Of a DNA stretch of 37,706 nt, positions 1 to 37,706 are shown piece by piece. The stretch is taken from positions 1 to 37,706 of the forward strand of contig CACXBF010000019.1 of NCBI GenBank assembly GCA_902765855.1, read 5' to 3'. The notes below the pieces were generated by a model that did not search any database, was not told the origin of the DNA, and worked only from the letters and a program-made list of their open reading frames with translations. This DNA is from an uncultured Ruminococcus sp. (GTDB lineage: Bacteria > Bacillota > Clostridia > Oscillospirales > Acutalibacteraceae). A program made the translations under genes and the position numbers. How positions within the stretch are numbered: the stretch's first letter is position 1; every line of letters starts with the position of its first letter.

Positions 1-82
1 ACCTCATTCTCACAATAACGGCCTCTCTCCTGATCAGGCAGAAATAAATTTTTTGTAAAATTTGCTCTTTTACTTGTCTACT

Positions 83-124
83 TTATTGACTATGGTCCAA
101 TAGATGAGTGGTTTTGTCTTTCAT
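83..124 (-). CDS. Very short ORF behind a strong ribosome binding site (leader-like or truncated gene)
   Basis: A 13-codon reading frame (starts MKDKTTHLL) follows an excellent AAGGAGGT Shine-Dalgarno on the minus strand with correct spacing, then meets TAA. A binding site this strong in front of a 13-residue product suggests either a leader peptide or the first codons of a gene broken by a frameshift. It lies in the foreign-looking DNA left of the cotJC junction. I do not recognise the product. Confidence 0.25.
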   Translation of the reverse strand: MKDKTTHLLDHSQ

Positions 125-194
125 ACGCTCGACCTCCTTGCGTTTATATTGTACCGTAGGTCGGTGTTAAGTTCCAATGTGCGATAGGCTTGTC

Positions 195-407
195 CTACGC
201 TACATCGGGAACAGCGGCGTAGATGTTGATTGTTCTTACGCTGCCACGCTTAACTACCATAGGATGCTCGGAGAAGTCTACTTTATTGTTTTCGCCGTAC
301 TTCAATACCTTGTCCGAGGTCTTTAATCTATGTACCCAAAGCCCACGAAACGCAGGATTTTGAGCTGAATTAGCACTGTGGAACATTTCCGATGCTTCTC
401 TGGGCAC
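195..407 (-). CDS. Hypothetical 70-residue ORF at the edge of inserted DNA
   Basis: The frame would start at a GTG at 405-407 and ends with TAG. The product is basic, without signal peptide or membrane segment, and matches no family I know. Its start lies exactly at the point where cotJC homology begins on the other strand, and there is no clear ribosome binding site, so it may be the 3' end of a gene truncated at the junction or simply an open frame. The codon usage looks less AT-rich than the rest of the window, which fits DNA of mobile origin. Confidence 0.2.
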   Translation of the reverse strand: MPREASEMFHSANSAQNPAFRGLWVHRLKTSDKVLKYGENNKVDFSEHPMVVKRGSVRTINIYAAVPDVA

Positions 408-840
408 TGAGGAACTAGCTCACCTCGAAATGGTTGGAACGATAGTATATCAACTTACAAGAAATCTTACACCTGAAGAAATAGAAAAAGCTGGTTTTGC
501 TGATTACTTTGTAGACCACACAACTGGTGTTTATCCACAAGCAGCCGGAGGTTTCCCATATACAGCAGCCTCTATGCAAGTTAAGGGCGATACAATAACA
601 GATTTACACGAGGATATGGCAGCAGAGCAAAAAGCACGAACGACATATGATAATATACTTCGTTTCTGTGATGACCCAGATGTTATTGACCCTATACGCT
701 TTTTACGTGCAAGAGAAATAGTTCATTATCAACGTTTTGGTGAAGGCTTGAGAATAGCAACAGATAAGCTTGATAGTAAGAATTTCTATGCCTTTAATCC
801 AAGTTTTGATAAGTGCGAGGTTAAAAAGGACAAGAAATAA
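403..840 (+). pseudogene. cotJC: Truncated spore-coat manganese catalase (CotJC), N-terminal third missing
   Basis: The reading frame matches CotJC/manganese catalase from the GTEELAHLE segment (encoded from about 403) to the natural C-terminus: the metal-ligand helix EELAHLE, then EDMAAEQKAR and EIVHYQRF. In intact homologues roughly 60 residues precede this point, including the first four-helix-bundle helix that supplies another Mn ligand in a GELAAS-like segment. Here the frame upstream of 403 is unrelated and reaches a stop at 361-363. The only in-frame ATG is at 430, inside the active-site helix, and has no Shine-Dalgarno. The gene is therefore almost certainly non-functional, cut by an insertion whose end is at about 403. 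In spore formers cotJC is expressed in the mother cell as a coat protein. Confidence 0.85.
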
Positions 841-864
841 TCAACTTAGCAATAAATATATCAT

Positions 865-973
865 AACCCCACGTAAAACGTGGGGTTTGCAAAACGACCC
901 CATAGGGGTCAATATACCAGCCGCACCTAAAGGTGCAGAAAAAGCAACGCCAACCGCACTGGCGTTGCTTTTT
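865..973. repeat. Cluster of four hairpins at the transposase 3' end
   Basis: Four perfect stem-loops follow one another: 10-bp stem with AAA loop (865-887), 6-bp stem with ATA loop (896-910), 6-bp stem with AA loop (923-936), and 14-bp stem with 7-nt loop (939-973). The last overlaps the tnpA stop codon and has a T run on both sides, so it can end transcription in either direction. The first is the best candidate for the right-end hairpin recognised by TnpA. Confidence 0.7.
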
Positions 974-1481
974 ACTTTACTCTACATTCACTATCCGCAG
1001 GAATGTCCGGGGAATCATCATCGAAATCTTTGTAATCATTAAACGGATCTTCATACTCCTTAAAGCTTAACTGATCCATCATCATATCTTCCATCTTTTG
1101 ATTTCGGATGTATTCCTGCACTGCCTTTTTATTAGATCCTACTGTACTTACATAATATCCTTTTGACCAAAATATTTGCCTACCATACTTATACTTCATA
1201 TTTGCATGTTTTTCGAATATCATAAGGGGGCTTTTTCCCTTAAGATACCCAACAAAATCCGATACTGCCAATCTTGGCGGAATGGATACCAACATATGAA
1301 TATGATCTGGCATTGCATGTGCTTCTATTATTTCCACACTCTTAAAGTCACACAATCTTCTCAGTATCTTTCCTATATCACTCCTCAATTTCTTATATAT
1401 CACTTTTCTCCGGTACTTCGGCACTAAAATTAAATGATATTCACATTTCCATCTTATATGTGATAAACTCTTCTCATTCAT
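972..1481 (-). CDS. tnpA: IS200/IS605 family Y1 transposase TnpA
   Basis: The 169-residue protein starts MNEKSLSHIRW and shows the whole HUH Y1 transposase pattern: LVPKYRR near the N-terminus, the metal-binding HUH triad DHIHML around residue 60, and the catalytic tyrosine in AVQEYIRNQ around residue 124. TnpA of this family cuts single-stranded DNA at hairpin-containing ends and inserts next to a short target. The C-terminal tail after the tyrosine helix is acidic (Asp/Glu-rich) and about 40 residues longer than in minimal IS200 transposases. The start codon at 1479-1481 is set by the AAAGGAGGTC binding site, which is buried in a 13-bp stem. Confidence 0.92.
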   Translation of the reverse strand: MNEKSLSHIRWKCEYHLILVPKYRRKVIYKKLRSDIGKILRRLCDFKSVEIIEAHAMPDHIHMLVSIPPRLAVSDFVGYLKGKSPLMIFEKHANMKYKYGRQIFWSKGYYVSTVGSNKKAVQEYIRNQKMEDMMMDQLSFKEYEDPFNDYKDFDDDSPDIPADSECRVK

Positions 1482-1489
1482 TTAGATTC

Positions 1490-1546
1490 GACCTCCTTTG
1501 TTTTGTGCGGTTGGCGTTACCAGCTTTTATTTTAACAAAGGAGGTC
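1490..1546 (-). promoter_or_regulatory. Hairpin that sequesters the tnpA ribosome binding site
   Basis: Positions 1490-1502 and 1534-1546 are perfectly complementary over 13 bp. In the tnpA mRNA the proximal arm contains the AAAGGAGGTC Shine-Dalgarno, so a folded leader would block translation. IS200 is known to silence its transposase this way. The loop also carries a 14-nt segment (1505-1518) that is the inverse copy of 946-959 in the 3' hairpin, so the two element ends can pair with each other. Confidence 0.75.
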
Positions 1547-1622
1547 TTATTTTCCCATATCATCGTCCCTACTTCTCTTGAACCACAAGCATAGCTTGTG
1601 CTTTTCTTAATACAACAAAAAC

Positions 1623-1655
1623 AATCCTGCATCATAATGACGTAGGATTATTTTT
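1623..1655 (+). terminator. Possible terminator, perhaps the former cotJC terminator
   Basis: An 8-bp imperfect stem (1623-1630 with 1642-1649, one mismatch) is followed by TATTTTT. It points along the plus strand, just beyond the insertion sequence, and may be the original cotJC terminator moved away by it. From 1656 to 1873 I see AT-rich DNA with no gene or clear signal. Confidence 0.4.
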
Positions 1656-1874
1656 ATGATATACTTAAATATATCATATAGCAGTTAGCTTCCATTTGAA
1701 TTTTAGTATTCTATGAGCAGAAAATCTTTCAAATTTGGTTTTCATAATATAAAGTTATTTTATTTCTATATTTTTAGGTAAAGAATTAAAAGTTTCAATA
1801 AAGCCACATTTCAAAAGCTTGCGGAACCGAAATAAAACGCCTAGTAGTAATAAACAAAGCCTTTAACAAACAAA

Positions 1875-1902
1875 AATGGGAAACCCCGAAGGATTTCCCA
1901 TT
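1875..1902 (-). terminator. Terminator of the rplU-prp-rpmA operon
   Basis: A perfect 9-bp stem (1875-1883 with 1894-1902) lies 15 bp after the rpmA stop, followed on the minus strand by TTTTG. This ends the ribosomal operon. Confidence 0.8.
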
Positions 1903-1917
1903 AAAAATCAGTTGTTA

Positions 1918-2199
1918 TTAGTCAGCTGCGTAAACAGAAACCTGCTTGCGGTCACGACCAACACGCTCAAACTTGACAACACCGTCAATCTTAGCGAAAA
2001 GAGTATCGTCAGAACCACGGCCAACATTGTTGCCTGGGTGAATATGTGTTCCACGCTGCTTTACGAGAATGTTGCCAGCGAGAACTGTCTGACCATCTGC
2101 ACGCTTTGTGCCAAGACGCTTAGACTCAGATTCACGACCGTTGTGAGAACTACCCTGTCCCTTTTTATGAGCAAAAAGCTGAATGTTAATCTTTAGCAT
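1918..2199 (-). CDS. rpmA: 50S ribosomal protein L27 with Prp-cleaved N-terminal extension
   Basis: L27 sits at the 50S peptidyl-transferase centre. The 93-residue product has the core [14 protein letters not shown], the KRLG region and the TIHPGNNV-type loop (here [12 protein letters not shown]). Its N-terminus, [10 protein letters not shown], is the extension found in Firmicutes, removed after LFA by the cysteine protease Prp so that the His-Lys-Lys tail can reach the active site. Its start is preceded by AGGTGTAAC with good spacing. The gene follows prp by 3 bp, as in other Firmicutes, and ends 15 bp before a strong terminator. Confidence 0.97.
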
Positions 2200-2202
2200 T
2201 TG

Positions 2203-2523
2203 TTACACCTCCGTATAGTTTACAGTAAGATTATTCGGATACATTTCTTCAGTGTTTATAAGGTGGAGTTTTAAGCCCTCAAGAATATCCTTACAAAGCA
2301 CTGCGTCACTTCTCTTTATCATAACATAAACTTCGCCGTCATCGTCATAAATATCGGCTTTTGCTTTAATGACCTCAGAAATGGTATTAGCAGTAAGTAT
2401 AGCTGCACTCGAAACAAAAGCACAAAGAATATCCTGTCCGCTTTCTGCCATATCTGAATGACCTTTTATACGATAACCGATTAGTTCACCTGTGGGCAAA
2501 GAGAAAAATTCCGCATTAATCAT
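2203..2523 (-). CDS. prp: Ribosomal-processing cysteine protease Prp
   Basis: Prp removes the N-terminal extension of L27. The 106-residue product has the two family signatures: the GHSDMAESGQDILCAFVSSA stretch, with the catalytic histidine (residue 22, GHS) and cysteine (in DILCA, about residue 34), and the hydrophobic C-terminal helix. It lies between rplU and rpmA, the usual place, and its start overlaps the rplU stop by one base (TAATG), so the two are translationally coupled. Length is normal for the family. The pairing with an extended L27 next door supports the call strongly. Confidence 0.95.
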   Translation of the reverse strand: MINAEFFSLPTGELIGYRIKGHSDMAESGQDILCAFVSSAAILTANTISEVIKAKADIYDDDGEVYVMIKRSDAVLCKDILEGLKLHLINTEEMYPNNLTVNYTEV

Positions 2524-2831
2524 TATGCTTCGATAGCTTCGATTTGTACCTTTGTGTAAGGCTGTCTGTGGCCCATCTTGCGTTTCTCGCTCTTCTTAGG
2601 CTTATAAGTAAAGACAGTAATCTTCTTGCCCTTACCATTCTTAAGAACCTTACCTGATACCTTTGCACCTTCGACATAAGGTGTACCGACCTTGAAGCCA
2701 TCATCTGTGCTTACGGCTACAACCTTGAAGTCAACTGTGGACTCTTCTGCTGCGTCAAGCTTTTCTACATAGATAGTATCGCCATTAGATACCTTGTACT
2801 GCTTTCCGCCTGTTTCAATAACTGCGTACAT
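2523..2831 (-). CDS. rplU: 50S ribosomal protein L21
   Basis: L21 is a 23S rRNA-binding protein of the large subunit. The 102-residue product begins [14 protein letters not shown] and contains the family motifs [19 protein letters not shown] and [18 protein letters not shown]. An open frame extends 19 codons further upstream, but the start at 2829-2831 is chosen because it begins the conserved protein and is preceded by GGCAGGTG. The upstream part is the leader RNA. First gene of rplU-prp-rpmA. Confidence 0.97.
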
Positions 2832-2912
2832 TTTTGGCACCTGCCTATTATTAAACTCGCTATGTTGAGGCGGAGCATTTAGGCTCACTTAAAAAAGCCT
2901 CTGATAAGCGGC
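2832..2912 (-). promoter_or_regulatory. L21 leader RNA (autoregulatory candidate)
   Basis: About 80 nt separate the predicted transcription start from rplU. They can fold through GAGGC and GCCTC blocks, with an inner AGGCT/AGCCT stem, close to the rplU start. Position and structure fit the L21 leader family of Firmicutes, thought to let L21 control its own operon. I matched it by eye only. Confidence 0.55.
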
Positions 2913-2918
2913 TTATAA

Positions 2919-2947
2919 AGTATATCACAAGTAAAAAAGAATGTCAA
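2919..2947 (-). promoter_or_regulatory. Sigma-A promoter of rplU
   Basis: TTGACA (2942-2947) and TATACT (2919-2924) on the minus strand are separated by exactly 17 bp. Confidence 0.8.
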
Positions 2948-2949
2948 TT

Positions 2950-3004
2950 ATTTTATAAAAATAAAGTCGGCTAAATGCGATAAATCTAACATTTAACCGA
3001 CCTT
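2950..3004 (-). terminator. Terminator after the heavy-metal-binding protein gene
   Basis: A 14-bp imperfect stem (2964-2977 with 2990-3004) is followed on the minus strand by TTTATTTTT. It separates the HMA gene from the rplU promoter immediately downstream. Confidence 0.8.
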
Positions 3005-3020
3005 ATGTTGTTATTAAATT

Positions 3021-3392
3021 TTAGTGAACGCTTATAGGCTTATAGCCTGCATCACGAACGATTTGTCTGAGTGAGGCATCGTCTTTATTTTCTTTCATAA
3101 GTACAGTAGCCTCATTCTTTTTGAGGTTTACGCTTGCGTAGAAACCATCAATAGAATTAAAAGCATTCTCTATTCTTGCGGCACAATTTTTGCAAGTCAT
3201 ACCCTCAATTTCAATAGTTTTTGAGAAAGGGTAGTTATTCTTGTTTGTATCACTTGGTTTGACCTTTTTAATGTCGTCACCCTCTGCACCACAACAGCCG
3301 TTAGAAAGCTTTTTAATATAGTTTCTGATTGCAAAAAATGCAATCAAAACTAAAACTGCACAAATAATAATCGTAGAAACATAGCTTGGCAT
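3021..3392 (-). CDS. Membrane-anchored heavy-metal-associated (HMA) domain protein
   Basis: The 123-residue product has one N-terminal membrane helix (residues 4-24), then a basic/Cys stretch (KKLSNGCCG, about 28-36), a polar linker, and a C-terminal HMA domain (about 59-122) with the metal-binding loop GMTCKNC. HMA domains bind Cu(I), Zn or Cd through the two cysteines and usually pass the metal to an ATPase. The start at 3390-3392 is chosen over an upstream GTG because the GAGGTG binding site overlaps that GTG. The gene is close to the feo operon but separated by a 700-bp repeat region, so it is probably a separate unit. Similar TM-GCCG-HMA proteins are common in gut Firmicutes; their exact role is not known to me. 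Confidence 0.85.
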   Translation of the reverse strand: MPSYVSTIIICAVLVLIAFFAIRNYIKKLSNGCCGAEGDDIKKVKPSDTNKNNYPFSKTIEIEGMTCKNCAARIENAFNSIDGFYASVNLKKNEATVLMKENKDDASLRQIVRDAGYKPISVH

Positions 3393-3451
3393 ATATATCA
3401 CCTCATTTTAATTTTTTCGAGAAGAAATGTATCGATTAGCTAAAAGACTAT

Positions 3452-3759
3452 CCCAAAGACAACTAAAAGTTTCGCTTGAGCCTTTTCAAAGGCTCATAGG
3501 TCAAGGGCAACACCCTTGTCGCTCTCCGTAGAGAGCGAAATACCTTTGGACGAAGCCCAACATTTTTTTACTCCTGAGCGGCGGACTTTGTCCGTCGCTT
3601 TTTCTTTTGGCAGCAACATTAGTCGAAAATGTGCGAACGAAGTTCGCCCATTAAAGGGCAAGAGATGTTAAGGGCGTTGCCCTTAAAACCCACGAGGGAC
3701 TCCGTCCCTCGACCCTGCAAGCCTTTAAAAAGGCTTGACCTAAACTTTAATTATCTTGG
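3452..3759. repeat. MITE-like hairpin repeat, full copy (R1)
   Basis: The stretch begins CCCAAAGACAACTAAAAGTT and ends with a near inverse, AAACTTTAATTATCTTGG, giving terminal inverted repeats of about 30 bp. The inside is a string of small hairpins: 3520-3539, 3579-3601, 3638-3652, 3670-3685 and 3693-3711. The same order of modules (GAAGCCCAACATT, an AGCGGYGGA hairpin, ATGTTAAGGGCGTTGCCC, GGACTCCGTCC) recurs at 22683-22919. It encodes no protein. Confidence 0.7.
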
Positions 3760-4076
3760 AAAAGTTGATTAGTTAAACGGTAGTTTCCACATCCGCGTCA
3801 ATTAACTTACCATATACACTACGAGCGAGACTTGTCGAGCGATTCCGCCTCTTGACTGCGGAGGCACTCCGCTAAGGGCGTTGCCCTTAAAACCTACCAA
3901 AGGCTCTGCCTTTGGAATCCGCAAGCCTTTAAAAAGGCTTGACCTAAACTTTAATTGTCTTGGAAAAGTTGATTAGCTAAACGGTAGTTTCCACATCCGC
4001 GTCAATTAACTTACCATATACACTACGAGCGAGACTTGTCGAGCGATTCCGCCTCTTGACTGCGGAGGCACTCCGC
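3669..4076. repeat. Two tandem copies of a 204-bp unit
   Basis: Positions 3669-3872 repeat at 3873-4076. About 156 bp (3717-3872 and 3921-4076) differ at only two positions that I noticed (A/G in ATTATCTTGG and T/C in GATTAGTTAAAC). The first 50 bp diverge mainly in one hairpin: CGAGGGAC-TCC-GTCCCTCG in copy 1 is replaced by CCAAAGGC-TCT-GCCTTTGG in copy 2 at the identical offset, so pairing is kept while the sequence changes. There is no protein-coding gene from 3393 to 4119. Confidence 0.9.
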
Positions 4077-4083
4077 ATAAGTA

Positions 4084-4109
4084 AGAGGGAAAGACGAATC
4101 TTTCCCTCT
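4084..4109 (-). terminator. Hairpin with UUCG loop after the feo operon
   Basis: A perfect 11-bp stem (4084-4094 with 4099-4109) with a TTCG tetraloop on the minus strand, 11 bp after the last feo gene. The following T tract is short, so terminator or mRNA-stabilising hairpin are both possible. Confidence 0.6.
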
Positions 4110-4119
4110 GCTTAGTTAG

Positions 4120-4323
4120 TTATTTAGCTTTTTGGTGTTTTGATGTTTCTTGTGTTGGGTGACAGCTTGCACAACAGCCACCACAGGAAGCACACGAACC
4201 GCCACAGCCACCTTTACCACTCTTTTTGTCTTTAACCATACTTCTTATTACAAGAAATACTATAAAAGCAACAACAAGAGCAATAATAATTGAAGAACCA
4301 TAGGTCGCTAAAAATTGTAGCAT
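4120..4323 (-). CDS. FeoB-associated Cys-rich membrane peptide
   Basis: The 67-residue product has an N-terminal membrane helix (about residues 10-28), a basic segment (KDKKSGKGG) and a cysteine cluster GCGGSCASCGGCCASC, followed by a Lys/His tail. This is the pattern of the FeoB-associated Cys-rich family, always found beside feoB and thought to act like FeoC or as a metal-handling partner. The ATG at 4321-4323 is preferred over one 9 bp upstream because the AAGGAG binding site touches the upstream ATG. It is 21 bp after feoB and so is the last gene of the operon. Confidence 0.88.
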   Translation of the reverse strand: MLQFLATYGSSIIIALVVAFIVFLVIRSMVKDKKSGKGGCGGSCASCGGCCASCHPTQETSKHQKAK

Positions 4324-4344
4324 AAGAAACATCTCCTTAATTGA

Positions 4345-6759
4345 TTAAGCGTTGACTTTAACTTTCTGAGTAAACTTTGTGCTTTCCTTGTAAGGTCTTA
4401 CAAGAAGATAAATAACAAAAGCAACAATTGCAAAAGCAACGATAGAGCCAATAATTGTGAATACATCGAAATGTCCTGAGAAGAACATACCGAACTGATA
4501 GATAACAAGAGCAGTTGCATAAGCGAATGTGCACTGATAACCGATTGCGAACCATGTCCACTTTGCACTGTTCATTTCTCTCTTGATAGCACCGATAGCT
4601 GCGAAGCAAGGAGCGCAGAGAAGGTTGAATGCGAGGAATGCGTATCCAGCAAGAGCGCCAAGACCCTCGAAGTCGAGGACACCAAATACGCCGACAACCT
4701 CTTCCTTAGCAACAAGACCCATAATAGTAGCGATTGTAGCAGTAGCCTCGCCAAATCCGAGAGGTGCGAAAATCCAGCAGATAGCATTACCAATCATACC
4801 GAGTACACTGTCGTTAAGTTCCATTTCTGTGCTGAATCCGAATGAACCATCAACCATACCGAAGGAAGAACCAGCCCAGATAATAATTGATGCGAGAAGA
4901 ATAACTGTACCCGCTCTCTTGATGAAGGACCAACCACGCTCCCACATTGAACGGAGAATAGAGCCGACTGTTGGAAGATGGTAAGCAGGAAGTTCCATAA
5001 CGAATGGAGCAGGGTCGCCAGCAAACATCTTTGTCTTTTTAAGAATAATACCAGAAATAATGATTGCAGCGATACCAAGGAAGTAAGCACTTGGAGCAAC
5101 CCACCATGCACCGTCAAAGAGTGCAGTTGCAATCATAGCGATGATAGGAAGCTTAGCACCACAAGGAATAAATGTTGTGGTCATAATAGTCATCTTACGG
5201 TCACGGTCATTTTCGATTGTTCTTGATGCCATAATGCCAGGAACACCACAACCTGTACCAATAAGAATTGGAATAAATGACTTACCAGAAAGACCGAACT
5301 TTCTGAAGATTCTATCCATAATAAATGCTATACGAGCCATATATCCGCAATATTCAAGGAATGCAAGGAAGATAAAGAGAACAAGCATCTGCGGAACGAA
5401 GCCAAGAACAGCACCAACACCGCCGACGATACCGTCAACTATAAGTGCTGAGAGCCAGTCAACACAGTTGATTGCCTCAAGACCGTTGCTTACAAGTGTT
5501 GTAATACCCGGAATGTAGACACCATAATCAGCTTTGTCTGGAGCATTTTCCATAATATCATCATTATAATATTCAGAAATATCAATTCCTTCACTTTCGA
5601 GCGCTACACTATACGAACCCATAGCCTCTTCAAAGGCATCAAAATCTTCGTCCTGAACAGCTGCAAGAATTTCTTCAGAGCCCTTTATATGTTCATCAAC
5701 AGCCTTCTGGAGTTCAGCTTCCATTTCCGTCTTGTGGTTGAAAATATTCTCCTCAACGAATTTGTCAGTAGCAGCATCATAGTCGCTTCTGCCTATTCCG
5801 AAAAGATACCAGCCATCTTCGCCAAAGAGCTGGTCATTAGTAAAGTCAGTAACAAGAGAACCAACAGATGTAACAGAAACATAATAGACAATAATCATAA
5901 TTATTGCAAAGATTGGAAGTGCAAGCCAACGGTTAGTTACGATACGGTCAATTTTATCTGAAGTTGAAAGCTTTTCCTTGCTCTTTTTCTTGTAACAGCC
6001 CTTAATAATACTGCTAATATATGTATATCTTTCATTTGTGATGATACTTTCGGAGTCATCATCAAATTCCTTTTCAGCGTCAGCAATGATAGATTCTATA
6101 TCTGGAAAATCTTCTCTTGTTTCAAGAATCTTGCTGTCACGCTCAAAGAGCTTAATAGCATAGAATCGTTTTTGCTCCTCAGGAATATCCTTAGGAAGCT
6201 TTTCAGCGATATTTTCAAGAATATCCTCAACATTCTTAGCAAAAACGTGAGCAACTTCAAACTTCTTGTTTTCCTTAGCAAATTTTACAACTGCGTCAGC
6301 AGCTTCCTGAATACCCTTGCCTTTAAGAGCAGAGATTTCATAAACAGGGCAACCTGTTTTCTTAGAAAGCTCTTGAGTGTTGATAATATCGCCCTTTTTC
6401 TCGAGAACATCGAGCATATTTATAGCGATAACAACAGGGATACCAAGTTCTGTAAGCTGAGTTGTAAGATAAAGGTTTCTTTCGAGGTTAGTACCATCTA
6501 TGATGTTAAGAATAGCATCAGGACGCTCCGTTATAAGATAGTTTCTCGCAACAACTTCCTCAAGAGTATAAGGTGAAAGGGAATAAATACCCGGCAAGTC
6601 CATGATAACAACATCTTTATTGCTTTTGAGCTTACCTTCCTTTTTCTCGACTGTAACACCCGGCCAGTTACCGACATATTGATTAGAACCGGTCAAAGCA
6701 TTAAACAAAGTCGTTTTACCGCAGTTTGGATTACCTGCGAGTGCGATTTTAATCGACAT
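4345..6759 (-). CDS. feoB: Ferrous iron transport protein FeoB
   Basis: FeoB is the inner-membrane Fe(II) permease with a cytoplasmic G domain. The 804-residue product has the G motifs in order: GNPNCGKT (about 9-16), VGNWPGVT, DLPGIYSLSP and NMLD. These are followed by the helical GDI-like domain, then the membrane part with the two gate regions (GTGCGVPGIM and the later CAPCFAAIGA segment, each with the conserved cysteine). An insertion of about 100 acidic residues after the first membrane helix (near GWYLFGIGRSDYD) is long but seen in Firmicute FeoB. The start at 6757-6759 is chosen because GGGAGG lies 8 bp upstream and MSIKIALAGNPN is the family's N-terminus. It is preceded by two feoA genes and followed by a Cys-rich peptide. 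Confidence 0.97.
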   Translation of the reverse strand: MSIKIALAGNPNCGKTTLFNALTGSNQYVGNWPGVTVEKKEGKLKSNKDVVIMDLPGIYSLSPYTLEEVVARNYLITERPDAILNIIDGTNLERNLYLTTQLTELGIPVVIAINMLDVLEKKGDIINTQELSKKTGCPVYEISALKGKGIQEAADAVVKFAKENKKFEVAHVFAKNVEDILENIAEKLPKDIPEEQKRFYAIKLFERDSKILETREDFPDIESIIADAEKEFDDDSESIITNERYTYISSIIKGCYKKKSKEKLSTSDKIDRIVTNRWLALPIFAIIMIIVYYVSVTSVGSLVTDFTNDQLFGEDGWYLFGIGRSDYDAATDKFVEENIFNHKTEMEAELQKAVDEHIKGSEEILAAVQDEDFDAFEEAMGSYSVALESEGIDISEYYNDDIMENAPDKADYGVYIPGITTLVSNGLEAINCVDWLSALIVDGIVGGVGAVLGFVPQMLVLFIFLAFLEYCGYMARIAFIMDRIFRKFGLSGKSFIPILIGTGCGVPGIMASRTIENDRDRKMTIMTTTFIPCGAKLPIIAMIATALFDGAWWVAPSAYFLGIAAIIISGIILKKTKMFAGDPAPFVMELPAYHLPTVGSILRSMWERGWSFIKRAGTVILLASIIIWAGSSFGMVDGSFGFSTEMELNDSVLGMIGNAICWIFAPLGFGEATATIATIMGLVAKEEVVGVFGVLDFEGLGALAGYAFLAFNLLCAPCFAAIGAIKREMNSAKWTWFAIGYQCTFAYATALVIYQFGMFFSGHFDVFTIIGSIVAFAIVAFVIYLLVRPYKESTKFTQKVKVNA

Positions 6760-6779
6760 AGCTTTTCCTCCCAAAAATA

Positions 6780-6793
6780 TTAGTTTAACCTAA
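6780..6793. promoter_or_regulatory. TTAG-N6-CTAA operator candidate before feoB
   Basis: TTAGTTTAACCTAA lies 20 bp before the feoB start and matches the TTAG-N6-CTAA core of DtxR/IdeR-type iron boxes. The same spacing and half-sites occur in the operon promoter at 7490-7503. Confidence 0.45.
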
Positions 6794-6857
6794 CCTTTGT
6801 ACGGTGTTTAGATATCCCTAACCATAGAACAAAGGCTAAGCACGATGATGAAGCAAC

Positions 6858-7079
6858 TTACTTAGCAACATCAATCATTTCTGCGTCAGCTTTTCTCAAA
6901 GAAAGCTCATAGCCACGAATAGTGACTTCAACAGGGTCTCCAAGCGGAGCAACCTTGCGAATGTAGATTTCTACACCTTTAGTTATGCCCATATCCATAA
7001 TACGACGCTTAACAGCACCCTCTCCATGAAGCTTGACGACTTTAACTGTTTCGCCAACCTTTGCATCTCTAAGAGTCAT
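6858..7079 (-). CDS. feoA: FeoA family protein
   Basis: FeoA is a small SH3-like cytoplasmic protein needed for FeoB function. The 73-residue product reads MTLRDAKVGETVKVVKL, then RRIMDMGITKGVEIYIRKVAPLGDP and ends YELSLRKADAEMIDV, all family hallmarks (MG.t.G, APLGDP, LR..ea). The start ATG at 7077-7079 follows AAAGGGAG. It is about 100 bp upstream of feoB and downstream of a second feoA. Confidence 0.95.
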   Translation of the reverse strand: MTLRDAKVGETVKVVKLHGEGAVKRRIMDMGITKGVEIYIRKVAPLGDPVEVTIRGYELSLRKADAEMIDVAK

Positions 7080-7116
7080 GATACATTCTCCCTTTCTCAA
7101 TTTTTGATTATTTAAG

Positions 7117-7165
7117 GAATTTAAAAGTAGGAGAAAATATAGCTTTAACTCCTACTTTTAAATTC
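7117..7165. terminator. Long perfect hairpin between the two feoA genes
   Basis: A perfect 17-bp stem (7117-7133 with 7149-7165) and 15-nt loop. There is no strong T tract after it on the minus strand, so it may be a partial terminator or a processing/stability site that sets different amounts of the two FeoA proteins and FeoB. Confidence 0.55.
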
Positions 7166-7193
7166 TGAAATCACATATTAAATTTAAACAAGA

Positions 7194-7403
7194 TTAAACC
7201 ATAATTTTGCAAGCCATTTCTTTGCTTATAGCAACACGAGTATCTTTAATGTTGACAATAAGGTTGCCATTATTTTGAGAAATAACAGTGACTATACTTC
7301 CTACTACAAAACCAAGTTTTTCAAGAAAAAGTCTTACATCACTTTTACCGCCAATTTTCTTAATCTGGTTTTCTACACCAGTTTCAGCCATAGTTAAAGG
7401 CAT
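7194..7403 (-). CDS. feoA: FeoA family protein, first gene of the feo operon
   Basis: The 69-residue product MPLTMAETGVENQIKKIGG continues with a FeoA-like core (RLFLEKLGFVVGSIVTVISQNNGNLIVNIKDTRVAISKEMACKI). It is more divergent than the second copy and lacks the APLGDP motif. Twin feoA genes before feoB are common in Clostridia; the two proteins probably play different parts in the Feo complex. The ATG at 7401-7403 has AAAGGAG at good distance; an in-frame GTG three codons upstream overlaps that site and is rejected. Confidence 0.9.
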   Translation of the reverse strand: MPLTMAETGVENQIKKIGGKSDVRLFLEKLGFVVGSIVTVISQNNGNLIVNIKDTRVAISKEMACKIMV

Positions 7404-7460
7404 ATAGCTCACTCCTTTTCAGTTATATATAGACACAACTTGCCTATTTTGAAAATAAGT

Positions 7461-7503
7461 TAGGAAATATTAACTATCCTACATATAAATTAGCACATAC
7501 TAA
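7461..7503. promoter_or_regulatory. Iron-type operator candidates at the feo promoter
   Basis: Two inverted repeats cover the promoter: TTAG-CACATA-CTAA at 7490-7503, overlapping the -10 box and spacer, and TAGGA-N11-TCCTA at 7461-7481, just downstream of the start site. The first has the half-site spacing of DtxR-family boxes. A metal-bound repressor here would block transcription when iron is sufficient. Confidence 0.45.
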
Positions 7504-7515
7504 CCGATTTGTCAA
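7487..7515 (-). promoter_or_regulatory. Sigma-A promoter of the feo operon
   Basis: TTGACA (7510-7515) and TAATTT (7487-7492) on the minus strand with a 17-bp spacer. The rest of the 330-bp gap to carD is AT-rich; on the plus strand a TATAAT at 7626-7631 may serve carD, but its -35 is poor. Confidence 0.75.
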
Positions 7516-7741
7516 GGCTATTTTAAAAAATAGTCGAATATGAGAAAAAAGCAATACTGTGTCAAAAATTTTTTCAAAAATCGCATAAAAGGCTTATTTA
7601 CGCTATAAAAACTGCACAAAAGTGTTATAATCATTTGTAAGCATTTTAAACAATTTTAAATATAAAGTATTACGATAATTTTAATTTTATGATATTATTA
7701 AAATTATAAATAAATTGTGTTAATTTAATGAGGAGGATAAT

Positions 7742-8239
7742 ATGTATAGCATAAACGATACTGTATTATATGGCGCAAATGGTGTTTGTAGAATTGCAGA
7801 TATTTGCCAAAAAGAATTTTCTGGCGTAATCAAAGATTACTATATTCTAACACCACTTAATAATGAAACAATGACCATATTCGTGCCTATAAACAATAAA
7901 CTTCTTACCGATAAAATCAAAAGAGTTTTATCTAAAAAAGAAATATGCGATTTAATAACTACTGTTTCATTAAAGCCTATAAATTGGGTTATAGATGATA
8001 ACGAAAGAAAAGAACATTACCGAACGATTTTATCGTCAGGAAATCGTTTAGAGATTTTAAATATGATACGCGAACTTTATATACATAAACAAGAACAACT
8101 GAAAAATGGAAAAAAGATGCACATTTCAGATGAACAGTTTATGAAAGAAGCAGAAAAATTATTATATTCAGAATTTTCGCTTGTCCTTAATATCAGAGTA
8201 GATGAAGTACCAAGTTTCATATCGTCAAGAATAAACTAA
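7742..8239 (+). CDS. CarD family transcriptional regulator
   Basis: The 165-residue product begins MYSINDTVLYGANGVCRIADI and continues into a CarD/CdnL/TRCF-type Tudor domain (about residues 1-60, with YYILTPLNNETMTIFVPI), then an all-helical C-terminal part (REHY/EIL...MIRELY...EAEKLLYSEFSLVL). CarD proteins bind the RNA polymerase beta subunit and stabilise open complexes, commonly at rRNA and growth-rate promoters. Start has GAGGAGG 7 bp upstream. It stands alone between the divergent feo operon and a shared terminator, so its target genes cannot be read from context. Confidence 0.9.
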   Translation: MYSINDTVLYGANGVCRIADICQKEFSGVIKDYYILTPLNNETMTIFVPINNKLLTDKIKRVLSKKEICDLITTVSLKPINWVIDDNERKEHYRTILSSGNRLEILNMIRELYIHKQEQLKNGKKMHISDEQFMKEAEKLLYSEFSLVLNIRVDEVPSFISSRIN

Positions 8240-8285
8240 AAAAGTCTTACTTAGACCTTTGAATAGTTCTAAGTAAGACTTTTAA
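8238..8285. terminator. Bidirectional terminator between carD and ilvN
   Basis: A perfect 15-bp stem (8241-8255 with 8268-8282) flanked by A and T runs lies between convergent carD and ilvN and can serve both. Confidence 0.85.
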
Positions 8286-8321
8286 TTGTTTTATTGAAAT
8301 TTACTAGCTAATCGCTTGCCG

Positions 8322-8834
8322 TTAGTCTATATCTAAGCCATCAGCCATACACTCATCACCTGAATGAAGTGCAATAGCACCCGTTCTGACAAGTTCCATA
8401 ATGCCGAATGGTTCTAATCTTGAAACAAGCTCATCAATCTCAGAAGGTAAACCTGAGGCTCTGAATGTAGCAGAAGTTTCGCCTAAGTCTACAACAGAAG
8501 CGTGATATGATGATGCAGCTGTAAGAATCTTGTTTCTATCCTCACTATTAATCTTAACTTTAATGAAAATCAATTCTGAAATTACAGAACTGCTTTCAGG
8601 GAGAACTTCAACCTTTTTCACATCATTCAACTTCATCATTTGATTTATGAACTGTGAAAGCTGTTCGTCATCACCGAGGATTCTTACGGTAATCCTTGAG
8701 TAACCCTCTGTGTTTGTTGGACTGACAGTAAGGCTGTCAATATTAAAGCCTCTGCGTGTAAAAAGACTTGTTACACGCTGAAGAACACCTGTATAATTTC
8801 TTACAAAAAGTCCGATAATTTGCTTGCGTATCAT
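8322..8834 (-). CDS. ilvN: Acetolactate synthase small (regulatory) subunit
   Basis: IlvN binds valine and stimulates the catalytic subunit IlvB. The 170-residue product has the ACT domain at the N-terminus (IIGLFVRNYTGVLQRVTSLFTRRGFNIDSLTV, about 6-37) and the second domain with FIKVKINSEDRNKI and the LEPFGIMELVRTGAIALHSG block typical of the family. Length is normal. It follows ilvB by 7 bp with its GGAGTGAG binding site inside the end of ilvB, so it belongs to the same T-box-controlled transcript. Confidence 0.95.
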   Translation of the reverse strand: MIRKQIIGLFVRNYTGVLQRVTSLFTRRGFNIDSLTVSPTNTEGYSRITVRILGDDEQLSQFINQMMKLNDVKKVEVLPESSSVISELIFIKVKINSEDRNKILTAASSYHASVVDLGETSATFRASGLPSEIDELVSRLEPFGIMELVRTGAIALHSGDECMADGLDID

Positions 8835-8841
8835 TCTAAAC

Positions 8842-10515
8842 TCACTCCATTTCTGTAATCATATCGTCAACAGTTTTTCCCGGAGGAATCATCGGAAGAA
8901 CATTTTCGTCAGGGGAAATAACACAATCTACAATAACAGGCTTTTTAAGGTTAAATGCCTTTTCAAGAACACTTTCAACCTCGCTGTCATTGTGAACTCT
9001 CATACCATCAATGCCGAAAGCCTTTGCAAGTTCAACGAAATCAGTTGCTCTGTGAGGGTCAGTCTGAGAGAAACGATGTCCGTAGAAAAGCTTTTGCCAT
9101 TGACGAACCATTCCGAGAACAGAGTTATTCATAACAACAACCATAATCGGAAGATTGTATGATTTTAAAGTTACTGTTTCGTTAAGATTCATATGGAAGC
9201 TGCCGTCACCTGTAAAGAGTACGACACGCTTGTCAGGATTAGCAGTTTGAGCACCGATAGCAGCACCCATACCATATCCCATAGTACCAAGACCACCGGA
9301 AGTACACCATGTTCTCGGTTTCTCAAATTTATATTTCTGAGATACCCACATCTGATGTTGACCGACATCAGTTACTATAATATCATCAGCAGTTGTAAGC
9401 TTTTGAACAGCCTCTATGATATGGTAAGCGTGAGCGAAATCCTTTGAGTTATATTCAGGAGTCTTGTCAAATTGTGCTTTCCAATCTGAAATTTCCTTGA
9501 GCCATTCAGGATTGCTCTTGCTATCACAAAGAGCTGTAAGAGTTGTAAGAGTATCCTTTAAGTCACCGATAAGGCTAAACTTAGACTTAACATTCTTATT
9601 AATTTCTGCCTTATCAATATCCATATGAATAATTGTAGCATTTTCGCCGAATTTCTCTCTATCACCTGCAACTCTATCAGAGAATCTTGCACCTATCGCA
9701 ATGATAAGGTCAGCGTTGGCAGTTGTCTTACCTGTTTCGTAAGCACCGTGCATACCGAGAGTACCAAGGAAAAGCTTATGTGATGCTGGGAAACCGCCAA
9801 GGCCCATAACAGATGAGCATACAGGGCAGTCAATTTTTTCTGCAAACTTAATAAGCTGTTCAGTAGCTTCAGAGAGAAGAACACCACCGCCCATATAAAT
9901 CATAGGACGCTTAGCGTTTTTAATGGCTTGAGCAACAGCCTCAAATTCATAATTCTTTGATGAAGTTACATTCTCATAAGTACGAATTGGAGCGTGTTCA
10001 TATTCATAGCTTATTGCTGTAATATCTTTAGGAATATCAACGAGAACAGGGCCTTTTCTGCCAGAAGTAGCAATTCTGAAAGCCTTGCGGAGAATATTTG
10101 CAAGGTCAGCAATATCCTTTACAATAAAGTTATGCTTAGTGATTGGCAAAGTAATTCCTGTAATGTCAACTTCTTGGAAGCTATCACGAGAAAGCAAGTC
10201 AGTTGAAACATTACCTGTAATTGCAACCATAGGAATAGAATCCATATAAGCAGTAGCAAGACCGGTTACAAGGTTAGTTGCACCAGGACCGGAAGTTGCA
10301 ATAACAACACCAGGTTTTCCTGTGGTTCTTGCATAACCGTCTGCCGCATGAGAGGCACCCTGTTCGTGTGCTGTAAGGATATGCTTGATTTTGTCACTAT
10401 ACTTATAGAGTGCGTCATAAATATTAAGAACTGCACCGCCCGGATAGCCGAAAACAGTGTCAACACCCTGTTCGAGCAAACATTCTGCAATGATTTCTGC
10501 ACCTGTAAGCTTCAT
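8842..10515 (-). CDS. ilvB: Acetolactate synthase large (catalytic) subunit
   Basis: IlvB joins two pyruvates, or pyruvate and 2-ketobutyrate, in the first common step of valine, leucine and isoleucine synthesis. It needs ThDP, Mg and FAD. The 557-residue product shows the catalytic glutamate in LTAHEQGASHAADGYAR (near residue 48), the FAD-domain region, and the ThDP motif GDGSFHMNLNE...VVVMNN. The start at 10513-10515 is chosen because MKLTGAEII is the usual N-terminus and GGAGGAG lies upstream; the frame extends 14 codons further. It is preceded by a T-box leader and followed by ilvN. Confidence 0.97.
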   Translation of the reverse strand: MKLTGAEIIAECLLEQGVDTVFGYPGGAVLNIYDALYKYSDKIKHILTAHEQGASHAADGYARTTGKPGVVIATSGPGATNLVTGLATAYMDSIPMVAITGNVSTDLLSRDSFQEVDITGITLPITKHNFIVKDIADLANILRKAFRIATSGRKGPVLVDIPKDITAISYEYEHAPIRTYENVTSSKNYEFEAVAQAIKNAKRPMIYMGGGVLLSEATEQLIKFAEKIDCPVCSSVMGLGGFPASHKLFLGTLGMHGAYETGKTTANADLIIAIGARFSDRVAGDREKFGENATIIHMDIDKAEINKNVKSKFSLIGDLKDTLTTLTALCDSKSNPEWLKEISDWKAQFDKTPEYNSKDFAHAYHIIEAVQKLTTADDIIVTDVGQHQMWVSQKYKFEKPRTWCTSGGLGTMGYGMGAAIGAQTANPDKRVVLFTGDGSFHMNLNETVTLKSYNLPIMVVVMNNSVLGMVRQWQKLFYGHRFSQTDPHRATDFVELAKAFGIDGMRVHNDSEVESVLEKAFNLKKPVIVDCVISPDENVLPMIPPGKTVDDMITEME

Positions 10516-10583
10516 AATATATCTCCTCCATTTTATATGCTTAATATGTTTAAGCATAAAATTTTGTAAAAATAAGTAAAAAA

Positions 10584-10842
10584 ATAACCGTCATCTCTCA
10601 AAAGAGACGAAGGCTCATAAGGATATGGAACTTCGTTGTACCACTCTCTGAAAATTACATCTCGGCGATAGCCGTAAAATGTATGACGAAATAACGCTTG
10701 TCGTGCGTTTTTGCTTAATGCTCATAGAGTTTCAGCAAAACTGCTCAGCGGCGACCTTCATTCGAGTGCCGAACTGTCTTTCACCAACCGACAGTTCTCT
10801 TAAATTCGGCAATCAGCGAATTACTCCTCCGCATCATAGCAT
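10584..10842 (-). promoter_or_regulatory. T-box leader of ilvBN, probable leucine specifier
   Basis: The 260-nt leader has T-box parts in order: Stem I with AGAGAACTG..GGTTGGTGAAAG..CAGTTC and a CTC triplet right before GAATGAAGG (the specifier position, read as Leu); the T-box proper around AGAGTGGTACAACGAAG, which can pair with the tRNA acceptor end; and a terminator stem with TTATTTTTTT at 10584-10612. When uncharged tRNA-Leu binds, the antiterminator should form and ilvBN is transcribed. A CUC specifier is also used by the Bacillus subtilis ilv-leu leader. The T-box core is slightly off consensus. Confidence 0.8.
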
Positions 10843-10862
10843 TTAAAAATGTTACTTAATAT

Positions 10863-10891
10863 ATTGTATATATAATTTCAGAATTTGTCAA
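10863..10891 (-). promoter_or_regulatory. Sigma-A promoter of the ilvBN T-box transcript
   Basis: TTGACA (10886-10891) and TACAAT (10863-10868) with a 17-bp spacer on the minus strand, directly upstream of the T-box leader. Confidence 0.8.
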
Positions 10892-10931
10892 TATCTAAAT
10901 AAAACAATAAATTATTTTATATACTTGACTT

Positions 10932-10974
10932 TCCCCAAGAAACTTAAAAGTTTCGCTCGAGGCGGCGAGCCGCC
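10932..10974. repeat. Solo end of the dispersed hairpin repeat (R2)
   Basis: CCCCAAGAAACTTAAAAGTTTCGCTCGAG matches the terminal anchor of the repeats at 3452 and (inverted) 22919, followed by one hairpin, GGCGG-CGAG-CCGCC (10961-10974). The other end and the middle modules are missing. Confidence 0.6.
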
Positions 10975-10978
10975 TAAA

Positions 10979-11016
10979 CAAAAAGGACTGCCCGATTTCT
11001 CGAACAGTCCTTTTTG
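10979..11016. terminator. Bidirectional terminator after groEL
   Basis: A perfect 12-bp stem (10979-10990 with 11005-11016) ending in T runs on both strands, downstream of groEL. Between it and groEL (11017-11108) I see only a 7-bp inverted repeat (11060-11066 with 11081-11087). Confidence 0.8.
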
Positions 11017-11108
11017 TTTTAGGAGTATATTGTGAAAAAAGTCGTAATCTATTTAAACCGACGCATAAATTTAACTATAAATGCGTCAATGAGCAACAGC
11101 TCTATGAA

Positions 11109-12755
<1,647 letters not shown>

Positions 12756-12784
12756 TTACTATTAAATATTTAGAAATGCTGAAA

Positions 12785-13069
12785 TTATTCAACGATTGCG
12801 AGAATATCGTTTTGACGAACGATAGTATATTCTTCACCGTCAAGCTTAACCTCTGTGCCAGAATATTTGCTTGTGATAACCTTATCGCCGACCTTAACAT
12901 ACATCTTGACTTCCTTGCCGTCAACGATTCCGCCCTCACCAACAGCAACAACAGTTGCAAACTGAGGTTTCTCCTGAGAAGAAGCTGTAAGAACGATACC
13001 GCTCTTAGTTGTTTCCTCTGATTCTTCCGCTTTAATGACTACTCTGTCAGTTAATGGTTTGATAGTCAT
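12785..13069 (-). CDS. groS: Co-chaperonin GroES (Hsp10)
   Basis: GroES caps the GroEL chamber. The 94-residue product begins MTIKPLTDRVVIKAEESEETTKSGIVL and contains the mobile loop, VVAVGEGG, VKVGDKVI and YSGTEVKLDGEEY, ending ILAIVE; all standard. Start has GGAGG 8 bp upstream. First gene of the operon, 47 bp downstream of the CIRCE operator. Confidence 0.98.
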   Translation of the reverse strand: MTIKPLTDRVVIKAEESEETTKSGIVLTASSQEKPQFATVVAVGEGGIVDGKEVKMYVKVGDKVITSKYSGTEVKLDGEEYTIVRQNDILAIVE

Positions 13070-13116
13070 AATAAATTGCCTCCTTTAAAATAATAGCAAA
13101 TTGATTTTTAATATAT

Positions 13117-13176
13117 TTAGCACTCTCTGTTCTTGAGTGCTAAATATATTGTAAAACTTTCCAACGAAAAAATCAA
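13117..13176 (-). promoter_or_regulatory. groESL promoter with CIRCE operator (HrcA site)
   Basis: A perfect CIRCE inverted repeat, TTAGCACTC-N9-GAGTGCTAA, occupies 13117-13143. Just upstream on the minus strand are TTGATT (13171-13176) and TACAAT (13148-13153), spaced 17 bp. HrcA should bind here and release on heat stress. hrcA itself is not in the window. From 13177 to 13299 there is only AT-rich DNA. Confidence 0.93.
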
Positions 13177-13299
13177 GTACTAAATGTCATATTCAAAAAA
13201 AATTAACAATCTCATATAGCTTTAATCTTTAATATATGATTTTACTTTTTTGCATTATCTTAAATTCTATATTATCCATAGTGTAAATCTATGTCAAAA

Positions 13300-13683
13300 T
13301 TAAGCAGATGTCATCCAATTAAAATAATATCTGCAATGTTTTGTTTCAAAGGCAATAGTGTAGTCGTTCCATTCGCTTTCAAATACGGTTATTATATTTT
13401 CTATTTCTTCAAACTGAATATGAACTCTTTTGTTCATACCCTCAATTATTTGAAACATACATTGCTTATCTTCATTGGATATAGGTATGTTTATTATTTG
13501 TGCTTTTAGTTCAGATAAAGCTATCCCTATATTACATAAATTTTCTTCATACCATCTTTCAACAGCACGATTTATAAATTCTTTAAAGTCTTTATGCTCA
13601 CTTTTCGCCGAAATCATGAGGATTATAAATTGCTCAGAGTTTGAAATATTAAAACAAAGACTATCAAATGTAAAATAATTCAT
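13300..13683 (-). CDS. Hypothetical protein coupled to the RlmL-like methyltransferase
   Basis: The 127-residue product (starts MNYFTFDSLCF) has no signal peptide or membrane helix and matches no family I recognise. It looks like a mixed alpha/beta cytoplasmic protein with a central helix (FKEFINRAVERWYEENL) and two cysteine-containing C-terminal strands. Its start is 2 bp after the methyltransferase stop, with only a weak AGAGAT binding site, so it is probably translated by coupling. The spacing suggests a shared function, but nothing in the sequence shows which. Confidence 0.6.
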   Translation of the reverse strand: MNYFTFDSLCFNISNSEQFIILMISAKSEHKDFKEFINRAVERWYEENLCNIGIALSELKAQIINIPISNEDKQCMFQIIEGMNKRVHIQFEEIENIITVFESEWNDYTIAFETKHCRYYFNWMTSA

Positions 13684-13685
13684 AA

Positions 13686-14807
13686 TTATCTCTTAAAGTA
13701 CATATAGACTTGACACTTAATCATACCATTATAAAGCTTTCTGCGTTTATCCGCAGGTCTGCCGAAAATCTCCTCAAATTTATCATCAGGGCTAATTATG
13801 CAATAGCTGTACCCCTCACGCTTAAGGAATTTTTCTCCCATTGTGCGATAAATATCCTGTGCCTGTTGAATATCAAGAAGTCTTTCACCATATGGAGGAT
13901 TGCATATAATAGCCGCCCTAGGCAAATCTGACGAGAAATCCGCAATACTTCTTACTTCTGTATGGATTCTCGCAGCAACACCGGCCTTTTTTGCATTTTC
14001 ATTTGTAAGCTCTATTGCCTGTGGGTCTATGTCATATCCATAAGCCTGAAATTCAGCACTGCGGTCTATGAGGTCTTGAGCTCTTTCTCTTTCGGCTCTC
14101 CAAGCGTTTTGGTCAGCACAAGACCACTTTTCAGCAATAAATCTTCTGCGGAGTCCGGGTGCAATATTCAAAGCCTTTAAAGCTGATTCTATAAGAATAG
14201 TTCCCGAGCCACAGAATGGGTCAATAACTCTGCTGAATGGTCTGATATGTGATAAATCTGCCATAGCCGCCGCAAGAGCTTCCTTAATAGGTGCGGAAGC
14301 GGCATTTTCACGATAGCCACGCTTATGAAGTCCGACACCAGAAGTATCAATCATAATACTTGCAACATCTTTCATAATAAGAAATTTAACCTTTACAGAT
14401 GAACCGCTTTCCTCAAACCAGCTTATGCGATACTTTGTTTTAAGTCTTTCAACAATAGCCTTTTTGATGATAGACTGACAGTCCGGTATACTTGAAAGCT
14501 TAGAATTAAGAGTTCTGCCAGTGACAGGAAAAGCATCATCTTTGCCAATCCACTGTTCCCAAGGAAGCTTCTTTACATTGTCAAAAAGCTCGGTAAAGCT
14601 TAATGCTCTAAAGCTACCCATTTCTATAAGTATTCTTTCACTATATCTCGAACAAATATTAGCCCTTGCGATTTCGCTCTGATTTCCCGAAAAAAGAACT
14701 CTGCCATTCTGAGGTTCTACATTTTTAATATCCATTCTGCGAAGTTCATCAGCGACTAAACCCTCTAAACCTAAAAGACAGGTTGCAACAAGTCTGTTTT
14801 CACTCAT
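13686..14807 (-). CDS. THUMP-domain 23S rRNA guanine-N2 methyltransferase (RlmL/YpsC type)
   Basis: The 373-residue product starts MSENRLVATCLLGLEGLVADELRRM, the N-terminus of the RlmL/YpsC family, has a THUMP region at about residues 45-155, and then a Rossmann methyltransferase domain with VIDPFCGSGTI (SAM site, about 197-207) and the N2-guanine motif NPPYGERL (about 309-316). The family methylates guanine in 23S rRNA. The single-domain form, without the RlmK half of E. coli RlmL, is normal in Firmicutes. Start chosen at the ATG at 14805-14807 with GGGGAT upstream. It is divergent from rsmA, another rRNA methyltransferase. Confidence 0.88.
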   Translation of the reverse strand: MSENRLVATCLLGLEGLVADELRRMDIKNVEPQNGRVLFSGNQSEIARANICSRYSERILIEMGSFRALSFTELFDNVKKLPWEQWIGKDDAFPVTGRTLNSKLSSIPDCQSIIKKAIVERLKTKYRISWFEESGSSVKVKFLIMKDVASIMIDTSGVGLHKRGYRENAASAPIKEALAAAMADLSHIRPFSRVIDPFCGSGTILIESALKALNIAPGLRRRFIAEKWSCADQNAWRAERERAQDLIDRSAEFQAYGYDIDPQAIELTNENAKKAGVAARIHTEVRSIADFSSDLPRAAIICNPPYGERLLDIQQAQDIYRTMGEKFLKREGYSYCIISPDDKFEEIFGRPADKRRKLYNGMIKCQVYMYFKR

Positions 14808-14909
14808 AATAATCCCCAATTCTGTAATAAAGTATAATTAGTTTAACATTATATTCCGATTCTTGCAAGCCGAACTTAGAAAGTCATATAAGGCAAAAAG
14901 TGTTTTATC

Positions 14910-14939
14910 TTGACGATTTTAGGGCATAGGTTGTATAAT
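14910..14939 (+). promoter_or_regulatory. Promoter of rsmA
   Basis: TTGACG (14910-14915) and TATAAT (14934-14939) separated by 18 bp, 29 bp before the rsmA start. Confidence 0.7.
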
Positions 14940-14968
14940 AAAGAAAAAATATTTTTATTGGAGTAGAT

Positions 14969-15820
14969 ATGCAAAATTTAACTGATATAGCTTATATGAA
15001 ATCTGTTTTAAGTCGACATGGCTTTACATTTTCTAAGGCATTGGGACAGAATTTTCTTGTGAATCCAACAGTTTGTCCAAAAATGGCTGAATATTGTGGT
15101 GCATCAGAAAATTGTGGAGTTATAGAAATCGGACCGGGAGCAGGTGTTCTGACAAAAGAACTTTCAAAAGTTGCAAATAAGGTTATTGCCATAGAGCTTG
15201 ATAAAAGACTTTTGCCAGTGCTTGATGAAACATTGTCCGGCTGTGATAATGTAAAAATCATAAACGGTGATGCTATGAAACTCGACCTTCACAAACTTAT
15301 TGAGGAAGAGTTTAACGGCGGAGATGTAGTTATCTGTGCAAATTTGCCATATTATATTACCTCGCCTGTAATTATGCGTATACTTGAGGAAAAACTTCCT
15401 ATAAAATCTCTTACTGTTATGGTTCAAAAAGAGGCGGCAGAAAGAATCTGTGCCGAACCAGGAACAAGAGACGTTGGCGCAGTAAGTATTGCGGTAAGAT
15501 ATTATGCCGAACCTGAAATGCTATTTAAGGTAAGTGCAGGAAGTTTCGTACCTCAACCAAAAGTTGATTCCGAAGTCATAAAACTGGATATTCTCTCAGA
15601 ACCACCGATTAAACCAAAAGACGAAAAGAACTTCTTTCGATTAGTCAAATCGGCCTTTGCACAAAGACGAAAAACTCTTTCAAATTCTCTTTCATCAGGA
15701 CTTGGAATTTCAAAATCAGATATTGCAAAGGCTCTTGAAAGTTGTGGCTTAAAGCCAACTGCGAGAGCGGAAGAACTTTCTATGCAGGATTTCTGCAATC
15801 TTGCAGACTGTTTATTATAA
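14969..15820 (+). CDS. rsmA: 16S rRNA A1518/A1519 dimethyltransferase
   Basis: RsmA (KsgA) adds two methyls to each of the two adjacent adenines near the 3' end of 16S rRNA during late 30S assembly. The 283-residue product shows KALGQNFLVNP (about 22-32), the SAM motif IGPGAGVLTKEL (about 53-64) and the catalytic NLPYYITSPV (about 126-135), then the C-terminal small domain with FAQRRKTLSNSL. Start has GGAG at good distance. It stands alone, reading away from the RlmL-like gene. Confidence 0.96.
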   Translation: MQNLTDIAYMKSVLSRHGFTFSKALGQNFLVNPTVCPKMAEYCGASENCGVIEIGPGAGVLTKELSKVANKVIAIELDKRLLPVLDETLSGCDNVKIINGDAMKLDLHKLIEEEFNGGDVVICANLPYYITSPVIMRILEEKLPIKSLTVMVQKEAAERICAEPGTRDVGAVSIAVRYYAEPEMLFKVSAGSFVPQPKVDSEVIKLDILSEPPIKPKDEKNFFRLVKSAFAQRRKTLSNSLSSGLGISKSDIAKALESCGLKPTARAEELSMQDFCNLADCLL

Positions 15821-15829
15821 TGTTAGCTA

Positions 15830-15865
15830 AACAAGAATTAAAAGTTTTACTTGAACTTTTCAAAG
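15830..15865. repeat. Degenerate solo end of the dispersed repeat (R3)
   Basis: AACAAGAATTAAAAGTTTTACTTGAACTTTTC resembles the repeat's terminal anchor (AAGA.AATTAAAAGTTTCGCTTGAGCCTTTTC) with several changes, directly after rsmA. Confidence 0.4.
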
Positions 15866-15923
15866 CACAGAAATAATTTTTGTATAAAAATCTTATGAGA
15901 AATTATTTGAATTTTTTTAACAA

Positions 15924-15967
15924 AAATGCGGTATATTTACAACAAACATTGTAATATACCGCATTTA
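15924..15967. terminator. Bidirectional terminator between rsmA and the GH13 gene
   Basis: Near-perfect stem of about 17 bp (AATGCGGTATATT... with its inverse ending at 15966) between two convergent genes, with T runs on both strands. Confidence 0.85.
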
Positions 15968-15981
15968 TTTTTTAAGTTTAT

Positions 15982-17532
15982 TTAATCTACTTTAATAACT
16001 ACCAAAGATTGCGGAAGCATAGCAATTCCTTCATTTTCAACACAAGCTTTGCCTATTGCAAATACTTGTTCACCATTAAATTTAAATGGTGCTTTCTGCT
16101 CCTTATCTGTTGGGTTTACTGCAATAGCAAACTTACCACGCTTAAAAATAAATGGATATTTTCCGCTCTCTGCATAAACGACCTCAAAGTCGCCGTCAGA
16201 CTGCAAGTCCTCATTTTCGTGGCGAAGTTTGATTACTCTACGGAGCGTATTAAGGATAGAATCTTCGTCCTTTTCCTGTGCGGAAACTGTCGGTGCGTCT
16301 GCTGAAGTATCAACAGGAAGATAAAGTTTATCGGCTGAAGCAGTAGAGAAACCATGATTTGCAGAATCGTCCCACTGCATAGGTGTTCTTGTTCCTGTAC
16401 GGCTAAATCCTCCTTCCTTGCTTTGCAAGCCTTCCATAAACTTCATACCAATTTCATCGCCATAATAAAGGAATGGTACGCCCGGCATTAAGAATACAAA
16501 TGAATATGCGAGCTTTGCTTCAAGAGGACTAAACATCTTAGTCATTCTTGGGGTATCGTGGTTGCAGGTAATAAAACTAATATAGCCTTTGCCCTTTATA
16601 GCCTTTAATTCGTCAAGGTAATCATCAAGGAATTTTGTAATATCGCCCTTACCATTCTTTGAGAAAATAGCCTTGCATTCCCCTGTTTCCTTATCCTTTT
16701 CTCTGAAAAGATAGCGATAGCCATTATTATCGTGGTCAAGGTAGAAATCGCTGTGAAAACCTGCACCGATTGATGTATGAGGTCTGCTCCACTCGGAAAT
16801 AATTGCTGCCTCAGGATATTCCTCATCAAGCATCTTTCTTATATTACGCCAAACCTTGCAAGTCTCCGGCTTTTCGCCGTCCTCATTCTTAACAAGTGAA
16901 TCTGCCATATCTACTCGGAAACCATCGGCTCCCTTATCAAGCCAGAAACGCATAACATCTTTCATAGCTTCAACTGTTGCCTGACAATCCGGGTGACTCG
17001 GTGGAAGCTGCCAATTTGGGTGTGTAATCTCTGCAAAACCATAGTTCAAAGCCGGCTGTGAACTAAAGAAGTTTACGAGATAGTTGCCGTCACGATTTGT
17101 GACACCACAGACAAACTTATATTGCGGAGGTGCTTCCCATACGCTGTCTGTCCATGTGTAGCGGTTTGAAAATTCATTCTTTTCAGGCTTCTGGCTTTCA
17201 ATAAACCATTCGCATTGGTCAGAAGTATGTCCCGGAACAAGGTCAAGAATAATTTTTATCCCTTTTTCGTGAGCTTTATTAAAAAGCTCAACGAGGTCAT
17301 CATTTGTGCCATATCTTTCTGCGACAAGCTTATAATTACGAACATCATAGCCTGCATCCATAAATGGCGAATCAAACAAAGGATTGAGCCAGATAGCATT
17401 GCAGCCAAGGGATTTCACATAATCCAGTTTTGAAATAATACCGGCAATATCACCTATGCCGTCACCATTGGTGTCGCAAAAGGTTTGGGGATAAATCTCA
17501 TAAAAAACAGCATCTTTTAACCACTGTGGCAT
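15982..17532 (-). CDS. GH13 alpha-glucosidase/amylase family enzyme, intracellular
   Basis: The 516-residue product starts MPQWLKDAVFYEIYPQTFCDTNGDGIGDIAG and has the (beta/alpha)8 GH13 motifs: DLVPGHTS (region I), GFRVDMADS with the nucleophile Asp (region II), IISEWSRP with the acid/base Glu (region III) and ITCNHDTPR (region IV). The C-terminal beta domain ends near LVVIKVD. Region I reads PGHTS where most relatives have NHTS. No signal peptide, so it works in the cytoplasm, probably on imported malto- or isomalto-oligosaccharides or a related disaccharide; the sequence alone does not decide between oligo-1,6-glucosidase, trehalose synthase-like and related specificities. The ATG at 17530-17532 follows GGAGG. 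It appears to be transcribed alone. Confidence 0.9.
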   Translation of the reverse strand: MPQWLKDAVFYEIYPQTFCDTNGDGIGDIAGIISKLDYVKSLGCNAIWLNPLFDSPFMDAGYDVRNYKLVAERYGTNDDLVELFNKAHEKGIKIILDLVPGHTSDQCEWFIESQKPEKNEFSNRYTWTDSVWEAPPQYKFVCGVTNRDGNYLVNFFSSQPALNYGFAEITHPNWQLPPSHPDCQATVEAMKDVMRFWLDKGADGFRVDMADSLVKNEDGEKPETCKVWRNIRKMLDEEYPEAAIISEWSRPHTSIGAGFHSDFYLDHDNNGYRYLFREKDKETGECKAIFSKNGKGDITKFLDDYLDELKAIKGKGYISFITCNHDTPRMTKMFSPLEAKLAYSFVFLMPGVPFLYYGDEIGMKFMEGLQSKEGGFSRTGTRTPMQWDDSANHGFSTASADKLYLPVDTSADAPTVSAQEKDEDSILNTLRRVIKLRHENEDLQSDGDFEVVYAESGKYPFIFKRGKFAIAVNPTDKEQKAPFKFNGEQVFAIGKACVENEGIAMLPQSLVVIKVD

Positions 17533-17631
17533 TTTGAATACCTCCAATTAAGTATAATTTTATATATTTTAACATATTATCCCCAATATTACAAGGAATA
17601 ATAGTATAATTTTGCTTAAACATAATAATAA

Positions 17632-18093
17632 TTATTTAAGCTCATTAAACCTATTATACCTTACACTAATATATTCAGTTTTTTTCCTGCCGGTAGAAAC
17701 CATATACTCGCCGGTTCTCTGTCGGCTGATTATAATATTTTTCTTACCTGCATTAATCAATGTTTGCAACTCATCAGAATCAAGTATAACTATCTCGCCT
17801 CTTGAGAAAATATCTATTATACAAACAAGCACAATAAACATTTTCTTACCCTCAGCCAAATACCCATTTAGTTCGTCAAGTTCTTTTTCTATATCGAAAA
17901 TCCAGTTATCATACAAACCGTTATTACTTATGCCACTATATTTAACATATAAAAGACATTCTTCTCTATCAATCAAAATGCTATATAAATTTCTTTTCTT
18001 ACTGCTATCAATAAGTGTTGGATTGATGCCATTACTCATTAAAACAGATACGGCTGCACCATATGCAAAATCGCTTTTTTTTAATTCTGACAT
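17632..18093 (-). CDS. Hypothetical cytoplasmic protein
   Basis: The 153-residue product starts MSELKKSDFAYGAAVSVLM. It has no signal peptide; a hydrophobic stretch MFIVLVCIIDIF (about 85-96) looks like a buried beta strand more than a membrane helix. The LYSILIDREECLLYVKYSG part loosely recalls the core of restriction-endonuclease-like folds (strand-E...VKYS), but I see no full active-site motif. The minus frame is preferred over an overlapping plus-strand frame because of its GAGGT binding site and normal composition. Function unknown. Confidence 0.65.
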   Translation of the reverse strand: MSELKKSDFAYGAAVSVLMSNGINPTLIDSSKKRNLYSILIDREECLLYVKYSGISNNGLYDNWIFDIEKELDELNGYLAEGKKMFIVLVCIIDIFSRGEIVILDSDELQTLINAGKKNIIISRQRTGEYMVSTGRKKTEYISVRYNRFNELK

Positions 18094-18183
18094 ATCTATT
18101 ACCTCACATTGAAATTGATTTATATATTATAACATATTATAATTTATTTTGCAATTATAGTTTTACTACGCTTTTATAATTTC

Positions 18184-18212
18184 TTGACCTAAAAAAGAAA
18201 ACATGATATACT
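18184..18212 (+). promoter_or_regulatory. Promoter of the riboswitch-controlled B12 operon
   Basis: TTGACC (18184-18189) and TATACT (18207-18212) with a 17-bp spacer, placing the start site just before the riboswitch. Confidence 0.75.
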
Positions 18213-18224
18213 GAATTTGAATTG

Positions 18225-18330
18225 AATATCTTCGGACAGAACTGAGGGAAATCAGTGAAAATCTGATACAACCGCCATTACCGTATGTTTTGGTTTTCGC
18301 CAAGATTAAGTCGGGTCGCTCGCTGTCTGA
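18225..18330 (+). promoter_or_regulatory. Cobalamin-type riboswitch (variant)
   Basis: The core GAGGGAAATCAGTGAAAATC, then TGATACAACCGCC, follows the GGGAA..GGTG.AA.TC..ACAGCCCGCC pattern of cobalamin riboswitches. The later AGATTAAGTCGGGTCGCTCGC is a diverged version of the B12 box region. CGGACAG (18233-18239) pairs with CTGTCTG (18323-18329) to close the domain. A terminator stands 90 nt downstream, and the genes that follow carry transcobalamin-like domains, supporting B12 as ligand. It is divergent enough that a covariance-model search should confirm it. Confidence 0.75.
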
Positions 18331-18419
18331 TTTATAAACTTATTAATACTTTCGGGCATTTGGGAGAGTACAGAGTAAGGAGTTATTAAGCATTTAGCTT
18401 GATAGCTTGTTTTCTGTGT

Positions 18420-18453
18420 CAATTTGCATTTTGTGAATTGGCTTTTTTGTTTT
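18420..18453 (+). terminator. Intrinsic terminator, expression platform of the riboswitch
   Basis: A 9-bp stem (18420-18428 with 18432-18440, two wobble pairs) is followed by GGCTTTTTTGTTTT, 48 bp before the first gene. With B12 bound, transcription would stop here. Confidence 0.65.
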
Positions 18454-18500
18454 CCCTTTTCTCGAATTATTATAAAATCTTTTATAAGGGGAAAATTAAA

Positions 18501-19472
18501 ATGAAAGCAAAGAAAATCTTATGCTCTGCTTTGGCAGCAGCTCTTGCAGTAAGCTCATTCAGCACTTTTGCATTTGCTGATGAAGAAAAACAAATGTCTG
18601 TTACAGTAAGAATTGAGGGAATCAACAAGAATCTATACTATGATACTGTTGAAGTTCCTTATACAGGTGATAATCTTACAGTTCAGAATGCTCTCATGTA
18701 TGTTGATGAAAGAAATGATGATATTACTATCACAGGAGTTGAGAGTGGCTGGATAACTGCCGTTAACGACGACAAGCAAGCTACTTTCGGTGGCTGGGAC
18801 GGTTGGTTATATACAGTAAACGGAGTTTCTCCGACAGATACTGTCAATAACTATAAGCTTTCTGACGGCGACAGCGTTGTTCTTTATTACGGTGACCCAT
18901 ACGGCGTTGGTATGCAGTATCCTGAAGTTGACGCTTCTAAAATCAGCGAAGGTATTCTTACATTTACAAGCCAAGATACAACATATGACGCGGATTATAA
19001 CCCAATTATAAGCACAAACCCTGTAAAAGATGCAACTATTGAATGGGGTACAGATGGCGGCACTGTAAGCTACAAAACGGATGAAAATGGTTCTATCAAC
19101 ATTGAAGATAAGTATTTAACAGAAGGCAACCACTCTCTTGCTATAAGCAAGCTTAGCGAAAACGGTATTCCGCTTGTACTTCGTCTTGCGCCTGATTATG
19201 AAATTAATGTTCCTGAAAAATCCAATGAATCAAGTGTTGAAAGTTCAGAAGTAAGTCAGGAAAGTTCGGTTGAATCAAGCACAACTGAAAGTTCAAAATC
19301 AGAAGTAAGCACAGAATCTTCTGCCGAGCCAACAAGCACAGTATCTACAACATCTCAAGACGGTAAAGCACCATCAACCGGTGATTCATCAGCCATGACT
19401 GTTGTTGCTTTAACAACCGCTATGGCTTTTGCAGTAATCTTAATGACAAGAAAGAGAAACAATGAAAAATAA
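18501..19472 (+). CDS. Cell-surface DUF4430 (transcobalamin-like) protein with sortase-type tail
   Basis: The 323-residue product has a signal peptide (1-26, ending AFA before DEEK), a DUF4430 domain (about 30-131) with the hallmark GGWDGWLYTVNGVSP and the closing LSDGDSVVLYYG, a second beta-rich region (about 150-237) resembling a carboxypeptidase-like or Ig-like fold, a Ser/Glu-rich stalk (238-288), and a C-terminal APSTGD, hydrophobic helix and RKR tail, a variant of the LPxTG sorting signal. DUF4430 is the beta domain of transcobalamin and intrinsic factor. Placed right behind a cobalamin riboswitch, it is inferred to be a wall-attached corrinoid-binding protein. Start ATG has AAGGGG upstream; the longer open frame covers the terminator and is rejected. 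Confidence 0.85.
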   Translation: MKAKKILCSALAAALAVSSFSTFAFADEEKQMSVTVRIEGINKNLYYDTVEVPYTGDNLTVQNALMYVDERNDDITITGVESGWITAVNDDKQATFGGWDGWLYTVNGVSPTDTVNNYKLSDGDSVVLYYGDPYGVGMQYPEVDASKISEGILTFTSQDTTYDADYNPIISTNPVKDATIEWGTDGGTVSYKTDENGSINIEDKYLTEGNHSLAISKLSENGIPLVLRLAPDYEINVPEKSNESSVESSEVSQESSVESSTTESSKSEVSTESSAEPTSTVSTTSQDGKAPSTGDSSAMTVVALTTAMAFAVILMTRKRNNEK

Positions 19473-21384
19473 TTTTGCGAGTAGAATAATTTCAATTATG
19501 CTTCTTGCAGTTATATTGGCAGGGATTTTTATTCCTGCCAATTTTTGCATAACGGCAGAGGCAACATCTAATGATACAGAAAGCGTCATCGACGGCATAT
19601 TAAAATGGAAACATAATGGCTCGGCACAAAATCTTGCTGATGAAATAAGCGATAGTATGGGAAGTAGTATTTCCGATTGGTATGCAATTTCGCTTTCACG
19701 ATATAAATATAATATCAATTTTTCAAAATGTGTCAAATCTCTTGATAAATACACAAATTCCGCTGAAAATCTTCGTGCAACCGATATGCAGAGAATTGCT
19801 ATAACCTATACTGCTATGGGAAGTAAATCTGATTATATTAAAACTGCACTCAATGGTTCTATCGGTAAACTTGGAATTATGAGTTATGCCTACGGTCTTA
19901 TTATGCTTGATTGCGGAGCATACTACGGCAGTATGACACGAGATGAAATCATCAACAAAATTTTGTCTATGCAATTTTCTGATGGTGGCTGGGGACTTAT
20001 GCAAAATTCTGATGTCGATGTCACAGCTATGACTATTCAGGCTCTTGCAAGATATTATAAACATAGCGATGTCAAAACTGCCATTGATAAAGCCCTTAAT
20101 TACCTGTCAAAAAGGCAGCAGTCTGACGGTGATTTCAAAAGCTATGGCACTTCTAATGCAGAAAGTACTGCACAGGTTTTGCTTGCATTAAGCACTATGA
20201 AAATTAACTGCAATACCGACAGCCGATTCATCAAAAATGGAAATACGGTTTATGACGGACTCTTGAAATATCATAATTCTGATGGAAGTTTTTCTCATAC
20301 CTACGGCGGTGACAGCAACCAGCTTGCAACTGTTCAAGCTCTATATGCAACTATTTCACTTTGGAGATTAGAAAATGGAAAAACTGCTTTCTTTGAATTT
20401 GTCAGCAACAATATTCAAAGAGAAATCAGTACAAAACCTGAACCAAAGCCAAATAAAGATAATTCAAAGCCAAGTTCTTCAAGTTCTGTAAGCTCTAAGC
20501 CTAACAACTCAAGCAATAGTAGCACTTCAAGCTATTCTCAAACTTCTCAAATAAGCAAGCCAAGTCAAAATAGCCATACAAATTCAAGCATTTCAAGCAA
20601 AATTGAAAATTCAAAAGCTGAACTTTCAACAAACAACAAGCAAAATGTTGAAAACTCAGTTACAAGCAAATCTAAAAGTAGCGAAACTACTACCTTAGAA
20701 AGTTCAAAAGCTGAATCTATTAAAAATTCTAATATGGAAGAAATATCAGAACATAACAAAAAAAGCTCAAATCTTTCAAAATCAGAAAGTTCTGATATTG
20801 CTGAAACTCAAGCTGTAAATTATAATCTTATTATTGCTTTATGCTTATTAGGAATTTTCGTTATAATCTTTGTTGTGCTTATTATTCGTAAAAAGCTAAA
20901 CAAAACGAATATTATAGTTCTTGTTGCGTTATTTGCAGTTTTAACAGGCATTTCACTTACTATAAAGATTGAAACGCCAAATCAATACTACAATGAAACT
21001 TCGGACAATAAACAAAATACCAAGACAGTAACTATATCAATCTCTTGTAAAAATGCAATCGGAAAAACTGATAATAAAAAAATCCCTGAAAATGGAATTA
21101 TTCTTGATGATACAGAATTTTCAATTTCAGAGGGTGATACTGTTTTTGATGTGCTTGTTTCAGCAACGAAAAAAAATAAAATCCAAATTGATTATGATAG
21201 CTCAAACGAAACTGTATATGTAAAAGGAATAAATGGCTTATATGAATTTGATTGCGGAGAACTTTCTGGTTGGATGTATAAAGTAAATGGTGAAACACCG
21301 AACGTTGGCTGTTCGGGCTATAAGCTTAAAGACGGCGATGTAATAGAGTGGGCTTACACCGCTAATATCGGAAAGGATTTATAA
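19462..21384 (+). CDS. Membrane protein with alpha/alpha barrel plus DUF4430, intrinsic-factor-like
   Basis: The 640-residue product has a signal peptide (1-33); an alpha/alpha-barrel region (about 38-315) with terpenoid-cyclase/prenyltransferase-type repeats (QFSDGGWGLM 171-180, QQSDGDFKSYG 219-229, HNSDGSFSHTYGG 271-283); a Ser/Asn-rich linker (325-448); two membrane helices (454-475, 483-502) with RKKLNK between them; and a C-terminal DUF4430 domain (about 520-636) with SGWMYKVNGETP and LKDGDVIEW. The positive-inside rule puts both barrel and DUF4430 outside the cell. Animal intrinsic factor and transcobalamin use the same two folds to hold B12 between them. The start overlaps the previous gene by 11 bp and the stop overlaps the next start. 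Corrinoid binding is inferred from domains and context. Confidence 0.85.
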   Translation: MKNNFASRIISIMLLAVILAGIFIPANFCITAEATSNDTESVIDGILKWKHNGSAQNLADEISDSMGSSISDWYAISLSRYKYNINFSKCVKSLDKYTNSAENLRATDMQRIAITYTAMGSKSDYIKTALNGSIGKLGIMSYAYGLIMLDCGAYYGSMTRDEIINKILSMQFSDGGWGLMQNSDVDVTAMTIQALARYYKHSDVKTAIDKALNYLSKRQQSDGDFKSYGTSNAESTAQVLLALSTMKINCNTDSRFIKNGNTVYDGLLKYHNSDGSFSHTYGGDSNQLATVQALYATISLWRLENGKTAFFEFVSNNIQREISTKPEPKPNKDNSKPSSSSSVSSKPNNSSNSSTSSYSQTSQISKPSQNSHTNSSISSKIENSKAELSTNNKQNVENSVTSKSKSSETTTLESSKAESIKNSNMEEISEHNKKSSNLSKSESSDIAETQAVNYNLIIALCLLGIFVIIFVVLIIRKKLNKTNIIVLVALFAVLTGISLTIKIETPNQYYNETSDNKQNTKTVTISISCKNAIGKTDNKKIPENGIILDDTEFSISEGDTVFDVLVSATKKNKIQIDYDSSNETVYVKGINGLYEFDCGELSGWMYKVNGETPNVGCSGYKLKDGDVIEWAYTANIGKDL

Positions 21385-22244
21385 TGAGAGCTTTTTCAGA
21401 ACACAATTCTATTGCTATTTTTGTGCATTTTATGTTGACAATAATTATAGCGATGTTTATACAAAATCCAATAATATTACTGCTTGCCTTGTTTGGCTCA
21501 ATACTCTATTATGCTGTAACTTTCAGAAAAATCTCTGCAAAGACACTTATTTTTTGGATATTGCTTTTTTTACTGATTTCGCTTATAAATCCTATATTTT
21601 CGCACAAAGGCGAAACCGTTTTATTATTTATAAACGGAAAAGCTATAACCCTTGAGGCTCTTTTCTACGGCATAAATAACGGAATTATGATTCTTGCGGT
21701 TATGATTTGGTTTCTTGTTTTCTCGGAAATAATGACCTCAGATAAGGTTATGTATATCTTTGGAAAATTCAGTCCACGACTTGCACTTCTTGTATCAATG
21801 TCGCTGAGATATATTCCACTATATCGACAAAGGGCAAGTATTATCAACAATGCTCAAAAAACTATGGGCTTATATAAAGAAAGTAATATAGTCGATAATG
21901 TAAAGGGCGGTATGCGTGTAACCTCATCTTTAATAACTTGGTCGCTCGAAACTTCTGTTGATACTGCGGATTCCTTTGCTGCTCGTGGCGGTGAGTTAAA
22001 GCACAGAAATTCATTTTCGATTTTTAAATTTCGCAAAAATGATGTAGCTTTGATTATAATTTCTATCGTGCTATTTTCGGCAGTAATATCAGCACAGGCT
22101 ATGGGTATTCTTTCAGTTGATTATTATTCCTCAGGGAATTTTTTAAACAAGCTTAGTTTCGAGTTTATTGCTATTGTGGCATATTCGGCATATTTCATAC
22201 TATCAGTAATTCCATTCATACTTGAAATTTCAGCACGAAAATAG
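21384..22244 (+). CDS. EcfT-like energy-coupling transporter transmembrane subunit
   Basis: The 286-residue product is a polytopic membrane protein with about six helices and the EcfT/CbiQ cytoplasmic signature SLRYIPLYRQR...NNAQ (140-158) and ADSFAARGGEL (196-206), the latter holding an Ala-Arg-Gly coupling motif. The first coupling motif is degenerate (AQKTMG, 157-162). EcfT couples the ECF ATPases to a substrate-binding S component. Its ATG overlaps the preceding stop (TAATG), so it is the third gene of the riboswitch operon. No EcfA or S-component gene follows, and the next gene has its own promoter. It probably borrows shared ATPases from elsewhere in the genome. Confidence 0.85.
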   Translation: MRAFSEHNSIAIFVHFMLTIIIAMFIQNPIILLLALFGSILYYAVTFRKISAKTLIFWILLFLLISLINPIFSHKGETVLLFINGKAITLEALFYGINNGIMILAVMIWFLVFSEIMTSDKVMYIFGKFSPRLALLVSMSLRYIPLYRQRASIINNAQKTMGLYKESNIVDNVKGGMRVTSSLITWSLETSVDTADSFAARGGELKHRNSFSIFKFRKNDVALIIISIVLFSAVISAQAMGILSVDYYSSGNFLNKLSFEFIAIVAYSAYFILSVIPFILEISARK

Positions 22245-22251
22245 CTGTAAT

Positions 22252-22280
22252 TTGACAAGTAATCTACAGAGCGGTATAAT
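22252..22280 (+). promoter_or_regulatory. Promoter of mrnC
   Basis: TTGACA (22252-22257) and TATAAT (22275-22280) with a 17-bp spacer, a full-consensus sigma-A promoter right after the EcfT stop. It marks the end of the B12 operon. Confidence 0.85.
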
Positions 22281-22310
22281 AGCAACATATTATTATTGAG
22301 GAGCGGTATA

Positions 22311-22691
22311 ATGTCAAGGATTGAAAACTCTCCCTGTGACCCGAAATTATTAAGTCCTTTAGCCTTAGCTTTTGTTGGTGACGGAGTTTACGATTTATTT
22401 GTGCGTGAAAGGCTTGTATGCGAAGCTAATCGTCCAGTAAAAAAGCTCAACGAGGAAAAAGTTTCCATAGTAAGATGTTCTTCACAAGCAAAGCTTGTTG
22501 AAAAGCTTATGCCGATTTTGACCGAAGAAGAGCTTGATGTACTCAAAAGGGGCAGAAACGCTCATACACAACATATCCCAAAAAATGCAACATCGGCAGA
22601 TTATCATTCAGCCACAGCTTTGGAAGCTTTATTAGGATATTTATATCTTGCCGGCAGAATTGAAAGAATAAGAGAATTATTAAAGAATTAA
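22311..22691 (+). CDS. mrnC: Mini-ribonuclease III
   Basis: Mini-III is a small RNase III-type enzyme without a dsRNA-binding domain that trims the 23S rRNA ends in Firmicutes. The 126-residue product has LALAFVGDGVYDLFVRERL (about 13-31), with the catalytic acidic residue, KRGRNAH, and the second acidic cluster SATALEALLGYLYL (about 102-115). The ATG at 22311 follows GAGGAG; the ORF's upstream codons are not needed. The stop codon lies within the end of the adjacent hairpin repeat. Confidence 0.93.
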   Translation: MSRIENSPCDPKLLSPLALAFVGDGVYDLFVRERLVCEANRPVKKLNEEKVSIVRCSSQAKLVEKLMPILTEEELDVLKRGRNAHTQHIPKNATSADYHSATALEALLGYLYLAGRIERIRELLKN

Positions 22692-22919
22692 AAGTTTTAA
22701 GAAACTTATCGACTTACCTAAAACATTTTAAACTTTAAGTGAAGCCCAACATTTCTTTTTTCTTAAGCGGTGGATTTTGCCCACACTTAAAGAGCAAAGA
22801 ATGTTAAGGGCGTTGCCCTTAACACCCACGAAGGACTCCGTCCCTCGACCCTGCGAGTAACTTTCACCAGCAAAGCTGGTGTAGAAAAGGCTCGAGCGAA
22901 ACTTTTAATTATCTTGGGG
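22683..22919. repeat. MITE-like hairpin repeat, second full copy (R4)
   Basis: Starts with AAGAATTAAAAGTTTTAAG and ends with the inverse anchor CTCGAGCGAAACTTTTAATT-ATCTTGGGG. Inside, in the same order as R1: GAAGCCCAACATTTC, the AGCGGTGGA hairpin, ATGTTAAGGGCGTTGCCC, GAAGGACTCCGTCCCTCG and an extra hairpin ACCAGC-AAA-GCTGGT. It is about 70 bp shorter than R1. The mrnC stop codon sits in its left end. Confidence 0.7.
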
Positions 22920-22937
22920 AATTTTATCAACTTATAC

Positions 22938-22978
22938 AAAAAACGCAGTCAGGCTAATTTAGTCCGACTGCGTTTTTA
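22938..22978. terminator. Bidirectional terminator between mrnC and the glycosyltransferase
   Basis: Stem of 12 bp plus inner pairing (22939-22950 with 22966-22977) ending in T runs on both strands, between convergent genes. Confidence 0.85.
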
Positions 22979-22994
22979 TATTTCGCTAAATATT

Positions 22995-24197
22995 TTATTT
23001 ATCACAAAGCTTTCTCAAAAGCTTATATATATTTTCTGATGAGTTACCCTTAGAATATTTCTTTATACTTGCTCTCATATCCTCTAAGATTGTATCATCT
23101 GTCAAAAGTTCAGTTATAGTATTAGTACACTCTTTACCTTTAATAAGCCTTACCGCCATATTTTTGGCTGTTAAAAACTCTACATTTTGTTCTTCTTGTC
23201 CCGGAATAGGCTTATATGCAGCTATCGGAAGGTCTGATGCTATCGCCTCAGAAACGGTTAAACCGCCAGGCTTTGTAACAATCAAATCTGAAATGTGCAT
23301 ATATCTTGGAATCTCTTCGGTAAAGTATAAAAGCTTAGTTGGCTTTGACGGCTTTGGCTTTCTTGGTTTTTTAATAGTTTTGAAAAGGTGTTCTTGCTCA
23401 GAATTAAATTCTGCAATAAGAGCATTTTGCAAAATTGTCTTAGACAAATATCTATCAAAGGTTTCATAAAGCTTTTCGTTTCTGCCTGTTATAAGTATAA
23501 CCTGAAAATCGGGTTTTGCGTTAACAATATTATGATAGATTTTCAGAACATCAGTTACACCAAAACTTCCTGCCATAATAAGAACAGTTTTCAGGTCAGG
23601 GTCTAAGCCTTCTTCTAAAAGAATTTCTCTGCGTGAAACTTCATTATAAAATTCTTGCTTTACGGGTATTCCAAAAGGGTAGACTTTTTCTCTCGGTACT
23701 CCACGAGCCACCATATCTTCAACCATTTCTCGACTTGAAACGATATATGCGTTAACATTTTTGTTTATATATGTTTTATGTGGTGCAAAGTCTGTTATTA
23801 TGCTTACTATAGGAATATCAATTTCTCCATCACCTTTGAGCATTGCTGCCATTTCTGAAGCAAAAGCATGAGTTGTAATAATAACATCAGGCTGATATTT
23901 TTCTATTATTGGCAAAAGCTTTTTGCCAATCTGTGATGTAGCAATAGTAACCGCTTTATTAAGGGAAGTATCTTTATCAGAGGTCTTGTAAATACCACCA
24001 TACATCTTAGGAGTTTTTGTTGCAAGATAAACATAACCACCCGTAACAACCTTATTAAGTGTGGGACTTACAACCTGAATTGCATCTATAATATTAACCT
24101 CAGCATCGCTTTCTACACTTATAACATAGTTTTTAAGTGCATTTGCAGCACTCATATGTCCTCCGCCTGTTGTTGCGGAAAGTATCAAAATCTTCAT
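22995..24197 (-). CDS. MGDG synthase/UgtP-type glycolipid glycosyltransferase
   Basis: The 400-residue product begins MKILILSATTGGGHMSAANAL, the GGGH acceptor-side motif of the MGDG synthase/UgtP/MurG-like GT28 group, and contains HAFASEMAAM, TDFAPH, PFGIPV, IMAGSFG and the donor-site block VTKPGGLTVSEAIA. Such enzymes add glucose or galactose to diacylglycerol at the membrane face to make glycolipids that anchor lipoteichoic acid. A Lys/Pro-rich insert (KKPRKPKPSKPTK, around residue 278) precedes the donor site. The ATG at 24195-24197 is chosen because of GGAGGG upstream. It follows the pan genes at 115 bp distance, perhaps on the same transcript. Confidence 0.88.
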   Translation of the reverse strand: MKILILSATTGGGHMSAANALKNYVISVESDAEVNIIDAIQVVSPTLNKVVTGGYVYLATKTPKMYGGIYKTSDKDTSLNKAVTIATSQIGKKLLPIIEKYQPDVIITTHAFASEMAAMLKGDGEIDIPIVSIITDFAPHKTYINKNVNAYIVSSREMVEDMVARGVPREKVYPFGIPVKQEFYNEVSRREILLEEGLDPDLKTVLIMAGSFGVTDVLKIYHNIVNAKPDFQVILITGRNEKLYETFDRYLSKTILQNALIAEFNSEQEHLFKTIKKPRKPKPSKPTKLLYFTEEIPRYMHISDLIVTKPGGLTVSEAIASDLPIAAYKPIPGQEEQNVEFLTAKNMAVRLIKGKECTNTITELLTDDTILEDMRASIKKYSKGNSSENIYKLLRKLCDK

Positions 24198-24312
24198 ACA
24201 GTTTCCCTCCGAAAAATTTTGTAAATTAATCAAGCAAATTATATTTGAGGTATATTATACAGCAACTCTATATTTTTTTCAATAAAAACATTTTGCAAAA
24301 TCAATAATATGT

Positions 24313-24696
24313 TTATTTAATCTCTCCATGTTTTTCGTAATCAGTAATCTGACTTACAGCATTTTTTTTATCAACAAAGACAACTTTTGGCGTATGAGTT
24401 TTTGCTTCATCTGGAGTAAGTGTACAATATGCCATAATTATAATCTTATCACCTGTAGAAACACATCTTGCAGCCGCTCCGTTAAGACAAATTACACCTG
24501 ATCCTCTTTCACCTGCTATGGTATAGGTTTCAAAGCGAGAGCCATTATTTATATCTACTATCTGAACCTTTTCATATTCAAGAATCCCTGACGCTTCAAG
24601 AAGGTCTATATCCACTGTGATACTTCCAACATAATCAAGCTCCGCCTGAGTAACTGTTGCTCTGTGGATTTTAGCTTTAAGCATCTCGATTTGCAT
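24313..24696 (-). CDS. panD: Aspartate 1-decarboxylase
   Basis: PanD makes beta-alanine from aspartate for pantothenate. It is translated as a proenzyme and cuts itself before a serine that becomes the pyruvoyl cofactor. The 127-residue product shows [11 protein letters not shown], the cleavage site YVGSITVD (Gly-Ser near 24-25), [16 protein letters not shown] and IIMAYC; all standard. The first ATG is used since GGGAGG lies 8 bp before it. It follows panC by 18 bp, so is the last gene of the pan cluster. Confidence 0.96.
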
Positions 24697-24714
24697 TAGT
24701 ACTTCCTCCCTGTT

Positions 24715-25560
24715 TTAAACGGAAAACGAAAAATTGTCTATAAGTCTTGTTTTACCTATTTTAACAGCAATAGCAACAAGAACATCGCTCTTTATTGTTT
24801 CAACATCTTGCATAGTGACTGCATCAACAACTGAAACATAATCAATCTTTGCAAGAGGTTCTGTGTTTATAACTTCTGTTATTGCATCTATAATTTTTTT
24901 ACTATTGGTTTCGCCTGTTTTGATAATGTCCATACCTCTCTTAAGTGAACGGCTCAAAATAAGTGCCGCCTTTCTTTCTTCAGGATTAAGGTATGTATTT
25001 CTTGAGCTTTTAGCCAAACCGTCAGCCTCTCTTACGATAGGACAACCAACGATTTCTATATCAATATTGAAATCTCTTACCATACGCTTTATAACAGCTA
25101 ATTGCTGTGCATCCTTTTGACCAAAATATGCTCTATCCGGCTTAACTATGTTAAACAGCTTGAGAACAACTGTGCATACACCTCTGAAATGAGTAGGTCT
25201 GCTCTTTCCACAAAGATTTTTTGTGATAATGTCCATATCTGCAAAAGTACAGAAATCATCATAATACATATCGCTTACATCAGGTCTGAAAATCAAATCC
25301 GCACCTGTATCTTCACAAAGCTTTGCATCACGCTCAGGGTCACGAGGATAGCTTTCCAGATCTTCTGTTGGTCCGAACTGTATAGGATTCAAAAAAATAC
25401 TTACAACGGTTCTGTCATTCTGTGCGACAGACTTCGCAATTAAGCTTTGATGTCCCTCATGCAAGTAGCCCATAGTTGGCACTAAACCAACAGTTAAGCC
25501 TTCCTTACGCCATTCATTAACAATATCTCTGACTTCTTGAACAGTTTTTACTATTTTCAT
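24715..25560 (-). CDS. panC: Pantothenate synthetase
   Basis: PanC joins pantoate and beta-alanine, using ATP, to give pantothenate. The 281-residue product has VGLVPTMGYLHEGHQSLI (about 25-42, with the HIGH-like motif), VSIFLNPIQFGPTEDLESYPR, FRGVCTVVLKLFNIV and YFGQKDAQQLAVI; complete family pattern and length. It lies between the flavin-oxidase-like gene and panD. Confidence 0.97.
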   Translation of the reverse strand: MKIVKTVQEVRDIVNEWRKEGLTVGLVPTMGYLHEGHQSLIAKSVAQNDRTVVSIFLNPIQFGPTEDLESYPRDPERDAKLCEDTGADLIFRPDVSDMYYDDFCTFADMDIITKNLCGKSRPTHFRGVCTVVLKLFNIVKPDRAYFGQKDAQQLAVIKRMVRDFNIDIEIVGCPIVREADGLAKSSRNTYLNPEERKAALILSRSLKRGMDIIKTGETNSKKIIDAITEVINTEPLAKIDYVSVVDAVTMQDVETIKSDVLVAIAVKIGKTRLIDNFSFSV

Positions 25561-25576
25561 TTTCTATTCCTCCTAT

Positions 25577-25616
25577 ATTAAGGGGTCTAACCTTAAAACC
25601 TACGATAGATGCTTTT
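25577..25616. repeat. Degenerate fragment of the dispersed repeat (R5)
   Basis: TTAAGGGGTCTAACCTTAAAACCTACGATAGATGC between two pan-cluster genes resembles the core module TTAAGGGCGTTGCCCTTAAAACCTACCAAAGGCTC of the unit at 3873. The GGG-C pairing is partly kept (AAGG...CCTT). Confidence 0.4.
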
Positions 25617-25621
25617 CTAAA

Positions 25622-26101
25622 CTATTTATTTATAACCAATCTCTTGGCAGACAAACCTTCAACTTTAAGTTTCATAATACAAGTATGCTTTACCGCCTCT
25701 GATTCAAATTCAAACTTTTCGCCACTTGGCTTGGCATATTGATTCATTAAAAGTTTAAGTGCTTCTAACTTTTCATCATCAGCAACATATTCAATTTTAC
25801 CATAGCCCATTACACTCTCATATTCAGCAACAGACTTACAAGCAATATCATATGTAAGAACAGAAAGCATATTTTCCATAACAAAGCCGACTTTATTATT
25901 TTTCTTAACCAAATCGTGCTTTCTTCCAACACCTGCGCCATGAAAATAGAGTGTAATTTCTTCGCCATCAATCTTCATTCCAAAATTCATTGGCACAACA
26001 TATGGATATTCGTCAGAAAACGAAACATTGCATACTACACAGTGTTTCATAATTTCAACCATCTGCGAAAAATCTGTAATTTCTCTATCTGTTCTTCTCA
26101 T
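25622..26101 (-). CDS. PPOX-class flavin protein (NimA/pyridoxamine-phosphate-oxidase-like)
   Basis: The 159-residue product starts MRRTDREITDFSQMVEIMKHCVVCNVSF, then YPYVVPMNFGMKIDGEEITLYFHGAGVGRKHDLVKKNNKVGFV, the pattern of the NimA-like split-barrel flavin-binding family. Relatives include 5-nitroimidazole reductases and many uncharacterised FMN proteins. It lies between panB and panC with 14 bp to panB; no pantothenate reaction in the pathway needs it, unless it does the unplaced ketopantoate reduction, for which there is no sequence evidence. The start is supported by AAGGGTGG. Confidence 0.85.
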   Translation of the reverse strand: MRRTDREITDFSQMVEIMKHCVVCNVSFSDEYPYVVPMNFGMKIDGEEITLYFHGAGVGRKHDLVKKNNKVGFVMENMLSVLTYDIACKSVAEYESVMGYGKIEYVADDEKLEALKLLMNQYAKPSGEKFEFESEAVKHTCIMKLKVEGLSAKRLVINK

Positions 26102-26115
26102 AATACCACCCTTAA

Positions 26116-26910
26116 TTAAAAGCTATGCTCATCTGTCGGAAAAGCTCCGCTCTTAACTTCATTATCATAAGCCTTAAAAGCTTCAATCATTTGCTCGCCT
26201 ATATTAGCATAAGCCTTAACAAATTTAGGTTTCATTTTATCATACATAGCAAGCATATCCTGATATACAAGAACCTGTCCATCGCAATATTTGCCCGCAC
26301 CGATTCCTATAACAGGTACACTCACTGCTTCTGTTATAGCCTTGCCAAGTTCTGCCGGAACACACTCTACAACAATAGCAAATACCCCTGCTTTTTCAAG
26401 AGCCTTTGCATCATCTATAAGCTTTTGTGCAGCTTCATTTGTCTTTCCCTGAACCTTAAATCCTCCAAAAGCATTGACAGATTGTGGAGTAAGACCGATA
26501 TGTCCCATAACAGGAATTGAAGCTTTAACTATTGCAGAAATATGCTCTGCAAATTCTACTCCGCCTTCTAATTTAACAGCACCTGCTCTGCCCTCTTTCA
26601 TAAGTCTACCGGCATTGACAACAGCGTCATAAACGCTTGTCTGATATGACATAAAAGGCATATCTGTAACAACAAGGGTATTTTTTGCACCTCTTGCAAC
26701 AGCCTTACTATGATGAATCATATCTTCCATAGTAACAGAAATAGTATCTTCATATCCAAGCATAACCATACCGAGAGAATCACCGACAAGTATTGCATTG
26801 ATTCCTGCGGAATCTACAAGACTTGCAGTAGTATAATCGTATGCTGTTAACATACTGAGCTTTTCTCCCTTTTGTTTTGCATTTTTAAAGGTTACTGCTG
26901 TATTTTTCAT
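26116..26910 (-). CDS. panB: 3-methyl-2-oxobutanoate hydroxymethyltransferase
   Basis: PanB adds a hydroxymethyl group from methylene-THF to alpha-ketoisovalerate (a product of the ilv pathway) to give ketopantoate. The 264-residue product has [61 protein letters not shown] and IGIGAG, all PanB hallmarks with the catalytic Glu in VECVP. First gene of the pan cluster. panE (ketopantoate reductase) is not in the window. Confidence 0.97.
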
Positions 26911-27042
26911 AAATTAAATTCCTCCGATTCTTTCCAAAATATAGTGAAAGTCCGATTTTTTTCATAGACATATTTTTGAATAACGCAAAAGTCCTGTTTC
27001 AATAAGAATATAGGCTTTTACCCAAAATAGTCTTACGACGCT

Positions 27043-27071
27043 ATTATATCATATTGCAAGCTAAAAGTGAA
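27043..27071 (-). promoter_or_regulatory. Possible promoter of the pan cluster
   Basis: TATAAT (27043-27048) with a weak TTCACT at -35 (27066-27071) and 17-bp spacing on the minus strand, about 130 bp upstream of panB. The 130-nt leader holds no element I recognise. Confidence 0.5.
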
Positions 27072-27186
27072 CTGTTATTTTATTTTCGTCATTATTCCTA
27101 TATCGCATAATATACTGCTTGACTTTATATGTTTTTTGAAATATAATATATTTAAAATTAAAAATATTAAGAAGGAACTCATATAT

Positions 27187-27583
27187 CAAACACAAGTAAA
27201 AAAGCACATTCAAGTATTATAATATATTTGTTTTTGCTATAGTGGCAACTATAGCTACACTTATTCTTGTAGGATATGTGAATTATTCTAAGGGGAAATT
27301 GCATTAGAATCTACTGCATATCAGATAAGATACGACAATGAATTAAGATAGTGCGCTAAATATACTGTTAATAGGAAAATTATACATCATTCATAAATGG
27401 AGATAATTCTCATATTTCTACAGGAGAAGTAATAACCGTATATTATGATGCGAATAATCCAAATAAATTATGGCGTGATTCCGATAAGAGTAATGTTAAT
27501 ATTGCAATATCAAAATCCTTATAAGGATGAATACCAGAACCCTTATGAAATAATATTGAAAACAACAATAACTATAAATTTTA
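27187..27583 (+). pseudogene. Decayed DUF3592-like membrane protein gene
   Basis: Pieces in different frames match the next gene in order: VATIATLILVGYVNYSKG (membrane helix), AYQIRYDNEL, KYTVN, then NGDNSHISTGEVITVYYDANNPNKLW and a trace of the QYQNPY..NPYE tail (27505-27560). Stops and frameshifts break it at several places. It is a dead tandem copy of the gene at 27605. Confidence 0.75.
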
Positions 27584-27604
27584 AAAGTATTGAGGAGAAT
27601 TAAT

Positions 27605-28141
27605 ATGTCGATTGATTTTAAAGATTCAAACACAAAAGGTATAATACTATTTATAATCGCTTCATTAGTGATTATAGCTATTGCCTTTTTTTCAACTGCT
27701 GACTATTCCAAAGGACGAATGCCAGTAGAAGCTACTATAATTGCCAAAGAAAGACGTGACAAGAGCGTAAGATGGTATGCTATATATACTGTTGACGGAA
27801 AAACCTATAAATCATTTGTAAATGGAAATGGCGATGACATTTACATTGGAAGAAAATTAACTTTATATTATGATGAAAACAATCCCAGCATAGTATATCA
27901 TAGCACTGAAAAAGGCAGAGCTATTTTTGTAAGATGCTTATTTATAAGCTTTCCTGTAATAATACTAACTGTAGCTTTTATCACTTCTAAAACATCAAAG
28001 AAAAAACGACAACAATTAGAAGAAAGCGGAGAATTACAGCAATATCAAAATCCATATGAAGATGAATACCAAAACCCTTATGAAAATAATAATGAACAAA
28101 GTAATAGCAGCCATATTTATAATGATATAAATAAATTCTAA
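27605..28141 (+). CDS. DUF3592-like membrane protein
   Basis: The 178-residue product has an N-terminal membrane helix (about 13-33), an extracellular beta domain with RMPVEATIIAKERR, YAIYTVDGKTYKSFV and KLTLYYDENNPSIVYH (the DUF3592 pattern of a short beta sandwich ending in YYdP/NP), a second helix (about 105-127) and a Gln/Asn/Tyr-rich cytoplasmic tail with two QNPYE-type repeats. Function unknown. The ATG at 27605 follows GAGGAG. It sits between a dead copy and a living paralogue. Confidence 0.8.
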   Translation: MSIDFKDSNTKGIILFIIASLVIIAIAFFSTADYSKGRMPVEATIIAKERRDKSVRWYAIYTVDGKTYKSFVNGNGDDIYIGRKLTLYYDENNPSIVYHSTEKGRAIFVRCLFISFPVIILTVAFITSKTSKKKRQQLEESGELQQYQNPYEDEYQNPYENNNEQSNSSHIYNDINKF

Positions 28142-28272
28142 TTGGCAAAAATTTTATGAGAAAATTTAAAAACATAATAGTTTTAATATTCTCTGATATT
28201 CTCTGCCTTTATAGATAAGTGGAGAATCTTTTTAATGGAAATAACAAAAATTTTATTTAGGAGAAATTTATT

Positions 28273-28719
28273 ATGAAAAAATCTAAAACCATACTTGAAA
28301 TGCTATTAATTGATATATTCTTTGGATTTATAATAATAACCGGTTTTATTGCAGTTTATAATGGTACTACTCAAAAGCTTGAGAAAGACGGATATAGACC
28401 CATAGAGGCAACATATGCTTATAGTGATTATGTTATGAATAAAAATAATGAACTTGAGAAAGCGTATTTTCTTACATATAATATCAATGGAACAAGCTAT
28501 ACTTCATATGTTATAGGAAATGCTTATGGTATAGATAATGTTGGCAGCAAATATACAATATATTATAATCCGACTAATCCTTCGGAAATTGCTTGTCCTA
28601 ATCCAACAGGATCAAGGATTCTTATCTTTATTATTTTATCTTTAGTTTCTGTTATAATTATTATTGTAAATATCAAACGATTTTTGAAAATTTCAAAAAA
28701 TAAAAAATATGACTATTAA
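28273..28719 (+). CDS. DUF3592-like membrane protein, paralogue
   Basis: The 148-residue product has the same plan as its upstream neighbour: membrane helix (about 9-28), beta domain with YRPIEATYAYSDY, YFLTYNINGTSYTSYV and KYTIYYNPTNPSEIACP, second helix (about 114-134) and a short basic tail. It lacks the Tyr-rich tail. AGGAGAA lies before the start. Sequence identity to the neighbour is low outside the YY.P.NP motif, so the duplication is old. Confidence 0.8.
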   Translation: MKKSKTILEMLLIDIFFGFIIITGFIAVYNGTTQKLEKDGYRPIEATYAYSDYVMNKNNELEKAYFLTYNINGTSYTSYVIGNAYGIDNVGSKYTIYYNPTNPSEIACPNPTGSRILIFIILSLVSVIIIIVNIKRFLKISKNKKYDY

Positions 28720-28759
28720 ACACTTTTTTCTAAATACGATAAACCGCAAAAGCTGATAC

Positions 28760-28788
28760 TTGATATTGCCTCAGAAATATGGTAAAAT
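28760..28788 (+). promoter_or_regulatory. Promoter of yebC
   Basis: TTGATA (28760-28765) and TAAAAT (28783-28788) with a 17-bp spacer, about 70 bp before the gene. Confidence 0.7.
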
Positions 28789-28860
28789 AGGTAATATATA
28801 TTGGGAAATATCGCTTTGTAATATTTCACGAAATCAATTTATTCTCGGAGGTTTATCTAT

Positions 28861-29607
28861 ATGTCAGGACATTCAAAATGGAGTACCATCAAAAGAAAAA
28901 AAGAAAAGACTGATGGTGCAAGAGCAAAAGTATTCACTAAAATAGGTCGTGAACTGGCTGTTGCGGTTCGTGAGGGCGGAAGCGCTGACCCAAATGTAAA
29001 CTCAAAGCTTAAAGATTGCATCGCTAAGGCTAAAGCTAATAATGTTCCTAATGAAAACATTGAGCGTATCATCAAGAAGGCTGCCGGCGAGGGCGATTCA
29101 AATAACTACGAATCAATCACATATGAAGGCTACGGTCCAAGTGGTGTTGCACTTATTGTTGAAACACTTACCGATAACCGTAACAGAACAGCAGGCGACC
29201 TCCGTCATTACTTCGATAAATTCGGCGGAAACATGGGCACTCCCGGCTGCGTTTCCTTTATGTTCTCTAAGAAAGGTGTTATCCTTATTGAGAGTGAAGG
29301 TCTTGAAGAAGATACTGTTATGGAAGACGCACTTGACGCAGGCGCGGCTGATTTTTCCGCAGAAGACGGTGTATTTGAGATTCAGACAGAACCTGACGAT
29401 TTCAGTGCAGTAAGAGATGCTCTTGAAGGCAAAGGATATACATTTGTTTCAGCTGAAGTTGAAATGGTTCCAAGCACATACACAAAGCTTACTGATGAAG
29501 AAGCTATCACAAAGATGCAAAGACTTCTTGATGTTCTTGAAGACAACGATGATGTTCAGAATGTTTTCCATAACTGGGAATATGACGAACCAGAGGAAGA
29601 TGACTAA
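28861..29607 (+). CDS. yebC: YebC/PmpR family protein (translation or transcription factor)
   Basis: The 248-residue product begins [32 protein letters not shown], the invariant YebC N-terminus, and contains [24 protein letters not shown] and the acidic C-terminus. The family was described as DNA-binding regulators; more recent work links it to ribosomes stalled at proline stretches. GGAGG precedes the start, and codon use is that of a well-expressed gene. It stands alone between its promoter and a strong terminator. Confidence 0.96.
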
Positions 29608-29639
29608 TCACCTTTTAAAAATATTATGCTAAACATACG

Positions 29640-29675
29640 AATGGCATTAGAATTTATATTCTAATGCCATTTTTA
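29640..29675 (+). terminator. Terminator of yebC
   Basis: Perfect 14-bp stem (29640-29653 with 29658-29671) with TTAT loop, then TTTATTT. Confidence 0.9.
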
Positions 29676-29907
29676 TTTATTCACAAACAAAAGTTTTTTC
29701 ATTATCTTAAAAACAATATCTTTGTAGTAATATCAAATATAGTTATTTCTTTATTAAAAATTTTAAGATAAATAATTTTTTTATAAGAGTAAAAGTGATT
29801 ATATTTACGCATATGTATATTTATAAGTGATTTTGTAATTTTTAGTCAAAATATAACAAAATTCGACAAAGTTATAGTATAATACATACAGGGAGGTGTG
29901 TTATACT

Positions 29908-31227
29908 ATGACGAAAAAAATTATAGTAACGCTTTTGAGTTTACTATTCTTAACTTACCCTTTAATAAATTTTATAAGCATCTCTGCGAAAACTGATTAT
30001 CAAAATTATCTTTTAAGTGGTTTTTCTTATGGATTTTATAGAATTATCAATGATAACAAAACTACTTGCACCTCTATTACAAGTCAAGGTGAGGAAACTA
30101 CAATATTCTGCAAAAGTGATTATGAAATTTCAAAGGCTGTAACTTCACAATCCTATCTATATATACTATCTCATTCCGATGAAAACAACGCCATATTTAC
30201 ATTATTACGAAACGGTTCTGTCGACGCATCATATATTCCTGAGGATAATGTTATTCCATCAAGCTTTACAGCAAATGATAATTATATATATTTTATAGGT
30301 AATGACGGAAACTACACTATTTCTATCAAAAGAAATACTCTTGATACTACTACAACTTTCTTTTCAGAAAGTGTAAAAAAGCTATTTTGTTATAATGAAA
30401 AAATTTATGCTGTTACTACCGATTCTCTATATTGCCTTGATAATCCAAATACTGCTATTAGATGCGATATTCCCTCTTTTAATAATCTAGAGCCTGTTTT
30501 CTATGGAAATATCTTTATAGATACAAACGGTACAGTATATTCTTTTAATCCTGAAAGTGGTTTTAAATATATAAAAACGCTTAACTACAAAAAAGCATTT
30601 ATACTAAATGATGTTTATTATGGTGTAAGTGGAAATACAATAAATAAGCTATCTGAAAATGGTTCAATAGTAAGTAAATATAGCTTTTCGGGAAATATTG
30701 ATGACATTGCTGTGAATGGAAATAAAATTGCCCTGCTTAGTTCTAAAAATGTAAAGCTTATTGCTGAAAAAGATTTTATACCAATAGAAAACTCAAAAAC
30801 TGAAAGTTCTAATCCAATATCAAAACCAAGCTTTAATGGTTTTACTGATTATAAAACAGACGGAAACTATATAATAGTTCCACAAGGCACAACTATCGCT
30901 ATACTGAAAAAGCATATAAACTCTGCGAAAAATTCAAGTCTTATATTTTATGACAATAAAAACAAGAAAACATCTTCTGGTAATCTCGGAACAGGATTTT
31001 CGCTTGAATATTATGAAAATCTCTCGTTGAAATCTAAATACATAATTATAGTTATGGGCGATGTAACCGGCGAGGGTTCTGTTAATACTGGTGACAAAAG
31101 AAGATTAACAGATTATCTACTTGGAAAACTTGAATTAACTACTCCACAAAAATATGCAGCCGACTTAGATAAAAGCAATGTAATAGATTCGCTTGATTTA
31201 TTACTACTTAATCGCCTTATATCTTAA
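29908..31227 (+). CDS. Secreted protein with C-terminal dockerin-like module
   Basis: The 439-residue product has a signal peptide (about 1-27, ending SISA), a beta-rich body (about 30-290) with repeated short segments (YIYFIGNDGNYTI, KIYAVTTDSLYCL, FIDTNGTVYSFN) that look like the blades of a beta-propeller of DUF5050/WD-like type, a small domain (about 315-385, IIVPQGTTIAIL..FYDNKNKK..LGTGFSL) that commonly precedes dockerins, and a dockerin with two calcium-loop repeats: GDVTGEGSVNTGDKRRLTDYLLG and ADLDKSNVIDSLDLLLLNRL. The first loop is degenerate (Thr, Glu, Gly for the usual Asn/Asp ligands). Dockerins bind cohesins, so this protein may attach to a cell-surface scaffold; no cohesin or enzyme domain is present. 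The ATG at 29908 is used (GGGAGG upstream; a GTG four codons earlier overlaps it). 29676-29890 holds only AT-rich DNA. Confidence 0.8.
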   Translation: MTKKIIVTLLSLLFLTYPLINFISISAKTDYQNYLLSGFSYGFYRIINDNKTTCTSITSQGEETTIFCKSDYEISKAVTSQSYLYILSHSDENNAIFTLLRNGSVDASYIPEDNVIPSSFTANDNYIYFIGNDGNYTISIKRNTLDTTTTFFSESVKKLFCYNEKIYAVTTDSLYCLDNPNTAIRCDIPSFNNLEPVFYGNIFIDTNGTVYSFNPESGFKYIKTLNYKKAFILNDVYYGVSGNTINKLSENGSIVSKYSFSGNIDDIAVNGNKIALLSSKNVKLIAEKDFIPIENSKTESSNPISKPSFNGFTDYKTDGNYIIVPQGTTIAILKKHINSAKNSSLIFYDNKNKKTSSGNLGTGFSLEYYENLSLKSKYIIIVMGDVTGEGSVNTGDKRRLTDYLLGKLELTTPQKYAADLDKSNVIDSLDLLLLNRLIS

Positions 31228-31272
31228 TAAATTACATAAGGTTTATATAACAACCTTGTGTAATTTATTTTA
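31226..31272 (+). terminator. Terminator after the dockerin gene
   Basis: Stem of 18 bp with one mismatch (31226-31243 with 31252-31269), starting at the stop codon and followed by TTTAT. Confidence 0.8.
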
Positions 31273-31316
31273 TGAAATAATAAAACATTTACTTGATTTA
31301 TTTTTTATTATAGGTA

Positions 31317-31375
31317 TTGACAAGTCGATTTTCGAGCATTATAATATAGTCATCATATGAACAGTTGCTCATATG
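31317..31375 (+). promoter_or_regulatory. Promoter and ArsR-type operator of the metal-efflux operon
   Basis: TTGACA (31317-31322) and TATAAT (31340-31345), 17-bp spacing, form a consensus promoter. Nine bases downstream lies an inverted repeat, CATATGA-N8-TCATATG (31354-31375), typical of ArsR/SmtB/CadC operators, which would let the repressor gene control its own operon. Confidence 0.85.
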
Positions 31376-31406
31376 TTTAAAGAATGAATTAGGAGTGTGT
31401 TCCCCT

Positions 31407-31820
31407 ATGGATAATAACGAAATAAATAAAAACTTTGAGGAATGTGTTTCTTGCAACGATAAGGATACTTGCGAAGAAGTTTGTATTCACACTGATGCCG
31501 TTGTAAGGGCAAAAAATAATACGCCTGACCTCGATATTTTATTCTCTCTTGCAGAACTTTTTAAAATGTTTGGCGATACTACAAGAATCAGAATTATGTG
31601 TGCTTTATTTGAAAACGAACTTTGTGTATGCGATATTGCTGAGGTTCTTGGTATGGGACAATCGGCTGTTTCACATCAGCTAAGATTGTTAAGAACTGCT
31701 AATCTTGTAAAAGTAAGGCGTGACGGTAAATCATCTTTTTATTCACTTGATGATGAGCATATACAGAAAATTTATGAGCTTGGTTTAGAACACATCTTAG
31801 AAAAAAGAAAGGGAAATTGA
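31407..31820 (+). CDS. ArsR/SmtB family metal-sensing repressor, CadC type
   Basis: The 137-residue product has a winged helix-turn-helix domain (about 45-125) with DTTRIRIMCALFENELCVCDIAEVLGMGQSAVSHQLRLL. ELCVCD is the alpha-3 metal site of CadC-like sensors (Cd, Pb, Zn), and the N-terminal tail holds four more cysteines (ECVSCNDKDTCEEVC), as the CadC site needs. Metal binding releases the operator. Start ATG follows AGGAG at a somewhat long distance. Its stop is 2 bp before the ATPase start. I infer control by Cd, Zn or Pb rather than arsenite. Confidence 0.93.
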   Translation: MDNNEINKNFEECVSCNDKDTCEEVCIHTDAVVRAKNNTPDLDILFSLAELFKMFGDTTRIRIMCALFENELCVCDIAEVLGMGQSAVSHQLRLLRTANLVKVRRDGKSSFYSLDDEHIQKIYELGLEHILEKRKGN

Positions 31821-31822
31821 TT

Positions 31823-34444
31823 ATGAGTACAACAAGGAAATATACCCTTGAAGGTCTGGATTGTGCAAACTGTGCTATGAAAATCGAGGAAGCTATTGCA
31901 AAACTAAATGGCGTTGAGAATGTTTCTATTGTTTTTGCAACAAAAACGCTTTCTCTTAAAAGCATTCTTGATGAACACGAGCTTTTTAACACAATTAAAA
32001 AAACAATAGATTCTGTTGAGGATGGCGTTACTCTTATAGAAAAAACTAAATCTCATCACGAACACCATCACGATGATGATGAACATTGTGGTTGCGGGCA
32101 CGAACATCATGAACATAACCATTCACATGGCAAAACAAGAAAATATACTTTGCAGGACCTCGATTGTGCTCATTGTGCTATGAAAATTGAGGAAGCTATT
32201 GCAGGCCTCGACGGCGTTGATAATGTTATTGTTACATTTGCAACAAAAACTCTCGCACTTGAAAGTAATCTTGAGGAAAAGGAACTTTTCGACACCCTTC
32301 AAAAAACAATAGATTCTGTTGAAGACGGTGTTACTCTTATTGAGCAGAAAACAAAAAATAAACATTCACATGGCAAAACAAGAAAATATACTTTGCAGGA
32401 CCTCGATTGTGCTAATTGTGCTATGAAAATTGAAGAAGCTATCGCAGGTCTCGACGGCGTTGATAATGTTATTGTTACATTTGCAACAAAAACTCTTGCA
32501 CTTGAAAGTAGTCTTGATGAAAAGGAACTTTTTGACACCCTCCAAAAGACAATAGATTCTGTTGAGGACGGCGTTACTCTTATTGAGCAGAAAGATAACA
32601 AAAAAATCCATTCGGAGAAAAAATCTTTTAACAAGGATAAAATGATACTCATTGAAACCGGTATTGCAATCATTTTAACAGCAATAGGTCTTGCAGTTTC
32701 TGCTTTTATTTCACCTGAATGGATTGGAAAAATTATAATTGCTGTCGGTGTATGCTTCTCCGGATATCGTGTTGTAATAAAAGGTCTGAAATCTCTTGTC
32801 AAACTAAGACTTGACGAAAATGTACTTATGATGATTGCTGTTGTCGCTTCATGTATACTTGGCGAATTTTTTGAGGCTGCCGCCGTTACAATTCTTTTCA
32901 ACATCGGCGAATATATTGAAGATAAGGCTGTCAACAAGTCAAGAAAAGGTATTGAAGCACTTTCTATGATTCGTCCTGATAAGGCACATTTACTTAAATC
33001 TGATGGAACTACCCTTACAATAGACGCTGAAGAAATTGAGCCTGACGATACGATTATTGTAAATCCATATGAGCGTATTCCTCTTGACGGTGTTATAATT
33101 GATGGTGAAAGTTCTCTCGATACTTCCGCGCTCACCGGAGAAAGTGTTCCAAGAAATGTTGCAAAAAATTCAGATGTTATGTCTGGTATGATGAATCTTG
33201 AAGGCGTTCTTACTATAAAAGTAACAAACTCTTGTGAAAATTCTGCGGCATCTCGTATTCTTAAACTTGTTGAGGAAAGTTCCGCACAAAAGGGCAATTC
33301 GGAAAAATTCATAAGCCGTTTTGCAAAGGTTTATACTCCGATAGTATTTTTGATGGCGTTGGTTCTTGCTATAGTTCCTCCACTTATCGGTTTAGGTGAT
33401 TTCACAACATTTATAAATCGTGCATTAGTATTCCTGGTTGCATCTTGCCCTTGTGCATTGGTTATCAGTGTTCCGCTCGGTTTCTACTCCGGCATAGGTT
33501 CGGCATCTAAAAATGGCGTTCTTATAAAAGGTGGTAAATTTATTGAGGCTATTTCTAAAGTAAATACTGTTGCTTTCGATAAAACCGGAACTCTTACAAA
33601 GGGTGAACTTGCTGTTGCCAATGTAAAACTTCTTGGCAAAATGTCTGAAGATGAAGTTCTTTCTATTGCGGCTTCTGCTGAAGAATACTCCTCTCACCCA
33701 TCGGCTCTTGCTATCAAAAAAGCTGCCGAAAAACTTCCTAAGGTTACGCTTACTGACCACAAAGAAATTGCCGGTAAGGGCGTTTCTGCACAATATAACG
33801 GCAAGGCTGTTCTCTGCGGAAACAGAAAACTCTTTAATGACAGTAACCTAAAGAGCGGTATAATATATCTATCTGTTGATGGAAAAATTGTCGGCGAAAT
33901 TGAAACAAGTGATGAAATCCGTGAGGATACAAAGGCTACACTTGATAATCTAAAATCTTTGGGCATTGAACATATAGTTATGCTCACAGGTGACGGTGAA
34001 ATTGCCGCAAAGAAAATTGCTGATGAGTGTGGTTTAAGTGAATTCAAACATTCCCTTATGCCTGAAGAAAAAGCCGAAACTGTTAAAGAGCTTCAAAAGA
34101 ACGGTAAGGTTATCTTCGTTGGTGACGGAATAAACGACGCGCCTGTACTCGCTGCTGCTGACTGCGGATTCGCTATGGGACTTGGTAGCGATGCCGCTAT
34201 TGAATCTGCGGACGCTGTTCTGACAAGCGGCACTCTTGCAAAGTTGCCTACTGCAATTAAAATAAGTAGAAGCGCTATGAAAACTGTTCGCTTTAATATT
34301 GCATTTGCACTTGCACTTAAAGCTATTGTTCTTATACTTGCTGCATTTGGATATGCGCCGATGTGGATTGCTGTTATAGCTGATACCGGACTTTCCGTTC
34401 TTACAGTTCTCAATGCTGCAAGACTTTTAAGAAAAAAATATTAA
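31823..34444 (+). CDS. P1B-type heavy-metal exporting ATPase (CadA/ZntA type) with three HMA domains
   Basis: The 873-residue product has three N-terminal HMA domains, each with DCA(N/H)CAMK (about 4-76, 105-178, 185-255), a His/Asp-rich segment between HMA1 and HMA2 (HHEHHHDDDEHCGCGHEHHEHNH, about 77-100), then the ATPase core: SALTGES (actuator), the transport-site CPC in ASCPCALVIS, the phosphorylation site DKTGTLTKG, SSHPSA and GDGINDAPVLAAADCG. CPC with this His-rich tail fits export of Zn, Cd or Pb. HMA2 and HMA3 are nearly identical, showing recent duplication. It overlaps the repressor's operon and ends at a strong terminator. Start at the ATG 31823. Confidence 0.95.
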   Translation: MSTTRKYTLEGLDCANCAMKIEEAIAKLNGVENVSIVFATKTLSLKSILDEHELFNTIKKTIDSVEDGVTLIEKTKSHHEHHHDDDEHCGCGHEHHEHNHSHGKTRKYTLQDLDCAHCAMKIEEAIAGLDGVDNVIVTFATKTLALESNLEEKELFDTLQKTIDSVEDGVTLIEQKTKNKHSHGKTRKYTLQDLDCANCAMKIEEAIAGLDGVDNVIVTFATKTLALESSLDEKELFDTLQKTIDSVEDGVTLIEQKDNKKIHSEKKSFNKDKMILIETGIAIILTAIGLAVSAFISPEWIGKIIIAVGVCFSGYRVVIKGLKSLVKLRLDENVLMMIAVVASCILGEFFEAAAVTILFNIGEYIEDKAVNKSRKGIEALSMIRPDKAHLLKSDGTTLTIDAEEIEPDDTIIVNPYERIPLDGVIIDGESSLDTSALTGESVPRNVAKNSDVMSGMMNLEGVLTIKVTNSCENSAASRILKLVEESSAQKGNSEKFISRFAKVYTPIVFLMALVLAIVPPLIGLGDFTTFINRALVFLVASCPCALVISVPLGFYSGIGSASKNGVLIKGGKFIEAISKVNTVAFDKTGTLTKGELAVANVKLLGKMSEDEVLSIAASAEEYSSHPSALAIKKAAEKLPKVTLTDHKEIAGKGVSAQYNGKAVLCGNRKLFNDSNLKSGIIYLSVDGKIVGEIETSDEIREDTKATLDNLKSLGIEHIVMLTGDGEIAAKKIADECGLSEFKHSLMPEEKAETVKELQKNGKVIFVGDGINDAPVLAAADCGFAMGLGSDAAIESADAVLTSGTLAKLPTAIKISRSAMKTVRFNIAFALALKAIVLILAAFGYAPMWIAVIADTGLSVLTVLNAARLLRKKY
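32121..32592 (+). repeat. 243-bp in-frame tandem repeat coding HMA2 and HMA3
   Basis: 32121-32363 and 32364-32592 are nearly identical at the DNA level, from ATTCACATGGCAAAACAAG to the ATTGAGCAGAAA end. They code for 81-residue units with only a few differences (AHC/ANC, NLEE/SLDE). HMA1 is an older, more diverged copy. Confidence 0.9.
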
Positions 34445-34472
34445 AGAATTTATGAATTATAAATAACAAATC

Positions 34473-34506
34473 AAAAGGACAGCACCATTTTGGGTGTTGT
34501 CCTTTT
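34473..34506 (+). terminator. Terminator of the metal-efflux operon
   Basis: A 14-bp stem (34473-34486 with 34493-34506, one wobble) then a T run, 30 bp after the ATPase stop. Confidence 0.85.
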
Positions 34507-34650
34507 TTTCTCACCTCCAATAGAAACCTTACAGGTTCAAAGGGAACAAAACACATTTCTGAGTCTAAAACCTGAAAGCACTATGTAGAATTGATATAAA
34601 CACACATAAAATTGACAGTCAATATTATTTATTTTAATTGAGCTAAAATG

Positions 34651-34679
34651 TTGATTTTTGTCTTAGTTTGTGATACAAT
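34651..34679 (+). promoter_or_regulatory. Orphan promoter in a gene-free stretch
   Basis: TTGATT (34651-34656) and TACAAT (34674-34679), 17-bp spacing, read rightwards. No plausible coding frame follows before the oppositely oriented gene at 34811-35035. The gap 34507-34810 has no other signal I can name. A non-coding or antisense transcript is possible. Confidence 0.45.
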
Positions 34680-34810
34680 ACTTTTGTAGACGCAAGTCAA
34701 GTGTACGCATGTTTATAAATTATAGGATATAAGAGACTAAAATTTACATTTTAAAGTAGCTGAACTTAAAGTTATGATTATGATTTCTTCGGGAATATAG
34801 GGAGATTCAT

Positions 34811-35035
34811 TCAACCGATTGCATCTTCAACTACTTCTCTAAGGTGTATCGGCTCTAAACCGTTCTTATTGCATAATTCTACAAGTTTTTCTGCTTTATT
34901 CCTATCAAGAAAAATATCTGATATGGAAATAAGAATTACATTTGTTGCTCTAAGATAAACTGATATTCCATAAGCAATATAGCTTCCTAATTCGCTATTT
35001 CGCAAATTTTCCTCTACAACCTTATATATGAACAT
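34811..35035 (-). CDS. Small conserved protein (DUF6514-like)
   Basis: The 74-residue product starts MFIYKVVEENLRNSELGSYIAYGISVY, has a beta meander, then ISDIFLDRNKAEKLVELCNKNGLEPIHLREVVEDAIG. The I.DI..D...AE.LV..CN...L...HL.EVVED pattern is common in small Clostridial proteins grouped as DUF6514. No known role. GGGAG lies before the start, and an extended TGATATAAT -10 stands upstream. Confidence 0.8.
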   Translation of the reverse strand: MFIYKVVEENLRNSELGSYIAYGISVYLRATNVILISISDIFLDRNKAEKLVELCNKNGLEPIHLREVVEDAIG

Positions 35036-35077
35036 TTTAATCTCCCTTTTCAGCTTTATTCGCTGTCCTATGGCACT

Positions 35078-35086
35078 ATTATATCA
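35078..35086 (-). promoter_or_regulatory. Extended -10 promoter of the DUF6514-like gene
   Basis: TGATATAAT on the minus strand is a perfect extended -10 box; the -35 region is poor. It lies 43 bp before the gene. Confidence 0.55.
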
Positions 35087-35192
35087 CACAACCATACAGC
35101 TAATTATCGCTTGTGAAATCGACGTAATCTTCATTGAATCAAGCGTTACTTGACAAAACGTATGATTTATCATAAGAAAGGGTTTGAATTAT

Positions 35193-35921
35193 ATGAATAT
35201 TGCAATATGTGATGACAATCTTTTAGACAGAGAACTAATTATAGACTTATTTGAATACTATTTCTTGAATAAATCTATTGCTTATAACATAGACCAATAC
35301 GAAAGCGGAAATAATCTTATATACGAAATCGAAGACGGACATCCCTATGATATAATAATCCTTGATATTTTTATGGGAAAAATTTTAGGAATTGAAGTTG
35401 CAAAAAAATTAAGACAGCTTAAATTTAACGGTGGAATTATTTTCCTCACTGCAAGCTCTGATTTTGCAGTTGACAGCTATGATGTAAATGCAGATGGATA
35501 TATACTAAAACCTATCTCATATGATAAACTTAAAAATTCTATTGACAGAATTACAAAAAATTTTAGTACAAGCAGTTACCGTGTAAGGCATAGAAGTAAT
35601 TTTTTGCTTATACCGTATAGTGAAATTACTTATATTGAAAGTAATAATTCAAAATGTATTTTACACAGAAATAACGGTGAAAGCTATAACATATATAAAA
35701 AGCTTGGAGAAATTGAAGCCGAACTTAATGATTCCCGTTTTTTGAGAAGTCATCAGAGCTATCTTGTTAATATGGATTATATAATTGAGGCCGGAAATCA
35801 ATTTCATCTCTCTACCGGAGATTCTGTTCTTATAAGACAACGACAACTAAAAGATATTCGTTCAATATATCTTAAATATAACGAAAAGCATAACTCTCAT
35901 ATATCTTCGGTTTCCCAATAA
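35193..35921 (+). CDS. LytTR-family response regulator
   Basis: The 242-residue product has a receiver domain (1-about 120) with acidic pocket Asp7/Asp8 (CDD), phosphoacceptor Asp58 (IIILDIFMG) and Lys in LKPIS, and a LytTR DNA-binding domain (about 135-230) with ITYIESNNSKCILH, FLRSHQSYLVNMDYI and VLIRQRQLKDI. AgrA/LytR relatives control peptide-triggered traits such as bacteriocins or surface change. No histidine kinase or peptide gene is adjacent; the next gene is an HPt protein. The ATG at 35193 is used because AAAGGG lies 10 bp upstream. Confidence 0.95.
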   Translation: MNIAICDDNLLDRELIIDLFEYYFLNKSIAYNIDQYESGNNLIYEIEDGHPYDIIILDIFMGKILGIEVAKKLRQLKFNGGIIFLTASSDFAVDSYDVNADGYILKPISYDKLKNSIDRITKNFSTSSYRVRHRSNFLLIPYSEITYIESNNSKCILHRNNGESYNIYKKLGEIEAELNDSRFLRSHQSYLVNMDYIIEAGNQFHLSTGDSVLIRQRQLKDIRSIYLKYNEKHNSHISSVSQ

Positions 35922-35983
35922 TTTAATTACTTAAAATTATTTTAGGCTTTAATATAAATACATAAGTGAAGGGGATTGTTTTT

Positions 35984-36355
35984 ATGACTTTAGAGGCATT
36001 TTATCAACAAATAGGTAGTAATTATGAAAATGTTTTAAAAAGATTACTAAGTGAAAAACGCATAGTAAATTTTGTAATTCGTTTTTTAGAAGATGATAGC
36101 TTTGATAAACTATGTCAATCTCTTGATAATATGGATTATGATACTGCCTTTAATTACGCTCATAATTTAAAGGGGCTTGCTCAAAATCTTGGCTTTGAAA
36201 ATCTGGCGAAGTCTGCTGGAAAAATCAGCGATATTTTGCGTTCTGATAATAAAAATATTTTAAAAACATCACATAAGCTTATTAATGATTTAATTTCTGA
36301 CTATAATGATGTTAAAGCGGCTATCATAGAACTAAAGAAAAAATATGAGCCATAA
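35984..36355 (+). CDS. Free-standing histidine phosphotransfer (HPt) protein
   Basis: The 123-residue product is all helical and has the HPt signature AHNLKGLAQNLGF, with phosphohistidine at about residue 60, preceded by the usual N-terminal helices (FVIRFLEDDSFDKLCQSLDNMD). HPt proteins shuttle phosphate between receiver domains. The ATG at 35984 follows AAGGGG. It lies 62 bp after the LytTR regulator and probably shares its transcript. A freestanding HPt beside a LytTR regulator is unusual; a hybrid kinase elsewhere would be needed to feed it. Confidence 0.88.
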   Translation: MTLEAFYQQIGSNYENVLKRLLSEKRIVNFVIRFLEDDSFDKLCQSLDNMDYDTAFNYAHNLKGLAQNLGFENLAKSAGKISDILRSDNKNILKTSHKLINDLISDYNDVKAAIIELKKKYEP

Positions 36356-36442
36356 TATTACAGTTTATAAGAAAGAATTATTAAAAAAACATTCCTTTTA
36401 TAAAACTACCAATAATATAAAAAATCACACAAATACAACTCT

Positions 36443-36468
36443 CAAACCCCTCTATATTTAGGGGTTTG
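36443..36468. repeat. 9-bp inverted repeat hairpin
   Basis: CAAACCCCT (36443-36451) and AGGGGTTTG (36460-36468), possibly the terminator of the HPt transcript, though the T tract is missing on the plus strand. Confidence 0.5.
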
Positions 36469-36580
36469 CAATAAAAATACTGTACTTCACCCCCGTCATT
36501 AGCTTTCAATATAAAATATATTTAGAAAAGGTTTGAATTAATTTTTTGTTTTATATAGTTTTTAGTATAAATAATAATTT

Positions 36581-36608
36581 AAGGCAATCCATAAATGGAC
36601 TGCCTTTT
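36581..36608 (+). terminator. Terminator of the LytTR-HPt transcript
   Basis: An 11-bp stem with one mismatch (36581-36591 with 36596-36606) then TTTTCTT. Confidence 0.65.
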
Positions 36609-36632
36609 CTTAATTATTATTTAAAGCTAATA

Positions 36633-36672
36633 AAAAAATTCTCACAGAACAAATTCTGTGAGAATTTTTTAT
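36633..36672. terminator. Terminator of the repeat-protein gene
   Basis: A perfect 17-bp stem (36633-36649 with 36654-36670) with an A run on one side and T run on the other, 8 bp after the minus-strand stop codon. Confidence 0.88.
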
Positions 36673-36679
36673 TTTAAAC

Positions 36680-37706
36680 TTATTTAACTGCTACTGTAAA
36701 ACTCTTAGTAACATAATCACCTGTTGAATCAAATACTCTTACTGCATATTGATATGTGCCTACCTTAGTTGGCTTGTTTGTGCAAGTTGTTGCTGTTGTT
36801 GTACCTGTAAGATCCGTCCAATCGAGAGCACCACGAAGTCTGTAGAAATACTTATACTTATATGGTGCTTTACCGCCTGTTGCCTTTGCCGTGATCTTTA
36901 CTGATGAACCAAGGTTAATTGATGTTGCACTGATTGTTGAAGTATTTGCAAGTTCTGCAGCTTTGCTAACCTTTACAATAAACTGTTTTGTAAGATTTTT
37001 ACCTGTTGAATCAAATACTCTTACTGCATATTGATATGTGCCTACCTTAGTTGGCTTATAAGTATAGGTTGTTGCTGTTGTTGCATTCTTGAGAGTTACC
37101 CAATCAGCTTCTCCAGCCGGCTTGCAGAAATAGCTGTACTTATATGGTGCTTTGCCGCCTGTTGCCTTTGCCGTCATCTTGACTGATGAACCAAGGTTAA
37201 TTGATGTTGCGCTGATTGTAGAAGCATTTGCAAGTTCTGCAACCTTATTAACATTTACAGTAAATTGTTTTGTAAGATTCTTACCTGTTGAATCAAATAC
37301 TCTTACTGCATAATAATATGTACCTACCTTAGTTGGCTTATAAGTATAGGTTGTTGCTGTTGTTGCATTCTTGAGAGTTACCCAATCAATTTCTCCGGCC
37401 GGCTTGCAGAAATAGCTGTACTTATATGGTGCTTTGCCGCCTGTTGCCTTTGCCGTCATCTTGATTGATGAACCAAGGTTAATTGATGTTGCGCTGATTG
37501 TAGAAGCATTTGCAAGTTCTGCAACCTTCTTAACATTTACATCAAATGTCTTTGTAAGATACTTACCTGTTGAATCAAATACTCTTACTGCATACTGATA
37601 GTTAGCCGCCTTAGTTGGCTTATGTGTGCATGTTGTTGCTGTTGTTGTGCCTGTAATAGCTGTCCAATCAATGTCGCCACGAAGTCTATAGAAATATCTA
37701 TACTTA
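36680..37706 (-). CDS. C-terminal part of a large repeat-built surface protein (truncated by window edge)
   Basis: The frame is open through the right edge and ends at 36680 with four 94-residue repeats (the last at the edge is partial). Each unit reads ASTISATSINLGSSVKMTAKATGG, KAPYKYSYFCKPAG, W.TL..ATTATTYTYKPTKVGTY, YAVRVFDSTGK..TK.FTVNV, an Ig-like/Y_Y_Y-type beta sandwich seen in very large secreted proteins of Ruminococcus and Eubacterium. The upstream start, signal peptide and any catalytic domain are outside the window. No sorting signal is present after the last unit, so attachment must lie elsewhere or the protein is secreted. Confidence 0.85.
   Translation of the reverse strand, partial: KYRYFYRLRGDIDWTAITGTTTATTCTHKPTKAANYQYAVRVFDSTGKYLTKTFDVNVKKVAELANASTISATSINLGSSIKMTAKATGGKAPYKYSYFCKPAGEIDWVTLKNATTATTYTYKPTKVGTYYYAVRVFDSTGKNLTKQFTVNVNKVAELANASTISATSINLGSSVKMTAKATGGKAPYKYSYFCKPAGEADWVTLKNATTATTYTYKPTKVGTYQYAVRVFDSTGKNLTKQFIVKVSKAAELANTSTISATSINLGSSVKITAKATGGKAPYKYKYFYRLRGALDWTDLTGTTTATTCTNKPTKVGTYQYAVRVFDSTGDYVTKSFTVAVK
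36720..37706 (-). repeat. Tandem 282-bp coding repeats
   Basis: The segment CCTGTTGAATCAAATACTC recurs at 36720, 37002, 37284 and 37566, exactly 282 bp apart. Units differ by few base changes, apart from two alternating forms of the middle part: KPAGEIDWVTLKNATT and RLRGALDWTDLTGTTT. Confidence 0.95.

Follow-up and report, generated by a model that had tools for sequence, protein, structure and literature searches.

A predicted riboswitch-controlled operon for surface capture of vitamin B12, with an intrinsic-factor-like fold, in an uncultured Ruminococcus

Introduction

Does a three-gene operon of an uncultured Ruminococcus sp. encode a system that captures vitamin B12 at the cell surface, and do its proteins share the folds of the animal B12 carriers? 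The operon lies in a window of 37,706 nucleotides (the whole stretch of DNA that was analysed; GenBank assembly GCA_902765855.1, contig CACXBF010000019.1). To our knowledge, B12 capture on the outside of Gram-positive gut bacteria is less well known than the Bacteroides route. From the gene order, predicted folds, riboswitch conservation and co-occurrence of genes reported here, we consider it very likely that the operon serves to capture and import corrinoids, vitamin B12 being the most probable one, and it is predicted to be off when B12 is sufficient.

Results

Organization of the locus

The window contains, in order, a promoter, a riboswitch, a terminator and three overlapping genes. All of these parts had been named in a sequence-only reading of this DNA, and the interval that it assigned to the operon proved right, since 18184 is the start of the promoter and 22244 the end of the gene 3 stop codon. 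The features are as follows.

18184..18212, + strand: sigma-70-like promoter TTGACC-17-TATACT with an extended -10 (TG), from a sequence scan
18220..18388, + strand: predicted cobalamin (AdoCbl-type) riboswitch, aptamer core 18232-18330, from RF01482, covariation and model R1
18418..18442, + strand: intrinsic terminator hairpin with a tract of six T, located after the riboswitch and before gene 1, from a scan and the closest relative
18501..19472, + strand: gene 1, secreted DUF4430 protein with a second beta domain, a Ser/Thr stalk and a putative APSTG wall anchor
18588..18893, + strand: gene 1 beta-grasp domain, aa 30-131 (Pfam DUF4430; model matches the transcobalamin beta domain)
18918..19214, + strand: gene 1 second beta-rich domain, aa 140-238 (model)
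19368..19469, + strand: putative sortase-type anchor of gene 1 (APSTG), with hydrophobic helix and basic tail (profiles below cut-offs; model)
19462..21384, + strand: gene 2, signal peptide followed by an alpha/alpha barrel, a linker rich in Ser/Thr, a pair of membrane helices and a beta-grasp DUF4430
19570..20397, + strand: gene 2 alpha/alpha barrel, aa 37-312 (pLDDT mostly >90; structure matches)
20398..20817, + strand: linker of gene 2 (aa 313-452), modelled as mostly disordered (model, alignment)
20821..20961, + strand: membrane hairpin of gene 2, two helices (aa 454-475 and 481-500) joined by the loop RKKLN (model)
21016..21381, + strand: gene 2 beta-grasp DUF4430, aa 519-640, with a post-helix insert at aa 576-590 (profile, model)
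21384..22244, + strand: gene 3, EcfT-type transmembrane subunit of the CbiQ family, CbrV-like by context

The promoter hexamers are identical in two same-genus relatives. The terminator is retained in the closest relative with two changed bases, and a terminator scan of the second same-genus relative detected none. Genes 1 and 2 overlap by 11 bases and genes 2 and 3 by a single base. In profile searches, gene 1 matched DUF4430 (E 1.7e-10), gene 2 matched both a terpene-cyclase/prenyltransferase barrel (E 5.1e-7) and DUF4430 (E 1.6e-23), and gene 3 matched CbiQ (E 2.4e-9). Together with the APSTG motif of gene 1 and the two membrane helices of gene 2, these matches bear out the earlier description of a sortase-tailed DUF4430 protein, a protein joining a barrel to DUF4430 through a membrane hairpin and an EcfT-like subunit, with the sortase profiles matching gene 1 below their cut-offs only.

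A predicted divergent cobalamin riboswitch precedes the operon

Judged by its sequence, the element at 18220-18388 is a divergent cobalamin riboswitch with a predicted ligand. It matched the AdoCbl model RF01482 with 40.1 bits (E 4.5e-6 in a search of 411 bases), below the Rfam gathering score of 50, and it was the sole RF01482 match of its own genome at E ≤ 0.01 (E 6.2e-6). A search of the same genome with RF00174 returned 0 matches, and a scan of the window at the Rfam gathering score found no cobalamin riboswitch, its one match being a T-box elsewhere. The cobalamin-type riboswitch proposed previously thus stands by its genome-wide E-value and falls short by gathering score in the covariance-model check, and it gains support from the RF01482 hit, from covariation and from related loci.

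The element has a conserved core and covarying helices in common with clear members of Rfam clan CL00101. Among nine aligned riboswitches, both partners vary in 12 of 16 pairs, a level that 0 of 500 shuffles reach; the outer helix is favoured in this count because the ends of the nine pieces were set by the complementarity of the outer stem. A first alignment of 13 sequences had only 7 consensus pairs; the final one retained nine sequences, cut back to the outer stem, after removal of four that carry an additional hairpin, and set aside five further candidate sites. The covariance model R1 was built from nine relatives and scores the site described here at 89.4 bits, this site being itself a training sequence. 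A regular expression written by hand matched the riboswitch in none of the 80 loci and was replaced by the covariance model. A weak match to the uxuA RNA at 18335-18402 overlaps the end of the riboswitch.

To survey relatives, we used 80 named gene-2 loci, which favour the fused form of the protein because they were taken as the best 80 of at least 555 confirmed candidates. R1 matched at E ≤ 0.001 in 55 of these best 80 loci, and all 55 matches lie upstream of gene 2 on the same strand. When loci were required to have 2.5 kb or more of DNA upstream and to be neither in the training set nor identical to it, 43 of 61 were positive for R1; R1 found no riboswitch at E ≤ 0.001 in 18 of the 66 loci with enough upstream DNA. 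R1 also detects sites before related operons that pass the RF00174 gathering score (e.g. at L041, L043 and L060). RF00174 itself matched in 37 of the 50 genomes searched among those of the 80 loci; some of these genomes, for example those of L086 and L087, have a strong RF00174 match elsewhere and a site of 21-23 bits in front of the operon, as judged by coordinates. Across 79 genomes (our own and 78 relatives), 45 places matching gene 2 as a whole or through a single domain were kept from 73 rows after dropping further pieces of the same gene or contig neighbours, and two of the 45, both in one genome (G005), resemble copies of each other. Of 65 pooled riboswitch matches, 28 lie at most 6 kb upstream of these places on the same strand. 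For 17 of the 45 places none was found upstream, 15 being without a match on the contig and 2 having a match on the other strand.

Predicted folds of the surface proteins

The model of gene 1 places transcobalamin at ranks 1-6 of its structure matches, with a TM-score of 0.71 (by target length) between its beta-grasp domain and 5no0. The APSTG motif occupies aa 290-294 and is followed by a helix and the tail RKRNNEK; a [LNSIVAT]PxTG motif occurs within the last 70 residues of 35 of 56 gene-1 counterparts.

For gene 2, a model using 64 of 71 eligible relatives gave transcobalamin (12) and intrinsic factor (1) as its 13 best PDB matches (E 1.7e-7 to 1.1e-5), indicating the alpha/alpha barrel and beta-grasp fold of this carrier family, as the sequence-only reading had proposed for both domains. 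Terpene cyclases are also among the structure matches. The full-chain rmsd over the first 13 matches is 10.6-17.3 Å and the pLDDT of the linker is below 50, and with so poor a full-chain superposition the model does not show a B12-bound arrangement of the two domains. When profiles built from every second sequence (33 of 65) were compared with the PDB, the barrel profile matched terpene cyclases and no animal B12 carriers, and the DUF4430 profile found no B12 carrier at E ≤ 10. Because these searches failed, we hold the link to intrinsic factor at the level of the fold only: the likeness claimed earlier persists in the predicted structure, but the barrel sequence resembles terpene cyclases more closely than the animal carriers, its best solved relatives being squalene-hopene and drimenyl diphosphate cyclases.

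The transcobalamin type of SLBB domain is marked by a beta-hairpin inserted after the helix of the beta-grasp core, according to passages of PMC1796856 and PMC1949818. In the gene 2 model, helix 561-571 is followed by inserted strands 576-580 and 585-590 and then by core strand 603-608. A conserved aromatic or hydrophobic residue within the insert is a further mark of this domain type; here Tyr586 supplies an aromatic one and is invariant in 65 of 65 sequences, a likeness to transcobalamin at the level of the insert. In the passage of PMC1796856 on transcobalamin, this insert stacks on the base of complete cobalamin.

From the signal peptide, the helices and the basic loop, both the barrel and the DUF4430 domain of gene 2 are probably extracellular. 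The linker between them is rich in Ser/Thr (53 of 140 residues) and varies from 30 to 173 aa among 65 aligned sequences. In split relatives, the break falls at the membrane hairpin of gene 2. The hairpin would be where a barrel protein of the wall type was fused to a membrane protein with DUF4430, a junction that seems to have changed more than once, and this looks new within the literature searched.

Association with an ECF transporter

In relatives, the counterpart of gene 3 precedes genes for a fused EcfAA' and an S-component, and in many of them the operon continues with this fused ECF ATPase and S-component. Among the best 80 of at least 555 loci, many of which are cut by contig ends, same-strand partners of gene 2 include EcfT in 57, an ABC ATPase in 64 and a CbrT-like S-component in 60. 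In the genome under study, a fused EcfAA' ATPase adjoins an S-component on a separate contig (C13). This ATPase matches that of a relative with E 8.6e-154, and the best PDB match of the S-component is 6fnp_A (E 1.2e-11; second best 0.23), the structure of ECF-CbrT in the portion of PMC5997447 that describes it. A search of the C13 locus with filters off found no riboswitch (best 13.4 bits, E 0.097). A CbrT homolog, an EcfT (gene 3) and a fused EcfAA' (C13) are therefore all present, and gene 3 presumably pairs with the C13 proteins. These data strengthen the earlier proposal of an ECF transporter link. As in the account of CbrTUV in PMC5997447, there is a CbrT-related S-component with EcfT and ECF ATPases; unlike in that system, relatives here have EcfT and a fused double ATPase in one operon, along with surface proteins.

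Of the 76 EcfT genes examined, 70 have a DUF4430 gene directly before them; four or more of these are counted twice because two locus sets share contigs. In several relatives, a small membrane-anchored or lipoprotein-like DUF4430 protein adjoins EcfT, and the surface modules differ widely, ranging over barrels and beta-propeller-like proteins.

Alternative ligands and functions

The same apparatus could have as its main ligand a precursor or part of B12 (cobinamide, another corrinoid or alpha-ribazole), which we regard as unlikely. L. delbrueckii CbrT carries both cobalamin and cobinamide in the relevant passages of PMC5997447, a review lists cbrUVT under cobyrinate diamide uptake (PMC8123684), and control by the riboswitch does not name the imported form. 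Against this, the genome has no CobS match (a control search was positive in 10 of 14 genomes) and no CbiF over the cut-off (two weaker matches are CobA-type and RsmI), so that finishing a precursor looks unlikely in a search that covered CobS and CbiF; the invariant Tyr586 also sits in the insert that contacts the base in transcobalamin. A need of the cell for B12 from outside is suggested by the lack of CobS, of CbiF over its cut-off and of CbiM, and by the single PF02310 B12-binding match in the genome, which lies in a MetH-like protein whose scanned fragment is below the metH cut-off. Uptake of cobalt or nickel is suggested by the Pfam label of gene 3 (CbiQ, cobalt transport) and has a precedent in the B12-riboswitch-controlled cobalt transporter cbiMNQO of C. 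difficile, as mentioned in part of PMC11477304. The genome has no CbiM match, however, the S-component is of the CbrT kind, and a B12-carrier fold is predicted for both surface proteins. On these grounds we rejected cobalt uptake and find metal transport scarcely credible. CbiQ is also the general family name of EcfT proteins.

The barrel could instead be an enzyme or a receptor for another hydrophobic ligand, descended from terpene cyclases, leaving corrinoid binding to the DUF4430 domains. DxDD is the motif of class II terpene cyclases, and the barrel has the similar D184-V-D186-V-T188 (D186 in 65 and V187 in 63 of 65 sequences) in addition to its cyclase relatives. Yet the motif has lost its last Asp to a replacement, a signal peptide is present, the best matches of the whole chain are B12 carriers and a toroid joined to a beta-grasp is the architecture of such carriers, which makes this quite improbable. 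We think it very improbable that the proteins form a wall store of B12, or a public-good grab that deprives competitors, without direct hand-over to a transporter: the wall-anchor type of tail on gene 1 and the variability of surface modules would fit, but the gene for the membrane beta-grasp domain overlaps EcfT by one base, and a DUF4430 gene stands immediately before EcfT in most cases, even with the double counting noted above.

Discussion

In the mechanism that we infer for B12 capture and import, low intracellular cobalamin would let transcription pass the terminator by way of the riboswitch. Gene 1 would display a beta-grasp domain of the transcobalamin type at the cell wall, and gene 2 would hold an intrinsic-factor-like barrel outside the cell on a long flexible stalk, joined through the membrane hairpin to a second beta-grasp domain at the membrane. 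A corrinoid may be held between barrel and beta-grasp domains, as in transcobalamin, then handed to the CbrT-type S-component and imported by an ECF transporter made of the operon's EcfT and the fused EcfAA' ATPase. More speculatively, and with low confidence, we suggest that B12 may be relayed in two stages in this kind of Gram-positive system, with a single tethered barrel serving two different beta-grasp partners. The barrel, on its tether of ~140 residues, would first enclose B12 at the outer face, together with the wall-anchored beta-grasp of gene 1, and then swing to the membrane domain of its own chain, which would load the S-component. The hairpin would have arisen, perhaps repeatedly, by fusing a wall-type barrel protein to a downstream membrane beta-grasp protein, turning a passive wall receptor into a transporter-attached arm.

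Animal B12 carriers are soluble proteins. Like transcobalamin, haptocorrin and intrinsic factor, which include its best structural matches, gene 2 in its model has an alpha/alpha barrel followed by a transcobalamin-type beta-grasp; unlike them, it has a long stalk and two membrane helices between the domains, and the sequence likeness is too weak for profile searches. BtuG and BtuH are surface B12 lipoproteins of Bacteroides that act at the outer membrane with the TonB-dependent BtuB. They share surface capture and hand-over to a transporter with the mechanism proposed here, and they have other folds.

The two-fold combination, which the sequence-only reading had thought undescribed, was in fact reported by Burroughs et al. 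in 2007 (PMC1796856), whose passages on low-GC Gram-positives describe fusions of an alpha/alpha-toroid with a transcobalamin-type beta-grasp, bearing signal peptides and in some cases an anchor motif, with a second paralogous SLBB protein and CbiO/CbiQ in the operon, and predict B12 scavenging. The locus here agrees with those passages in its two domains, with the toroid likewise before the beta-grasp, in its second SLBB gene and in CbiQ (EcfT), and differs in the membrane hairpin between barrel and SLBB, the cobalamin riboswitch and the CbrT-type S-component. The main text of PMC1796856 uses the word riboswitch 0 times, and those passages mention neither a membrane hairpin between toroid and beta-grasp nor a CbrT-type S-component. 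Within the literature searched, three features look new: control by a riboswitch, the link to CbrT and the fusion of the two proteins at the hairpin.

Dozens of genomes from Ruminococcus, Oscillospiraceae and related groups carry such a set of surface proteins, marked by the riboswitch and with a named transporter partner, and it defines gene constructs with which one can ask whether the human B12-carrier folds work likewise on bacterial surfaces. Binding of B12 would bear on competition for B12 in the gut and on the proposal, made in the 2007 article (PMC1796856), that such bacteria were the source of the animal B12 carriers. In lactobacilli, an annotation quoted in part of PMC9963975 reads 'additional lipoprotein component of putative cobalamin ECF transporter'; going by its name, and assuming that it contains DUF4430, this component may be a split counterpart of the membrane DUF4430 domain that, unlike gene 2, is not fused to a barrel.

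Organization of the operon

All of the parts that a sequence-only reading had listed for 18184-22244 (promoter, riboswitch-like leader, terminator and three genes) were present. The three genes lie on the + strand, and neighboring genes overlap by 11 bases and 1 base:

18184-18212, +, promoter
18418-18442, +, terminator hairpin with six T
18501-19472, +, gene 1, 323 aa; DUF4430, a transcobalamin-type beta-grasp (SLBB) domain (E 1.7e-10); APSTG tail
19462-21384, +, gene 2, 640 aa; terpene-cyclase-type alpha/alpha barrel (E 5.1e-7) and DUF4430 (E 1.6e-23)
21384-22244, +, gene 3, 286 aa; CbiQ family, to which EcfT proteins belong (E 2.4e-9)

A perfect TTGACA-17-TATAAT promoter (22252-22280, +) follows gene 3, ahead of the gene at 22296, so gene 3 is probably the last of the operon. 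The nearest named relative among the matches listed, which may leave out records very near the window's own, was Pseudoruminococcus massiliensis (90% identity in gene 2). Both promoter and terminator are conserved in the closest relative; in a second relative of the same genus the promoter is conserved, and a terminator scan detected none.

The predicted riboswitch

At Rfam gathering scores, the window contained no cobalamin riboswitch, its sole match being a T-box elsewhere, and RF00174 had no match at its gathering score in the window's own genome. The cobalamin riboswitch proposed earlier did find a covariance-model match, but one short of the gathering score: at a lowered threshold RF01482 (AdoCbl) matched 18220-18388 with 40.1 bits against 50, the only RF01482 match in the genome at E <= 0.01 (E 6.2e-6). 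Across 79 genomes (this one and 78 relatives), RF01482 exceeded its gathering score in none and matched at E <= 0.01 in 16, while RF00174 matched at E <= 0.01 in 47, above cut-off in 44.

We assessed covariation in nine leader sequences preceding such operons, with ends that we cut at the outer stem. Of 16 pairs, 12 change on both sides. The share of paired cells was 91.7%; shuffles averaged 70.0%, with 0 of 500 reaching the observed value, and slid partners gave no more than 49.3%. A covariance model built from these nine sequences was then run on both strands of 80 named gene 2 loci (945,898 bases), and all 61 matches at E <= 1 fell on the gene 2 strand. At E <= 0.001, 55 of these 80 loci (the best 80 of at least 555 candidates) had a match, upstream of gene 2 in 55 of 55 (median distance 1304 bases). 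Where a named locus had 2.5 kb or more of upstream DNA, such a match was present in 48 of 66, or in 43 of 61 without the five that are or equal training sequences; the remaining 18 of the 66 had no match at E <= 0.001, with a weaker one (E 0.002 to 0.4) in six. In 39 further sources (the window, 37 stretches round the first relatives' gene-2-like places, and L079, a stretch of another contig, C13, of the same genome), the model gave 23 matches at E <= 1 and 16 at E <= 0.001, 7 of the 16 being training sequences. The covariation and the matches upstream of gene 2 argue, at the level of sequence, that the predicted switch genuinely belongs to the cobalamin riboswitch class, though as a divergent member.

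A weak match to uxuA RNA (RF03061; 18335-18402, +; 29.1 bits against 66.8) overlaps the 3' part of the riboswitch and the platform, and may reflect chance or common expression-platform sequence.

Structure models of the predicted capture proteins

In the AlphaFold2 model of gene 2, made from 65 aligned sequences, pLDDT mostly exceeds 90 in the barrel (aa 37-312) and DUF4430 (aa 519-640) and is mostly below 50 in the stalk. Helices 454-475 and 481-500 were taken as membrane helices, and the signal peptide and RKK loop would put both domains outside the cell. The likeness to intrinsic factor that had been proposed was upheld, as one of predicted fold, by a Foldseek comparison with the PDB: 12 of the first 13 ranks went to transcobalamin and one to intrinsic factor (E 1.7e-7 to 1.1e-5). 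The beta domain of human transcobalamin on its own, 5no0, stood at rank 41 (TM 0.75 by own length, rmsd 2.5 Å, 21% identity). Full-chain rmsd to the B12 carriers was 10.6-17.3 Å, and the relative placing of the domains is therefore not reproduced and not readable from this model. In the transcobalamin SLBB clade, according to the available parts of PMC1796856 and PMC1949818, a beta-hairpin is inserted after the helix, and a conserved aromatic or hydrophobic residue in this insert touches the cobalamin base. Gene 2 has modeled strands 576-580 and 585-590 at that place, with Tyr586 in 65 of 65 sequences.

The sequence profiles of the two domains, DUF4430 and barrel, did not find the animal B12 carriers in the PDB; the barrel profile found terpene cyclases. 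Class II terpene cyclases carry a DxDD motif (DxDDTA), and the barrel retains D184-V-D186-V-T188 (DVDVTA, aa 184-189), with D186 and T188 in 65 of 65 sequences. We take this DxDD-like motif as ancestry, but it counts against a simple intrinsic-factor reading. Gene 2 also has a weak match to NCBIfam NF053823 (32.9 bits, cut-off 300), and this SCO2321 membrane-protein family may be a distant counterpart.

The gene 1 model (47 sequences) comprises a gene-2-type beta domain, a second beta domain and an anchor helix. Its prediction, also proposed as a check, agreed with a carrier-like fold: transcobalamin occupied ranks 1-6 against the PDB, followed at rank 7 by 3u7z from Ruminococcus gnavus, which bears the title putative metal binding.

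The predicted transporter and the probable need for B12

In many relatives the operon runs in the order surface protein(s), DUF4430 membrane protein, EcfT, fused double ECF ATPase (~540 aa) and S-component (~228 aa). The suggested neighborhood survey found EcfT on the gene 2 strand in 57 of the 80 named loci (best 80 of at least 555), an ABC ATPase (by motif) in 64 and an S-component in 60, many of these 80 loci ending at contig ends. The window is without the fused ATPase and S-component, which adjoin each other on C13. None of the three genomes examined in the genus has the S-component beside gene 2 (in the two besides this one it is ~100 kb off on one contig or on another contig); four genomes of four other genera do. 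No riboswitch was detected at the C13 locus (L079:8725-11012), so that B12 control here would reach the capture proteins and EcfT alone.

The only convincing PDB relative of the S-component was 6fnp_A (E 1.2e-11; next 0.23). The prediction of CbrT is reportedly that of Rodionov et al. 2009. As described in the available part of PMC5997447, 6fnp_A is CbrT, which binds and imports cobalamin and cobinamide.

The single genome match to the B12-binding family PF02310 lies in a MetH-like protein (622 of 795 residues scanned), which matches metH at E 1.4e-117, under that model's cut-off. In the same genome no CbiF scored over cut-off, two weaker matches being CobA-type and RsmI, and CobS was not found. 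This genome therefore probably lacks both corrin ring synthesis and the usual route for completing cobinamide, which leaves complete B12 as the likeliest useful ligand.

Origin of the membrane hairpin

Some relatives encode the barrel and the membrane DUF4430 in two adjoining genes. Residue 3 of the small L055 protein aligns to gene 2 residue 481, so the start of this protein corresponds to the hairpin loop of gene 2. Its barrel neighbor has a hydrophobic helix and a basic tail at the C-terminus but no sortase motif. In L032, L037, L042 and L065, a PxTG-type motif precedes the helix and basic tail at the end of the barrel protein. Judged by these ends, the hairpin seems to combine two membrane helices by fusion, one from the C-terminus of a wall-type barrel protein and one from the N-terminus of the downstream protein.

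Of 76 EcfT genes (four proteins identical in both locus sets), 59 are preceded by a fused gene, 11 by a split one and 6 by another kind; the fused form is enriched because named loci were picked for their similarity to gene 2. In an unrooted tree built from 66 EcfT proteins (62 different; four long-branch rows), the fused/split label changes 4 times, and 3-4 times in bootstrap trees; well-supported branches force at least 2 changes. Fusion or fission of barrel and DUF4430 thus happened more than once.

Surface modules near the EcfT core or riboswitch differ at L037, L038, L042, L057, L058, L060, L061 and L065, and include very large barrel proteins, wall-anchor-motif barrels and beta-propeller-like proteins.

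Relation to previous predictions

Burroughs, Balaji, Iyer and Aravind (2007; PMC1796856, available part) described bacterial toroid (barrel) and SLBB fusions with anchor motifs and a second paralogous gene, in operons with CbiO/CbiQ, predicted a role in B12 scavenging, and put forward low-GC Gram-positives as the source from which animals obtained these proteins. The novelty claimed earlier for gene 2 accordingly does not extend to the barrel-DUF4430 fusion; it does hold for the hairpin fusion in the literature searched. Transporter names in use are CbrT, CbrU and CbrV (PMC6593275, PMC6722938), and one existing annotation reads "Additional lipoprotein component of putative cobalamin ECF transporter" (PMC9963975), each as seen in the text available. 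In the literature searched we found no description, for these proteins, of riboswitch control, of a link to CbrT or of the hairpin fusion; within it, all three features are new. The operon is real, its place as a B12 capture system is functionally sound, and B12 capture is likely to be its function; systems of this kind were already predicted in 2007.

Other features of the window

A T-box leader (RF00230; 10600-10846, -; 101 bits) lies upstream of a gene, 8842-10557, that reads as acetolactate synthase. By eye, an ArsR-like regulator gene is followed at 31817-34444 (+) by what looks like a heavy-metal P-type ATPase whose N-terminus carries three metal-binding domains.
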